Positions 1 to 50,477 of a stretch of 50,477 nucleotides of DNA are shown here, one piece after another (position 1 is the stretch's first letter; every line of letters starts with the position of its first letter). Where the stretch lies: contig JACZKQ010000078.1 of NCBI GenBank assembly GCA_014859965.1, positions 1-50,477 on the forward strand. Direction: 5' to 3'. The notes under the pieces were generated by a model. The model worked only from the letters and a program-made list of their open reading frames with translations, had not been told where the DNA came from and ran no database searches. Position numbers and translations under genes: made by a program. Source of the stretch: Phycisphaerae bacterium. GTDB taxonomy: Bacteria; Planctomycetota; Phycisphaerae; Sedimentisphaerales; Anaerohalosphaeraceae.

Positions 1-101
1 CCTGGGGGCCGTATCCCTGCGGCGTCGTTAATCACACCGCCGAGGATACAGCCCGGGACTTTGTCTTCATTCACGAAAACAAATTCTTAGCGGTTTTTCA
101 A

Positions 102-1445
102 TTACTGTGCCTTGACGTTGTAGCAGTAGAGCGTTTCCTGGTCGCGGATGTAAAGTTTGCCGTTGGCGATGACGGGGTGTGCCCAGGCGGGGAGCCTGGT
201 GCGATCCGGCTGTTCGAAGCGGCCTCGCTCGGTGTATTGCTTCGGGTCCGGCTCAACCAGGATGACGGCGCCGTCCTCCGTGCGATAGTAGAGGCGGCCG
301 TCGGCGAAGGCGAGGGCGCCTTTGGCGCGGCGCTGGCCTTGCTGGCGCAGGTCCCATGCGACTTTGCCGGTTTTGAAGTCGAGGCAGGCAAGTGCGCCGC
401 CTTCGTTGCCGCCGCTGGCGCCGTAGAGGTAGCCGTCGACGAGGATCATGCCGCCGTGGTGGTTCTGCATTTCGGTGGTCGCGTAGACTTCTTCAGCCTT
501 GATGGCGCCGTCGGCACCTTTGGTCAGCTTGACCAGGCCGGCACCCCCGCCATAGGCTGACGAGGCGAAGATCGTGCCGTCGTGGAAGATCGGGGTGGCG
601 CAGTTGATTCCTCTGTTGTTGGCGGGTTTGTCGTATCGCCAGAGGAACTGGCCGTCGGAGGCCGCGACGCCGATGAGGGCCTTTGCGGTGAACTGGACGT
701 ACTGGCGCTGTCCGCCGAAGTCGATGGCGATGGGTGAGGCATAGGCCGCACCGCCTCCACCGCCGCCGCCGAAGCTGCCACGGCCGCCTCCGCCGCGTCG
801 GGCGCCGAAACCGCCGCCATCGGCGGGCGCGTCGGGGAGTTTACTCTTCCAGATTGTTTCGCCGGTCAGCTTGTTCAGGGCGACGAGGGTCGCGTCCGGG
901 CCGCCGGGGGTCACGATAAGCTTATCGCCGTCAACGAGCGGTGATTCGCGGTAGCTCCACATGGGAACGCTTCCGGCGAAATCCTGCGTCATGCTGCGCT
1001 GCCAGAGGATCTTGCCGTCTTTGACTTGCAGGCAGGCGACGTTGCCGGCGAGGCCCTCGACATAGAGGCGGTCGCCGTCGACGGTGGGCGTGCATCCGGG
1101 GCCTTCCCTTCCCTGCGCGGCCCGCTGCTGGAGGGCCGGGCCGAGGGGGGTCACCCAGATTTCGCTGCCGTCGGTTTCGGACAGGCACCAGACGACTTCT
1201 TCGTCGCCGCGATTGGCCATGAAGAAGATGCGTCCGGCGGCGATTGACGGGGCGCTGTCGCCGCCGCCGAGTTTGTCGATTTTCCAGGCTAACGGGGGGC
1301 CATTGTCCGGCCATTGCTGGAGGAGGCCCGTGTCGGCGGACTTGCCGTCGCGGTTCGGGCCTTGCCATTGCGGCCAGTCGGCGGCCTGGACCGCGGCGAT
1401 ACAGAGCAGTGCGAGCAGGGGGATGAATTTGACGGGGGACTTCAT
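102..1445 (-). CDS. Secreted PQQ-like beta-propeller repeat protein
   Basis: A 447-aa protein with an N-terminal signal peptide (about residues 1-21, hydrophobic core [12 protein letters not shown]) followed by the start [12 protein letters not shown] that is typical of planctomycete PQQ-like propellers. Repeats of the type GxLxAL/CL-x-GxxxW recur along the chain ([44 protein letters not shown]), as in BamB/PQQ propellers. A glycine-rich insert sits at residues 210-232. The AAGGAGC ribosome site at 1453-1459 supports the ATG at 1445. Family members are exported propellers of mostly unknown ligand; quinone binding is not shown. The leader at 1471-1518 can fold into competing structures (see its own entry). 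Confidence 0.85.
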
Positions 1446-1470
1446 TGTTGTTGCTCCTTTTCATCACAAA

Positions 1471-1518
1471 TGTCTGTATGCGGGCGGATGCAGACACTCC
1501 GTCCGCCGCCCGGTCTGC
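1471..1518 (-). promoter_or_regulatory. Possible pseudoknot in the leader of the beta-propeller gene
   Basis: Read on the minus strand, five short arms follow each other just upstream of the ribosome site: GCAGAC (1518-1513), CGGGCGG (1512-1506), GTCTGC (1495-1490), CCGCCCG (1487-1481) and CAGACA (1476-1471). The second and fourth pair perfectly over 7 bp. The loop between them, shifted by one base as TGTCTG (1496-1491), pairs over 6 bp with the last arm, giving an H-type pseudoknot (loops of 9, 3 and 4 nt). The first arm competes for the same loop. The last arm ends 12 nt before the Shine-Dalgarno sequence. A regulatory role is inference; no known riboswitch class was recognised. Confidence 0.35.
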
Positions 1519-1591
1519 CATTTCCTTAGTGCGCAGGCATTGGGGGTGGTTACAAAATTTTTCTTGCTGCGGCGGTTTATCTGCCGTTGGC

Positions 1592-1611
1592 GGGCGAGGC
1601 ATGCCTGGCCC
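1592..1611. repeat. REP-like palindrome with GGCATGCC core
   Basis: GGGCGAGGCATGCCTGGCCC is a 20-base palindrome with one mismatched pair. It lies between the stop of the AIM24-like gene and the beta-propeller gene and could fold in RNA from either strand. A similar palindrome built on the same kind of core lies at 5989-6010. No T-tract follows, so it is not a typical intrinsic terminator. Confidence 0.4.
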
Positions 1612-1621
1612 CTACCTCTGT

Positions 1622-2302
1622 TTAGCGGCGGTGGTTGTCTTTTGGGAGTTGGGGGATCAGCCATGAGAGGAAAGCGTCCGCGGAGCGGGTTTGGATGAGG
1701 ATTTTTCCGGGGCCGGTGAGGTCGCAGACGAGGCCTTCGCCGCTGAAGAGTGTGGATTTTAGGCCGCCGACGGTTCGGACGGCGTAGTGGACGCTTTCGT
1801 CGAAGGCGACCATGTGGCCGCTGTCGACGGTGTAGGTCTGGCCGGCGGCCAGCGAGATTTCGTGGATGGCGCCGTAGCTGGACAGCCAGACCGTACCGGT
1901 GCCGCTGATCTTCAGCAGAAAGAGGCCTTCGCGAGAGAAGAAGGTTTTGGCGCCGCCCCATTTGGTGTCGACGGCGATGCCTTCGGTGGCGGCGATGTAG
2001 GCGCCGGACTGGGCGAAGACGGTTTGGCTGGCGAGTTGGATGGCGCAGATGTCGCCGGGCAGCGTCGGGGCGAAGGTGACCTCGCCGGCGTCGCGGGCGG
2101 CGAAGGTGTTGATGAAGAAGCTTTCGCCGCCGAGCATGCTGCGCTTGAGTGCGCCGAAGAGGCCGCCTTTTGCGGCGGTCTGCATATCGATGGTGCTGGA
2201 CATGCTGACCATCGCGCCGGCCTCGGCGCAGACGCTTTCGCCGCGGGCGAGGATGATCTTCAGGAGGGAGTATGCCGGGCCGTAGAGGACTTTGTGCTCC
2301 AT
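1622..2302 (-). CDS. AIM24 / TIGR00266 family protein
   Basis: A 226-aa protein matching the bacterial AIM24 (TIGR00266) family over its whole length. Recognisable stretches are [20 protein letters not shown] near the N-terminus, the [12 protein letters not shown] block, and a glycine-rich beta-strand pattern through to a C-terminal [13 protein letters not shown]. The family folds as a beta-helix-like trimer with unknown biochemical function; no catalytic residues are defined. There is no signal peptide, so it is probably cytoplasmic. It stands alone, with an 86-nt gap to the SGNH hydrolase upstream and 176 nt to the propeller gene downstream. Confidence 0.85.
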
Positions 2303-2388
2303 AGGGTGATCTCCTTTTTTGTCTGAGCCGGAAAAGTGCCTGGTACCGTTTTAATACATGGACGTTCCTGCGATGGTGTTGTTGCAGG

Positions 2389-3681
2389 TTATTTGAGTAT
2401 TTCGCCTATGAGGAGGATTGCGCCGGGGTACCAGGCGGTGTCGTTGTAGCGTTTTGGGTCGTCTATTTTTTCGTTTCGTTTTGCGAGGATTGCGGGTTTG
2501 TCGGGCTGTTCGGGGTGGATGGTGAGGGTTGCGGTGTGGGTGGTGTCGGGGAGGTTTTCGGCGACGGTGAGTGTGGCGAGGCGGTGGTAGGTGCAGTAGG
2601 CGTCGAAGCGGGGGACGACGGTTTCGGGGCGGTCGTCGAGCTTGACGGTTACCTGGCCGCAGTCGGGGCCGAGGAGGTCATAGATTCGCAGGGCCGTGCC
2701 TCTGAAGCGGATGGTGATCGACTCGCCGGGCTGGTTGGCCAAGTAGAGTGCGCCCGTGCGCTGTGTGACCCAGTTGACGAAACTGCGGTCGCCGGCGTCG
2801 AGCTTTCGCCAGCCGGGGGAGAGTTCGGCTTCGGTGAGGGGGACCAACTTGGCGGCCTGCCAGTGGTCGGGGACAAAGGGGGCCGAGAGAGTGTGCGGGC
2901 CGGGCTTGCCGGTATTGCGCATCATGTCCATGCCGCGGGCGACGGCTTTGAGATAGAGTTCGTGGCCGGTGTCGGGGTAGGGGTGGACGCCGTCGGGCGA
3001 GAAGATGATCTTGTCGGCGAGTTGGGCTTTTTCTTCATCGGTCTTCGGCATGGGGGCGGTGAAGGTCAGCTCGTTGCGGCCTTCCATCTTCGCGACTTCG
3101 AGGCCCATGTGGATGGAGGGGATGCCGTAGTGGTCGGCGACGGCTTCCATGGCGGAGGCGGCGTGTGGGAATTTGCCGTCGCGGAGGGTTTGTGTCCAGC
3201 CGGCCACGAGTGTGTAGACGAAGCAGATGTCGGTTTGAGGGTCGGCGGCGTATGTTTGGCGGACGATGCCTTCCATGGCCTGGTGGATGCGGTGGGCCGG
3301 GGCGCCGCCGTCGTTGACGGCGAACTCGACGAAGAGGAGGTCGGGTTTGTGTTGGAGCACGTCATGGCCGAGTCGGAAGACGCCGAGGTCCGAGCCGGTG
3401 CCGCCGATGGCGGCGTTGATTTCGGACACGGCGGCGTTGGGGAACTGGTTCTGAAACCGCCGGAGGGTCTTCGGGCGCCAGCCGGGCTGTGCGGTGATGC
3501 TGCCGCCGAGATAGGCGATGCGAACGTCCTGGCCGGCCTGGAGTTTGTTGAAGAAGTTCGGCAGGCCGGCACGGACGCGGACTTCCTGAGCATCGCGCAG
3601 GGGATCGTCCTGGGGCCGGGCCAGACTGGGGGCGGTTAGAACGAACAAACATAAGAGCACGTTTTTTGCGATTTGTTTCAT
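2389..3681 (-). CDS. Secreted SGNH/GDSL-type hydrolase with C-terminal beta domain
   Basis: A 430-aa exported esterase-like protein. The signal peptide is residues 1-21. The SGNH blocks are visible: nucleophile Ser61 in YLGGSIT, the block II glycine region near 93-96 (AIGGTG), Asn123 in EFAVNDGG, and the Asp230/His233 pair in SPDGVHP. After about residue 260 comes a beta-rich region with carbohydrate-esterase character ending WYPGAILLIGEIL. The ATG at 3681 is preferred over an in-frame start at 3747 because it begins directly with the signal peptide. Substrate is unknown; acetylated or methylated polysaccharide would fit the neighbourhood but is inference. Confidence 0.85.
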   Translation of the reverse strand: MKQIAKNVLLCLFVLTAPSLARPQDDPLRDAQEVRVRAGLPNFFNKLQAGQDVRIAYLGGSITAQPGWRPKTLRRFQNQFPNAAVSEINAAIGGTGSDLGVFRLGHDVLQHKPDLLFVEFAVNDGGAPAHRIHQAMEGIVRQTYAADPQTDICFVYTLVAGWTQTLRDGKFPHAASAMEAVADHYGIPSIHMGLEVAKMEGRNELTFTAPMPKTDEEKAQLADKIIFSPDGVHPYPDTGHELYLKAVARGMDMMRNTGKPGPHTLSAPFVPDHWQAAKLVPLTEAELSPGWRKLDAGDRSFVNWVTQRTGALYLANQPGESITIRFRGTALRIYDLLGPDCGQVTVKLDDRPETVVPRFDAYCTYHRLATLTVAENLPDTTHTATLTIHPEQPDKPAILAKRNEKIDDPKRYNDTAWYPGAILLIGEILK

Positions 3682-3708
3682 ATCGGGATCCTGTTTGAGA
3701 TTACCATT
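3679..3708 (-). other. Possible 9-codon upstream ORF overlapping the SGNH start
   Basis: On the minus strand an AAAGGAG sequence (near 3714-3720) precedes an ATG that opens nine codons (MVISNRIPI) and stops with a TGA overlapping the ATG of the SGNH hydrolase. The best ribosome site in the region therefore serves this short frame, and the hydrolase could be translated by coupling. It may equally be chance. Confidence 0.25.
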
Positions 3709-3786
3709 CTGGTACTCCTTTAGCGTCGCCGTCAATGATACCAGCATTGGGGCCTTGACTTCAACAGGTATGGTTCACCCATATGA

Positions 3787-3821
3787 AGGGCAAACGCATT
3801 CTCCCAATAAGTCGCCGGCCT
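3787..3821 (+). repeat. Partial copy of the MITE-like element end
   Basis: Positions 3787-3804 match 6073-6090 exactly over 18 bases (AGGGCAAACGCATTCTCC). Weaker similarity continues for about 17 more bases (AATAAGTCGCCGG against CATAACTCGCTGG). It looks like a solo end or decayed copy of the element at 6064-6281. Confidence 0.5.
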
Positions 3822-3840
3822 TACGTCGAAGATATGATCT

Positions 3841-3874
3841 TTTTCATGGATGTCATCGATGCGATCCATGAAAA
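3841..3874. repeat. Perfect 11-bp inverted repeat
   Basis: TTTTCATGGAT (3841-3851) and ATCCATGAAAA (3864-3874) are exact inverted copies around a 12-base spacer that itself contains the palindrome CATCGATG. It lies 30 bases after the stop of the 79-aa gene, read on the minus strand. It could be a hairpin at the 3' end of that transcript or a dimeric protein-binding site. No long T-tract follows on either strand. Confidence 0.45.
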
Positions 3875-3903
3875 CACGGCGATATGAGCAGCGCCGGGAT
3901 GAC

Positions 3904-4143
3904 CTACGAGTAGTTGAAGAGGTCCGGGAGGGTGTAGGTTTTTTCCGTGGCGGCGTTCATGGCTCTTAGTATTTTGTATTGAACGTTTGGTGTCAAGCGT
4001 CTTCCTTTGCAGGCTCTGCTGATCATTTTGTGGGTGAGTTGTTCTGTGGAGGCGGCGACGAGGTCGTGGGGGGAGAGTCCCGCGGCGGTCATGAGGTCGG
4101 CGATGGGCTGGGGGCCGAGGTTTCGTTCCATTTCATCAGTCAT
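3904..4143 (-). CDS. Small conserved hypothetical protein, 79 aa
   Basis: I recognise no named family. The 79-aa product starts MTDEMERNLGPQPIADLM and is mainly helical by eye. The stretch PIADLMTAAGLSPHDLVAAS followed by a basic segment (SRACKGRRLTPNVQYKILRAMN) resembles a small helix-turn-helix or XRE-like domain, which would suit a DNA- or RNA-binding role; this is inference. Its ATG at 4143 overlaps the 3' end of the GNAT gene by 8 bases (ATGACTGA), so the two are probably translationally coupled. A longer in-frame start at 4194 is less likely because it would lie deeper inside the GNAT gene. Confidence 0.65.
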   Translation of the reverse strand: MTDEMERNLGPQPIADLMTAAGLSPHDLVAASTEQLTHKMISRACKGRRLTPNVQYKILRAMNAATEKTYTLPDLFNYS

Positions 4144-4630
4144 GTGAAGCTCCGTTAGTGGTTTGCTCGCCGAGGAATTCCTGCTCGTAGACACGGTAAT
4201 AGACCTGGTGGAGGCCGAGTTTTTCGTAGGTGCTCATGGCGACGTGGTTGCCTTTTTCGACGTAGAGGCGGAAGCCGCAGACGTCGGGAGCGGCGGCGGC
4301 CTTTGTTTTGAGGAAGTCGATCATTTCTCGCAGAACGCCGCGGCGGCGGTGTTCGGGGCGGACGTAGACGCTTTGAATCCACCAGAACAGGCCGCATCGC
4401 CAGTCGCTCCATTCGTAGGTGACCATCAGCGATCCGATGACATCGCCGCCGGATTCGGCGACGACGTAGAACCCGTGCTCGGGACGGGCAAAGAGCGTGC
4501 GTACGCCGCGGAGCACGGTGTCGGCATCGAGCCGCTTGTGCTCGGTGTCCCAGGCCATGGCGATGTTGAACGCGGCAATGGTTTCGGCGTCGACGATGCG
4601 GGCGTCTCTGGCGGTGAGTGGGGTGGACAT
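4136..4630 (-). CDS. GNAT family N-acetyltransferase
   Basis: A 164-aa single-domain acetyltransferase. The GNAT core is seen as the beta-strand GDVIGSLMVTYEWSDW (62-77), then WWIQSVYVRPEHRRRGVLREMIDFL (84-107) with the acetyl-CoA pyrophosphate loop at RRRGVL (95-100), and the C-terminal YEKLGLHQVYYRVYEQEF. The acetyl-CoA loop has Gly-Val-Leu where Gly-x-Gly/Ala is common. Substrate cannot be read from sequence. It is followed, overlapping by 8 bases, by the 79-aa gene. Confidence 0.85.
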   Translation of the reverse strand: MSTPLTARDARIVDAETIAAFNIAMAWDTEHKRLDADTVLRGVRTLFARPEHGFYVVAESGGDVIGSLMVTYEWSDWRCGLFWWIQSVYVRPEHRRRGVLREMIDFLKTKAAAAPDVCGFRLYVEKGNHVAMSTYEKLGLHQVYYRVYEQEFLGEQTTNGASHD

Positions 4631-4643
4631 TGTTGCTCCGGGG

Positions 4644-5903
4644 TTATTTGCCGGGGGCCAGTTTCAGCTCCCAGGTGATGGATTCCTGTCCGCGGCGCAC
4701 GGCGACAGGGACGGCGTCGGCGGCGAGGTGTTCAAAAATCGCCCTCTCGAAATCCAGTTGATGCTGTATCGGCAGGCCGGCGACGTGTGTGATCACGTCG
4801 CCTTTTTGGATGGCGGCGGCTTCTGCGATACTGCCGGATTCGACGGCGGTCACGCACAGGCCGCTGTCGACCGGGAGGTCCTGGTTCAAAACAGCGGCAC
4901 GGGTGACCGGCGCGAGGCCGAGGCCCGTTTGCGGAAAGTCGAAGTTTTCGGCGAGTTTTTCGATGTCGGTTCGCAGGGTGGCATTGGCCAGCTCGATCAT
5001 CGCGGCGCCGTCGGCGAATTCGAGCGCGTCTTTGCCGATGACCATGTCGCGAATGGCCTGGCTGCCGTATCGGTGCTCGATGAGCAGGAATAATCCGAGG
5101 GCGGCATTGTAGTAGTCGCCGCTCTTGGACTCATCGCTGTACTGGTGCCATTTGAACAAGTCGTCGCCGACTTTGGCGAGTGCGGAGAAGGGGCGGCGGT
5201 GGAGCGAGGCGGTTCCGGGGGGATAGTCTATGTGAGGCGCGCTTGCTTTAAATGCGATGTAGCCGGCGTAGTTTGCGAGGCCGTCGCGAAACCATCGCGT
5301 GTAGTTTTTCACGACCAGGCCCAGCGGCACGAGGGACTGTACGGCCAGGTCGGGCGCGACGGGCTTGCCCTCTCGGGGCATGACCAGCGACGCCTCGGTG
5401 ATTTCGTGGATGATGGCGTAGGGAAAAATGGTGCTATCGGCGAGAATCGTGCGCCAGTCTTCACGGCCGGCCTCAACGAAGAGCGGCAGAGGCATGCTGT
5501 TCGGGTCGACCTTGAGATTGATCTTCACGTTGTCGGGCGCTTCGTCGACGCGGAGCAGATAGGCGTGCGGTTGATGGGTAAACTCCAGGGCGATCTCGCC
5601 GCCGACGGTTTGAGTCACATATGCGAGGTGTTCGGCGATGTGTTGTGCCTGTTCGCCGAGGCGGTTCTGATATGAGACCTGCACACCCTGGAACTCGGCG
5701 GCGCCCTCGAAGGGGGTCTCGGCGAGGGATTCGTCGTCGAGCTTGTACGTGCGGCCGCCGACCCAGCCGAACCGGGCCTGCTTCTCCGGCAATGCCTCGT
5801 ACGCTTTGTCGGTAATCGTTCTGTTGACCACCCGACAGCCGAAGAGGCAGTGGGCCGCAAGCAGCATTGTGATGGTTATCAGAGCGACTCTCATATACTT
5901 CAT
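4644..5903 (-). CDS. PDZ-domain lipoprotein with a degenerate gluzincin-like HExxE motif
   Basis: A 419-aa predicted lipoprotein: hydrophobic leader and lipobox LFGC with the lipid-modified Cys23. The middle region resembles Peptidase_MA/M61-type gluzincins: HEITE at 166-170 and, 34 residues on, WFRDGLANY (204-212), which matches the W-F-x-E/D-G-L-A-x-Y signature. The second zinc histidine of HExxH is Glu170 here, so catalysis is doubtful. Residues about 343-419 form a PDZ domain (SGLCVTAVESGSIAEAAAIQKGDVI). The C-terminal PDZ order matches M61 peptidases. It may be an inactive peptidase-fold protein at the membrane. A sigma70-like promoter sits 20 bases upstream. Confidence 0.65.
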   Translation of the reverse strand: MKYMRVALITITMLLAAHCLFGCRVVNRTITDKAYEALPEKQARFGWVGGRTYKLDDESLAETPFEGAAEFQGVQVSYQNRLGEQAQHIAEHLAYVTQTVGGEIALEFTHQPHAYLLRVDEAPDNVKINLKVDPNSMPLPLFVEAGREDWRTILADSTIFPYAIIHEITEASLVMPREGKPVAPDLAVQSLVPLGLVVKNYTRWFRDGLANYAGYIAFKASAPHIDYPPGTASLHRRPFSALAKVGDDLFKWHQYSDESKSGDYYNAALGLFLLIEHRYGSQAIRDMVIGKDALEFADGAAMIELANATLRTDIEKLAENFDFPQTGLGLAPVTRAAVLNQDLPVDSGLCVTAVESGSIAEAAAIQKGDVITHVAGLPIQHQLDFERAIFEHLAADAVPVAVRRGQESITWELKLAPGK

Positions 5904-5923
5904 TTGCAGATCTCCGTGGAGCT

Positions 5924-5952
5924 ATCATACCTTACACACGGATAGTCGGCAA
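5924..5952 (-). promoter_or_regulatory. Sigma70-like promoter of the PDZ lipoprotein gene
   Basis: On the minus strand TTGCCG (5952-5947) and TATGAT (5929-5924) are separated by 17 bases. Transcription would start near 5917, leaving a leader of about 14 nt with a GGAG ribosome site before the ATG at 5903. Confidence 0.6.
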
Positions 5953-5988
5953 TTGTATGGGCAAGCATGGGGTGGTTTTTGCGTGCCC

Positions 5989-6010
5989 ACGGCAGGGCAT
6001 GCCCCGCCGT
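5989..6010. repeat. 22-bp palindrome, REP-like
   Basis: ACGGCAGGGCA and TGCCCCGCCGT are 11-base arms that pair with a single mismatch and no spacer. It shares a GGCATGCC-type core with the palindrome at 1592-1611. It lies in the gene-free stretch 5904-6330, outside the MITE-like element. Confidence 0.4.
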
Positions 6011-6063
6011 TACAGATTCGGACATCCCATTTGGGTGTGCGGCGGCTTTCTGGTGCATGGGGT

Positions 6064-6281
6064 AATTGGGGCAGGGCAAACGCATTCTCCTCATAACTCG
6101 CTGGGCAGCCGGCGGCGCCAGGGCCGAGCAAAACCGGTCGGGGCCCCAGAGGCCAAAATCCCCCCCCGGCGAACAGATGCTCCTGATTTTGGCCTCTGCC
6201 CAACCGGTTTTGCTCTCCATTGTCGCCGCAGGTTGGGTTTGGGATGCGGACGTCCGGAGAATGCGCCCGCCCTGGGTAATT
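6064..6281. mobile_element. MITE-like element with terminal inverted repeats and a long central hairpin
   Basis: The ends are inverted copies: CAGGGCAAACGCATTCTCC at 6072-6090 and GGAGAATGCGCCCGCCCTG at 6256-6274 (16 of 19 identical when inverted), each continued outward by an AATT motif. Inside lies a strong imperfect hairpin: left arm 6126-6160 and right arm 6185-6215, with 13- and 14-base perfect blocks (GAGCAAAACCGGT and CAGAGGCCAAAATC and their complements) and a 24-base loop. No protein is encoded. The gene-free stretch 5904-6330 contains only this, the palindrome at 5989-6010 and the lipoprotein promoter. A non-autonomous mobile repeat is the best reading; a structured RNA is the alternative. 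Confidence 0.5.
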
Positions 6282-6330
6282 GGAGGACGGTTGTTGCAAA
6301 AGGGGCGGTTCGGCCTTATTATGGCGGCCG

Positions 6331-7656
6331 ATGATGGACGATTGGAACATTGTGAGAAGGTACTCTCTGGCCGAGGTGGTTCTTTTGCTAATCTTCGCCG
6401 CGGGGCTGCTGCTGAGCCTGCTGCTGGTGAATGCGCGGAGCCGGATTGATCTGTCGGAGCCGATTGCGCTGCCGCATTCCGGAGTGGCGGTGTCGGTGCC
6501 GGTGGGTCCTGGGTGGCAAGGACCGGGGCAGTGGGTTTATGAGGCGCCCAGCGAGTTTGTGCTGACGGCGGCCCTGCAGACGGGATCGCAGATTGCCGCC
6601 AGGGTGCATTATCAGTATCTTCTGGCGGCCGAAGGCATGGACCCGGCGGAATTTCTTAAACAGACGGCGACAGCCGCCAATCTTCGGGTCGCCCGCAGCG
6701 GACGCATTTCCGAGCACATCAAGATCGCCTGGGTGCAGCTTTATGCACCCGGCGGCACGGCCGATACCGTTATCGGGGCGGCGAGCCTGCCTCACGGCAG
6801 AGCATTGATCCTCCATGTTCGGGCGCAGGGCGATAGCCTGCTGGGGACGAAGCTTTTCAGGACGCTGGCGGGGTCGATTATTTTTGCGCCGGGCGGGCAG
6901 ATCGCCCGCGGCTCGGAATTCGTCGGGCAGCTTAGGGCGTCGGGGCTGACGCGCAGCGTAGAGGCCGGCGGCGGGCTGGCGGGCGAAACGGTGTTTTTCA
7001 TCAGCGATCCTCTCGATCAGCCTCGCGGCTTCCAGATCACCCAATTTCGCAAGAACGCCGATGGCGAGGCCTGGGGCGTGCTCAGGGGTGAACGGGTCGA
7101 CTATACGGCAGGCACGCGGGGCAGTCTTAGCAGGAGCTATTTCGAATGCAATGATGCATTCGACCGGTATATCTGGCATACGCGGCGGGGCCGATTGCGC
7201 GGGGGAGGCGGCGGCGCTACCGAGATTGACCTGGCGGCCGACGGTACGCTTCGCATCAGCGGCGGATCGCTCACGCGCGACGTCACATGCCGGCCCGGTG
7301 CGGCGCTGCCGGAAATGCTGATCGAGCAGGCGGCGCGGGCGTACCTCGACGGGCTGCAAGGCGAAACGCTGGTGAATGTGATTTTCGACGAAGGCCTCAT
7401 CGTGCCGGCGATGATCACGGCGGTCGATTGTTCCAGTGATGAGCGGAATGTGTGGGCGGCGGTACACTGTGTACAGTTCGCTTTTTTGCCGACGGGCAGT
7501 CAGATGGCGCTGTACTTCGATCGGGACAAGCGTTTGGTGGGGCGGGTGGACGACAATCGCCGGGTGCTGGTTTGGAACGTGTCGGACCGTCGCCGGCTGA
7601 CCGAGGCATTCGGAGATCTCGGTCGGTTTCTGGGGGCTGAAAACCGCACGGAATAG
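6331..7656 (+). CDS. Membrane-anchored protein of unknown function, 441 aa
   Basis: I do not recognise this family. A single N-terminal membrane helix (about residues 13-33, AEVVLLLIFAAGLLLSLLLV) is followed by a long soluble, probably periplasmic part. The soluble part contains a beta-rich block around GVAVSVPVGPGWQGPGQWVYEAPSEFVLTA and a second half starting near PRGFQITQFRK. The sequence GGGGGATEIDLAADG is a glycine-rich turn. The start is placed at ATG 6331, with ATG 6334 as alternative, because an upstream in-frame ATG at 6280 would put a basic, low-complexity stretch in front of the helix and would begin inside the MITE-like end. It precedes trxB by 78 bases. Confidence 0.6.
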   Translation: MMDDWNIVRRYSLAEVVLLLIFAAGLLLSLLLVNARSRIDLSEPIALPHSGVAVSVPVGPGWQGPGQWVYEAPSEFVLTAALQTGSQIAARVHYQYLLAAEGMDPAEFLKQTATAANLRVARSGRISEHIKIAWVQLYAPGGTADTVIGAASLPHGRALILHVRAQGDSLLGTKLFRTLAGSIIFAPGGQIARGSEFVGQLRASGLTRSVEAGGGLAGETVFFISDPLDQPRGFQITQFRKNADGEAWGVLRGERVDYTAGTRGSLSRSYFECNDAFDRYIWHTRRGRLRGGGGGATEIDLAADGTLRISGGSLTRDVTCRPGAALPEMLIEQAARAYLDGLQGETLVNVIFDEGLIVPAMITAVDCSSDERNVWAAVHCVQFAFLPTGSQMALYFDRDKRLVGRVDDNRRVLVWNVSDRRRLTEAFGDLGRFLGAENRTE

Positions 7657-7657
7657 C

Positions 7658-7677
7658 CTCCGCGGGGTCGGGCGGAG
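7658..7677 (+). terminator. Short GC hairpin after the membrane-anchored protein gene
   Basis: CTCCGC (7658-7663) pairs with GCGGAG (7672-7677) directly after the stop codon and is followed by TTCTGTTC, a weak T-rich tail. It may terminate part of the transcription before trxB. Confidence 0.3.
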
Positions 7678-7734
7678 TTCTGTTCGCGGGCAAAGCAGGA
7701 TAACTCAAAGGAAAGCACTATCAAGGAGAGATGA

Positions 7735-8733
7735 ATGAGCCAGCAGGATTATGATTGCATTATCGTTGGGGCCGGGCCCGCGGGATTGGGCGCGGCGCTT
7801 TATTCGGCGCGGGACAGGTTCAAGACGCTTGTGCTGGAGAAGTTTTATCCTGGCGGACAGATCGCGACAACCGACCGGATCGAGAACTATCCCGGTTACG
7901 AACAAATCGGCGGGCCGGAGCTGATCGAGAAGATGGTGAACCAGGCGACCAGTTTTGAGGCGGAGATCAAGACCAGTGCGGAAGTGAGTTCGCTGGAGCG
8001 GCTGGAGGACGGACGCATTGGCGTGCACTGCGACGGTGCGTCTTATGCCGCCCGGGTGGTGATCCTGACGCCGGGCAGCAGCTACCGCAAACTCGGCGTG
8101 CCTCGCGAGGATGAGTTTCGCAATGCGGGGGCGGGCGTGAGCTACTGCGGAACGTGCGATGCACCGTTTTTCAAGGGCAGGAAAATCGTGGCCGTGGGCG
8201 GGGGCAACACGGCGGTTGAGGAGACGCTGCATCTGGCGAAGTTCGCCGCGGAGGTGACACTGATTCATCGGCGGCAGGAGTTTCGTGCGCAGCAGGTGCT
8301 TATCGAGGAACTGATGGGCAAGGTCAATGAAGCCAACTCGAACCTGAAGCTTCGGCTGGATTCGGTGGTTACGGAAATCGGGGGCGCCGGCAAAGTGGAG
8401 TCCGTCCGGATCAAGAACGTCAAGACGGGCCAAGAGGAAGACTTCGGCTGCGAGGGGGTGTTTATTTTCGTCGGGATGGTGCCTAATACCGGCTTTCTTG
8501 ACGGGTTCGTGGAACTGACGGAGAACGGGTTCATACGGTGCGATTGCGGCTACCTGCGAACGGCGACGCCGGGCGTGTTCGTGGCGGGCGACTGCCGCGT
8601 GGGTGCGTCGATGCAGCTTATTACGGCGGTTGCCGACGGCGTGAATGCGGCGATGTGGATGAAGCAGTACCTGCGCAACCCGGGATGGTGGAACGCCCCC
8701 GTCAGCGATTGGCTGCAGCCGGGCGGGTGGTAA
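7735..8733 (+). CDS. trxB: Thioredoxin reductase (NADPH, FAD)
   Basis: A 332-aa low-molecular-weight thioredoxin reductase. The FAD-binding GAGPAG motif is at 12-17, the redox pair at Cys138-Gly-Thr-Cys141, the NADPH-binding loop GGGNTA at 155-160 with HRRQEFRA (178-185), and the C-terminal FAD motif AGDCR at 284-288. The active site is CGTC rather than the common CATC, and the second nucleotide loop reads GGGNTA rather than GGGDSA; both are tolerated variations in this family. An AAGGAGAG ribosome site at 7723-7730 selects the ATG at 7735; an out-of-frame ATG at 7731 overlaps. It would reduce thioredoxin in the cytoplasm; no thioredoxin gene is nearby. Confidence 0.9.
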   Translation: MSQQDYDCIIVGAGPAGLGAALYSARDRFKTLVLEKFYPGGQIATTDRIENYPGYEQIGGPELIEKMVNQATSFEAEIKTSAEVSSLERLEDGRIGVHCDGASYAARVVILTPGSSYRKLGVPREDEFRNAGAGVSYCGTCDAPFFKGRKIVAVGGGNTAVEETLHLAKFAAEVTLIHRRQEFRAQQVLIEELMGKVNEANSNLKLRLDSVVTEIGGAGKVESVRIKNVKTGQEEDFGCEGVFIFVGMVPNTGFLDGFVELTENGFIRCDCGYLRTATPGVFVAGDCRVGASMQLITAVADGVNAAMWMKQYLRNPGWWNAPVSDWLQPGGW

Positions 8734-8827
8734 TTCACTCGCGTGCAGATTAGAACGCATCCGCAGATGACGCAGATTGGCTTGGCGCAGATCGATCATT
8801 AATCTGCGGAGGGAGTTCAACGGCCAC

Positions 8828-10306
8828 ATGGGCGACGGCTTTTCCATTTTAAACTACTGTGTTCTGTTTGCCTACCTGGCGGGGATGGTGGGTATCGGGG
8901 CTTTATTCGCCGGGCGGCAGAAGACGACGGAGGAGTTTTTTCTGGCGGGGCGGCGGATGCCGTGGCTTATCGTGGGGATGAGCATGTTCGCCTCGCTGAC
9001 GAGCGCTTCGACATACATCGGGGTGCCGGCGTTTGCGTATTCGCACAATACGGCGATCTTCTACGGCGTCTTGATCAGCCCGGTGGTGGCGCCGGTGCTG
9101 ATACTGCTGTTCTATCCGTTCTATCGGCGGCTGAACGTCACCACGAGCTATGAGTATATCGAGGCCCGTTTCGGGCGAGAAACGCGGCTGATGGTGTCGG
9201 GGCTGTTTGTGCTGTCGCGCATCGCGTGGCTCGGCGTGGTGATTTACGGGCCGGCACTGGCGCTTTCGGTAGCAGCGGATATTCCGCTGACGACAGCAAT
9301 CTTGCTGATGGGCGTACTGGCGACGGCATACGCGGCTCTGGGCGGGTTGGCGGCCGTGCTGTGGACGGACGCCGTTCAGTTTGTGATTCTGGTGGGCGGG
9401 GCCGTTTGGGTTGCGGCGGCGCTGGCGGGAGATGTCGGCGGCGGACTGGCGGAGATTGTCCGGGTGGGTCTGGCCGACGGCCATATTACGCGGCCGTCAA
9501 TGAGGCTGAGTCTGTTTGAAATGACGGCGGTGGGGGCGACGCTTTCCTGGTTCTTTGTCTTTCTGCACGACTACGGGGCCGACCAGGTCACGGTTCAGCG
9601 GCTGATGGCGACGCCCGATTTGCGCAGCAGCGCCCGTGCGGTGGTGTTCAACGCGGTCAGCGACGTGGTGATCAACGGACTGCTGCTCTTCATCGGGGTG
9701 GCGCTTTATGTCTTCTACCGCGGCCGGCCGGGAGCACTGCCGGAAGGGATTAACGGCGACCGGATCATGCCGTTTTATATCATGCAGAACCTGCCCGACG
9801 GCGTTTCGGGGTTGATTATCACGGCGGTCTTTGCGGCGGCCATGAGCAGTATGGATTCGGGCGTCAATTCGGTGGCGACGGTCATCGTTAAGGATTTCGT
9901 GCAGCCGCTGCGGGGGCGGGCCGCGGCAGAGTCGGCGGACGTGGCGCTGGCCCGGGTGCTGACGCTGCTCCTGGGCGCAGCGGCGACAGGGGCTGCGTTC
10001 TATGCGGCGCGGATCGGTTCGATTATCGAGGCGTGGAGTTCGTTTATGTCGCTGTTTGCAGGGCCGATTCTGGCCGTCTTTCTGTTGGGCATGCTGTGGC
10101 GGAACATCAACATCCTGGGGTGGGTAATGGGGTGTTTCGTTTCGGTGGCGGGGACGTTCTATATTCAAACGCAAACGCAGGTGATCTGGTTCTATTATCT
10201 TCCGATTTCGTTTGGCTTGTGTTTCGCTGTGGGCCTTGCGGCGGGCAAGATTCTGCCTTCGCGGCCGGCGGCGGAGGGCACGACGGTTCAGTGGCCTTGG
10301 GGGTGA
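8828..10306 (+). CDS. Sodium:solute symporter (SSS family)
   Basis: A 492-aa integral membrane protein with roughly 13 hydrophobic segments. SSS features include the N-terminal EEFFLAGRRMPWLIVGMSMFAS, the SASTYIGVPAFAY sodium-site helix, GGLAAVLWTDAVQFVIL in the middle, and the MSSMDSGVNSVATVIVKDF block of the later helices. The family couples Na+ entry to uptake of sugars, amino acids, pantothenate or similar; the substrate cannot be told here. The ATG at 8828 follows a GGAGGGAG ribosome site (8808-8815); an in-frame ATG at 8777 lacks one. Its place near a Na+/H+ pyrophosphatase is only regional. Confidence 0.85.
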   Translation: MGDGFSILNYCVLFAYLAGMVGIGALFAGRQKTTEEFFLAGRRMPWLIVGMSMFASLTSASTYIGVPAFAYSHNTAIFYGVLISPVVAPVLILLFYPFYRRLNVTTSYEYIEARFGRETRLMVSGLFVLSRIAWLGVVIYGPALALSVAADIPLTTAILLMGVLATAYAALGGLAAVLWTDAVQFVILVGGAVWVAAALAGDVGGGLAEIVRVGLADGHITRPSMRLSLFEMTAVGATLSWFFVFLHDYGADQVTVQRLMATPDLRSSARAVVFNAVSDVVINGLLLFIGVALYVFYRGRPGALPEGINGDRIMPFYIMQNLPDGVSGLIITAVFAAAMSSMDSGVNSVATVIVKDFVQPLRGRAAAESADVALARVLTLLLGAAATGAAFYAARIGSIIEAWSSFMSLFAGPILAVFLLGMLWRNINILGWVMGCFVSVAGTFYIQTQTQVIWFYYLPISFGLCFAVGLAAGKILPSRPAAEGTTVQWPWG

Positions 10307-10397
10307 AAAAGGCCCTTTGCGGCCAACTGGATCGTTGCTAAAGGGTCGCGGGGGTGATAGACTGCCGTTTTGTATTGACGCACGCTGGAGGTCTTTA

Positions 10398-11369
10398 ATG
10401 AGAACGCGAAAACTCGGAAAAACGGATTTGAATTTGACTACGGTGGGCCTTGGGACGTGGGCCATCGGCGGGCCGTGGGAGTACGGCTGGGGGCCGCAAA
10501 ACGACGCCGACTCGGTCGCCGCGATTCGTACGGCGCTGGAAAGCGGGATCAACTGGATCGATACCGCGCCGGCGTACGGGTGCGGCCATGGCGAGGAGGT
10601 TGTGGGCAAGGTGCTGCGGGAGGTCGGCGAGATGCCGATTGTCGCGACGAAGTGCGGGATTCTGTGGAATGAAAAACGTGAGAAGATGACGTGTCTGAAG
10701 GCAAAGAGCGTTCGGGCGGAATGCGACGCGAGTTTGAGACGGCTCGGCGTGGATGTGATCGACCTTTACCAGATGCACTGGCCGGACCCCGACGCGGATG
10801 TCGAGGAGGGCTGGGAGGCGATGGTGCGGCTGCGCGAGGCGGGCAAGGTACGGCATATTGGGGCATCGAACTTCAGCCTTCGGCATCTTGAGCGCGTCGA
10901 GCGGATAGAGCGGCCTGTTTCGCTGCAGCCGCCGTACAGCATGATCAAACGCGACGCCGAAGCCGTGCTGCTACCCTACTGCCGCGAACATGAGATGGGT
11001 GTCGTCGCGTACAGTCCGATGCAGAAGGGGCTGCTGACCGGCAAATACACGCCGGAAAAGGTTGCCGAACTTGCGCCGGACGATCATCGGCGGCGCGATC
11101 CGGATTTTGTGGGCAGGCGTCTTGAGGCTAATATGGAACTGGCCAAAGGCATCGCCGATCTGGCGCGCGGGTACGGGCGAACGGCGGGACAGTTTGCAGT
11201 CGCGTGGGTGCTGCGAAATGACGAGGTGACGGCGGCCATTGTGGGGGCGAGAAACCGCCGGCAGATCGAGGAGACGGTGCAGGCGGGCGACTGGGCGCTG
11301 GACGAAGAGGCGCTGGCCCGCGCGGACGAATTGCTGGAGCGGCATAAAGGACAGATTGAAAACGCGTGA
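10398..11369 (+). CDS. Aldo/keto reductase
   Basis: A 323-aa NADPH-dependent oxidoreductase of the aldo/keto reductase superfamily. The catalytic tetrad is present: Asp55 and Tyr60 (WIDTAPAYG), Lys85 (VATKCG) and His127 (LYQMHWPD). The C-terminal NADP-binding part reads AIVGARNRRQIEETV. The start at 10398 follows a GGAGG ribosome site at 10387-10391 with 6-base spacing; an in-frame start at 10212 would overlap the symporter gene and is rejected. The natural substrate is unknown. It sits alone between the symporter and purB. Confidence 0.9.
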   Translation: MRTRKLGKTDLNLTTVGLGTWAIGGPWEYGWGPQNDADSVAAIRTALESGINWIDTAPAYGCGHGEEVVGKVLREVGEMPIVATKCGILWNEKREKMTCLKAKSVRAECDASLRRLGVDVIDLYQMHWPDPDADVEEGWEAMVRLREAGKVRHIGASNFSLRHLERVERIERPVSLQPPYSMIKRDAEAVLLPYCREHEMGVVAYSPMQKGLLTGKYTPEKVAELAPDDHRRRDPDFVGRRLEANMELAKGIADLARGYGRTAGQFAVAWVLRNDEVTAAIVGARNRRQIEETVQAGDWALDEEALARADELLERHKGQIENA

Positions 11370-11444
11370 TGCGCGGCAAATGCACGGGTAACCGCCCACG
11401 GGACCCGCGGCCAGGAAGCCGTGCCGCGAAGGAAGGATAGAGAG

Positions 11445-12878
11445 ATGGCGAAGGATATGAATACGTACGTCAGTCCGCTGGTCGAGCGGAATGCCTCGAA
11501 GGAGATGACGCGGCTGTTTTCGCCGCAGAAGAAGTTTTCGACGTGGCGGCGGTTGTGGATGGAGCTTGCACGGGCGCAGCAGCGGTTGGGCCTGGATATT
11601 ACGCAGGCGCAGATCGACGAAATGGCGGCGCACCTCGACGACATCGATTACCAAAAGGCGGCGGCGTTCGAAAAGACGTTTCGGCATGACGTGATGGCCC
11701 ACGTGTACACGTTCGGAGAGGCGGCGCCGAATGCGGCGCCCATTATCCACCTGGGGGCGACGAGCTGCTACGTGGGCGACAACGCCGATTTGATGATTCT
11801 CCGTGAGGGGCTTGAGATCATTGCGGGCAAGGTCGCATGCGTAATCGATCTGTTAGGGCGATTCGCCGATACGCACCGGGCTCTGCCGACGCTGGGGTTT
11901 ACGCACTATCAGCCGGCGCAATTGACGACCGTGGGCAAGCGGGCGGCGCTGTGGGCGTATGAGTTCGTGATGGATATCGCGGAGATCGAGCACCGCATTG
12001 CGACGATGCCGTTTCGCGGCGTCAAAGGGACAACGGGGACGCAGGCCTCGTTTCTGGCGCTGTTTGACGGCGACCACGAGAAGGTCAAGCGGCTGGATGA
12101 AATGGTGGCGGCGGCATGCGGCTTCGAGTCGCGGTGCGCCGTGACAGGCCAGACGTATCCGCGCAAGATCGATACCATGGCGGTGAATACGCTGGCGCTG
12201 GTTGCGCAGTCGGCTCACAAGATGTGCAACGATATCCGGCTGTTAGCCAATCTCAAGGAGGTGGAGGAGCCGTTCGAGCAATCGCAGATCGGTTCGTCGG
12301 CGATGGCGTACAAGCGCAACCCGATGCGGTGCGAGCGGACGACGGCGCTTTCGCGGCTGGTGCTGAGCCTGGCGTCGAGTCCGGCGATGACAGCGTCGGA
12401 GCAGTGGCTGGAACGGACCTTGGACGATTCGGCGAATCGACGGGTGGTGCTCGCAGAGGCATTTCTGGCGACGGACGGCATTCTGGAGATATTGATCAAC
12501 GTGGCGGGCGGGCTGGTCGTGTATCCGATGGTGATTGCAGCGCACGTGGAGGCCGAGCTGCCATTCATGGCGACGGAAAACATTTTGATGGCGGCCGTGC
12601 AGGCGGGCGGCAACCGACAGGACCTGCACGAGAAGATCCGCGTACACTCGCACGCGGCGGCGGCACAGGTGAAGCTGCATGGCAAGCCGAACGACCTCAT
12701 TGAGCGGCTGAACGCCGACGCGGTCTTTGCAAAGGTAGATATGGCGACAGTGCTCGACGCCAAAGCCTACATCGGGCGCGCGCCGCAACAGGTCGACGAA
12801 TTCATCGCCGAACACGTCGCGCCCATACGAAAGCAATATTCGGCTCAATTAGACAAGAAGGTGGACTTGAAGGTTTGA
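11445..12878 (+). CDS. purB: Adenylosuccinate lyase
   Basis: A 477-aa member of the fumarase/aspartase superfamily that cleaves SAICAR and adenylosuccinate in purine synthesis. The signature loop [12 protein letters not shown] begins at residue 283 and carries the catalytic serine. The histidine-bearing [14 protein letters not shown] and [14 protein letters not shown] segments match this enzyme rather than argininosuccinate lyase. The MAYKRNP signature resembles the longer eukaryotic-type branch. The ATG at 11445 follows GGAAGGA at 11431-11437. It is followed by pyrE, 90 bases on, so purine and pyrimidine genes lie together. Confidence 0.92.
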
Positions 12879-12929
12879 CGGCCCGGTCAGCGGAGTGCGA
12901 CCCCGCTTTGGGTACTATTATGAGATTCG

Positions 12930-12948
12930 CGGCGGGATCGACCCGCCG
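12930..12948 (+). promoter_or_regulatory. Perfect 7-bp hairpin upstream of pyrE
   Basis: CGGCGGG (12930-12936) and CCCGCCG (12942-12948) pair around a 5-base loop, 20 bases before the pyrE start and just upstream of its purine-rich ribosome site. No T-tract follows, so it is not a classical attenuator terminator. A role in pyrE expression is possible but unproven. Confidence 0.3.
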
Positions 12949-12968
12949 TGCAAAGCTAAGGAAAAGAA

Positions 12969-13493
12969 ATGACGAGAGACGAACTGATTCGGCGAATTAA
13001 GGAAACGGCGTACCTTGAAGGCGATTTTGTGCTTCGCAGCGGCAAGCGGAGCACGTACTATCTTGACAAATATCTGTTTGAAACGTGTCCGGATATCTTG
13101 CGGGCGCTGGGCGAAGCCTTTGCAGCGCACGTCAGCGATGATGTGACGCTGGTTGCCGGGGCGGAGCTGGGCGGCGTGGCGCTGGCGGCCGCGACGGCGA
13201 TGGCCTCGGGCCGCAACTGGATCATCGTGCGTAACAGCAAGAAGGATTACGGCACGTCGAAGATGGTCGAAGGGGTGCTCAAGGGCGGCGACGTGGTGCT
13301 GCTGGTCGAGGACATCGCGACGACCGGCGGGCAGGTGCTGGAGGCGGCCAAGGTGATCACGGCCGCGGGCGCAAGGGTCAAGAAGATCGTCTCGGTCATC
13401 GACCGCAAGCAGGGCGCCGGCGAGAACATCACGGCGGCGGGTTACGCCTTCGAAAGCCTCCTGACCAAAGACGACCTGGGCATCAAGGATTAG
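12969..13493 (+). CDS. pyrE: Orotate phosphoribosyltransferase
   Basis: A 174-aa type I phosphoribosyltransferase that joins orotate and PRPP to give OMP in pyrimidine synthesis. The PRPP-binding motif LLVEDIATTGG lies at about 111-121, the N-terminal orotate part FVLRSGKRSTYYLDKY at 20-35, and the flexible loop RNSKKDYGTSKMVEG at 88-102. It is short compared with the roughly 210 aa of enterobacterial PyrE but typical of the compact form. No pyrF is nearby. The next gene starts 3 bases after its stop, suggesting co-transcription. Confidence 0.9.
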   Translation: MTRDELIRRIKETAYLEGDFVLRSGKRSTYYLDKYLFETCPDILRALGEAFAAHVSDDVTLVAGAELGGVALAAATAMASGRNWIIVRNSKKDYGTSKMVEGVLKGGDVVLLVEDIATTGGQVLEAAKVITAAGARVKKIVSVIDRKQGAGENITAAGYAFESLLTKDDLGIKD

Positions 13494-13496
13494 CCG

Positions 13497-13772
13497 ATGA
13501 GCAGCGTCTTTGAAGCGGCGATGCTGCTTTGTTTCGGGGCGGCGTGGCCTGTGAGCATTTACAAGTCATGGAAGTCGCGCACGACGGCGGGCAAAAGCCT
13601 GGTGTTTTTGATCATCATCGAACTGGGCTACCTGTCGGGCATCGCTTACAAGCTGACGGGTGCGTGCGATTACGTCATCGCGTTTTATGTACTCAACGCG
13701 GCGATGGTTCTGGTCGATATTGCCTTGTACGGACGAAACGCCGCGGTTCTGCGCGGCCAAGAGAACCCTTGA
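13497..13772 (+). CDS. Small PQ-loop (SemiSWEET-like) membrane protein
   Basis: A 91-aa protein with three membrane helices: residues about 3-19, 35-55 and 61-79. Between helices one and two is GAAWPVSIYKSWKSRTTAGKS, the PQ-loop-type signature in which Trp-Pro replaces Pro-Gln. This fits half-transporters that dimerise, such as SemiSWEETs, though the substrate is unknown and this subfamily is uncharacterised. It starts 3 bases after pyrE and ends 13 bases before the enzyme I gene, so the three look like one operon. Confidence 0.65.
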   Translation: MSSVFEAAMLLCFGAAWPVSIYKSWKSRTTAGKSLVFLIIIELGYLSGIAYKLTGACDYVIAFYVLNAAMVLVDIALYGRNAAVLRGQENP

Positions 13773-13785
13773 ACGAACAATAACC

Positions 13786-16047
13786 ATGGGCCATATTCAA
13801 CTGCTGTGCGATATTGCTGAGCTGAACCACCTGTTTCACGACAGTATCAGTGTGGAAAGCTTCATGCAGGAGACCGTCGAGATGGCGGCCCGGCACCTGG
13901 ACGCCGACGTGTGTTCGATCTATACGTATGACGACGCCGACCGGCTGCTGATGCTCCGCGCCACCCGAGGGCTTTCGATCCACGCGATCGGCGACGTGTG
14001 CATGCGTCTGGGCGAGGGGCTGACAGGCAAGGCGCTCGAGGCGCGGCGCTGTATGCGTGTGGAGCATGCCAGCGAACATCCTCAGTACAAGTACTTCGCG
14101 GGGATCAACGAAGAGCCTTTCGAGAGCTTCATGGCGGTTCCGATTGTGCGCGGCGTCACCCGTATCGGCGTGCTCGTGCTGCAGCGCAGGGCGCAGCGGC
14201 CGTTCACTGACGAAGATGAGCTGGCCTGCAAGGCGGTGGCGTCGCAGCTTGCCAACATTATTGAGAACGCCCGCTTCCTCATGACCCGCGACCTGACGCC
14301 GACGTGCAAACCGCCGGCGACCATCGGCCCGGAGTTGCGCTTCATCAAGGGCAAAACCGCCTCCGCAGGCTTCGCGCACGCCGCGGCCCGCGTCGTCGAT
14401 ACGCACCGGCGATTTGGCGATCTCCTGCAGACAGCGTTCGAGCCCGGCTTGTCGGTCATGGACCTGGACGCGGCGCTCGCGGCGACCGCCGAACAGCTCC
14501 AGCAGCTTCAGGAGCAGGTCGAAGAGAAACTGTCAGACGCGGCGTCCCTGATTTTCGCTTCACATCTGTTGATCCTGAAAGACAAAAAGTTCATCGGTCC
14601 GATGAAGCAGCTCATCGCCGAAGGCATCCCCGCGCCCCGGGCCGTGCTGAAGATCGCCAAGGAGTATATCGACGCCTTCGCCGCCACCGCGGACGAGTAC
14701 TTCCGCGAGAAGGTGCAGGACGTCGAAGACCTGGCCGTGCGCATCGTCGGCAACCTGATCGGCCACGTCGAGGAACTCGCCGACTATCACGACTGCATTG
14801 TAGTGGCGCGCGAATTGTTTCCATCGGACCTGCTGCGCATGTCCAGCGAAAACGTGCGAGGCATCGTTCTCGTCAGCGGCGGCGTGACCAGTCACCTGTC
14901 CATACTGGCGCGGTCGCTGCAGATTCCGATGGTGATTACCAATCAACCCGCGCTGATGGACATGGGGGACAACGCCGAGATACTGATCGACGCCGACGCC
15001 GGAAACGTGTACGTCGATCCGACGCCGGAGATCGTGTCCCGCTTCGAAGAACGCAACCGTGCCCAGGCCGCCGTGCGAGCGAGCAAGGGAGGCGTCAAAC
15101 CACGCACGCTCACTCGTGACGGAACGGAAATCCGGCTGATGGCCAACATCAACCTGCTCAGCGACATCGCCGTTGCGCAGGAAGCCAATTGCTCAGGCGT
15201 GGGGCTTTATCGTACGGAGTTTCCGTTTATCATCCGCAACGATTTTCCCTCGGAGCAGGAGCAATATGTCTCGTATCGGCGGCTGGTCGAAGGCATGGCC
15301 GGCAAGCCGGTTACTTTTCGCACGCTGGACATCGGCGGCGACAAGGTGCTGAGCTACTACCAGAACGCACGTGAACAAAACCCCGGCATGGGCATGCGGA
15401 GCATACGTTTCTCGCTCGAGAACAAAGATGTTTTCACCAAACAGATCCGGGCGATCCTTCGTGCGGGCGCAGGGGCCGATATCCGCATCATGTTTCCCAT
15501 GATCTCGTCGGTCGAGGATTTCGGGCAGGCACGGGCGGTGGTTCACGAGTGCGCCGAGCGGCTCGCAGCGTGCGGCGTCGAGCACAATCCCGCACCGCAG
15601 ATCGGGATGATGGTCGAACTGCCGTCGGTGGTCAGCCTGATAGACGCCTTTGCCACAGAGGTTGACTTTTTCTCGATCGGCACCAACGACTTCATCCAGT
15701 TCATGCTTGGGGTGGACCGCACGAACGAAAAGGTGGAGCGCTTTTATATTCCGCATCACCCGGCCGTGCTTCGCGGCATCGCCGGCATCGTGGCGGGGGC
15801 CGCCCGGCGGGACAAGGAGGTTTCCATTTGCGGCGACATGGCCCAGCAGCCCGCCTATGTTCCGTTCCTGATCGGTCTGGGGGTGCGAACGCTGAGCATG
15901 GAAGCGGCGAAGATCCCGCTGATTCAGCAGACGGTCGAGCAGATCGAACTGTCTCAGGCAGAAGCCCTTGCAGCCGACGTCGTGCAGCAAACCAGCGCCG
16001 AAACCATCGGCCGATTGCTGGGCGTTGACCGGCAGAAGGGCATCTGA
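13786..16047 (+). CDS. ptsP: GAF-domain PEP-protein phosphotransferase (enzyme I, PtsP-like)
   Basis: A 753-aa enzyme I. Residues about 1-165 form a GAF domain (MAARHLDADVCSIYTYDD, SFMAVPIVRGVTRIGVL). The PEP-utiliser part follows: phosphohistidine His370 in SGGVTSHLSILARS, PEP-binding GLYRTEFPFI (473-482), TLDIGGDK (513-520), GMRSIRFSL (536-544), the GTNDFIQFMLGVDRT block (632-646) and catalytic Cys682 in ICGDMA. This order matches PtsP, enzyme I of the nitrogen-related PTS, where GAF ligands tune phosphorylation from PEP. No HPr or EIIA gene is in the window, so the partner is unknown. The ATG at 13786 has a weak ribosome site. Its stop lies 9 bases from the convergent coaB stop. Confidence 0.88.
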   Translation: MGHIQLLCDIAELNHLFHDSISVESFMQETVEMAARHLDADVCSIYTYDDADRLLMLRATRGLSIHAIGDVCMRLGEGLTGKALEARRCMRVEHASEHPQYKYFAGINEEPFESFMAVPIVRGVTRIGVLVLQRRAQRPFTDEDELACKAVASQLANIIENARFLMTRDLTPTCKPPATIGPELRFIKGKTASAGFAHAAARVVDTHRRFGDLLQTAFEPGLSVMDLDAALAATAEQLQQLQEQVEEKLSDAASLIFASHLLILKDKKFIGPMKQLIAEGIPAPRAVLKIAKEYIDAFAATADEYFREKVQDVEDLAVRIVGNLIGHVEELADYHDCIVVARELFPSDLLRMSSENVRGIVLVSGGVTSHLSILARSLQIPMVITNQPALMDMGDNAEILIDADAGNVYVDPTPEIVSRFEERNRAQAAVRASKGGVKPRTLTRDGTEIRLMANINLLSDIAVAQEANCSGVGLYRTEFPFIIRNDFPSEQEQYVSYRRLVEGMAGKPVTFRTLDIGGDKVLSYYQNAREQNPGMGMRSIRFSLENKDVFTKQIRAILRAGAGADIRIMFPMISSVEDFGQARAVVHECAERLAACGVEHNPAPQIGMMVELPSVVSLIDAFATEVDFFSIGTNDFIQFMLGVDRTNEKVERFYIPHHPAVLRGIAGIVAGAARRDKEVSICGDMAQQPAYVPFLIGLGVRTLSMEAAKIPLIQQTVEQIELSQAEALAADVVQQTSAETIGRLLGVDRQKGI

Positions 16048-16056
16048 GGCTGCACA

Positions 16057-16689
16057 TTACGCGGGCCTGCTGCGTGCCAGTGCCTCGATTTGCGCCAGGA
16101 GCTTGCCGGCAATTTTCGTCTTTGCGGTGTGGGCGAGGGTCGTCCAGGGCCCGTCCGCGGGTTTAATGTGCACGGTTGAGACGTCGGCGCCCACAGCCCC
16201 AGGGGCGTTTGCGACGATGAGGTCGAGGTTCTTGTCCCGGAGCTTCTGTTCGGCATGCTCGCGAAGGGACTCGTCTTCCAGCGCAAAGCCGACGAGGATT
16301 TGCCCGTTCTTGTTCCGGCCGGCCCACTTGAGAATGTCCGTCGTGGGCTTCAGTTCTATCGTAAGCGGTGCGGCGGACTTCTTGATCTTGGTCTCGGACG
16401 TCCGCAGCGGGGTGTAGTCCGAGACGGCCGCGGCCATGATAAGGCAATCGCAGGCGTCGAAGTTGTCCTTGACCGCCTTGAACATGTCGGCGCTCGTAAC
16501 GACATGTATCAAATGCACGCGGGAAGGCGGCTTTATCGCCGTGGGCCCGGTGACCAGTGTTACGACGTGCCCCCGCGCCGAGGCCTTCTGGGCCAAAGCA
16601 TACCCCATTTTGCCGGTGCTCGCATTGGAGATGAAACGCACCGGATCGATGTATTCGCGTGTTCCCCCGGCTGTGATAAGTATGCGCAT
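16057..16689 (-). CDS. coaB: Phosphopantothenate-cysteine ligase, stand-alone
   Basis: A 210-aa protein equal to the C-terminal half of the usual CoaBC. The CTP-binding motif SNASTGKMG is at 21-29 and the lysine-rich TKIKK segment follows the AAAVSDYTP block, as in CoaB. It makes phosphopantothenoylcysteine from 4'-phosphopantothenate and cysteine. The ATG at 16689 starts exactly at the Rossmann strand (MRILITAGGT); a TTG at 16701 is an alternative. It follows the separate coaC by 13 bases, so the two halves are translated independently but adjacently. Confidence 0.88.
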   Translation of the reverse strand: MRILITAGGTREYIDPVRFISNASTGKMGYALAQKASARGHVVTLVTGPTAIKPPSRVHLIHVVTSADMFKAVKDNFDACDCLIMAAAVSDYTPLRTSETKIKKSAAPLTIELKPTTDILKWAGRNKNGQILVGFALEDESLREHAEQKLRDKNLDLIVANAPGAVGADVSTVHIKPADGPWTTLAHTAKTKIAGKLLAQIEALARSRPA

Positions 16690-16702
16690 CTTCGTGTCCA
16701 AT

Positions 16703-17281
16703 TCAGGATTGGCGGATTCTGCGCGCCGCCGCTTCGACGGCGGCCAGGATGTCGGCGGGTTCGGCCATACGGCCCACGCCTTCGGCGCCGCAGGCGAGCC
16801 GGCCTGTTTCGGGGCCGATCATCTCGAACTTCATGGCCCGCAGCGTTTCGACGTTGCGCTGAACGGCGGGATTGGCCCACATGCTGCAGTTCATCGCCGG
16901 TGCGATCAGCACCGGCTTGTTCCAGCATACGCACAACGTCGTGCTCAAGAGGTCGTCGCAGATGCCGCAGGCGGCTTTGGCAAGAATGTTGGCCGTTGCC
17001 GGGGCAACCACCACGATGTCGGCGGCTTCGGCGAGATTGATATGCGTGATCCTGTGCGCTTCAGGACTGGTCCACATCTTCGTGAAAACCGCCCGACCCG
17101 TCACAGCCTCAAAGGTCCTTGCCCGGATCAGTTTGCCGGCGCTTTTGGTCATGATGCAGTCGACAACGGCGCCGCGAGCAGTGAGTCTGCTTGCCAGATC
17201 GGCCGCTTTGTACGCGGCGATGCCCCCCGTCACGCCGAGCAGTACGTGGAGACCTTTGATTGAATCTGTCCGGTCGGCCAT
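16703..17281 (-). CDS. coaC: Phosphopantothenoylcysteine decarboxylase, stand-alone
   Basis: A 192-aa flavoprotein of the HFCD family, equal to the N-terminal half of CoaBC. The catalytic histidine is His80 in ITHINLAEAAD, the PAMN motif has Asn131, and Cys164 in LACGAEGVGRM is the substrate-loop cysteine. All key residues are present. It decarboxylates phosphopantothenoylcysteine in CoA synthesis. It lies 9 bases after rpoZ and just before coaB, the order found for fused coaBC in gmk-rpoZ-coaBC clusters, so the split is of the gene and not of the locus. Confidence 0.88.
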   Translation of the reverse strand: MADRTDSIKGLHVLLGVTGGIAAYKAADLASRLTARGAVVDCIMTKSAGKLIRARTFEAVTGRAVFTKMWTSPEAHRITHINLAEAADIVVVAPATANILAKAACGICDDLLSTTLCVCWNKPVLIAPAMNCSMWANPAVQRNVETLRAMKFEMIGPETGRLACGAEGVGRMAEPADILAAVEAAARRIRQS

Positions 17282-17290
17282 GACGTGTCC

Positions 17291-17521
17291 CTATATCAGC
17301 GGGGGCAAATGCTCCTGCGGCGCGGGCGTATCGTCGATGGCGATCTTGTCGCGTTTGATCTCTTCGATCACGATCTCCATCGTGGTCTTGCCCTCGGTGT
17401 CCTCGATCAGGGGCCGGCCGCCCTGCATCAGCTCAAGCATTCGCTTTTGAATCAAAGCCGAGAGCTTGAACCGCCCGCCGACCTTGTTGATAATGTCCAT
17501 ACTCTTGAGTTCTTCTATCAT
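17291..17521 (-). CDS. rpoZ: RNA polymerase omega subunit
   Basis: A 76-aa protein with the omega core [26 protein letters not shown] at about 14-39, followed by the helical [15 protein letters not shown]. Omega assists assembly of the beta' subunit. Its ATG overlaps the gmk stop by 4 bases, the common gmk-rpoZ arrangement, which suggests translational coupling. Confidence 0.9.
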
Positions 17522-18099
17522 TTACTGTCTCCGGAATGCCCTTGGATAATATCGATTACCTCGCGGATGGCCTGTTCAAGGTCCGCGTTGATCACCATGT
17601 GCTTGTAGTACTGCCATGCCGCGGCGATTTCGCGGCTTGCTGTGTTCAGCCGCAGCGCCGCCGTTTTCTCGTCTTCACCGCGTCCGCGTCCGGTCATCCG
17701 ATCGGAGAGATCCTTCGGGGTGGGCGGCAGGATAAAAATCATAATCACGTCGGGCCGGATCAGCTTGATTTTGCGTGCGCCCTGCACGTCGATTTCCAGG
17801 ATGACGGTTTTTCCTTCCCTGAGGGGCGCATCGACCTCGCTGTGCGGCGTGCCGTAATAATTGCCGAACACTTCGGCGTATTCCAGGAAGGCGTCGTTGC
17901 GGATACCTTCTTCGAAGGCCTCGCGGCTGACGAAGTGATACTCGCGTCCGTCCTCCTCGCGGGGGCCCTTGGGCCGCGTGGTCGTCGAGACGCTCAAATG
18001 CGCGCCGGTACGCTCCACGACCGCCCGGCAGATCGTGCTCTTGCCGACACTCGACGGTCCGCTGATGACAACCAGTTTGCCCTGTGTACGTTCTATCAT
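17518..18099 (-). CDS. gmk: Guanylate kinase
   Basis: A 193-aa enzyme that converts GMP to GDP with ATP. The P-loop GPSSVGKST is at 14-22, the GMP-binding [21 protein letters not shown] follows, and the [13 protein letters not shown] and [10 protein letters not shown] blocks are intact. The start [14 protein letters not shown] at 18099 is the normal length for the family; an in-frame start at 18162 would run into yicC. It lies 7 bases after yicC and overlaps rpoZ by 4 bases. Confidence 0.93.
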
Positions 18100-18106
18100 G
18101 CCTTGT

Positions 18107-18991
18107 TTACTCGACGTTCTGAACCTGTTCCTTGATCCGGTCAACGGCGCATTTGATATCAATGACCCACTGCGAAATGCGGGCGTCGGAGGCCTTGCTG
18201 CCGATGGTGTTCGCCTCGCGCAGCATTTCCTGACTGATAAAATCCAGCCTGCGACCCGCGTGGTCGGCCTCGCGACAGCATTTTACGAACTGCTCCAGGT
18301 GCGACCCTAAACGTATAAGTTCTTCGGAGATATCACACCGATCCGCGAACACGGCCATCTCGCGCGCCAGGGTTTCTTCGTCAATCTTCAGCTTGCCGTC
18401 CGAGAGAAGCTGCGCGACACGCCTCTTGAGCTTTTCGTGATATTCCTCGATGACGACGCCGCTTCGCTTGCGAATCTCCGTCAGCTTGTTTTCAATGACC
18501 TCGCAGTTGGCGATCAGATCGACCGCCAGAGCTTTACCCTCGACGGCGCGCATTTCCTTGAGGCGATCGATCGCCTGTCCGGTCAACTGCAGAATGACAC
18601 GTTTCATTTTGTCGCTTTGTTCGCTGTCGGGGCTGACCGGCTGAACAATGCCCGGCAGCACCAGCAGCGACGCCAGATCGAGGCGGCAGTTCACGTGGTT
18701 GCTGCCGGCAAGCGAGCCCAACTTGTCCATGTAGGCCGCCAATGCGTTTTCGTCTATTTCAAAAAGCGCCCGACCCGAAACGTTTTTCATCCGGAGCGAA
18801 AAATTGACCGCCCCGCGATGTATCTTCTCGCGGTGCAGCATCTCAATATCCGCCTCCAGGTACGCGGCGATATCGGGCAGTCGAACATGCGGCTTGAAAT
18901 AACGATTGTTGACGGCGCGGATCTCGACCGTATAGACGATCCCCTCCGCCTCCGCCGTTGCTTCGCCAAAACCGGTCATACTGCTGATCAT
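18107..18991 (-). CDS. yicC: YicC family protein (endoribonuclease family)
   Basis: A 294-aa protein that begins MISSMTGFGEA, the diagnostic YicC start, contains EIRAVNNRYFK, and ends in the DUF1732 block with SHLEQFVKCC, GRRLDFISQEMLREANTIGSKA and a C-terminal IKEQVQNVE. E. coli and Bacillus homologues are reported RNases that degrade specific small RNAs. The gene sits 17 bases after secG and 7 bases before gmk, the widespread yicC-gmk pairing. It is cytoplasmic. Confidence 0.92.
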   Translation of the reverse strand: MISSMTGFGEATAEAEGIVYTVEIRAVNNRYFKPHVRLPDIAAYLEADIEMLHREKIHRGAVNFSLRMKNVSGRALFEIDENALAAYMDKLGSLAGSNHVNCRLDLASLLVLPGIVQPVSPDSEQSDKMKRVILQLTGQAIDRLKEMRAVEGKALAVDLIANCEVIENKLTEIRKRSGVVIEEYHEKLKRRVAQLLSDGKLKIDEETLAREMAVFADRCDISEELIRLGSHLEQFVKCCREADHAGRRLDFISQEMLREANTIGSKASDARISQWVIDIKCAVDRIKEQVQNVE

Positions 18992-19008
18992 GATCGCTTT
19001 CCCGCGTA

Positions 19009-19353
19009 CTATTGGTCCGTCGGTTCGGCCGGTGCGCCTTCCCGCGGCGCTTCGGGCAGCGTCATTTGCGGCTCGGTAAACGCCGGCTTGGCGGGTTTAT
19101 AGTACTTGACCATCACCACGCCCAAACCCAGGAACGCCACCACCAGTCCGATGGTCACCCACGTCAAAAAATCCCCTGTCTTGGTGCCCAGGAGCCCGCC
19201 GGCCCCAAGGCCGCCGAACGCACCGCTGAGGCCGCCGCCCTTGCCCTTCTGAATCAGAATGATGAAGATCAGGAGAAAGGCGGATAACACCCACACAATC
19301 GCAACCAGCTTCATTATAAACGGAACGCCCTGGGCCAGTGGCAAATGGATCAT
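19009..19353 (-). CDS. secG: Preprotein translocase subunit SecG
   Basis: A 114-aa protein with two membrane helices (about 14-36 and 64-84) joined by the SecG loop LIQKGKGGGLSGAFGG. A proline- and glutamate-rich cytoplasmic tail follows. SecG assists SecYEG during export. A GAGG ribosome site precedes the ATG at 19353. It lies downstream of tpiA, a pairing seen in many bacteria. Confidence 0.9.
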   Translation of the reverse strand: MIHLPLAQGVPFIMKLVAIVWVLSAFLLIFIILIQKGKGGGLSGAFGGLGAGGLLGTKTGDFLTWVTIGLVVAFLGLGVVMVKYYKPAKPAFTEPQMTLPEAPREGAPAEPTDQ

Positions 19354-19396
19354 TGCTTTACCTCGTAAATCCTTCTTGATAGTTCATTGTCAAATT

Positions 19397-20152
19397 CTAC
19401 GCGACGGTCTTGATCATCGCGGCAAAATCGTCCACCTTCAGGCCGGCGCCGCCCACCAGCAGGCCGTCCACGTCGGCATTGGCCATCAACTCGGCCGTGT
19501 TGGACGGCTTCGCCGAGCCGCCGTATTGGATACGCGTCTGGGCAGCCACCCTTTCGTTATACATCTCGCCCAGGAGCTCGCGGATCATCGCGTGCACCTC
19601 CTGTGCCTGCGCGGCGGTTGCGGTGCGGCCCGTGCCTATTGCCCAGACCGGCTCATAGGCAATCGTGACGGCGGCCATCTGCTCGGCGGTGATGCCGGCA
19701 AGGCCTTTCCTGATCTGCCCTGCGACCACCGACTCTGTTTTGCCGGCTTCGCGTTCTTCCAACAGTTCGCCTGCACACAAAATCGGCTGCAAACCCGAAG
19801 CAATCACGGCCGCGACCTTCTTATTGATCAGTGCGTCCGTTTCGCCGATGACGTGGCGACGCTCGGAATGCCCGACGATGACATAGGTGCAGCAGACATC
19901 CTTGAGCATCGCACAACTGATCTCGCCAGTAAAGGCGCCGTTATCTTCGAAATACACATCCTGGGCGCCCAGCCGAATCGTCGAGCCGGCCAGCGCCTCG
20001 GCCACCCTCTGCAGATACACAAACGGCGGACAGACCGCCACATCAACCGTGGTCACGCCCGCCAAGGCCTTGGCCAGTCCCGCAGCCAGCGCCGAAGCGC
20101 CAGCGGCGTCGGTGTTCATCTTCCAGTTACCCGCGATAAACGGTTTTCGCAT
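19397..20152 (-). CDS. tpiA: Triosephosphate isomerase
   Basis: A 251-aa TIM barrel enzyme that interconverts DHAP and glyceraldehyde 3-phosphate. Lys11 (NWKMN), His95 (VGHSERR) and the catalytic Glu167 (AYEPVWAIGTG) are all present, as are the phosphate-binding YGGSAKP and LLVGGAGLK. The start at 20152 gives normal length and has a GGGAG site 7 bases upstream; an in-frame start at 20182 would add a leader without support. Confidence 0.95.
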   Translation of the reverse strand: MRKPFIAGNWKMNTDAAGASALAAGLAKALAGVTTVDVAVCPPFVYLQRVAEALAGSTIRLGAQDVYFEDNGAFTGEISCAMLKDVCCTYVIVGHSERRHVIGETDALINKKVAAVIASGLQPILCAGELLEEREAGKTESVVAGQIRKGLAGITAEQMAAVTIAYEPVWAIGTGRTATAAQAQEVHAMIRELLGEMYNERVAAQTRIQYGGSAKPSNTAELMANADVDGLLVGGAGLKVDDFAAMIKTVA

Positions 20153-20190
20153 CCTTATGCTCCCTCTCAGAAACCATTCCAATGATCGAC

Positions 20191-21261
20191 CTATAATAGT
20201 GTTGTATTCCGCGGAAAACTGCCCAAAACTGAAAGCTGGAGGCAGTGCCGCCTGGCGATTTCAAGCGCCTTGCTGACGTTATCGTCGTTCTTGTGACCCA
20301 GGAAATCCACGAAAAAGAAGTATTCCCATTCGCGTTTGCGATTCGGGCGCGACCCGATATTAGTCATGTTGATGCCGTGGTCCTTGAATACGTTGAGCAC
20401 GTCGACAAGGGCCCCGGTCTTATGGGCGGTGCTGAACAGGATAATCGTCTTGTCGTCGCCGGTGCGCTGCGCGTCTTCGCTGCTGATTACAAGGAACCTT
20501 GTCACGTTGTTGCCGACGTCCTCGATATCCGCACAGACAATTTTCAATCCGTAGATATCGGCGGCGATTGTCGAGGCAATGGCGGCGGCGTAAGGTTCCT
20601 GCGTGGCCACCTGAGCCGCTCTCGCCGTGGACGCCACCGGGATGGTCGGCTTATCCTTAAAGGTCGTGCTGAGCCAATTGCGGCACTGGGCGACGACCTC
20701 GGGCTGCGAATAGATTTTTTCGATCTCCTCAAGCCCGCAATTGGCGAGCAGGTTATGGTGGATCGCCATATGAATCTCGCCGCAGATCAGCACGTTTGTA
20801 TCGATGAAGGCGTCCAGCGACTCACGAACCCCGCCGCCGGCGGAATTTTCGATCGGAACAATGCCCAGATCGCAGTGCCGCTTGCTGACTTCCTCGAAGA
20901 TCGCGCGGATGTCCGGAACCGCCTCGTACTCGACGCTCTGGCCGAATTTCAGCATCGCGGCCGTGTGGCTGAAGCTCCCCTTGGGACCGAGGAACGCGAT
21001 TCGAAGCGGGCGCTCCAGATGAAACGATCCGCTCATTAGCTCGCGCCAGATCGCCTGCAGCGTCTTGTCAGGCAAAGGGCCGGGGTTCGCACGCGAAATC
21101 CGCTCGAAAACCTGCTTCTCCCGATCGGGCGCGTACACCGGCTCGTCGGTCTTATTCTTAAGCTTGCCGACCTCAATGACAATATTGGCCCGCGCGTTGA
21201 GCAACTCAACAAGCTTCACATCGAGGCGATCAATTTCTTTTCTCAAGTCTTCAAGCGACAT
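20191..21261 (-). CDS. pheA: Chorismate mutase / prephenate dehydratase (P-protein)
   Basis: A 356-aa bifunctional enzyme of phenylalanine synthesis. Residues 1-85 form an AroQ chorismate mutase (LRKEIDRLDVKLVELLNARA). The dehydratase follows, starting IAFLGPKGSFSHTAA, with the catalytic Thr254 in the NNVTRF motif. A C-terminal ACT domain covers about 272-350. The usual phenylalanine-binding ESRP motif of the ACT domain reads GSRP (303-306); the codon is GGG where GAG would give Glu. This may weaken feedback inhibition. It is the first gene of the run leading to coaB. Confidence 0.92.
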   Translation of the reverse strand: MSLEDLRKEIDRLDVKLVELLNARANIVIEVGKLKNKTDEPVYAPDREKQVFERISRANPGPLPDKTLQAIWRELMSGSFHLERPLRIAFLGPKGSFSHTAAMLKFGQSVEYEAVPDIRAIFEEVSKRHCDLGIVPIENSAGGGVRESLDAFIDTNVLICGEIHMAIHHNLLANCGLEEIEKIYSQPEVVAQCRNWLSTTFKDKPTIPVASTARAAQVATQEPYAAAIASTIAADIYGLKIVCADIEDVGNNVTRFLVISSEDAQRTGDDKTIILFSTAHKTGALVDVLNVFKDHGINMTNIGSRPNRKREWEYFFFVDFLGHKNDDNVSKALEIARRHCLQLSVLGSFPRNTTLL

Positions 21262-21404
21262 AGTTCACGCCGTTTGGGCCCTGTCAATCTATACAATGTA
21301 TGGCTACACCGTCTCTATTCTAGTGAAACCCATCCATTTAACACAAAACACGGCCCCAGTCAATCAAAATGACGGCATATTTTTCATTTTCCGCCGGAAC
21401 AAAA

Positions 21405-21433
21405 TTGACGTAACCCCGTTTAAGAATTATATG
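21405..21433 (+). promoter_or_regulatory. Sigma70-like promoter of the methylguanine methyltransferase gene
   Basis: TTGACG (21405-21410) and TATATG (21428-21433) are 17 bases apart. The predicted start near 21440 leaves a leader of about 45 nt before the TTG start at 21486. Confidence 0.5.
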
Positions 21434-21485
21434 TTACGGATAAGTCTCATGGCTGTTCTCCCTGACTGTAAGAGGAACATGGACC

Positions 21486-22043
21486 TTGGGCAAGATAAGC
21501 AAACACCACCGGCACGTTGTTTTCGAGACCTCATGGGGCTTCTGCGGCCTTGGCGGCGTCGGTGATTGCCTTAGATACAGCACTCTGCCCGTTTCCGGCA
21601 CGGCCGAGGCACTGGAACTGATAGCGGCCCGCCAGAGCGATTCACGGTACGACGCAGCCCTTTTCGGCGACCTCCAGAAACAGGTAAGGGCCTATTTTGA
21701 AGGCACTTACGTAGATTTCTCGGATGTCCCTGCGGATTTATCGAATATGTCAACTTTTTCTCGACACGTGCTGGCGGCATGCAGAAGTATTCCCTATGGC
21801 CAAACCGCCTCGTATGCCCGGCTTGCCGCGATTGCCGGGTCGCCCCGGGCTATCAGAGCAGCAGGTTCGGTGATGGCGGCCAATCCCTTACCGCTGATTA
21901 TCCCCTGCCATCGGATTATCCGCTCAGACGGACGCGTTGGCAGCTTTTCCGCCACCGGGGGGCCGCAACTGAAGGTAAGACTGCTTGCTGTCGAAGCCCA
22001 GGGGGCGTGCGGCGACATGAGGCGGCAAGCCTTGGTCGTGTGA
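21486..22043 (+). CDS. ogt: Methylated-DNA-protein-cysteine S-methyltransferase
   Basis: A 185-aa DNA repair protein that transfers the methyl group from O6-methylguanine to its own cysteine. The C-terminal domain shows YGQTASYARLAAIAGSPRAIRAAGSVMAANPLPLIIPCHRII, with acceptor cysteine in PCHR and the helix-turn-helix arginine finger region before it. The N-terminal Ogt-type domain is present but divergent. No ATG is available in frame; TTG at 21486 follows AGAGGA (21471-21476). An ATG at 21479 is in another frame. Short tail after the domain carries no motif. Confidence 0.85.
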   Translation: MGKISKHHRHVVFETSWGFCGLGGVGDCLRYSTLPVSGTAEALELIAARQSDSRYDAALFGDLQKQVRAYFEGTYVDFSDVPADLSNMSTFSRHVLAACRSIPYGQTASYARLAAIAGSPRAIRAAGSVMAANPLPLIIPCHRIIRSDGRVGSFSATGGPQLKVRLLAVEAQGACGDMRRQALVV

Positions 22044-22152
22044 GTGCCACCAACCGCCCCGCCACCCGGATTTCGATTGTATTTGGTGGGCGTTTTTGCT
22101 ATCAGTGGGCCCAACTGGTATTCTCATCAGATTGTTTTGAAAGGCAGTCTTC

Positions 22153-23355
22153 ATGGCGAAGGGCGCGGTTACGCAGGCGGCCGGGTTTTTGGCGGCGGGT
22201 ATTGCATGTGGTCTCAAGCGGTCGGGCAAACGGGATCTCGCACTGATTCATTGTCCGGGCGGAGCGACCGCCGCCGCGATGTTCACGACCAACAAGATTG
22301 TCTCGGCGGCAGTGGATGTGGCGCGCCGGCATGCCCGAAACGCCAGGATTTACGCCGTTGTGATCAACTCGGGCAACGCCAACGCCTGCACGGGCCAAAA
22401 AGGCATCAAGGACGCAATCGCCATGTGCCAGACGACGGCGAAGCATGTAGGAGCGGAGCCGCATCACGTGCTCGTCGCCTCGACCGGAATCATCGGCCAC
22501 CCCCTGCCCATCGCGAAGGTCAAGGCGGGCATAGCGTCCGCCGCGGCGGCATTGGCTTCGAGCACCGCGGCCGGACAGGATTTTGCGCGCGCCATCATGA
22601 CCACAGACACGCGGTGTAAGGAGGCCGTCGGCGCCGTGCGGATTTCAGGCAAGGACGTGACCATTGGCGGCACAGCCAAGGGAGCGGGCATGATCGGGCC
22701 CAATATGGCGACGACGATCTCGGTCATCACGACCGATGCGGCGATCAGCAAGTCCATGCTGCAAAAGGCGATGGCCGCTGCAGTAGGCAGCTCGCTCAAT
22801 AAACTCACCGTCGATGGCCACCAGAGCACCAACGACACCGCCGTCGTCCTGGCGTCGGGCGCGGCGGGCAATCCGCCCATCACCCGCCCGGATGCCCGAT
22901 ACCGAGCCTTTGCCGCCGCTTTGATGGGCGTCTGCGAGGACCTCACCCGTCAAATGGCCCTTGACGCCGAAGGCGCAACCCGGATGTTCAAGGTCATTGT
23001 TGCCGGGGCAGCGACCCAGGCCGAGGCCGCAAAGGCGGCCCGTGCCGTCGCCGATTACGACCTCGTCAAATGCGCCGTTCACGGGGGCGACCCGAACTGG
23101 GGCCGAATTATTTGTGCCGTCGGTTCCTGCGGGGTGCGGCTCGATGAAAAAAAATTGGCCTGCAAAATCGGCGATATCGGCGTGTTTGCAAAAGGTCGAC
23201 CGATAAAATTCGACGCCGCAAAGGTGAGCGACGTCATCCGTAAGGAGTATCATACCATCACAATCCAGCTTGGCGCAGGCAACCACACGGATTTTTGCTA
23301 TGGCTGCGACCTCAGCCGGGGTTATGTTACGATTAACGCGGATTATCACACCTGA
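22153..23355 (+). CDS. argJ: Bifunctional ornithine/glutamate acetyltransferase
   Basis: A 400-aa ArgJ, which recycles the acetyl group between ornithine and glutamate in arginine synthesis and is made as a proenzyme. Autocleavage should occur before Thr187 in GAGMIGPNMATT. Other family marks are NSGNANACTG (72-81), STGIIGHPLP (110-119), GHQSTNDTAV and the C-terminal YVTINADYHT. The subsite after the nucleophile is Thr-Ile rather than the common Met-Leu. It starts after a weak AAAGGCAG site. argS lies further down the same strand, but no other arginine-synthesis gene is adjacent. Confidence 0.92.
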   Translation: MAKGAVTQAAGFLAAGIACGLKRSGKRDLALIHCPGGATAAAMFTTNKIVSAAVDVARRHARNARIYAVVINSGNANACTGQKGIKDAIAMCQTTAKHVGAEPHHVLVASTGIIGHPLPIAKVKAGIASAAAALASSTAAGQDFARAIMTTDTRCKEAVGAVRISGKDVTIGGTAKGAGMIGPNMATTISVITTDAAISKSMLQKAMAAAVGSSLNKLTVDGHQSTNDTAVVLASGAAGNPPITRPDARYRAFAAALMGVCEDLTRQMALDAEGATRMFKVIVAGAATQAEAAKAARAVADYDLVKCAVHGGDPNWGRIICAVGSCGVRLDEKKLACKIGDIGVFAKGRPIKFDAAKVSDVIRKEYHTITIQLGAGNHTDFCYGCDLSRGYVTINADYHT

Positions 23356-23507
23356 CCGATAATATTTTTGTACCGATAGTTTGCACGATTTCACTTTCCA
23401 CCGGAAAACACTTGATAATTCATTGCAAACCGTTAAACTCTTCGGTCCCGAGATTGGGCATCTTCTTCTAAACGTATTGGATTCTGTGTAACTTGAAAGG
23501 GCAAGCT

Positions 23508-25910
<2,403 letters not shown>

Positions 25911-25952
25911 CGTTCTTTTGTTGACGAACCCGTCGGTTGTTTGTAAGGTATC

Positions 25953-25985
25953 AGGGGTGGCCCATGTGGTCACCCCTTTTTATTT
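25953..25985 (+). terminator. Intrinsic terminator after hppA
   Basis: AGGGGTG (25953-25959) pairs with CACCCCT (25971-25977), and the stem is followed by TTTTTATTT. This is the clearest plus-strand rho-independent terminator in the window. It separates hppA from rsfS. Confidence 0.85.
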
Positions 25986-26050
25986 ACTAGCGATAATTGA
26001 CGACTATATTAGATGTTAGGTGGCATTTCTTGGGAGATAAGCAGGGTACA

Positions 26051-26413
26051 TTGGCGAAGAATAAGCAAGACGAAAGCACGCAGTTTGCCATGGAGGCGGC
26101 GCGGATAGCACTGGAGCTGAATTGTACTGATGTGACTGTTCTGGATCTGCGCGGACTCAGTCCGGCGGCCGATTATTTCGTGATCGCCACGGGCACAAGC
26201 GACCGGCAGCGCCGCTCGGTCATCGACGAAGTCCGCCAGTATGCAAAGACCGCAGGCTGGCAAAGGTTCGGACAGGCCGGCTACGAACAGGGCCGGTGGA
26301 TACTGGTCGATTTTATAGACGTCGTGGTGCATGTTTTCGACGAGGAGTACAGGACTTACTACGATCTTGAAATGCTCTGGGGTGACGCCAAGCGCGTCCG
26401 CGTCGGGCAGTGA
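26051..26413 (+). CDS. rsfS: Ribosome silencing factor
   Basis: A 120-aa RsfS/Iojap protein that binds ribosomal protein L14 and blocks subunit joining. Family marks are DVTVLDLRGLSPAADYFVIATGTSDRQ and the C-terminal WILVDFIDVVVHVFDEEYRTYYDLEMLW. TTG at 26051 gives a normal-length protein starting MAKNKQDES; the TTG at 25997 would add 18 unsupported residues. It is 12 bases upstream of argS, so both are probably one transcript. Confidence 0.88.
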   Translation: MAKNKQDESTQFAMEAARIALELNCTDVTVLDLRGLSPAADYFVIATGTSDRQRRSVIDEVRQYAKTAGWQRFGQAGYEQGRWILVDFIDVVVHVFDEEYRTYYDLEMLWGDAKRVRVGQ

Positions 26414-26425
26414 CGGGAAACACGG

Positions 26426-28192
26426 ATGAAACCAGTCATCGATGTCCTTGAGCAGCGAATCAGCCGCGTTCTGAGCAGCGTCACCGAACAGCCCGACGCC
26501 GCGGCCCTTGTGAAGACCGCCACCGATCCGAGGTTCGGCGACTACCAGGTTAACGGCGTCATGGCTGCGGCCAAACGGCTCAAGACCAACCCGCGGCAAC
26601 TCGCCGAAAAGGTCATTGAAGAGCTCGACCTGTCGGACATCTGCCAAACACCCGAAATCGCCGGGCCGGGGTTCATTAATCTCCGCCTGAAGCCGGAATA
26701 CCTTGCCGAGAAGCTGCTGGAAATCAACGCCGATACGACGCATGTCGGAATCGATAAGACCGGCGGCCCCAAACGCATGGTGGTCGATTTTTCATGCCCG
26801 AATATCGCCAAACAGATGCATGTGGGCCACCTGCGCAGCACCATTCTTGGCGACGCTCTCTGCCGTATTCTGCAATTCGAAGGCCATACGGTCATCCGCC
26901 AGAACCACATCGGTGACTGGGGAACCCAGTTCGGCATGCTGATCGCATATCTCAAGCAGACCAGCCCCGAAATCATCGAACGCCCTGATTCAGTGCATAT
27001 CGCCGACCTTGAGCAGTTTTACAGGAACGCCAAGGCGCGGTGCGACGCGGACAGGGATTTCGCCGCATTGTCTCGGCAGGAAGTGGTGAATCTCCATGAG
27101 GGCAACCCCGAAACATTGAACATCTGGCGGCACATTGTGGATGAGTCGCGGGAGCATTATCAACCGGTTTATGATACGCTCGAAGTCAACCTGAACCAGG
27201 ACAATGAGCGTGGGGAGAGCTTCTACGCGGATCGCCTGGCCGGCCTTGTCGAGGAATTGAAAGGAAAAGGCCTTGCAGTCGAGTCCGACGGAGCAATGTG
27301 TGTGTTTCCTGAAGGTTTCGTGAGCAAGGAGGGGCAGCCGCTGCCGTTTATTGTTCAGAAGTCGGACGGGGCGTTTCTGTACGCCACGACGGATCTGGCG
27401 GCGCTGAAGTTCCGGATTGACGAACTGAAGGCCGATCACATTGTCTACGTGACCGACGCACGCCAGAAGCTGCATTTCGAGATGCTGTTCGCCACTGCGC
27501 GGCTGGCGGGCTGGGTGCCCGAGCATGTCGCGCTGGCGCACGTCACGTTCGGCACGGTGCTCGGCGAGGACAATCGGCCGCTGAAGACGCGCTCCGGTGA
27601 AAATATCAAGCTGCGGGACCTGCTGAATGAGGCCGTCCAGAGAGCCCGGACCGTCGTGGAGGAGAAGAATCCTCAGCTGGACGAGGACCGAAAGACCGAT
27701 ATCGCCCGAGCCGTAGGGATCGGAGCGGTCAAATACGCCGATTACTGCAACAATCGCACGAGTGATTACGTGTTCAGCTTCGACAAAATGCTGGCCATGG
27801 ACGGCAACACCGCTCCGTACATGCAGTACGCCTATGCCCGTGTCAAGTCCATCGAACGAAAGGCCGCCGGCAAAGACGTCGATATCCAAAGCGAGCTGTC
27901 CGGAATCGCAACCCTGAACCTTACGGAGCCGGCGGAACTGGACCTCGCCAGGCACCTGATTCGGTACGGCGAGGTGATCGCCAACGCCATGGCGGACTAC
28001 CGCCCGAACTATTTGACGACGTTCCTCTACGAGCTGGCCCAGAAGTTCAGCGGGTTCTACAATGCGTGCCCGGTGCTCGACGCGAATGCACAGTCGCGTC
28101 CGACGCGGCTGCTGCTCTGCGACCTGACCGCACGCACGATCGCCCACGGCCTGGGCGAGCTGCTGGGCATTCGCGTCGTCGAGCAAATGTAG
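26426..28192 (+). CDS. argS: Arginyl-tRNA synthetase
   Basis: A 588-aa class I aminoacyl-tRNA synthetase. The N-terminal Add1 domain is at about 1-115, the HIGH signature reads HVGH at 132-135 (CPNIAKQMHVGHLRST), the KMSKS-equivalent is in PLKTRSGENIKL, and the C-terminal DALR anticodon domain ends LLGIRVVEQM. The KTRSG form is normal for ArgS. It charges tRNA-Arg in the cytoplasm. Confidence 0.95.
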   Translation: MKPVIDVLEQRISRVLSSVTEQPDAAALVKTATDPRFGDYQVNGVMAAAKRLKTNPRQLAEKVIEELDLSDICQTPEIAGPGFINLRLKPEYLAEKLLEINADTTHVGIDKTGGPKRMVVDFSCPNIAKQMHVGHLRSTILGDALCRILQFEGHTVIRQNHIGDWGTQFGMLIAYLKQTSPEIIERPDSVHIADLEQFYRNAKARCDADRDFAALSRQEVVNLHEGNPETLNIWRHIVDESREHYQPVYDTLEVNLNQDNERGESFYADRLAGLVEELKGKGLAVESDGAMCVFPEGFVSKEGQPLPFIVQKSDGAFLYATTDLAALKFRIDELKADHIVYVTDARQKLHFEMLFATARLAGWVPEHVALAHVTFGTVLGEDNRPLKTRSGENIKLRDLLNEAVQRARTVVEEKNPQLDEDRKTDIARAVGIGAVKYADYCNNRTSDYVFSFDKMLAMDGNTAPYMQYAYARVKSIERKAAGKDVDIQSELSGIATLNLTEPAELDLARHLIRYGEVIANAMADYRPNYLTTFLYELAQKFSGFYNACPVLDANAQSRPTRLLLCDLTARTIAHGLGELLGIRVVEQM

Positions 28193-28240
28193 ACCGGCCG
28201 GCGCAGCGCGCTCAGGCCGATTTTTTGAGGGAGGCGAACC

Positions 28241-28651
28241 ATGAAGCACGTCATTGAGACACTCGCCGTTTCAACACGGCAGCGCTGCGAAATGATCGAC
28301 ATCACCGGGCGAATAGAGCAGGTCTTGGACCGCAGCGGCATTTCGTCGGGAACAGTCGTTGTATCCTGCCCCCACACCACCGCCGCGATAACGATCAACG
28401 AGAACGCCGACCCGGATGTCATGCACGACGTCCTGCTCACCCTTGAAGAGCTGGTCCCGGAGAATCGCCGCGGCTACCGGCACAGTGAAGGCAACAGCGA
28501 CGCGCACGTCAAGAGTTCCATGTTCGGCTGCACTGAAACCGTCATAGTTGACGGCGGCCGCTTGGCGCTGGGCACGTGGCAGGGAGTTTACTTCTGCGAA
28601 TTTGACGGTCCGCGAAGCAGAAAAGTCAGAGTTTATTGCAGCGGCGACTAA
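28241..28651 (+). CDS. yjbQ: YjbQ family protein (secondary thiamine-phosphate synthase type)
   Basis: A 136-aa protein of the UPF0047/YjbQ family. Diagnostic segments are VVSCPHTTAAITINENADPDV, HSEGNSDAHVKSSMFG and the closing LALGTWQGVYFCEFDGPRSRKV. The conserved His/Asp/Cys cluster around PHTTA and NSDAH is intact. Family members show weak thiamine-phosphate synthase activity; the main role is unclear. A GGGAGG site precedes the ATG. It follows argS by 48 bases, and the small RNA candidate on the opposite strand points at its 3' end. Confidence 0.88.
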   Translation: MKHVIETLAVSTRQRCEMIDITGRIEQVLDRSGISSGTVVVSCPHTTAAITINENADPDVMHDVLLTLEELVPENRRGYRHSEGNSDAHVKSSMFGCTETVIVDGGRLALGTWQGVYFCEFDGPRSRKVRVYCSGD

Positions 28652-28738
28652 CACAGTAGTCCGCTTGCCTTAGCATGCCCATAGAAACGGAATCGCACCG
28701 GCTGTTCAACAGGCATGCGGCGGGCTCTAAATGCGCGC

Positions 28739-28837
28739 AAAAAAATGGCGAGGTTGTGGGTCCGTCTGGGGGGAAAACGGGTTCCCACTTAGCCTCGCCG
28801 AGGTCTATCGTTAAGCTCAAATGAGCTTCACTTTCGT
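28739..28837 (-). ncRNA. Candidate small RNA of about 99 nt with its own promoter and terminator
   Basis: On the minus strand a consensus-like promoter (28843-28871) is followed by about 99 nt that end in a strong intrinsic terminator. From the 5' end: a 6-7-bp hairpin, AAGCTCA / TGAGCTT (28828-28813); a short linker; then a long interrupted hairpin made of GGCGAGG/CCTCGCC (28799-28793 with 28753-28747), GTGGG/CCCAC (28888-type inner arms at 28788-28784 and 28760-28756) and ACGG/CCGT, closed by a loop with six cytosines (28773-28768); then seven Ts (28745-28739). No ORF with a ribosome site lies inside. It is not recognisable as SRP, 6S, tmRNA or RNase P RNA. A C-rich loop could pair with G-rich ribosome sites; that role is inference. 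Confidence 0.6.
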
Positions 28838-28842
28838 TATTA

Positions 28843-28871
28843 ACTATATCGGACGAGTGACCCAAAGTCAA
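28843..28871 (-). promoter_or_regulatory. Sigma70-like promoter of the small RNA candidate
   Basis: TTGACT (28871-28866) and TATAGT (28848-28843) are separated by exactly 17 bases; both hexamers differ from consensus at one position. It is the best minus-strand promoter match in the gene-free stretch 28652-29086 and faces away from the topoisomerase gene. Confidence 0.65.
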
Positions 28872-29013
28872 TGAAAAAAAATCCCAGAATTCAAAAAAAC
28901 TTCACAGAAAACAGCCCAAGATGCCCAAATTGCCAGAAAAACGCGGTTTTCTTCCTTTCCAGTGGCCGGCAAATGCGTAGGAAAAAACAAAATCGGACGT
29001 GCGGCGATAGCCC

Positions 29014-29042
29014 TTGCGGGCGAAGCGGTTGTGAAGTAAACT
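29014..29042 (+). promoter_or_regulatory. Weak promoter candidate for the topoisomerase VI A gene
   Basis: TTGCGG (29014-29019) and TAAACT (29037-29042) are 17 bases apart, 45 bases before the ATG at 29087. An inverted repeat, TGAAGT/ACTTCA (29032-29045), overlaps the -10 region and could be an operator. The rest of 28872-29013 is A-rich with no gene that I can support. Confidence 0.3.
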
Positions 29043-29086
29043 TCATGCGTTCAGAACGAACTGCGGTTTTCTCGGAGTAGTGATAT

Positions 29087-30181
29087 ATGTCCCAGACCAA
29101 ACAGGCTCCCGTAGCCAAGCAGATTGCCGATAACGCTCAGGATGTTTACGACAAAATCCTGAAGAAGCAGAAGCCCACCATGAGCACGCCGGTGCGGTCG
29201 CTGGCAAACGTCAAGTACCAGCCCAAGAAGGGCTTTCTGGAGATGCGGGGCAAGATCAAGCAGCGCACGCTGACCGTCGGGACGGTCAAAACCTTCGCCC
29301 AGACGCTCAAGATGATGGCCCTTTCCAAGGAACTCATCGAAAAAGACGATATGGCGACCAAACGAGAGGCCTACTATATCTCCAAGAACTGGGGCAAGGC
29401 AGGCTTTTCCGAGCAGCCCGAATCCGACACGATCATGGACGACGTCGAGGCCATGTTCGGCGTCAACCGCGAACAGCTCAAGTTTATTCCTGAGGAAAAA
29501 GGAGGCGATATCGCCGGAAAGCTTATCGTTATCGACCGGGACGCCTCCGGCAAGAAGCTGCGCATCGACTGCACCAAATTCGGCTCCGGGGCCTACTCAA
29601 TTCCCATCGATGTCGAGCACCTTCAATTCGAAAGCGACGCTAAATTCATCCTGGCCATCGAGACGGCCGGCATGTTCCAGCGGCTCGTAAAATACGATTA
29701 CTGGCACAAGAACAGTTGCATCCTGATCAGTATGGGGGGCGTGCCCACGCGAGCCTGCCGTCGCTTCATCCGCCGCCTCAGCGACGGCCTCAAAATCCCC
29801 GTGTATGCCTTCGTCGACGGCGATCCCTATGGTTATTTCAACATCTACCGCACCCTCAAAGTCGGCAGCGGCAATGCCGCGCATCTGAATGAATACTTCT
29901 GCGTGCCAAAGGCGACATTCCTCGGCGTGACGCCTCAGGATGTCGTCGACTACGAACTGCCGACGCACCCCCTCAAGGAGGTCGATATAAAGCGGGCCAA
30001 GGACGCCCTCAAAAATGACCCCTTTGTCAAGCACCACAAGCGCTGGCAGGAGTCGATCAATCAGATGCTCAAGATGGGCATCCGCGTCGAACAGCAGGCA
30101 TTCGCAAAGCACGGCCTCGACTTCGTCGTCAACAACTATCTCCCCGATAAACTGGCGAGCACGTCGAAGTTCCTGCCGTGA
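29087..30181 (+). CDS. top6A: DNA topoisomerase VI subunit A
   Basis: A 364-aa Spo11/Top6A-type type IIB topoisomerase subunit. The winged-helix (CAP-like) domain carries the catalytic tyrosine in KREAYY (Tyr96 or Tyr97). The Toprim domain has Glu192 in AIETAGMFQRL, the GVPTRACRRFIRRL block and the metal-binding Asp244/Asp246 in DGDPYGYFNIYRTL. Length and order match archaeal and plant subunits, and the sequence appears intact. The holoenzyme needs the GHKL ATPase subunit B, but no Top6B gene lies in this window. It should cleave and pass duplex DNA if B is encoded elsewhere. The gene is single, preceded by a long noncoding stretch. Confidence 0.9.
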   Translation: MSQTKQAPVAKQIADNAQDVYDKILKKQKPTMSTPVRSLANVKYQPKKGFLEMRGKIKQRTLTVGTVKTFAQTLKMMALSKELIEKDDMATKREAYYISKNWGKAGFSEQPESDTIMDDVEAMFGVNREQLKFIPEEKGGDIAGKLIVIDRDASGKKLRIDCTKFGSGAYSIPIDVEHLQFESDAKFILAIETAGMFQRLVKYDYWHKNSCILISMGGVPTRACRRFIRRLSDGLKIPVYAFVDGDPYGYFNIYRTLKVGSGNAAHLNEYFCVPKATFLGVTPQDVVDYELPTHPLKEVDIKRAKDALKNDPFVKHHKRWQESINQMLKMGIRVEQQAFAKHGLDFVVNNYLPDKLASTSKFLP

Positions 30182-30182
30182 C

Positions 30183-30241
30183 CTGCCGTTCCGGCAGCCG
30201 CCGAGCAGCAATCGATACAATCGCACCACCGGCCCGGTGGT
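30183..30241 (+). terminator. Two GC-rich hairpins after topoisomerase VI A
   Basis: CTGCCG/CGGCAG surround a 3-base loop right after the stop codon (30183-30197). ACCACCG and CGGTGGT form a perfect 7-bp stem with loop GCC at 30225-30241. Neither is followed by a T-tract, so factor-dependent termination or RNA 3' protection is more likely than intrinsic termination. Confidence 0.3.
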
Positions 30242-30375
30242 CGGCGCTCAATCGGTCCGCCTCTCCGGCCGATTAACCTGAACACCGGCTGGCAGCGTCC
30301 GTAAACCTGGGCAAGCGACCGGTGCTGGTCGTACAAGAAACTACTCGCCGACAGGTCGGCAACGGGGGCCAGTAC

Positions 30376-31365
30376 ATGAGATGCATTCTAATCCTGCTTG
30401 TGGGCGTCGTGGCGATTTCCGGCTGCACGTCCTACACACCTCAACCGACTGCGTTGCACACAGCGCCGCCCGAAATAGAAAGAACCCCCCTGCCGCCCGG
30501 TGAACCGTTTCGCTTCACCGTAGTCGCGGATAATCGCCCAACAGGCTCAAAACGCCAAGCCTTCCAGTGGACACTGAACGAAATGAATCGCCTTGTCGGC
30601 GGCGAAGGGGCTTTTCTGGTCATGGCCGGCGATTTCGACCCGCCGGCGGTAACGGATCAGGACTTCCGGGCTGCGTTCGGCCCCGCGATGCTGTGGTATC
30701 CGGCGGTCGGTAACCACGAGGCAGAAACCCGCGAGGATATGGAGTGGGTGCGGCAGCGGTACAACCACCTGCCCTACATCGTCCGGCAGGGCCCGGCGGG
30801 CTCCGAAACCACCACGTACTCGTTTGATTATGGATCAGCCCATTTCGTGGTGCTGAATCAGTATTTTGACGGTCAGACCGACCATAAAGGCAAAGGCGAC
30901 GTATGCGACGCTCTTTATGAATGGGTAAAAGCAGACCTGGAGGCGACGCGGCAGTCTGTGATCTTTGTGGTGGGCCATGAGCCCGCTTTCCCGCAGGGTC
31001 GGCACACTGGAACCAGCCTGGATCAGTACCGAGCCAACAGGGACCGGTTTTGGAAACTCCTAAATGAGCACGAGGTGGTTGCGTACTTCTGCGGGCACAC
31101 CCATTCTTACGGGCGGCTGCAGAAAGGCGGCGCCGAGCAGCGTGCCGTAACCTGGCAGGTGGATGCAGGCAATTGCGGCCAAGGAAAGCCTCAGACGTTC
31201 ATCGATGTCCGCGTAACGGATGCGGCCGTGAACTTCAACGTGTACAGCGGAACCCGCGGTCGGGAATTCACAAGAACCGACAGTTGGACACACGTTCTGG
31301 ATCGGAAAGTCAATCAGGCAACGGGCGATCAGCAGCTTGACTACCAGTCGGTGGCAAGTTATTGA
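30376..31365 (+). CDS. Metallophosphoesterase-family lipoprotein
   Basis: A 329-aa predicted lipoprotein: leader MRCILILLVGVVAISGC with lipid-modified Cys17. The calcineurin-like metal motifs are GDFD (85-88), GNHE (112-115), VGHEP (199-203) and GHTHSYGR (240-247). The first motif reads ADNRP (51-55), that is Asp-Asn-Arg instead of Asp-x-His, a variant that may change the metal site. Substrate unknown; likely a periplasmic phosphate-ester hydrolase. The start at 30376 places the lipobox normally; an in-frame ATG at 30322 would bury it. Confidence 0.85.
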   Translation: MRCILILLVGVVAISGCTSYTPQPTALHTAPPEIERTPLPPGEPFRFTVVADNRPTGSKRQAFQWTLNEMNRLVGGEGAFLVMAGDFDPPAVTDQDFRAAFGPAMLWYPAVGNHEAETREDMEWVRQRYNHLPYIVRQGPAGSETTTYSFDYGSAHFVVLNQYFDGQTDHKGKGDVCDALYEWVKADLEATRQSVIFVVGHEPAFPQGRHTGTSLDQYRANRDRFWKLLNEHEVVAYFCGHTHSYGRLQKGGAEQRAVTWQVDAGNCGQGKPQTFIDVRVTDAAVNFNVYSGTRGREFTRTDSWTHVLDRKVNQATGDQQLDYQSVASY

Positions 31366-31404
31366 CCAGGCACGGGCTTCTTCCCTGCACCGGAACGGGC
31401 CCGG

Positions 31405-33027
31405 CTACCGAGCCGTCTTGGCAATTTCCCGGTATTTCTGCATCGCCTTGGCGTATTCCTGCATGGCCGCGTCGGAGAGCACGCCTTCGTTGCGTTTGAT
31501 TTCGGCCTCCACGCGGCTGACCAGGTAGGCCGCCTGCTCCTTTCGCGGACGCAGGGGCCGGTCCGGCACGTTCACTCGAAACAAGCCTGTATGGGCGAAA
31601 CGCACCCGCCCGCTTTCCGACTCAAAGCAGCGGACCGCAATCCATGACGTGCCGTCTATCGCGATCTTCTCATCGATGCGGCTGATTCGTGCCCCTGCCT
31701 TGGTCTCTGTATTCTCCGGATCGATCGACTTGACTACCTCGCCATTGACCACGATTTCAATGCGCTGCAGCGGCCCAGACGCCAGCGCGGCGCCGCGCAC
31801 GTGCACAGGCTCGCCCCCGGCCGCGCGCTCCAATACGCACCCGGCCTCCAAACCGTCGGCCGTAACCATCAGCATGGGACCCGTCGTCACGAAACTTCGG
31901 CCCCGGTTAAGACCTTCCACCCAGGCGTCATAGTTGAAACCTTTGTCCATCTTCACATACACCCGCCCAAACCCCAGCGGCACGGGGTGTACTCCGGACG
32001 CCGTACCCGCCGTAGGCCGCATCCAAAACCCGCAGTTGACGAGGGCGTAATAGGTTTCAAAGCCAAAATGGATCCATCCTTGCTCGGTGAACCCTTTGTC
32101 ATCCGTCTGAACCTTCATGTACTCGGCCGGCGGCTCGCCGAACCGGGTGAACGCAAACTCCGTTCGCCACATGTGATTATTCGCCAGTTCAAAAAGGTCC
32201 ACGCCCATCACCGCAGGCAGCATCATCGACCAGGGCCAGTTGTGTTTGTCGAGTTCGAGGAGGCCCCCTTGAAGGCGGGCCATTTCCGCCACGGGCCCAA
32301 CGGGCGGCGCGCCGATCTCGAACGGGGTCTTGTGATTCAAAATGAACACCGCCCCCAGCGTGTGCTGCCGGTCGGCGACGCTGAATATCTCATACTCCGT
32401 ATTGACCGGGTAGATCACATGCGTTGGATCGATCACGATAAGGTGCGGCTCCACCGTTTCTTCGGCGCTCTTGTCACCCGCCGCCGGTGCGGTGAACGCC
32501 TTTGTGACCCAGTACGTTAGCGGAAAGGAGACATTAAGATCTTCGGCCAACTGTACGTTCGGCAGCTCTTGCAGCGTGCGGTGCACGTGGGTATCGCCGC
32601 TGTACCAGCCCTGAGCCGCCATATCGATCCACCGCCTGAGCGACACGGCCATCGACAGCGGTTCGCCCTGCATGACCACGGTCTGCGTATGGCTGAAGTA
32701 CTCTTTGCCCCGTTCAATCGTCAGCCTGTACGTGCCCGGAGGCAGGTCGACCACGAATGGATGGGCTGAAACCGTTGTGTGCATCTCCACGGCGTTTTTG
32801 ATGGCCTGATTCTGTTTGCGGTAGGCGACCGCCGAACCTTCGGCTGAGGCGGACCGCGCAAAATGCCACGTGCCCTCTTCGCCCTGTACATATACGCGAC
32901 ACGGCAGCGCCGCCTGCGTGTCCGCATTAACGACCGTAACCGTCAGCGGCTGAAGCTCGTCGCCGGCCGCCGCACAACAAAGTCCAAGGACCAGAACCGC
33001 GCATGCCAGGAAATCCGTTTTGTGCAT
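31405..33027 (-). CDS. CehA/McbA family metallohydrolase-like protein, secreted
   Basis: A 540-aa exported protein. Signal peptide residues 1-21, then a beta-rich carboxypeptidase-regulatory-like domain (LTVTVVNADTQAALPCRVYVQG). A PHP-like domain follows, opened by GDTHVHR with Asp145, His147 and His149, as in CehA/McbA hydrolases. Later metal candidates include ELANNHMWR and the region around GRSFVTTGPML. The end is a helical stretch rich in Lys/Glu. The substrate is unknown in this branch. ATG at 33027 follows GAGAGG; an in-frame ATG at 33039 contains that ribosome site and is less likely. Confidence 0.75.
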   Translation of the reverse strand: MHKTDFLACAVLVLGLCCAAAGDELQPLTVTVVNADTQAALPCRVYVQGEEGTWHFARSASAEGSAVAYRKQNQAIKNAVEMHTTVSAHPFVVDLPPGTYRLTIERGKEYFSHTQTVVMQGEPLSMAVSLRRWIDMAAQGWYSGDTHVHRTLQELPNVQLAEDLNVSFPLTYWVTKAFTAPAAGDKSAEETVEPHLIVIDPTHVIYPVNTEYEIFSVADRQHTLGAVFILNHKTPFEIGAPPVGPVAEMARLQGGLLELDKHNWPWSMMLPAVMGVDLFELANNHMWRTEFAFTRFGEPPAEYMKVQTDDKGFTEQGWIHFGFETYYALVNCGFWMRPTAGTASGVHPVPLGFGRVYVKMDKGFNYDAWVEGLNRGRSFVTTGPMLMVTADGLEAGCVLERAAGGEPVHVRGAALASGPLQRIEIVVNGEVVKSIDPENTETKAGARISRIDEKIAIDGTSWIAVRCFESESGRVRFAHTGLFRVNVPDRPLRPRKEQAAYLVSRVEAEIKRNEGVLSDAAMQEYAKAMQKYREIAKTAR

Positions 33028-33162
33028 TTCGCCTCTCATTCTGTATTCGGTCGCGCTGTTTATCGACCGTCTCGGCGGCTTTCCTGCACGCTTTTATACA
33101 GCACATATCAGAGCGTTTTGGAACCCGGTACGTATCAGCAGTATGAGTGCGCAGCATATCGG

Positions 33163-33196
33163 ACGCCAAGCGGCGTCAACTCTTTTAGTTCACGCC
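33163..33196. repeat. Overlapping inverted repeats that exclude each other
   Basis: GGCGT at 33172-33176 can pair upstream with ACGCC (33163-33167) or downstream as part of GGCGTCAACT with AGTTCACGCC (33172-33196, one mismatch). The 291-base gap 33028-33318 between the CehA-like gene and the large membrane protein gene holds this and no gene that I can support. Confidence 0.3.
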
Positions 33197-33318
33197 CGGA
33201 GCGTCCCATAACGTTTTCACGTCAGAATGGAGCACGGCGGTTGTGATGGTGACAGGGCAGGCAAGCCGCACGATCTGTTTGCCGCATCCCCGCAAAAGTG
33301 CGCCGGCGACAGAAAAAC

Positions 33319-35166
33319 TTACTCTTTCTTCCTGCCTCCGAGGAGGCCGCCGATGCCCTCGATAAGGCCGGCGGGGTCCTTGATGACCTCTTTGACCTCG
33401 GCGGGCAGTTTGTCGCCGATTTTATTACCGAGCTTGCCATCGAGCTGCTTCTGGAGTTCCTGATTGAGGCGGTCCTTGCCGGCGTCTGCGAGGGCCTTCT
33501 GGAATTCACCGGTCAGGCCTTTGCTGTCAAAAACGATACGGGGATCGCTCGGCGGGCCAACGAGCCGCAGCGTGGTTTCGAGGTTCTTGAGGACGGCCAG
33601 CACCTCGGATGTGTTTTTGGCGTCGAGCCCGAGCATTCCTTTGCCGCCGCTGTCGGCCTTGAGCTCCTGGAGGTTAACGGCAATGTTCAGGTCCAGGGCC
33701 TCCGCCGTGGCGGTCCCTTTGAAACCGCCCGAGGCCGTCCCGCCCTTAAACACGACGGGATTCTTATCGCTCATCTGCGACTGGAATTTGCTCAGGTCGA
33801 TCTTGTTGAAAACGCCATCCATCGCGGGAATCTTGTCGGCCGAATCAAAGTGGACGGTCAGGACGAACGCCTCGGGATTGTCCTCCGACTGAATCTCGAT
33901 CTTCGCCGGCAGGCCCGCCGCCGCCGGGGCGTCCGAGACGTTGGTAATAATAATTTTGCACGTGCCGAAGGGCGTGTTGGGCAGTTCGACCTTATCCAGC
34001 ACAATGCGTTTGGCGAGCACCCGCGGCGTGGGGCTGGTTACGGCACGCGCTTGCAGATATTCGAGCACCGTGTGGGGGACTTGCTCCGGCTCGGGTTTAC
34101 CGCCGTCGCCGGGTTTGGGAAGATACTGGCGGAGCTTGTCAAGGAACTCTTTGGCCTTCTTGGCATTCTCGAAATACGTCTCCAGCTTGCTGAGATCGCC
34201 CACCGGCACCTTGTAGGCGTCCGGGTCGAACGGCTCGTCGGCGGATTTTTCACGGGGCAGGACCTTGCCCGGCGTCTGCCGCTCGGTGTCGAACCGCACC
34301 TCGGAAAGCAGCATCTCATTGATGACGACTTTTCCGCAGGACAGGTCGTACAGGCGGGCGTCGGCCGAGAGCGTTCCGACAGAAAGCTGATTAAACTGCG
34401 GATTCTCCGGATCGGTCACCTGAATATCTGCAGCGCCCATCTGGCCGCGGGCAAGCGACAGATCGATCCTCCCAACGTTGACTTCGGCCCGGTTGGCGCG
34501 TGTCAGCGCCGCCGTGGCCTGTCGAGTAACCACTTCGTCCTTCAGAACAATGGCGGCGCCTGCGCCGATAAGCACCACAACAACCGCCAATGCGACTCCT
34601 GCCTTGCGAATGATTGGGTTCTTGCCCTCCAGCGCCTGGCGGACGTCTTTTGCACGCTTGCCGATGATTATGCGGTCGGCCATCCGCACCCAGCCTTTAT
34701 TGTTCCACTTCCGGAAGGCCTCAGAGCCTTCTTCCAGCCGAAGCCAGCTCCGGCGGAAGGCCATTACGAGTTGGACCATGATAAGCCCGAGGACAAGGCC
34801 TGCAATCGGGCCGACCACGAGACCGGCAGCGACCGCATAGCGGCTGAAATCTGTCAGACCCAGCACCGGAACGCGGCCAAGCAAACTCAGCAGTCCCGAA
34901 AGATGGGCTTGCACAAAGCCGCCCACATGGTAGAGCAGCGGCGCCGCCGCGTAGCACAGGCCTTTGGCCAGCGCGCCGGACAGAAAAAACAGCCCGAAAT
35001 GGATATTTAGCAGGATAAACAAGAGCAGGATCAGGGCGTGAACGCCGTAGAAGCCGGGGATCAGGCCGAAGGTCAAGCCCAGCATAATCGAAAGAACAAT
35101 AATCAGAGGCGACACGCCGCCGCGGAAGACGGCAATGAATTTGCGAATCGGTTTTGGCAAGAGCAT
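33319..35166 (-). CDS. Large membrane protein resembling a TIGR03546-TIGR03545 fusion
   Basis: A 615-aa protein. Residues about 1-150 hold four or so membrane helices (SPLIIVLSIMLGLTFGLIPG, HALILLLFILLNIHFGLFF, then two more), as in TIGR03546. A further helix at about 188-210 leads into a long soluble part with AsmA/TIGR03545 character: GRIDLSLARGQMGAADIQVTDP, INEMLLSEVRFDTERQTPG and ALDLNIAVNLQELK. Families TIGR03545 and TIGR03546 are, from memory, usually a two-gene pair in bacteria with outer membranes; here both halves lie in one frame. The soluble part is probably periplasmic. Function unknown, possibly envelope lipid or protein traffic. The family assignment is by pattern only. Confidence 0.6.
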   Translation of the reverse strand: MLLPKPIRKFIAVFRGGVSPLIIVLSIMLGLTFGLIPGFYGVHALILLLFILLNIHFGLFFLSGALAKGLCYAAAPLLYHVGGFVQAHLSGLLSLLGRVPVLGLTDFSRYAVAAGLVVGPIAGLVLGLIMVQLVMAFRRSWLRLEEGSEAFRKWNNKGWVRMADRIIIGKRAKDVRQALEGKNPIIRKAGVALAVVVVLIGAGAAIVLKDEVVTRQATAALTRANRAEVNVGRIDLSLARGQMGAADIQVTDPENPQFNQLSVGTLSADARLYDLSCGKVVINEMLLSEVRFDTERQTPGKVLPREKSADEPFDPDAYKVPVGDLSKLETYFENAKKAKEFLDKLRQYLPKPGDGGKPEPEQVPHTVLEYLQARAVTSPTPRVLAKRIVLDKVELPNTPFGTCKIIITNVSDAPAAAGLPAKIEIQSEDNPEAFVLTVHFDSADKIPAMDGVFNKIDLSKFQSQMSDKNPVVFKGGTASGGFKGTATAEALDLNIAVNLQELKADSGGKGMLGLDAKNTSEVLAVLKNLETTLRLVGPPSDPRIVFDSKGLTGEFQKALADAGKDRLNQELQKQLDGKLGNKIGDKLPAEVKEVIKDPAGLIEGIGGLLGGRKKE

Positions 35167-35293
35167 CGTTAACTCCTTCTATCAAAAAGTTGGCTGAATT
35201 GATCTGCCGATTATGCCAGCGGCACGGGTTTTCCGCAAGCAAAAACATCGCAAAAACCGGACGCCAAAGGCCGATATCCATCTAAACGCCGAC

Positions 35294-35323
35294 GGGGCCC
35301 GCATTGTCACCAACGCGGACCCC
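35294..35323 (-). terminator. GC-rich hairpin downstream of the LamG genes
   Basis: GGGGCCCGC (35294-35302) and GCGGACCCC (35315-35323) pair over 9 positions with one mismatch or wobble, 38 bases after the stop of the 699-aa LamG protein read on the minus strand. No T-tract follows. It may end or stabilise the LamG transcript. Confidence 0.35.
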
Positions 35324-35361
35324 TTCGTACATTGTCTGTTGAGGCGCGGCCCCAAATCCTG

Positions 35362-37461
35362 TTAGTCGAGACAGCCGGGCACAGCGTAGCAATCCAGCCA
35401 CTCGCTGACAAACATCGCAATGTCGCCGATGCCGACCTTGCAGTCGCCGTCGTAATCGTACTGCGGCCGCTGGCTCGCCGGACAGACGGCGCCGCTGCCG
35501 AACTCAGCATACAGTCGTGCGACAGCCACATCATCCAAAGCGTAGTTGTAGATTCGGACGTCGTCCAGGGCGCCCTTGTAAAGGTCGCCCCCGGCGTTTG
35601 CCGCACCCAGATAGATGTGTGCATCGCTCTTGCCGCCGAACTGATAGGCGTTCGGCCCGCCTGCCTGAGCGCCGTTGACATACATTACGGCATTCGCGCC
35701 GTCGAACGTGACGGCGACATGCGTCCATTCGCCTGTCGGCAGAATGTTGTCACCGAGGCCCGCCCACGTCGTACCATGCCAGCCCATGCGGCCGGCGTCC
35801 TGATCGTTACAACTGAGGATCCAGTAGAAGTTCTCCGTTTCCCAACTGTCGCGTTTGCTGATCACCGCCTGCCAGCTTCCGTTGGAGCCGCCCCAGTTGG
35901 CCCAGAATGCCACCGTAAGCTGACCTGTGCCCTCGGAAGGATTCCACGGCCCGCAGTCGACCCAACCGTTGGCGTCAAAAAGCAGGGATCCGCCGTTGAT
36001 GCCCACGGCGCTGACGACTCCCTCGACCGCGACGCCGTGGTGTTCCAGACCCGAAGAATCCAACACGCTGGTCGTCTCCGGGCTGATAATGTCGTCCATT
36101 GCGTAATGCGCTACAAGCGATTTGACCGTCAAAGAAGCTGCATTGGAGGTCGCGCTGCCGTCGGCGTTGCTTGCCACGCAATAGAACGATCTGCCCAGAT
36201 CGGCGATGCCTGCGTTGGAGATCGTCAGTTGACTGGTCGTCGCGCCCGACACGCCGGGGCCGTCGGTGACGAGCTGATTATTGCCATCGTACCAGGCGTA
36301 GGATACCGGCTGCAAGAGCGACAGGTCGTTTCGCAGCGCCGCGGCGAAGACCGCATCGCCGCCGGCTTCGACAAACACATTCTGCGGGTGCGTCTGGATG
36401 ACGGGTTTGGTCCACTGCGTCGTGAAACTCCAGATGCTTCCATAGGCATTGTTGGGGTCCCGGGCCGCATCGCTCAGAAGCGTATCGACCCGCCAGTAAT
36501 AGGTCGTATTCACCGCCAGATCGGCGTCCGAAAGGCTGAATTGGAGCGGCCCCGCGGCATTGACCGACCCTTTCAGGCGGCTCATGTTATTGGGATCCCG
36601 CAAAGGCTGAATATCCGTACTCACGTGCACATTGTATTTGACGATGGGCATCGGCGCCGCCACATCCGGTGCGTCCCACTCCAGCATCACCCCGGCGGCA
36701 TCGACCTCCACGGCCCCATTGGCGGGCGACGGGTTGACCGGCTTCCACTGGTTGGCCAGCGGCGTGCCGTTGCCGTTGTTATACAGCAAGGCCACTTCGT
36801 CCGGCGTGAGCGGCCGATTCCAGATCGCGATCTCATCGAGCACACCGCTGAACGGATTGCCAATCCCGTCGGCGCCGTTGTAGCTGACGCAGCCGAAAAC
36901 CACGTGCGCGTCGATTTGGTCGCCGAGTGCGAATTCACTGGTCGCCACAGGCACGTTGTCACGATAGAGAATGGCGGTCGTGCCGTCAAACGTTACGCAC
37001 ACGTGCTGCCACTGGTCCACGGGCAAACCGTCCGGATTGGAAGGTCCGGGTCCGGTCCACTGCTGAAAATAAAGGCTCGCCTCCGTGCATTCGAGGTGCC
37101 ATCTCACCTGGCCGGCGGCCCAGTCATTTCGCTTGGCGACCAACCCCTGCCAGGTTGATCCGCCCGATCTCCACTTGGCCCAGCATGAGATGGACAATTG
37201 CCCGGTCCCCTCGGAAGGGTCCCACGTGCCGGTATCGGCGCCGGTGCTTCCGCTGCCGTCAAAGTCGGCGGCCAGACCGACGACACCCTCGACGAACGGA
37301 GCCGTACCTCCGAGCAGCACGGCGTCGTGACCGCCGGGCGAAGAGTCTTTGAAATTGCCGTCGAGCGGCCAGTAGCCCACAAGCCCGTCCATGAGACTCG
37401 CTTCGGCAGGGCCCGTCAACCCGAAACATAACGCCGCAACTATAATCAATACCTTTTTCAT
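35362..37461 (-). CDS. Secreted LamG/Ig-like protein with half-dockerin tail, 699 aa
   Basis: Signal peptide (MKKVLIIVAALCFGLTGPAEA), then LamG domain one (about 22-215, GLVGYWPLDGNFKDSS), a fibronectin-like segment (WKPVNPSPANGAVEVD), an Ig-like domain (PVIQTHPQNVFVEAGGDAVF to SNAASLTV), LamG domain two, and a C-terminal DYDGDCKVGIGDIAMFVSEW. This tail is one calcium-binding half of a dockerin repeat with a Gly-Asp-Cys mark. LamG domains bind glycans or proteins at the cell surface. GGAGG 8 bases upstream selects ATG 37461. It follows the 1105-aa paralogue by 59 bases and is probably co-transcribed. Confidence 0.85.
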   Translation of the reverse strand: MKKVLIIVAALCFGLTGPAEASLMDGLVGYWPLDGNFKDSSPGGHDAVLLGGTAPFVEGVVGLAADFDGSGSTGADTGTWDPSEGTGQLSISCWAKWRSGGSTWQGLVAKRNDWAAGQVRWHLECTEASLYFQQWTGPGPSNPDGLPVDQWQHVCVTFDGTTAILYRDNVPVATSEFALGDQIDAHVVFGCVSYNGADGIGNPFSGVLDEIAIWNRPLTPDEVALLYNNGNGTPLANQWKPVNPSPANGAVEVDAAGVMLEWDAPDVAAPMPIVKYNVHVSTDIQPLRDPNNMSRLKGSVNAAGPLQFSLSDADLAVNTTYYWRVDTLLSDAARDPNNAYGSIWSFTTQWTKPVIQTHPQNVFVEAGGDAVFAAALRNDLSLLQPVSYAWYDGNNQLVTDGPGVSGATTSQLTISNAGIADLGRSFYCVASNADGSATSNAASLTVKSLVAHYAMDDIISPETTSVLDSSGLEHHGVAVEGVVSAVGINGGSLLFDANGWVDCGPWNPSEGTGQLTVAFWANWGGSNGSWQAVISKRDSWETENFYWILSCNDQDAGRMGWHGTTWAGLGDNILPTGEWTHVAVTFDGANAVMYVNGAQAGGPNAYQFGGKSDAHIYLGAANAGGDLYKGALDDVRIYNYALDDVAVARLYAEFGSGAVCPASQRPQYDYDGDCKVGIGDIAMFVSEWLDCYAVPGCLD

Positions 37462-37520
37462 TTTTATGTCCTCCATTCTTATGTTAGTCGTCAACAAACC
37501 TCGTATCGCGATAAAGCCGT

Positions 37521-40500
37521 TTATTCACATGCCGTTTCGGGTATCAGGCCGCATTCCATCCAGTTGGAAGCGATGATCGCGAAATCCGCGAGATTCACTT
37601 CGCAGTCGCCGCTCAAATCGTACGCGAGCGGATACGGACAGCCGGTGTGGCCGGTCACCTCGGTATAGAGCTTTACCGCCGACACGGGGTCGAGGGCGTA
37701 ATTAAAGATGCGGACATCATCCAGTGTGCCGTTGAACGGGTCGTAACCGGGGTTCTGGGCCGCACCGAGATAAATGTGGGCGTTCGTCCCTGAGCTGAAC
37801 GCAAATGGCGAGGGGCCGCCCGCATGGAAGCCGTTGACGTACATGAGGGCGTTGACACCGTCGAACGTGAAAATAATGTGGGTCCACTCGCCGACGGCGT
37901 AGAAGTCGTCGCCGCCGAACCACGGGTAGGAAGCCGGCGATTCGAGCTGCACCCGGTTGCCGTTCTGCGCGTGGTTGGTAATCGCCCACATCATGGTGTT
38001 CTCGCCCCACTCGTCCCGCTTGGCCAATGCCGATTGCCAGCTTCCATGGGAGCCGTTCCAATTGGCCCAGAAGGCGATCGTCATCTGGCCGCCCGGGTCG
38101 GACTGATTAAACGTGCCGCAGTCGACCCAACCGGTGCTGAAATGTAACGCGCCGCCGATAAGGCCCGGCACGCTGGTCACGTTCCCCGAAGCGGTGCCGT
38201 GTCGAGCGAACTTCGTCGAGTCCAGGACCTGGTTATTGCCGGCGTCGATGACGTCATCCATGGTCCAGTGCGCCACCATCTGCTTGAGCATGATCTTGCA
38301 GGGGTCGGAAGTCACCGAACCCGCCGAATTGCTGACAACGGAGTAATAATTGCCTTCCTTGCTTTCATCGATTCCGGGGATTTCCAGCGGATTGCCTGTT
38401 CCTACGGAGCCGCCGCCTTCCTTGAACCACTCGCACGTACCCGTGGTGACCTCAATACTGAGGGCCGCGGTTTCGCCTTCATCCACAAGTGCGCCGGCCG
38501 GTTGGATCAGGATTTCCGGCAGCGTCCGGACGGTGTCGAAACTCCACGCGACACCGGCGACACGCGATCCGCCGTCGACCGTGTCCACGCGCCACCAGCA
38601 CTTGCTGTTGTAGTCCATGTCGGCGGCCGAGATAACGAACGCCAGCGGTTGCCCCGCAGGCACCGTTCCCTTGTAGTAGGCGCTGGCATCACTGTTCGGG
38701 TCCGAAAGCACGTCGCGCGCTGCCGTACCCATGCCGAAATACACCGCGTAACCGGCGGTCTTCGGCGGATAAGGGCCGTACTGCCAGCTTAACGCCAGGT
38801 CAACCTCCGGATCGATAACGACCGTTCCATCGGGATTCGGCGCCACCGGCTGCCACCATGCCTCGCTCGGAAGCGCGGTCCCCGCCCCGCCGGCATACAG
38901 TTGCCGAACCTCGTCGGCGGTCAACGGCCGGTTCCAAATGCCGACTTCGTCGATCATGCCGCTCCAGGCGTTGCCGCCGTTTCCCTGTGTCGAACCGATC
39001 ACCAGGGCCGCTTCGGTGTCCGAGCCAAAAGTGAAGCCCCCGCCAGTGCTGGTCGGCTCCCCGTTGATGTACATCCGGGCGATCGCGCCGTCAAAGCTGA
39101 CCGCAACATGTACCGGCGTCTGATCATCCGGCATGACATAGGTCAGACCGGGATAGCTCTGTTCCTGCATGAACTGCATCTCGCCATAGACGGCCGGCTT
39201 GTTCGCTTCGAGAATCCACATCATCTGGTTGGCCGCCCAGGCGTCCCGTTTTCCGATCGGGCCCTGCCAGTCTCCGCCGCCGCCGTCCCATGTCAGCCAC
39301 ATCGCAAACGAAAGCTTGCCTGTGCTTTCGGACGGATTCCATCGATTTAGATTAATATAGGAACTGCCGTTGAATTTGATCGCCTGACCCACGATGCCGT
39401 TCACATACGGTGCGGACCCCACGAGAGTGCCGTGATGGTTGTTTCCGGATTTGTCGTCGGCGTTGCCGTCGAGGGGGTAATAGCCCCAGAGACCGCTTCG
39501 CAGGCCGCCGCCCGGCTCATACTTCAAAATCGATACGTACACCATGTCCGAAACCGTGGCGCCATAGCTGTTGCTGACGATACAGTAGTAACCGCCTGCC
39601 TTGGCGTCATTGACGCCGTAGATCGTCAGCGTGGGCTCCGTACCCACCAGGCCGCCGCCGTCCTTGTACCACGCGTACGTCGGGCCATCGGCCGGCGATG
39701 TGGCCGCAATGGTCAACGCAGCATCCCAGCCGCCGGGCCCCACGCCCACGTCCCGCGGCTGCGTGACAATCGTCGGCGTCATGACAACTGTATCGAAACT
39801 CCAGATCGGGCCGGCGGCCGTATTGGCATCCCCGGCCACCGCCACGACCTTCCAGTAGTATGTCTTGTTATTAAACAGTTCGCCAGTGGCCGCCTCCAGC
39901 ACCGCAGCGGGATCGACCGACACCAGGAATGCCCCGGACGCCGTGCCGCCGTTCGGATCGGCCACTTCCTTCTTCTCCGTGCCCAGGTAGACGTCGTAAC
40001 GGATGATAGGCAAAGGAGGCGCTTCGGCGGGCGCGTCCCACTCGAGCATAACGCCTGCCATGGGGATGTCCGACGCCTTGTTGGCCGGACTTACCGGCAC
40101 CGGACGCCAGGTGTTGCCCGAAAGAGCGACGCCGTTGCCGCCGTTATACAGTTCGGCGATCTCCGCCGGCGACAGCGCCCGGTCCCAGATGGCCGCCTCA
40201 TCGATAATGCCGTGGAAGTTATTGTTCGGACCGGCGTTGCACGCAGCCAGCCAGATCGTTGCATCCAGTTTGTCGCCAAGCGTGAAAGGACCGGTCGCAA
40301 CGGCAACCCCGTCGCGCCACGTCGTCGCATTCACACCGTCCCACGACACCGCGACATGCGTCCATACGCCGATGGGCATGGTGCCCAGGCTGAGAGAATT
40401 GTCGGTCGACTGCCATGAAACCGTTCCGGCGCCGGCGGCAATTTCGGCGAACCAGCAATACTCCACCTGGCGACCGCTGTCCCGCCAGTTGTCGCGCTTG

Positions 40501-40838
40501 CCGATGATGCCCTGCCACGAGCCCGGCGCTCCGTTCCAGTTGGCCCAGATACTAACGGTCATCTTGCCGGTGGTCTCGGCCGGGTTCCATGTCCCGCAAT
40601 TGACTCCATTGCCGCCATTGCCGTTGAATAACAGACCCTCGCCGAGAATCCCGGTTGTCGTTGTCGCTGAGCCGACCAGCACGCCGTCCCGGCCGTTGCC
40701 TGACATGTCGGGCACAGAATTGCCCACGATCTGACCGTCCAGCGGCCAGTAGGCCGCCAGCCCGTCGCGCAGATCCGCCGCTGCCGTGCCGAGCAGGCCC
40801 ACGGACAATAACGCCAACACCATCATCGTCTTTTTCAT
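37521..40838 (-). CDS. Secreted LamG/Ig-like protein with half-dockerin tail, 1105 aa
   Basis: Signal peptide (MKKTMMVLALLSVGLLGTAAA), then two complete LamG-fibronectin-like-Ig units and a third LamG domain, and the tail YDLSGDCEVNLADFAIIASNW. Unit boundaries show as LRDGLAAYWPLDG, RSGLWGYYPLDGNADD and MVAHWTMDDVIDAG for LamG, WRPVPVSPANKASDI and WWQPVAPNPDGTVV for the linkers, and PTIVTQPRDVGVG and PEILIQPAGALVDEG for Ig domains. It is the paralogue of the next gene with one extra unit. AAGGAGG upstream selects ATG 40838. Both proteins are probably surface or secreted glycan binders. Confidence 0.87.
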   Translation of the reverse strand: MKKTMMVLALLSVGLLGTAAADLRDGLAAYWPLDGQIVGNSVPDMSGNGRDGVLVGSATTTTGILGEGLLFNGNGGNGVNCGTWNPAETTGKMTVSIWANWNGAPGSWQGIIGKRDNWRDSGRQVEYCWFAEIAAGAGTVSWQSTDNSLSLGTMPIGVWTHVAVSWDGVNATTWRDGVAVATGPFTLGDKLDATIWLAACNAGPNNNFHGIIDEAAIWDRALSPAEIAELYNGGNGVALSGNTWRPVPVSPANKASDIPMAGVMLEWDAPAEAPPLPIIRYDVYLGTEKKEVADPNGGTASGAFLVSVDPAAVLEAATGELFNNKTYYWKVVAVAGDANTAAGPIWSFDTVVMTPTIVTQPRDVGVGPGGWDAALTIAATSPADGPTYAWYKDGGGLVGTEPTLTIYGVNDAKAGGYYCIVSNSYGATVSDMVYVSILKYEPGGGLRSGLWGYYPLDGNADDKSGNNHHGTLVGSAPYVNGIVGQAIKFNGSSYINLNRWNPSESTGKLSFAMWLTWDGGGGDWQGPIGKRDAWAANQMMWILEANKPAVYGEMQFMQEQSYPGLTYVMPDDQTPVHVAVSFDGAIARMYINGEPTSTGGGFTFGSDTEAALVIGSTQGNGGNAWSGMIDEVGIWNRPLTADEVRQLYAGGAGTALPSEAWWQPVAPNPDGTVVIDPEVDLALSWQYGPYPPKTAGYAVYFGMGTAARDVLSDPNSDASAYYKGTVPAGQPLAFVISAADMDYNSKCWWRVDTVDGGSRVAGVAWSFDTVRTLPEILIQPAGALVDEGETAALSIEVTTGTCEWFKEGGGSVGTGNPLEIPGIDESKEGNYYSVVSNSAGSVTSDPCKIMLKQMVAHWTMDDVIDAGNNQVLDSTKFARHGTASGNVTSVPGLIGGALHFSTGWVDCGTFNQSDPGGQMTIAFWANWNGSHGSWQSALAKRDEWGENTMMWAITNHAQNGNRVQLESPASYPWFGGDDFYAVGEWTHIIFTFDGVNALMYVNGFHAGGPSPFAFSSGTNAHIYLGAAQNPGYDPFNGTLDDVRIFNYALDPVSAVKLYTEVTGHTGCPYPLAYDLSGDCEVNLADFAIIASNWMECGLIPETACE

Positions 40839-40973
40839 TTTACTTTCCTCCTTACTATAAAACCGTATTCCAGTTAAGGCTGTGCTTTCTTGAAGCCTCC
40901 ACCTGCGCAGAGACATCCCGTGCAAAAACAGAAGGGAACAAAGGCGCACACTTGGCGAGAGTCTGCCTGTTTA

Positions 40974-41030
40974 TCAGAAGCTCTCCTTCCGTCCGGCCTC
41001 TGACGCGTCTTGCGGGTTGCCACATGTCAT
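40974..41030 (-). CDS. Possible 18-residue leader peptide upstream of the LamG genes
   Basis: Between the promoter (41086-41114) and the LamG gene, GAGGAG precedes an ATG at 41030 that opens 18 codons (MTCGNPQDASEAGRKESF) and stops at 40974. The ribosome-site spacing is short (4 bases). No amino-acid run suggesting classical attenuation is visible. It may be a regulatory leader or chance. The gene-free stretch 40839-41170 holds this, the promoter and nothing else that I can support. Confidence 0.3.
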   Translation of the reverse strand: MTCGNPQDASEAGRKESF

Positions 41031-41085
41031 CACACTCCTCAAAGCGGCAATTCGGGCGCCGGAAAACAGCCGACGTCGCCTTAAC

Positions 41086-41114
41086 AGAATAGAGATATCT
41101 CAGGACCGCGTCAA
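41086..41114 (-). promoter_or_regulatory. Sigma70-like promoter of the LamG gene pair
   Basis: On the minus strand TTGACG (41114-41109) and TATTCT (41091-41086) are 17 bases apart. Transcription starting near 41079 would give a leader of about 240 nt before the 1105-aa LamG gene, long enough for control elements. Confidence 0.6.
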
Positions 41115-41170
41115 GCGAAAATAATCAGCCGCACAAATACGTGTGCGTTGTCCCATCGCATTCCGGAGCC

Positions 41171-41419
41171 TTAAGTCGATTCTAAGGTCGCACACAGCGA
41201 TTCCGTCGGGCCCGAGGCGCAGTCGTAACCGAACTGCCGAACGCCGGATAGCTGATCATAGCCACAGCGCCGATAGACGGCGTTCGCGTCCCGTACCGGC
41301 TCCTCACTGTCGGCGATGATCCGGCCATCCCCGGCGGCGTTCATCGCCTCAGCCATCTCCTGGACCAACGCGTCGATGCCATTTGCTGAAGGCTGCTTTA
41401 ACTCGGCCGCACTTAGGAG
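41171..41419 (-). pseudogene. Remnant of a GNAT acetyltransferase C-terminal half
   Basis: An open frame here reads GIDALVQEMAEAMNAAGDGRIIADSEEPVRDANAVYRRCGYDQL, which resembles the acetyl-CoA-binding helix and the A-N-x-x-Y-x-x-x-G-Y end of GNAT enzymes. The N-terminal half and a start codon are missing; upstream the frame runs through the end of the GH140-like gene. The visible similarity begins where a motif like the MITE-like ends occurs (41416-41432), hinting at a rearrangement. Confidence is modest because the match is by eye. Confidence 0.4.
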
Positions 41420-41432
41420 AATGCGAGCCCTG
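41416..41432 (-). repeat. Partial match to the MITE-like element end
   Basis: GGAGAATGCG followed by AGCCCTG matches the right end of the element at 6256-6274 with a two-base shortening of the middle. It lies at the junction between the GNAT remnant and the GH140-like gene. The match is short and may be chance. Confidence 0.25.
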
Positions 41433-41439
41433 CGCAGCG

Positions 41440-42873
41440 TTACGGTTCTTCGAGGATCAGGACGTAATCGTTTGCGTGCTGTTCCGGGCCCGGAGGGTCG
41501 AATTCTTTGATGCCGGTGTTTTGGACGGGCGGCAGGGGTTCTGTTTGGGCGGTTCGGGGGTTGAACCATGCGGCGTTGAGGGTTGCGGTTTTGAGTTTTC
41601 CCATTTGAAGCTGGAAGGTCTTTCCGGTCGGGGTGTAGACCATGATGAATCGTTCGCCGCGGAGGGCCTGGATGTAGTCGTGCGGGGCGCTTTGTTCGGT
41701 GCGGATCAAGGACTGGTCGGGCGCTGCCGTGGTGAAGGGGCGGGACTCCATGAGTCGGCGGAGGTGACCCATCTGGACGGCGCTTGGGGCGTCGAGGGCG
41801 TCGTACCAGTATGGGCCGGGGTTGGCGATCGCGCGGCGGCGCGGGTCGTGCATCTGCCAGATGCTGTGGTGGCCGTAGGTGTGGCCGCAGGCGCCGGCGA
41901 AGACGGACCAGTAGGCGCCGCGGCGGGCGTGGTCGTCGGTGGCGATGGTGGGGGGCATGCCGTGGCGGAAGCCGGGGTAGGCGGTTTCGAGGTCGAGGAC
42001 GGGCTTGACGGGCTGTAGGGAGTAACCTTGCTTAATGATCTGCCAGTTGAAGCTGTTTTGGCCGTGGCCGGATTGGGCGGCGCGGAGGTCCATCCAAGGC
42101 TCGTCGTTGAAGAACCACCAGCTTGCGCCGGGGCCGGAGGTGTGATAGGTCATGAGGGTTTTGGTGTAATCGAGTTTGCCGGCCGTGCCGACGGTGACGC
42201 CTTCGGCGAGGGCACGCCAGATGGCGCGGGAGGCGTCGGTTGGGGCGGCGCGGTCCCCGCCGATGATCCAGATGATGTTGTCGTGTTCGGCGAAGCGGCG
42301 GCCGACGAATTCGCCGTAGGTGCGGGCGTTTTTGGGGGTGAAGATGCCGTCGACGAGGCCGTTCTGCCAATTGGCGGTGACGTAGCGGCCCCAGGTGGGG
42401 AGCAGGCCGACGTACAGGCCGGCGGTGCGGGCGTGGCGGAGGACGAATTCGACGTCATCCCAGTAGTCGTTGTCGGGGCCGTCTTTGGTGACGGGTTTGG
42501 CGGGGTCGTTGTTCTGGAGCGGGAGGTGGCCGCGAGCGTTGGGCTTGTCGAGGCCGTTTAGTTCGGCGAGGACGACAGTTTGGACGACGGTGAAGCCTTT
42601 GGCGGCGCGGTCGGCCATGTAGGTCTGGATTTCGTCGCGGGTGAGGTCGTGGATGAGCTGCCAGGCGGTGTCGGCGAGATAGAAGAAGGGTGTGCCGTCG
42701 GCGTAGACGAGGAAGCGGTGGTTGTCGGAGGTTCGGAGGGGGCCGCGGGTGAAGTCGACGGGCCGGGCGGCGTTCAGGGCCGGGGCGGCTGTCGCGAAGG
42801 TTGGCGCGAGTAAGGCTATTATCATTAATGCAAGCGTTGCTGTACGCCGCGCGGAACCGTTAATAGCGTTCAT
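41440..42873 (-). CDS. Secreted DUF4038 / GH140-type glycoside hydrolase
   Basis: A 477-aa exported enzyme. After a signal peptide (about residues 1-30) comes RGPLRTSDNHRFLVYADGTPFFYLADTAWQL, the standard DUF4038 opening, and a TIM barrel with DYWDDVEFVLRHARTAGLYVGLLPTWG, NIIWIIGGDR and VLDLETAYPG. The conserved acidic residues fall in IIGGDR and VLDLE. A short C-terminal domain starts near RFIMVYTPTGK. The characterised GH140 member is an apiosidase acting on rhamnogalacturonan II; the true substrate is unknown. AAAGGAGG 5 bases upstream selects ATG 42873. Confidence 0.82.
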   Translation of the reverse strand: MNAINGSARRTATLALMIIALLAPTFATAAPALNAARPVDFTRGPLRTSDNHRFLVYADGTPFFYLADTAWQLIHDLTRDEIQTYMADRAAKGFTVVQTVVLAELNGLDKPNARGHLPLQNNDPAKPVTKDGPDNDYWDDVEFVLRHARTAGLYVGLLPTWGRYVTANWQNGLVDGIFTPKNARTYGEFVGRRFAEHDNIIWIIGGDRAAPTDASRAIWRALAEGVTVGTAGKLDYTKTLMTYHTSGPGASWWFFNDEPWMDLRAAQSGHGQNSFNWQIIKQGYSLQPVKPVLDLETAYPGFRHGMPPTIATDDHARRGAYWSVFAGACGHTYGHHSIWQMHDPRRRAIANPGPYWYDALDAPSAVQMGHLRRLMESRPFTTAAPDQSLIRTEQSAPHDYIQALRGERFIMVYTPTGKTFQLQMGKLKTATLNAAWFNPRTAQTEPLPPVQNTGIKEFDPPGPEQHANDYVLILEEP

Positions 42874-43053
42874 TGCCGCCTCCTTTGAGCTGGATGTTTC
42901 ATTTACGAGCACGTGACGGGTGATTCATGATGTAAGTCTATGCGAAGACGGCGGAGGTGTCAACGGCGGTTGGCGCTGAGGCGCGGCTACCACCGCGGGA
43001 ACCATTAGATCGCTGCATGCGGGTACATGGGGAGGATGCCCATGCCACGGGTG

Positions 43054-46000
43054 TCAATCGGGCTTTTTGGGTTTCAGGTCACTCCATTCGGGGATTTTTA
43101 CGCTGCATGTTGCTTCTTCGGGTTGGCCGCCGGTGATCTGGGGCTGGGTCCGGCTGGCGATGTTGGCGCCGCTGGTCATAAGTTGATAGGTGCGACCCTG
43201 TTTTAAGGTGCTGAAGCGGAAGTGACCGTGGTTGTCGGTCTTTTCCTCGGCATAGATGTGGTCGCTCTCTTTGGAAACGTTGTCGTAAAAGAAGGCTGAG
43301 ACCTGGACGCCCGGCACGGGCCAGCCGGTTTCGCTGTCGATTATTCGGCCGGCGGCGACTGCGCCTTGTTCGAGTGTGACGGTCAGCGGCTTTTTAAAAT
43401 CGTCAACTTCGACCCGCAGGGGGCGCCAGGTCTTATTGCTCTTGACCACGAAAGTGTAGGTGCCGTCGGCCTTTGGGTTTACGTTTTCGCATGTGAAGGC
43501 GCCTTCGGCGTCCGTGTAGCGGGGACCGCGGCCGAAGCTGCCGGCCTTGTTGGCTTTGAAGGAGAGGTCGTATTCCAGGCCGGCGGCGGGACTGCCGTCG
43601 GGGTGGAGGACTTTGCCGGTGAGGGTTACGCCTTTAGGGAACGTGAGGTCGAGTCGGCGGATGGGCTGCTCTTCGGTGAGGGTGATGGTGTCGGAGACGA
43701 GATACATATATCCCTGGTGAGGGATGACGCGGTACTTGCCGCCGAGGGGGAGCGGCTGGATGCTGAACTTCGTTTGGCGTTCGGCTTCGCTGGTGCTGTT
43801 CTTGCCTTCGACGCCGTCGAAATGAACGTCCTTCCCCAGCAGCGGCGATTTCTCGACGGTTGCGAAGCTGACTATCGTGTTGCCCACGGGGCTGCCGTCG
43901 TGGTCGAAGACTTCTCCGAAGATTGTGCCGGCGGGTACGGCGTCGACGGTGAGTACGTAGGGCTCGGGGTTGGAGTCGACCTTTATGCCGTGCTGCGATT
44001 TGAACCAGTAGCCTATGGTGTCGGCGAGTTCGTAACTGAAAGTGCCGGGGGCGACGATTTCGGTTTGTGCCCGGTTGTCGACTACGTCCACGAGTTTGCC
44101 GTAGCTGTAGCCTTTGTCGGGATCGAACGAGGCGATGCGGACGTTTCCTTGGACGGGCGGGGCGTCTTTGGGGACGTTGAAGTTGAGGACGACGGTGCGT
44201 TTGGTGTAAGGGGCGCCGTCGGGGGCGGTTTTTTCGCGGAGATCGAGGACGAGCAGCGGGGGGATTTCGTTTTTGTCGAAATCGAGGCTTTGTTTATATC
44301 GCGCGGGGCCTATGTTGATGCGGTTGCCCCAGACGTCGTCGATTTCGAAAAAGACGCCGTCATCGGTTTGGGTAATGGGGGCGTATTGTTCTTTGTCCCA
44401 GTGGCCGTGGTGGTCGTATTCGTGTCCGCAAGTATAGTTCACGGCGGTCTCGCCCTTGTGGACCCACAACTTTTCAAGCGGGCCGATGACCTGACCTTTG
44501 ATGGTGAGTTGGTTTTGAAGCTGTACGTTGATGTCGGTGTCGCCGGGGCTTACGTCGGGGACGAATGCGTAGGCGAAGCCGTCGGCCTTGACGGCGAGGA
44601 TGTACTTGCTCCCGGCATTCAGGCTGGTGATTGTGAATCGACCGTCGGCGTCGGTGGTTGCGAGGACGTCGCCCTGGTCGCGACCATAGCTCACGCCCTG
44701 CAAGTGGCGCTGGATTCGGATTTGGGCGCCGGGTACGGGTTGGCCGGTTGCGGCGGAGAGAACCGTGCCGGTGGCGGGCAGGGCCTTGCGCATCTTCAGT
44801 ATGAGCGGCTCTGTGGGAGAAACGGTTATTTTTTCGAATTGGGTGTGCTCGTAGAGGTCGGCTTTAGCGCGGAGGGTTACCGGGACGTTTTCGACGAAGG
44901 CGATGCTTGCCTTGCCCTGGTCATCGGTTGCGGCGGTGATGGTATAATGCCAGCCGCCCGGGTGGAAGGCGTGGCCGCCGGTGAGTTGGACGCCTTGAAT
45001 CGGTTGGCCGCTGTCGGCATCGACGAGTTGGATCTCGGCATGCCGAGCTTCCTGGAAGATGACTTCAATGTCGTGCTTTTCGTCGCCGGGTTCGAGTTCG
45101 AAGGGGCCGACGAAAAACGGCGAATAGCCTTCGGTATGGGCCGAGATGTATACGACGCCGTAACTGCCCCTGGTGGAGAACGAAGCGTGGCCGGGCTCTT
45201 TGCGGTCGATGCTGATTGCCGCGCTGATGCCGTGGCCAGGGCGTTGTGTGTGCACGGTCATGTAGGCCTTTTCGGGCAGGGGCAAACCGTCCCATGTGCG
45301 GACTATTCCGCTGAGGGTTACTTTTTCATCTTCGGTGAGGCTGCGGGAGGCTTCATGGTCGTAGGCGGGCTGGCCGTGGGTCTTTTGGATTTCGGCCATT
45401 TTTTCGATGCGTTCATGCGGCGTGAGGATTCTTCCGGCAAGTTCGATACCCGCCTGCGTCCCATGCCAAAGGCCAATGAGCAGGATGCCGACGGCGGCTA
45501 TCATGGCGACGGTCATGGCTCCGGATATCCGCATTCTGGGACGATGGCCCTTGACCGCGATTCGCTGGACTCTGTCGAGCATGCCGCCGTTCTCGGCATT
45601 GTCTCCGAAGGAGACCATTGCCGCGGCAGCCGAGTCTTTGGATGCGTCTGAGAGTCTGACGGCCCAGGCATACAAGAGGCGGGCGTATCCAAGCTTTTGT
45701 CCGGTCATGAAAACGGAGGCGGCGTCGCAGCAGGCTTCCCGCTCGATTCGGATTTGTCTGGAGACCAGCCAGACGGCGGGGTTGAAGAAGAGCAGGGCTT
45801 CGACGATCATCTGGGCGAAGTTTACGAGGCAATCGAATCGCTTGATGTGGGCCAGTTCATGGGCGAGGATTGCGCTTATGTCTTCGGCGGGCATGCCGGT
45901 CATCATGGACAGCGGCAGGAGGATGGTCGGGCGAATGAAGCCTACTACGGCGGGCGAGGCAATGCGGTCGACGGCCGCGATGCCGACGTGTCTGGCGATG

Positions 46001-46539
46001 TGCATCTTTTGCCGCAGGTCGTCCAGAAGTGTCTCCAGGTGCGTGTCGCTCACCGGCGTGCAGCTTTGTTTAAGCCGCGATGCGCCGTAGACCATCCAGG
46101 CGGCCCGGCAGAGCATGAAGGCGACACCGGCAAGCCACAGGGAGATCATCGGCCTGTGCCAGTCGACCGTGGGTGCGGCGGCGGGGGCGGGGGTGTAGGC
46201 GTTCGAAATGGTCGCTTGGGTGAGGGTTGTTCGCTCCGGCGCGGGGATTGCGGGAGTAATGTCGGGGTCTGGGTTTGTGACGATGGCGGCCGGTGCGGGA
46301 TGGGATTGGTGGTTGAGCACGCCGAATGTGAGCATCGGACAGATGACGATCAAGGCCAGTGCGGCGGCGGCGAGGTTGTAACGGAGGTCGGCGTTGCGTG
46401 TAACTACAGTTTTTAACAGCAGATAGAGTGCCGCGGCGACGGCAGGCGCCTGCCAGAGGGTGTGGAGCAGCGCTTTGGCGAGGTCAGCGGCGAGCGGGCC
46501 GGAAATGAGGTTGCGTGCGGCGTCGACAAACGCGTTCAT
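43054..46539 (-). CDS. BlaR1-like M56 metallopeptidase receptor with tandem regulatory-like domains
   Basis: A 1161-aa membrane protein. The N-terminal part has four membrane helices (about 27-45, 55-75, 131-151 and 345-365). The M56 zinc motif HELAH is at 227-231, followed by IEREACCDA (264-273) with the third ligand. After the last helix about 780 residues follow: several carboxypeptidase-regulatory-like beta domains (VDADSGQPIQGVQLTGG, SAATGQPVPGAQIRI, HPDGSPAAGLEYDL, DSETGWPVPGVQVSA). Normal BlaR1 ends in a penicillin-binding sensor; none is seen here. Its ATG overlaps the blaI-type stop by 4 bases. It probably cleaves or triggers loss of the repressor upon an envelope signal. An upstream in-frame start would overlap the repressor gene and is rejected. 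Confidence 0.82.
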   Translation of the reverse strand: MNAFVDAARNLISGPLAADLAKALLHTLWQAPAVAAALYLLLKTVVTRNADLRYNLAAAALALIVICPMLTFGVLNHQSHPAPAAIVTNPDPDITPAIPAPERTTLTQATISNAYTPAPAAAPTVDWHRPMISLWLAGVAFMLCRAAWMVYGASRLKQSCTPVSDTHLETLLDDLRQKMHIARHVGIAAVDRIASPAVVGFIRPTILLPLSMMTGMPAEDISAILAHELAHIKRFDCLVNFAQMIVEALLFFNPAVWLVSRQIRIEREACCDAASVFMTGQKLGYARLLYAWAVRLSDASKDSAAAAMVSFGDNAENGGMLDRVQRIAVKGHRPRMRISGAMTVAMIAAVGILLIGLWHGTQAGIELAGRILTPHERIEKMAEIQKTHGQPAYDHEASRSLTEDEKVTLSGIVRTWDGLPLPEKAYMTVHTQRPGHGISAAISIDRKEPGHASFSTRGSYGVVYISAHTEGYSPFFVGPFELEPGDEKHDIEVIFQEARHAEIQLVDADSGQPIQGVQLTGGHAFHPGGWHYTITAATDDQGKASIAFVENVPVTLRAKADLYEHTQFEKITVSPTEPLILKMRKALPATGTVLSAATGQPVPGAQIRIQRHLQGVSYGRDQGDVLATTDADGRFTITSLNAGSKYILAVKADGFAYAFVPDVSPGDTDINVQLQNQLTIKGQVIGPLEKLWVHKGETAVNYTCGHEYDHHGHWDKEQYAPITQTDDGVFFEIDDVWGNRINIGPARYKQSLDFDKNEIPPLLVLDLREKTAPDGAPYTKRTVVLNFNVPKDAPPVQGNVRIASFDPDKGYSYGKLVDVVDNRAQTEIVAPGTFSYELADTIGYWFKSQHGIKVDSNPEPYVLTVDAVPAGTIFGEVFDHDGSPVGNTIVSFATVEKSPLLGKDVHFDGVEGKNSTSEAERQTKFSIQPLPLGGKYRVIPHQGYMYLVSDTITLTEEQPIRRLDLTFPKGVTLTGKVLHPDGSPAAGLEYDLSFKANKAGSFGRGPRYTDAEGAFTCENVNPKADGTYTFVVKSNKTWRPLRVEVDDFKKPLTVTLEQGAVAAGRIIDSETGWPVPGVQVSAFFYDNVSKESDHIYAEEKTDNHGHFRFSTLKQGRTYQLMTSGANIASRTQPQITGGQPEEATCSVKIPEWSDLKPKKPD

Positions 46540-46937
46540 GGCTTTTCTCCTTGTTCCCCCTGTTCGGATTTGGCCTGTTCGAGGACTTGCTGCATTTGGG
46601 CCAGTTCGTGTGCGCTTACGCCGGATTGGGCCCAATAGCTGACCAGGGCGGCCGGTGAACCGTCGAGGACCTTGTCGACGAACTGTCTTATCAGGCCGCC
46701 GAGGACTTTCTGCGGTTTTTCCGTGGCGTAGTAGCGGTAGACGCCGTCTTCCTTCTTTCTGGTCAGAAAATCCTTGGCATGGAGTCTCTGAATGACGGTG
46801 AGGATGGTGGTTCTGGCGCATTTTCGTGATTGGGAGAGGATTTCGGCGGCCCGCTGGACGGTGCAGCCGTCGTTTTGCCAGACGGTCTTGAGCACCGCAA
46901 GTTCAAGCTCACCAAGGGTTTGCAGGTTTTCGGTCAT
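46536..46937 (-). CDS. BlaI/MecI/CopY-family transcriptional repressor
   Basis: A 133-aa winged-helix repressor. LGELELAVLKTVWQNDGCTVQRAAEIL starts the DNA-binding domain, ARTTILTVIQRLHAKDFLTRKKEDGVYRYYAT covers the recognition helix and wing, and the C-terminal helices (GGLIRQFVDKVLDGSPAALV) mediate dimerisation. The start at 46937 follows GGAGG by 7 bases. The M56 gene overlaps its stop by 4 bases. Two palindromic operators just upstream indicate autoregulation, relieved by the M56 protease. Confidence 0.9.
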   Translation of the reverse strand: MTENLQTLGELELAVLKTVWQNDGCTVQRAAEILSQSRKCARTTILTVIQRLHAKDFLTRKKEDGVYRYYATEKPQKVLGGLIRQFVDKVLDGSPAALVSYWAQSGVSAHELAQMQQVLEQAKSEQGEQGEKP

Positions 46938-46966
46938 CTTGAAGCCTCCGCTTTGAATTGTCTTTA

Positions 46967-47003
46967 GACTACAACTGTAGTCATAATATACTACGGGCGT
47001 AGT
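46967..47003 (-). promoter_or_regulatory. Two BlaI-type operators over the repressor promoter
   Basis: Operator one is GACTACAACTGTAGTC (46967-46982), a 16-base perfect palindrome with 2-base centre that holds the TACA-NN-TGTA core known for BlaI/MecI. Operator two is ACTACGGGCGTAGT (46990-47003), with TACG-NN-CGTA. Their centres are 22 bases apart, about two helical turns. Promoter elements interleave: TTGACC (47012-47007) with TATTAT (46988-46983, 18 bases) or TATATT (16 bases). Binding of the repressor would block RNA polymerase. Confidence 0.75.
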
Positions 47004-47122
47004 CAAGGTCAAATGGAAAATGCAAAGTTTTTCTTGCGATGCGGTTCCGGCTCGGCGGCCGTGCAGTTTTCTTTGATCATTGCAAGGAGGCAGCACAGTA
47101 AGGCCGGGCGGTGAGTTTGGGC

Positions 47123-47151
47123 TTGACGGAGCGGGTTTTGCGCGGGATAAA
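47123..47151 (+). promoter_or_regulatory. Promoter candidate for rhamnulokinase
   Basis: TTGACG (47123-47128) and GATAAA (47146-47151) are 17 bases apart, 47 bases before the ATG at 47198. It is divergent from the BlaI-type promoter. Confidence 0.45.
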
Positions 47152-47197
47152 TGGGGGGTTTCTGCGGGGGATAAGCGGATTTTCAGTGGGAGCGACT

Positions 47198-48664
47198 ATG
47201 AAGACGTTTTTGGCGATTGACCTGGGTGCGGAGAGCGGACGCGGGGTGCTGGTTCATTTGGCGGGGGGGAAGGTGGAAATGGAGGAGATTCACCGGTTTG
47301 CGAATCGGCCGGTGCGGTTGGGGGGGACGCTGTACTGGGATTTCCCGTTTCTGTTTGCGGAGATACTGGCGGCGCTGAAGATATGTGCGGAGCGTGCCGT
47401 TGCGCTGGAAGCGATCGGGATCGATACGTGGGGGGTGGACTTCGGGCTGCTTGGGGCCGATGACAAACTGTTGGGGCTGCCGGTGCATTACCGCGACGGG
47501 CGAACCCAGGGGATACATGACTATTCCGACCCGATCATGAGTCGGCAGGAGGTATTTACGTCGACGTCGTGTGAGCCGTGGGCGATCAGTTCGCTGTTTC
47601 AACTGCTTGCGATGCAGCGGGACAAGTCGCCCATCCTGGCGGCGGCAAAGACGTTCCTGAATATGCCTGATCTGATCAATTTCTTTTTGACGGGCGAAAA
47701 GGCCTCAGAGAAGACGATTGTCAGCGGCGCCAACCTCATGAGCACGCAGGGGCAGTGGGCGAAGGACGTGATCACGCGGTTCAAGCTGCCGGACATCTTC
47801 GGTGCGCTCAATGAGCCGGGCACAGTGCTGGGGCCGCTGAGCGAGGCGGTGCGCGAGCAGACGGGCCTTGGGGCGGTGCCGGTGGTGGCGACGTGCGGGC
47901 ACGATACGAGCGCCGTCGCTGCGGCGGTGCCGGCGACAGGGGAGAACTGGGCGTTTTTGAGCTGCGGGACGTGGTCGATTCTTGGGCGGCTGCTGGATGC
48001 GCCGATTACGAGCGCCGAGGCGTTCAAGCTCGGCTTCTGCAACGAATATACGCTGGATGCGTGGTTTATCTGCCGGAATATTCTGGGCTTGTGGCTGGTT
48101 CAGGAGCTGCGGCGCAAGTGGGACCGGGGGGCCGATCCGTGGGATTATACGCGAATGACGGCGGAGGCGACGCAAGCGAAGTCGACGGGGATGTTCAACG
48201 TTGAGGACGGGACGCTGATGGCGCCGGCGGATATGGAGCAGGCGCAGTACGATCTGCTGGCGGCGCTGAAGCAGCCAAAGCCGGCGACGCGCGGGGAGTT
48301 AATCCGGTGCGTGCTGGAGAGTCTGGCGCTGGAGTACGCGTATCGGCTGCGGATGATCGACGGGCTGACCGGGCGAACGACGGAGACGCTTTACATGGTG
48401 GGCGGCGGGATCGCTAATACGCTGTTGTGCCAGCTTACGGCGGATGCCCTGCAGATTCCGGTGTACGCGGGGGCGGACCAGTGCACGGCGCTGGGCAATG
48501 CGCTGACGACCGCGGTGGGCATGGGCGTTCTGAAGGGGCCGGATGAGATTCGGGAGGTGATGCGGAACAGTTTTGAGCTGACGTTGTACGAGCCGCGCGA
48601 CACGCGCCTCTGGACGGAGAAACTCGACCAGTACAGACAAATCAAGTCGCTTGACAGGAGATAG
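47198..48664 (+). CDS. rhaB: Rhamnulokinase-type FGGY sugar kinase
   Basis: A 488-aa FGGY kinase. The ATP-binding phosphate loop IDLGAESGRG is at 7-16, IGIDTWGVDFGLL follows, and the C-terminal FGGY block reads LYMVGGGIANTLLCQLTADALQIPVYAG. Sequence style fits RhaB, which phosphorylates L-rhamnulose, though L-fuculose is possible because an L-fucose isomerase-like gene follows. The start at 47198 follows GGGAG by 5 bases; an in-frame GTG at 47111 would enclose the promoter. The two genes overlap in control: the next gene's ribosome site lies inside this coding sequence. Confidence 0.85.
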   Translation: MKTFLAIDLGAESGRGVLVHLAGGKVEMEEIHRFANRPVRLGGTLYWDFPFLFAEILAALKICAERAVALEAIGIDTWGVDFGLLGADDKLLGLPVHYRDGRTQGIHDYSDPIMSRQEVFTSTSCEPWAISSLFQLLAMQRDKSPILAAAKTFLNMPDLINFFLTGEKASEKTIVSGANLMSTQGQWAKDVITRFKLPDIFGALNEPGTVLGPLSEAVREQTGLGAVPVVATCGHDTSAVAAAVPATGENWAFLSCGTWSILGRLLDAPITSAEAFKLGFCNEYTLDAWFICRNILGLWLVQELRRKWDRGADPWDYTRMTAEATQAKSTGMFNVEDGTLMAPADMEQAQYDLLAALKQPKPATRGELIRCVLESLALEYAYRLRMIDGLTGRTTETLYMVGGGIANTLLCQLTADALQIPVYAGADQCTALGNALTTAVGMGVLKGPDEIREVMRNSFELTLYEPRDTRLWTEKLDQYRQIKSLDRR

Positions 48665-48668
48665 AAAC

Positions 48669-50387
48669 ATGGGACAGGCAAAGAAGCTGCCGTCGACGCG
48701 GAAGAATACCGCGCGGGTTGTGACGTTCGGGGTGTGTGCGACGGGTGATCCGCGGATCGACCAGGCTTCGCGGGACCGGGCGGCGGGTATTGTGGAGACG
48801 ATTGCGGAGGTCATCGCCGAGCAGGTGAGGATGCCGGACGGTACGGCCGTGAACGTGGTGTGGAGTCCGCTGCTGATCGACGGTGAGAAGCAGGCGGACA
48901 TCGTGGGGCGGCAGTTTGTCGAGGCGAACGTCGACGCCGTGGTGTGTGCGCCGGATACGTGGGCGTTTCCGCAGCTTACGCTGATGAGTCTGCTTGCGCA
49001 TCTGCCGGTGCAGACGCCGGTGAATATCACGTGCGGCAACAGTGCGCCCAAGCCGGGTGTGGTGTTCGCGCATGCGGTCAACGGGGCGCTGGCGCAGTCG
49101 GGTCGGCTGACGCATTTGAACGTGGGGTCGTGGCCGGACACGGGGGCCAGCCCGCAGCCCTCGGAGGCGACCGTCAAGGCGCTGGTGGACTGGTGCTATG
49201 CGGCGCTGACGTTTGCGGGGCTCAAGGGGCGGCGGGTGCTCATCTTCGGGCACGATTCGATGGGGATGGAGACGGCGCTGTCGCATGTGATTCCAACGCG
49301 GCGGACGTTCGGCATCGAGATCACGCGGCTGGATATGAAGCTGCTGGCGGACATGCTCAACAAGGGAGCGTATGACGAGAAGGAACTGCTGATGCTGCGG
49401 GCGTGGATCGAGAAGAACTTGGGCAACCGGCTCGATCTGTCGCAGCCGCATGCGATCAACAAGCTCGATCAGTCGCTGGCGATGTATTTGATCATGCGCG
49501 ACCTGATGGCGGAGATCGGGGCGGTGGGCGGCGGGTTTATGAACCAGCTCGAGTGGGGTTCGGATCTGCGCGGGATTCCGCTTCCGATTTGCGATCTGGC
49601 GGAGTCGCTGATGAACTCGACGTTCGATCATAACGGGGAGAAGGCGGCGATTCCGTTTGCGACCGAGGCGGATACACAGGGGCTGCTGACGATGCTGTTC
49701 ATGAACTGGCTGTCCGGGGGCAATCCGCCGCTGTTTATGGATTTTCGGAAGGTGTGGGAGGCCGATGAGCTTGTGAAGCTTGCGGCGAAGCTGAAGGTGA
49801 ACGTCGGCAAGAATGCCGTGTGGGCGCGCAAGGGGCTGGTGGACGGCGACAATTCGGGGTCGGCGAGCCTGAACTGGGCGGGCCGGCCGGGCGACAGCGT
49901 CAATGAAGTCCTCAAGAACATTTCGATGCCGGGTGCGGAATTGTATTACTTCCCGGGCGGGGGCAACAGCGTGACGTTCGTGACGCCGGGGGGGATCGAG
50001 GGCATCGCGGGGCGGCTGGCCTACAGCGACTTGTGCGGGATGTTCAGCATGGTGTGGGACGAGGCGTTTACGGTGGACCTGCCGAAGAAGCTTGCCGACG
50101 CAGTCGCCAGCAGCTCAAATGTGACTTGGCCGCACACGTGGGTCGTGCCGAAGCATGCATCGATGGCGGAGTACAAACAGTTTGCGCCGGCGAATCATTT
50201 TCATATGGTGTGGAACCTGGAGGCGGCGCGGCTTCAGTACTGGATGGATTTGGCGAATGTGATTTCCGCGGCGCCGTGGCAGGGACGGCCGAACTTTATC
50301 GAGGGCACGGACCGGCCGACGCCGCTGATGTACCTGATCAACGGCGGTGAGAATGAGACGAAGCGCCTTCGGGCTCGGGGAATGTGA
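48669..50387 (+). CDS. L-fucose isomerase-family enzyme
   Basis: A 572-aa ketol isomerase-like protein. The N-terminal domain has VTFGVCATGDPRIDQASRDRAAGIVE. The C-terminal part shows PICDLAESLMNSTFDHNGEKAAIPFATEAD, which corresponds to the FucI catalytic region, and the metal/substrate segment ending HFHMVWNLEAARLQYW. Isomerisation of L-fucose or a related 6-deoxysugar is likely; the exact sugar is uncertain. AGGAG at 48655-48659 lies 9 bases before the ATG at 48669, within the end of rhaB, so the pair is an operon. Confidence 0.82.
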   Translation: MGQAKKLPSTRKNTARVVTFGVCATGDPRIDQASRDRAAGIVETIAEVIAEQVRMPDGTAVNVVWSPLLIDGEKQADIVGRQFVEANVDAVVCAPDTWAFPQLTLMSLLAHLPVQTPVNITCGNSAPKPGVVFAHAVNGALAQSGRLTHLNVGSWPDTGASPQPSEATVKALVDWCYAALTFAGLKGRRVLIFGHDSMGMETALSHVIPTRRTFGIEITRLDMKLLADMLNKGAYDEKELLMLRAWIEKNLGNRLDLSQPHAINKLDQSLAMYLIMRDLMAEIGAVGGGFMNQLEWGSDLRGIPLPICDLAESLMNSTFDHNGEKAAIPFATEADTQGLLTMLFMNWLSGGNPPLFMDFRKVWEADELVKLAAKLKVNVGKNAVWARKGLVDGDNSGSASLNWAGRPGDSVNEVLKNISMPGAELYYFPGGGNSVTFVTPGGIEGIAGRLAYSDLCGMFSMVWDEAFTVDLPKKLADAVASSSNVTWPHTWVVPKHASMAEYKQFAPANHFHMVWNLEAARLQYWMDLANVISAAPWQGRPNFIEGTDRPTPLMYLINGGENETKRLRARGM

Positions 50388-50413
50388 TGGCATGTTTTCA
50401 GGGAGGTTGTGCG

Positions 50414-50477
50414 ATGAGAAGTCGGTTGGTTCTTTGCATCCTGTTGGTGTTGCTGCTGAATTCACTTGTGTTCGGGC
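50414..50477 (+). CDS. Start of a secreted protein, cut by the window end
   Basis: GGGAGG upstream and ATG at 50414 open MRSRLVLCILLVLLLNSLVFG, a typical signal peptide, and the frame stays open to the window edge. It lies 26 bases after the fucose isomerase-like gene and is probably in the same operon. Nothing can be said of the mature protein. Confidence 0.6.
   Translation, partial: MRSRLVLCILLVLLLNSLVFG

Follow-up and report, generated by a model that had tools for sequence, protein, structure and literature searches.

The closest described counterparts of the RNA gene investigated here act through cytosines that are exposed in hairpin loops. In RepG from Helicobacter pylori, the terminator carries a C/U-rich loop, the pairing partner of which is a homopolymeric G tract within the leader of an mRNA (PMC8295292). 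The C-rich loops of sX13 from Xanthomonas repress without Hfq, and the G-rich motifs concerned are located near starts, including those of several type IV pilus genes (PMC3771888). B11, a 6C RNA of Mycobacterium abscessus, acts as a repressor on an mRNA whose leader contains six guanosines (PMC10470900).

The locus of our study resides on contig JACZKQ010000078.1 of a Phycisphaerae bacterium (assembly GCA_014859965.1), whose 50,477 nucleotides were analysed as a whole and are referred to as the window. The window RNA resembles RepG in the succession of a 5' hairpin and a terminator hairpin with a C-rich loop. However, this loop contains a pure tract of six to eight cytosines in the window RNA and its relatives, no sequence relation between the two RNAs was seen, and the target tract of RepG is phase-variable and located well upstream of the ribosome-binding site, whereas the G tracts described below are found at this site. 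It also differs from sX13, which carries three loops with C4 or C5 motifs in place of a single C6–C8 terminator loop, and it has no match in Rfam. In the open-access literature, we found no characterised small RNA for Phycisphaerae.

Architecture of the RNA gene

The RNA gene is located on the minus strand of the window between positions 28871 and 28739 (Table 1). A previous inspection of the DNA, the sequence-only reading, had described at this place a near-consensus promoter, a separate 5' hairpin, an interrupted hairpin followed by seven Ts and an apical loop with six consecutive Cs, all of which we have recovered where it had placed them. The gene is contained in a gap of 435 nucleotides between yjbQ, which ends at 28651, and top6A, for which the same reading had claimed that no ORF would fit and where we also found no convincing one. 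The promoter is conserved at homologous loci, since a sigma-70-type promoter with 10 or more matches out of 12 is present in 60 of 133 distinct upstream regions, compared to about 2.7 in shuffled sequences.

The 99-nt stretch folds with a predicted energy of −36.2 kcal/mol, as opposed to −20.5 ± 3.0 kcal/mol in shuffles (z = −5.3). For the 5' hairpin, which was folded in 29 relatives, a mean z of −2.4 against mononucleotide shuffles, with weak values in several of them, suggests moderate support across relatives. A consensus terminator scan of the window did not list the compound hairpin because this hairpin is interrupted. The GCGC that directly follows the T run has been kept in several families of the class, and T runs elsewhere in the window do not generally have it.

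Table 1. Coordinates of the RNA gene, its elements and related features. Positions refer to the window unless a locus (L) is named.
Feature	Position	Strand	Observation
−35 element TTGACT	28866–28871	−	TTGAC in 89 of 133 distinct homologous upstream regions
−10 element TATAGT	28843–28848	−	17-nt spacer from −35; homologous promoters seen and scored
Predicted transcription start	near 28836	−	about 7 nt downstream of −10
5' hairpin	28810–28831	−	fold; sequence varies between species, hairpin usually kept
Compound, three-part terminator hairpin	28747–28799	−	fold
CCUCGGCGAGG	28793–28803	−	identical in 30 of 30 first-round relatives; covaries in distant members
GGCGAGG, 3' part of CCUCGGCGAGG and 5' strand of terminator stem	28799–28793	−	alignment
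Middle stem, 5' strand GUGGG	28784–28788	−	pairs with 28760–28756; 5 of 5 pairs changed on both sides (111 sequences)
Apical stem-loop CCGUUUUCCCCCCAGACGG	28762–28780	−	4 of 6 stem pairs changed on both sides (111 sequences)
C6 tract of apical loop, proposed pairing site	28768–28773	−	C6–C8 in relatives; 5 C columns invariant (111 sequences)
CCUCGCC, 3' strand of terminator stem	28747–28753	−	fold, alignment and covariation
U7 tract, predicted RNA 3' end	28739–28745	−	T run kept in relatives, often followed by GCGC
GCGC after T run	28738–28735	−	
Whole predicted small RNA, about 98 nt	28739–28836	−	inferred from promoter and terminator
top6A	29087–30178	+	topoisomerase VI subunit A, three Pfam domains
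YicC-type endoribonuclease gene	18113–18991	−	adjoins guanylate kinase gene
Tandem copies, f2	L080 3048–3122, 3197–3272	−	
Tandem copies, f2	L081 3069–3144, 3221–3296	+	
Tandem copies, f2	L077 3039–3114, 3194–3254	+	
Two-hairpin candidate, f16	L096 2991–3081	−	
Two-hairpin candidate	L097 3008–3100	−	
PilX-like gene region (G000:C191)	L468 8743–13810		candidate operon

Relation to known RNA families

The claim that the RNA does not belong to a known family was borne out by a search against Rfam 15, which detected no family at gathering score anywhere in the window; a relaxed search of positions 28650–29086 (E up to 10) returned only a snoRNA with the properties of a chance match (E 0.73, 18 of 45 bits). 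Judged by these libraries, the family seems to be a new one. SRP RNA and 6S RNA were rejected as candidates, as their genes are located elsewhere in the same genome and show no match at the locus. The 6C RNAs (RF01066) resemble the window RNA in the C runs of their hairpin loops. However, they are known from Actinobacteria and their membership requires two hairpins with C-rich loops, whereas the window RNA contains one, and RF01066 found no match in the window at gathering, nor in 28650–29086 at E up to 10. Two such loops are only found in distant candidates of the families f16 and f26 from the same class, where two adjacent hairpins with C5–C8 loops precede a T run; the best of these distant relatives, L096, scores 35 bits against RF01066, with a gathering threshold of 47. 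These candidates are possibly a bridge between the C-loop RNA and 6C, or else a case of convergence. The small stress RNAs of Alphaproteobacteria that comprise CcsR1 and share the CCUCCUCCC motif (RF02791) are a further case of a C-rich motif, and only L096 matches this family, weakly, with 23 of 65 bits and an E of 0.24.

A search for Hfq (PF17209) was negative in the genome, which is 99% complete, although it gave matches in five control genomes; this sets the RNA apart from Hfq-dependent small RNAs, where Hfq is present in the host. At the level of sequence, the RNA shares two features with the C-rich-loop pairing RNAs, the functional class of RepG and sX13: it is a predicted independent transcription unit with its own conserved promoter and terminator, and a single-stranded C tract is located in a conserved hairpin loop.

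Distribution and gene neighbourhood

A nucleotide search with a 151-nt region identified relatives in 66 of 98 related genomes, usually with one copy each. In a sample of 298 genomes from the class, a covariance model matched in 71, a tally that takes in a few weak hits that we do not regard as members. These matches concern the families f1, f2, f5, f6 and f7 of the same order and, with weaker scores, f9, f23 and others, and none was found in three complete f4 genomes, also of this order. In a phylum-wide sample, the model matched in 11 of 392 genomes, three of them outside the order and all of these weak. Where assemblies are named, they are mostly assigned to Sedimentisphaerales, Phycisphaerae or Planctomycetota, including Anaerohalosphaeraceae. 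The class-wide hits that score less than about 26 bits (L100, L104 and others of this kind), as well as L102 and L103, are devoid of the C tract and were classified as non-members, and matches of a DNA pattern in Actinobacteria and Alphaproteobacteria are probably due to chance. In f2 genomes, two tandem, diverged copies of the RNA are separated by about 150 nt, with another short C-rich stretch in between.

The neighbourhood was counted in 110 distinct cores. A convergent yjbQ is located within 350 nt in 67 of the 102 cores with enough 3' sequence (median gap 76 nt), and a divergent top6A within 500 nt in 36 of 86. The genes argS and rsfS usually follow yjbQ, and the RNA gene adjoins the gene of arginyl-tRNA synthetase. 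In f9 and f23, the neighbours are different (DHH-family, glycosyltransferase and DinB-like), and the RNA is therefore not tied to one neighbour. The presence of topoisomerase VI subunit A in a bacterium, beside the RNA in many relatives, is an observation in its own right. Contig CAMDDF010000099.1 (L110), which is filed as Candidatus Kuenenia stuttgartiensis, contains the RNA together with a top6A that is 81% identical to that of the window, for which reason this contig is probably misbinned. The sequence-only reading had also pointed to a YicC-type RNase, a family of known small-RNA degraders; the gene is indeed encoded in the window, but we found no tie between the enzyme and the RNA, and its proximity remains a coincidence of neighbourhood.

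Conservation and covariation of the structure

In an alignment of 30 relatives, CCUCGGCGAGG, the apical C tract and CCUCGCC are unchanged, with compensatory changes in the middle stem accompanying an invariant terminator stem. The test of covariance on homologous intergenic regions that had been suggested was carried out on 111 sequences, aligned without reference to structure. It showed paired positions that are both conserved and covarying, with changes on both sides in 13 of 18 pairs, and 90% of cells being paired compared to 36–49% with partners slid. The covariation score of 0.222 exceeds the values of 0.100 ± 0.005 in shuffles and of at most 0.071 in slid controls, of which the latter correct for relatedness whereas the former do not. 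Pairs at two positions of the middle stem are G-U, which is consistent with the minus strand and would be A-C if read on the other strand. From one family to another, the apical stem is exchanged for a different one (CCGUUU/AGACGG, CCGGUU/AGCCGG, GUGGUU/AGCCAC and GCGUGU/GCACGC), and despite this replacement five C columns of the loop are identical in 111 of 111 sequences; among 110 cores, the shortest C run in the loop is six. The conservation in 66 of 98 genomes, of the promoter and of covarying stems thus identifies the feature as real.

Two other interpretations of the conserved core were rejected. A small coding gene is incompatible with indels of one to two nucleotides between species and with conserved pairing in the absence of codon structure. 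A switch via the alternative hairpin CCUC-GGC-GAGG was dismissed since its pairing is broken in those f5 members that read CCACGGCGAGG.

G tracts at PilX-like genes

Because the loop consists of a pure C tract, we searched for G tracts before start codons, with the pattern TGGGGGG-N4-11-ATG scanned in 14 genomes. From four of these genomes, 99 of the listed sites were examined, which are followed by 37 ORFs of at least 60 residues. The sole homologous group among these ORFs that spans genera carries a PilX_N-type prepilin N-terminus and comprises one member each from G021 and G013 and two from G006; one member matches PF14341 at 4e-6, and others do not reach the cut-off. In G021 and G013, GUUUGGGGGG would be able to form ten pairs with the loop CCCCCCAGAC. 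Within f1, a run of at least five Gs is located 4–16 nt before the PilX-like start in 13 of 21 genomes, including that of the window, where the PilX-like gene (G000:C191) contains G5 at its ribosome-binding site (...CACGGGGGUGAUUAUG). In its region, a gene for a right-handed beta-helix protein, whose start also has GGGGG before it, comes after two genes for PilX_N-like proteins, and the region is a candidate for an operon with repeated G-tract ribosome sites.

Since the group had been picked by its G-tract pattern, a test on further genomes was stated in advance, and in these held-out RNA-positive genomes of f7 and f5 the PilX-like start is preceded by at least five Gs in 10 of 19 cases. In total, 25 of 44 RNA-positive genomes have G5–G7 at the ribosome-binding site of the PilX-like gene, with start codons picked by rule and by eye, compared to 1 of 25 homologous loci from genomes in which the RNA was not detected, for some incomplete ones by nucleotide search only. 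The proposal that the C loop would target G-rich ribosome sites has thus gained a recurrent candidate in one gene family. The sole RNA-negative locus with a G tract, G106, belongs to f16, the family with weak two-loop candidates. Fisher tests gave 6e-6 overall and 3e-4 for the held-out set, where the positive side counts genomes, the negative side counts loci and orthologues are not independent. The contrast is an association that is confounded by phylogeny, because RNA-negative genomes are phylogenetically separate, their homologues are mostly more distant and some genomes are incomplete.

In a background of 542 genes from 800 kb of one complete relative, a permissive count yielded G5 in 15 cases (2.8%), and four syntenic control genes showed it in 1 of 190. 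The closest full-length RNA-negative homologues mostly have GGAGG-type sites. Predicted duplexes between loop and site amount to −14.8 kcal/mol in RNA-positive and −11.3 kcal/mol in RNA-negative cases (p 0.004), with a modest −13.3 kcal/mol for the genome of the window, where the site is only G5. About 19 of the 44 RNA-positive genomes do not contain a G5 tract at the PilX-like gene. In f2, the RNA is present in genomes that are mostly devoid of a clear PilX-like gene, and other targets should therefore exist.

Discussion

The RNA gene, its conservation, the covarying stems that enclose an invariant loop and the G tracts are features observed in the sequences, from which we infer transcription, pairing, repression, target and signal. 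In the mechanism that we propose, a small stand-alone RNA, about 98 nt in length, would be made from its own housekeeping-type promoter and end at an intrinsic terminator, whose hairpin would present the unpaired tract of six to eight cytosines in its apical loop. This tract may pair with G5–G7 at the Shine-Dalgarno position of target mRNAs, thereby blocking the binding of ribosomes and lowering translation without Hfq. Such translational repression is favoured because the anatomy of the RNA is that of RepG and its logic that of sX13 and of B11/6C, and repression rather than activation is suggested by the position of the site and by the precedents of RepG, sX13 and 6C. The evidence favours the unit of promoter, RNA and terminator acting in trans through its C-rich loop, as it had been envisaged initially, with promoter and paired positions conserved and no known family matching, and we consider the described Hfq-independent mechanism at G-tract ribosome sites to be probable. 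The best candidate for a target is the PilX_N-type prepilin-like gene of the same genome, an assignment to which we would give about even chances.

A real trans-acting RNA with a C loop might also find its true targets elsewhere, with the tract at the PilX-like gene being merely the preferred ribosome-binding site of this gene. G tracts can pair with the anti-Shine-Dalgarno sequence and thus serve as ribosome-binding sites, the genome of the window alone contains 70 pattern matches with TGGGGGG before ATG in many genes, and f2 carries the RNA in spite of its mostly missing PilX-like gene; conversely, the scarcity of G5 upstream of genes and at the control genes, and the use of GGAGG-type sites in most RNA-negative relatives, make this explanation rather unlikely. 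The recurrence of the loop complement at the ribosome-binding site of one gene family in RNA-positive genomes would not be predicted if the loop were to bind or titrate a protein, such as a C-preferring KH-domain protein, as a sponge without pairing to mRNA. An invariant loop within covarying stems is as much expected of a protein site, and the tandem copies in f2 and the paired C-loop hairpins in f16 and f26 resemble repeated binding sites, yet we regard a sponge as improbable.

In many genomes the RNA is located on the 3' side of yjbQ and on the 5' side of top6A, with yjbQ convergent in most of the cores counted, which would be compatible with a local cis element that acts as terminator or attenuator for its neighbours or regulates yjbQ or top6A in antisense. 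This appears very improbable, as a separate promoter is conserved upstream, the T tract stops about 90 nt before reaching yjbQ, the RNA is kept at many loci that lack top6A and in f9 and f23 in the absence of yjbQ, and no mRNA is located downstream on the RNA strand, which is defined by the G-U pairs. Finally, the match to the promoter alone is at chance level (1 found compared to 0.9 ± 1.0 expected in 3 kb), but the idea that hairpin, T run and promoter-like hexamers have come together by chance is already refuted by the conservation and covariation, which extend over an order and further, and can be practically dismissed.

In the preferred reading of a trans-acting C-loop RNA, the kind of mechanism is already known, whereas the RNA family seems to be new. 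More tentatively, and with somewhat less than even confidence, we envisage a family that is unique to Phycisphaerae, that has originated independently of RepG, sX13 and 6C, and that would control prepilin-like surface or secretion proteins order-wide through G-tract ribosome-binding sites, with tandem and two-loop derivatives in other families; as a base-pairing small RNA with a conserved target, it would be the first in Planctomycetota. With a C loop that is held while its stems change and a recurrent G-tract site, the RNA makes Hfq-independent post-transcriptional control directly testable in this phylum. If true, the combination of a C loop and a G-tract ribosome site at pilus-type genes would constitute another apparent convergence with Xanthomonas.
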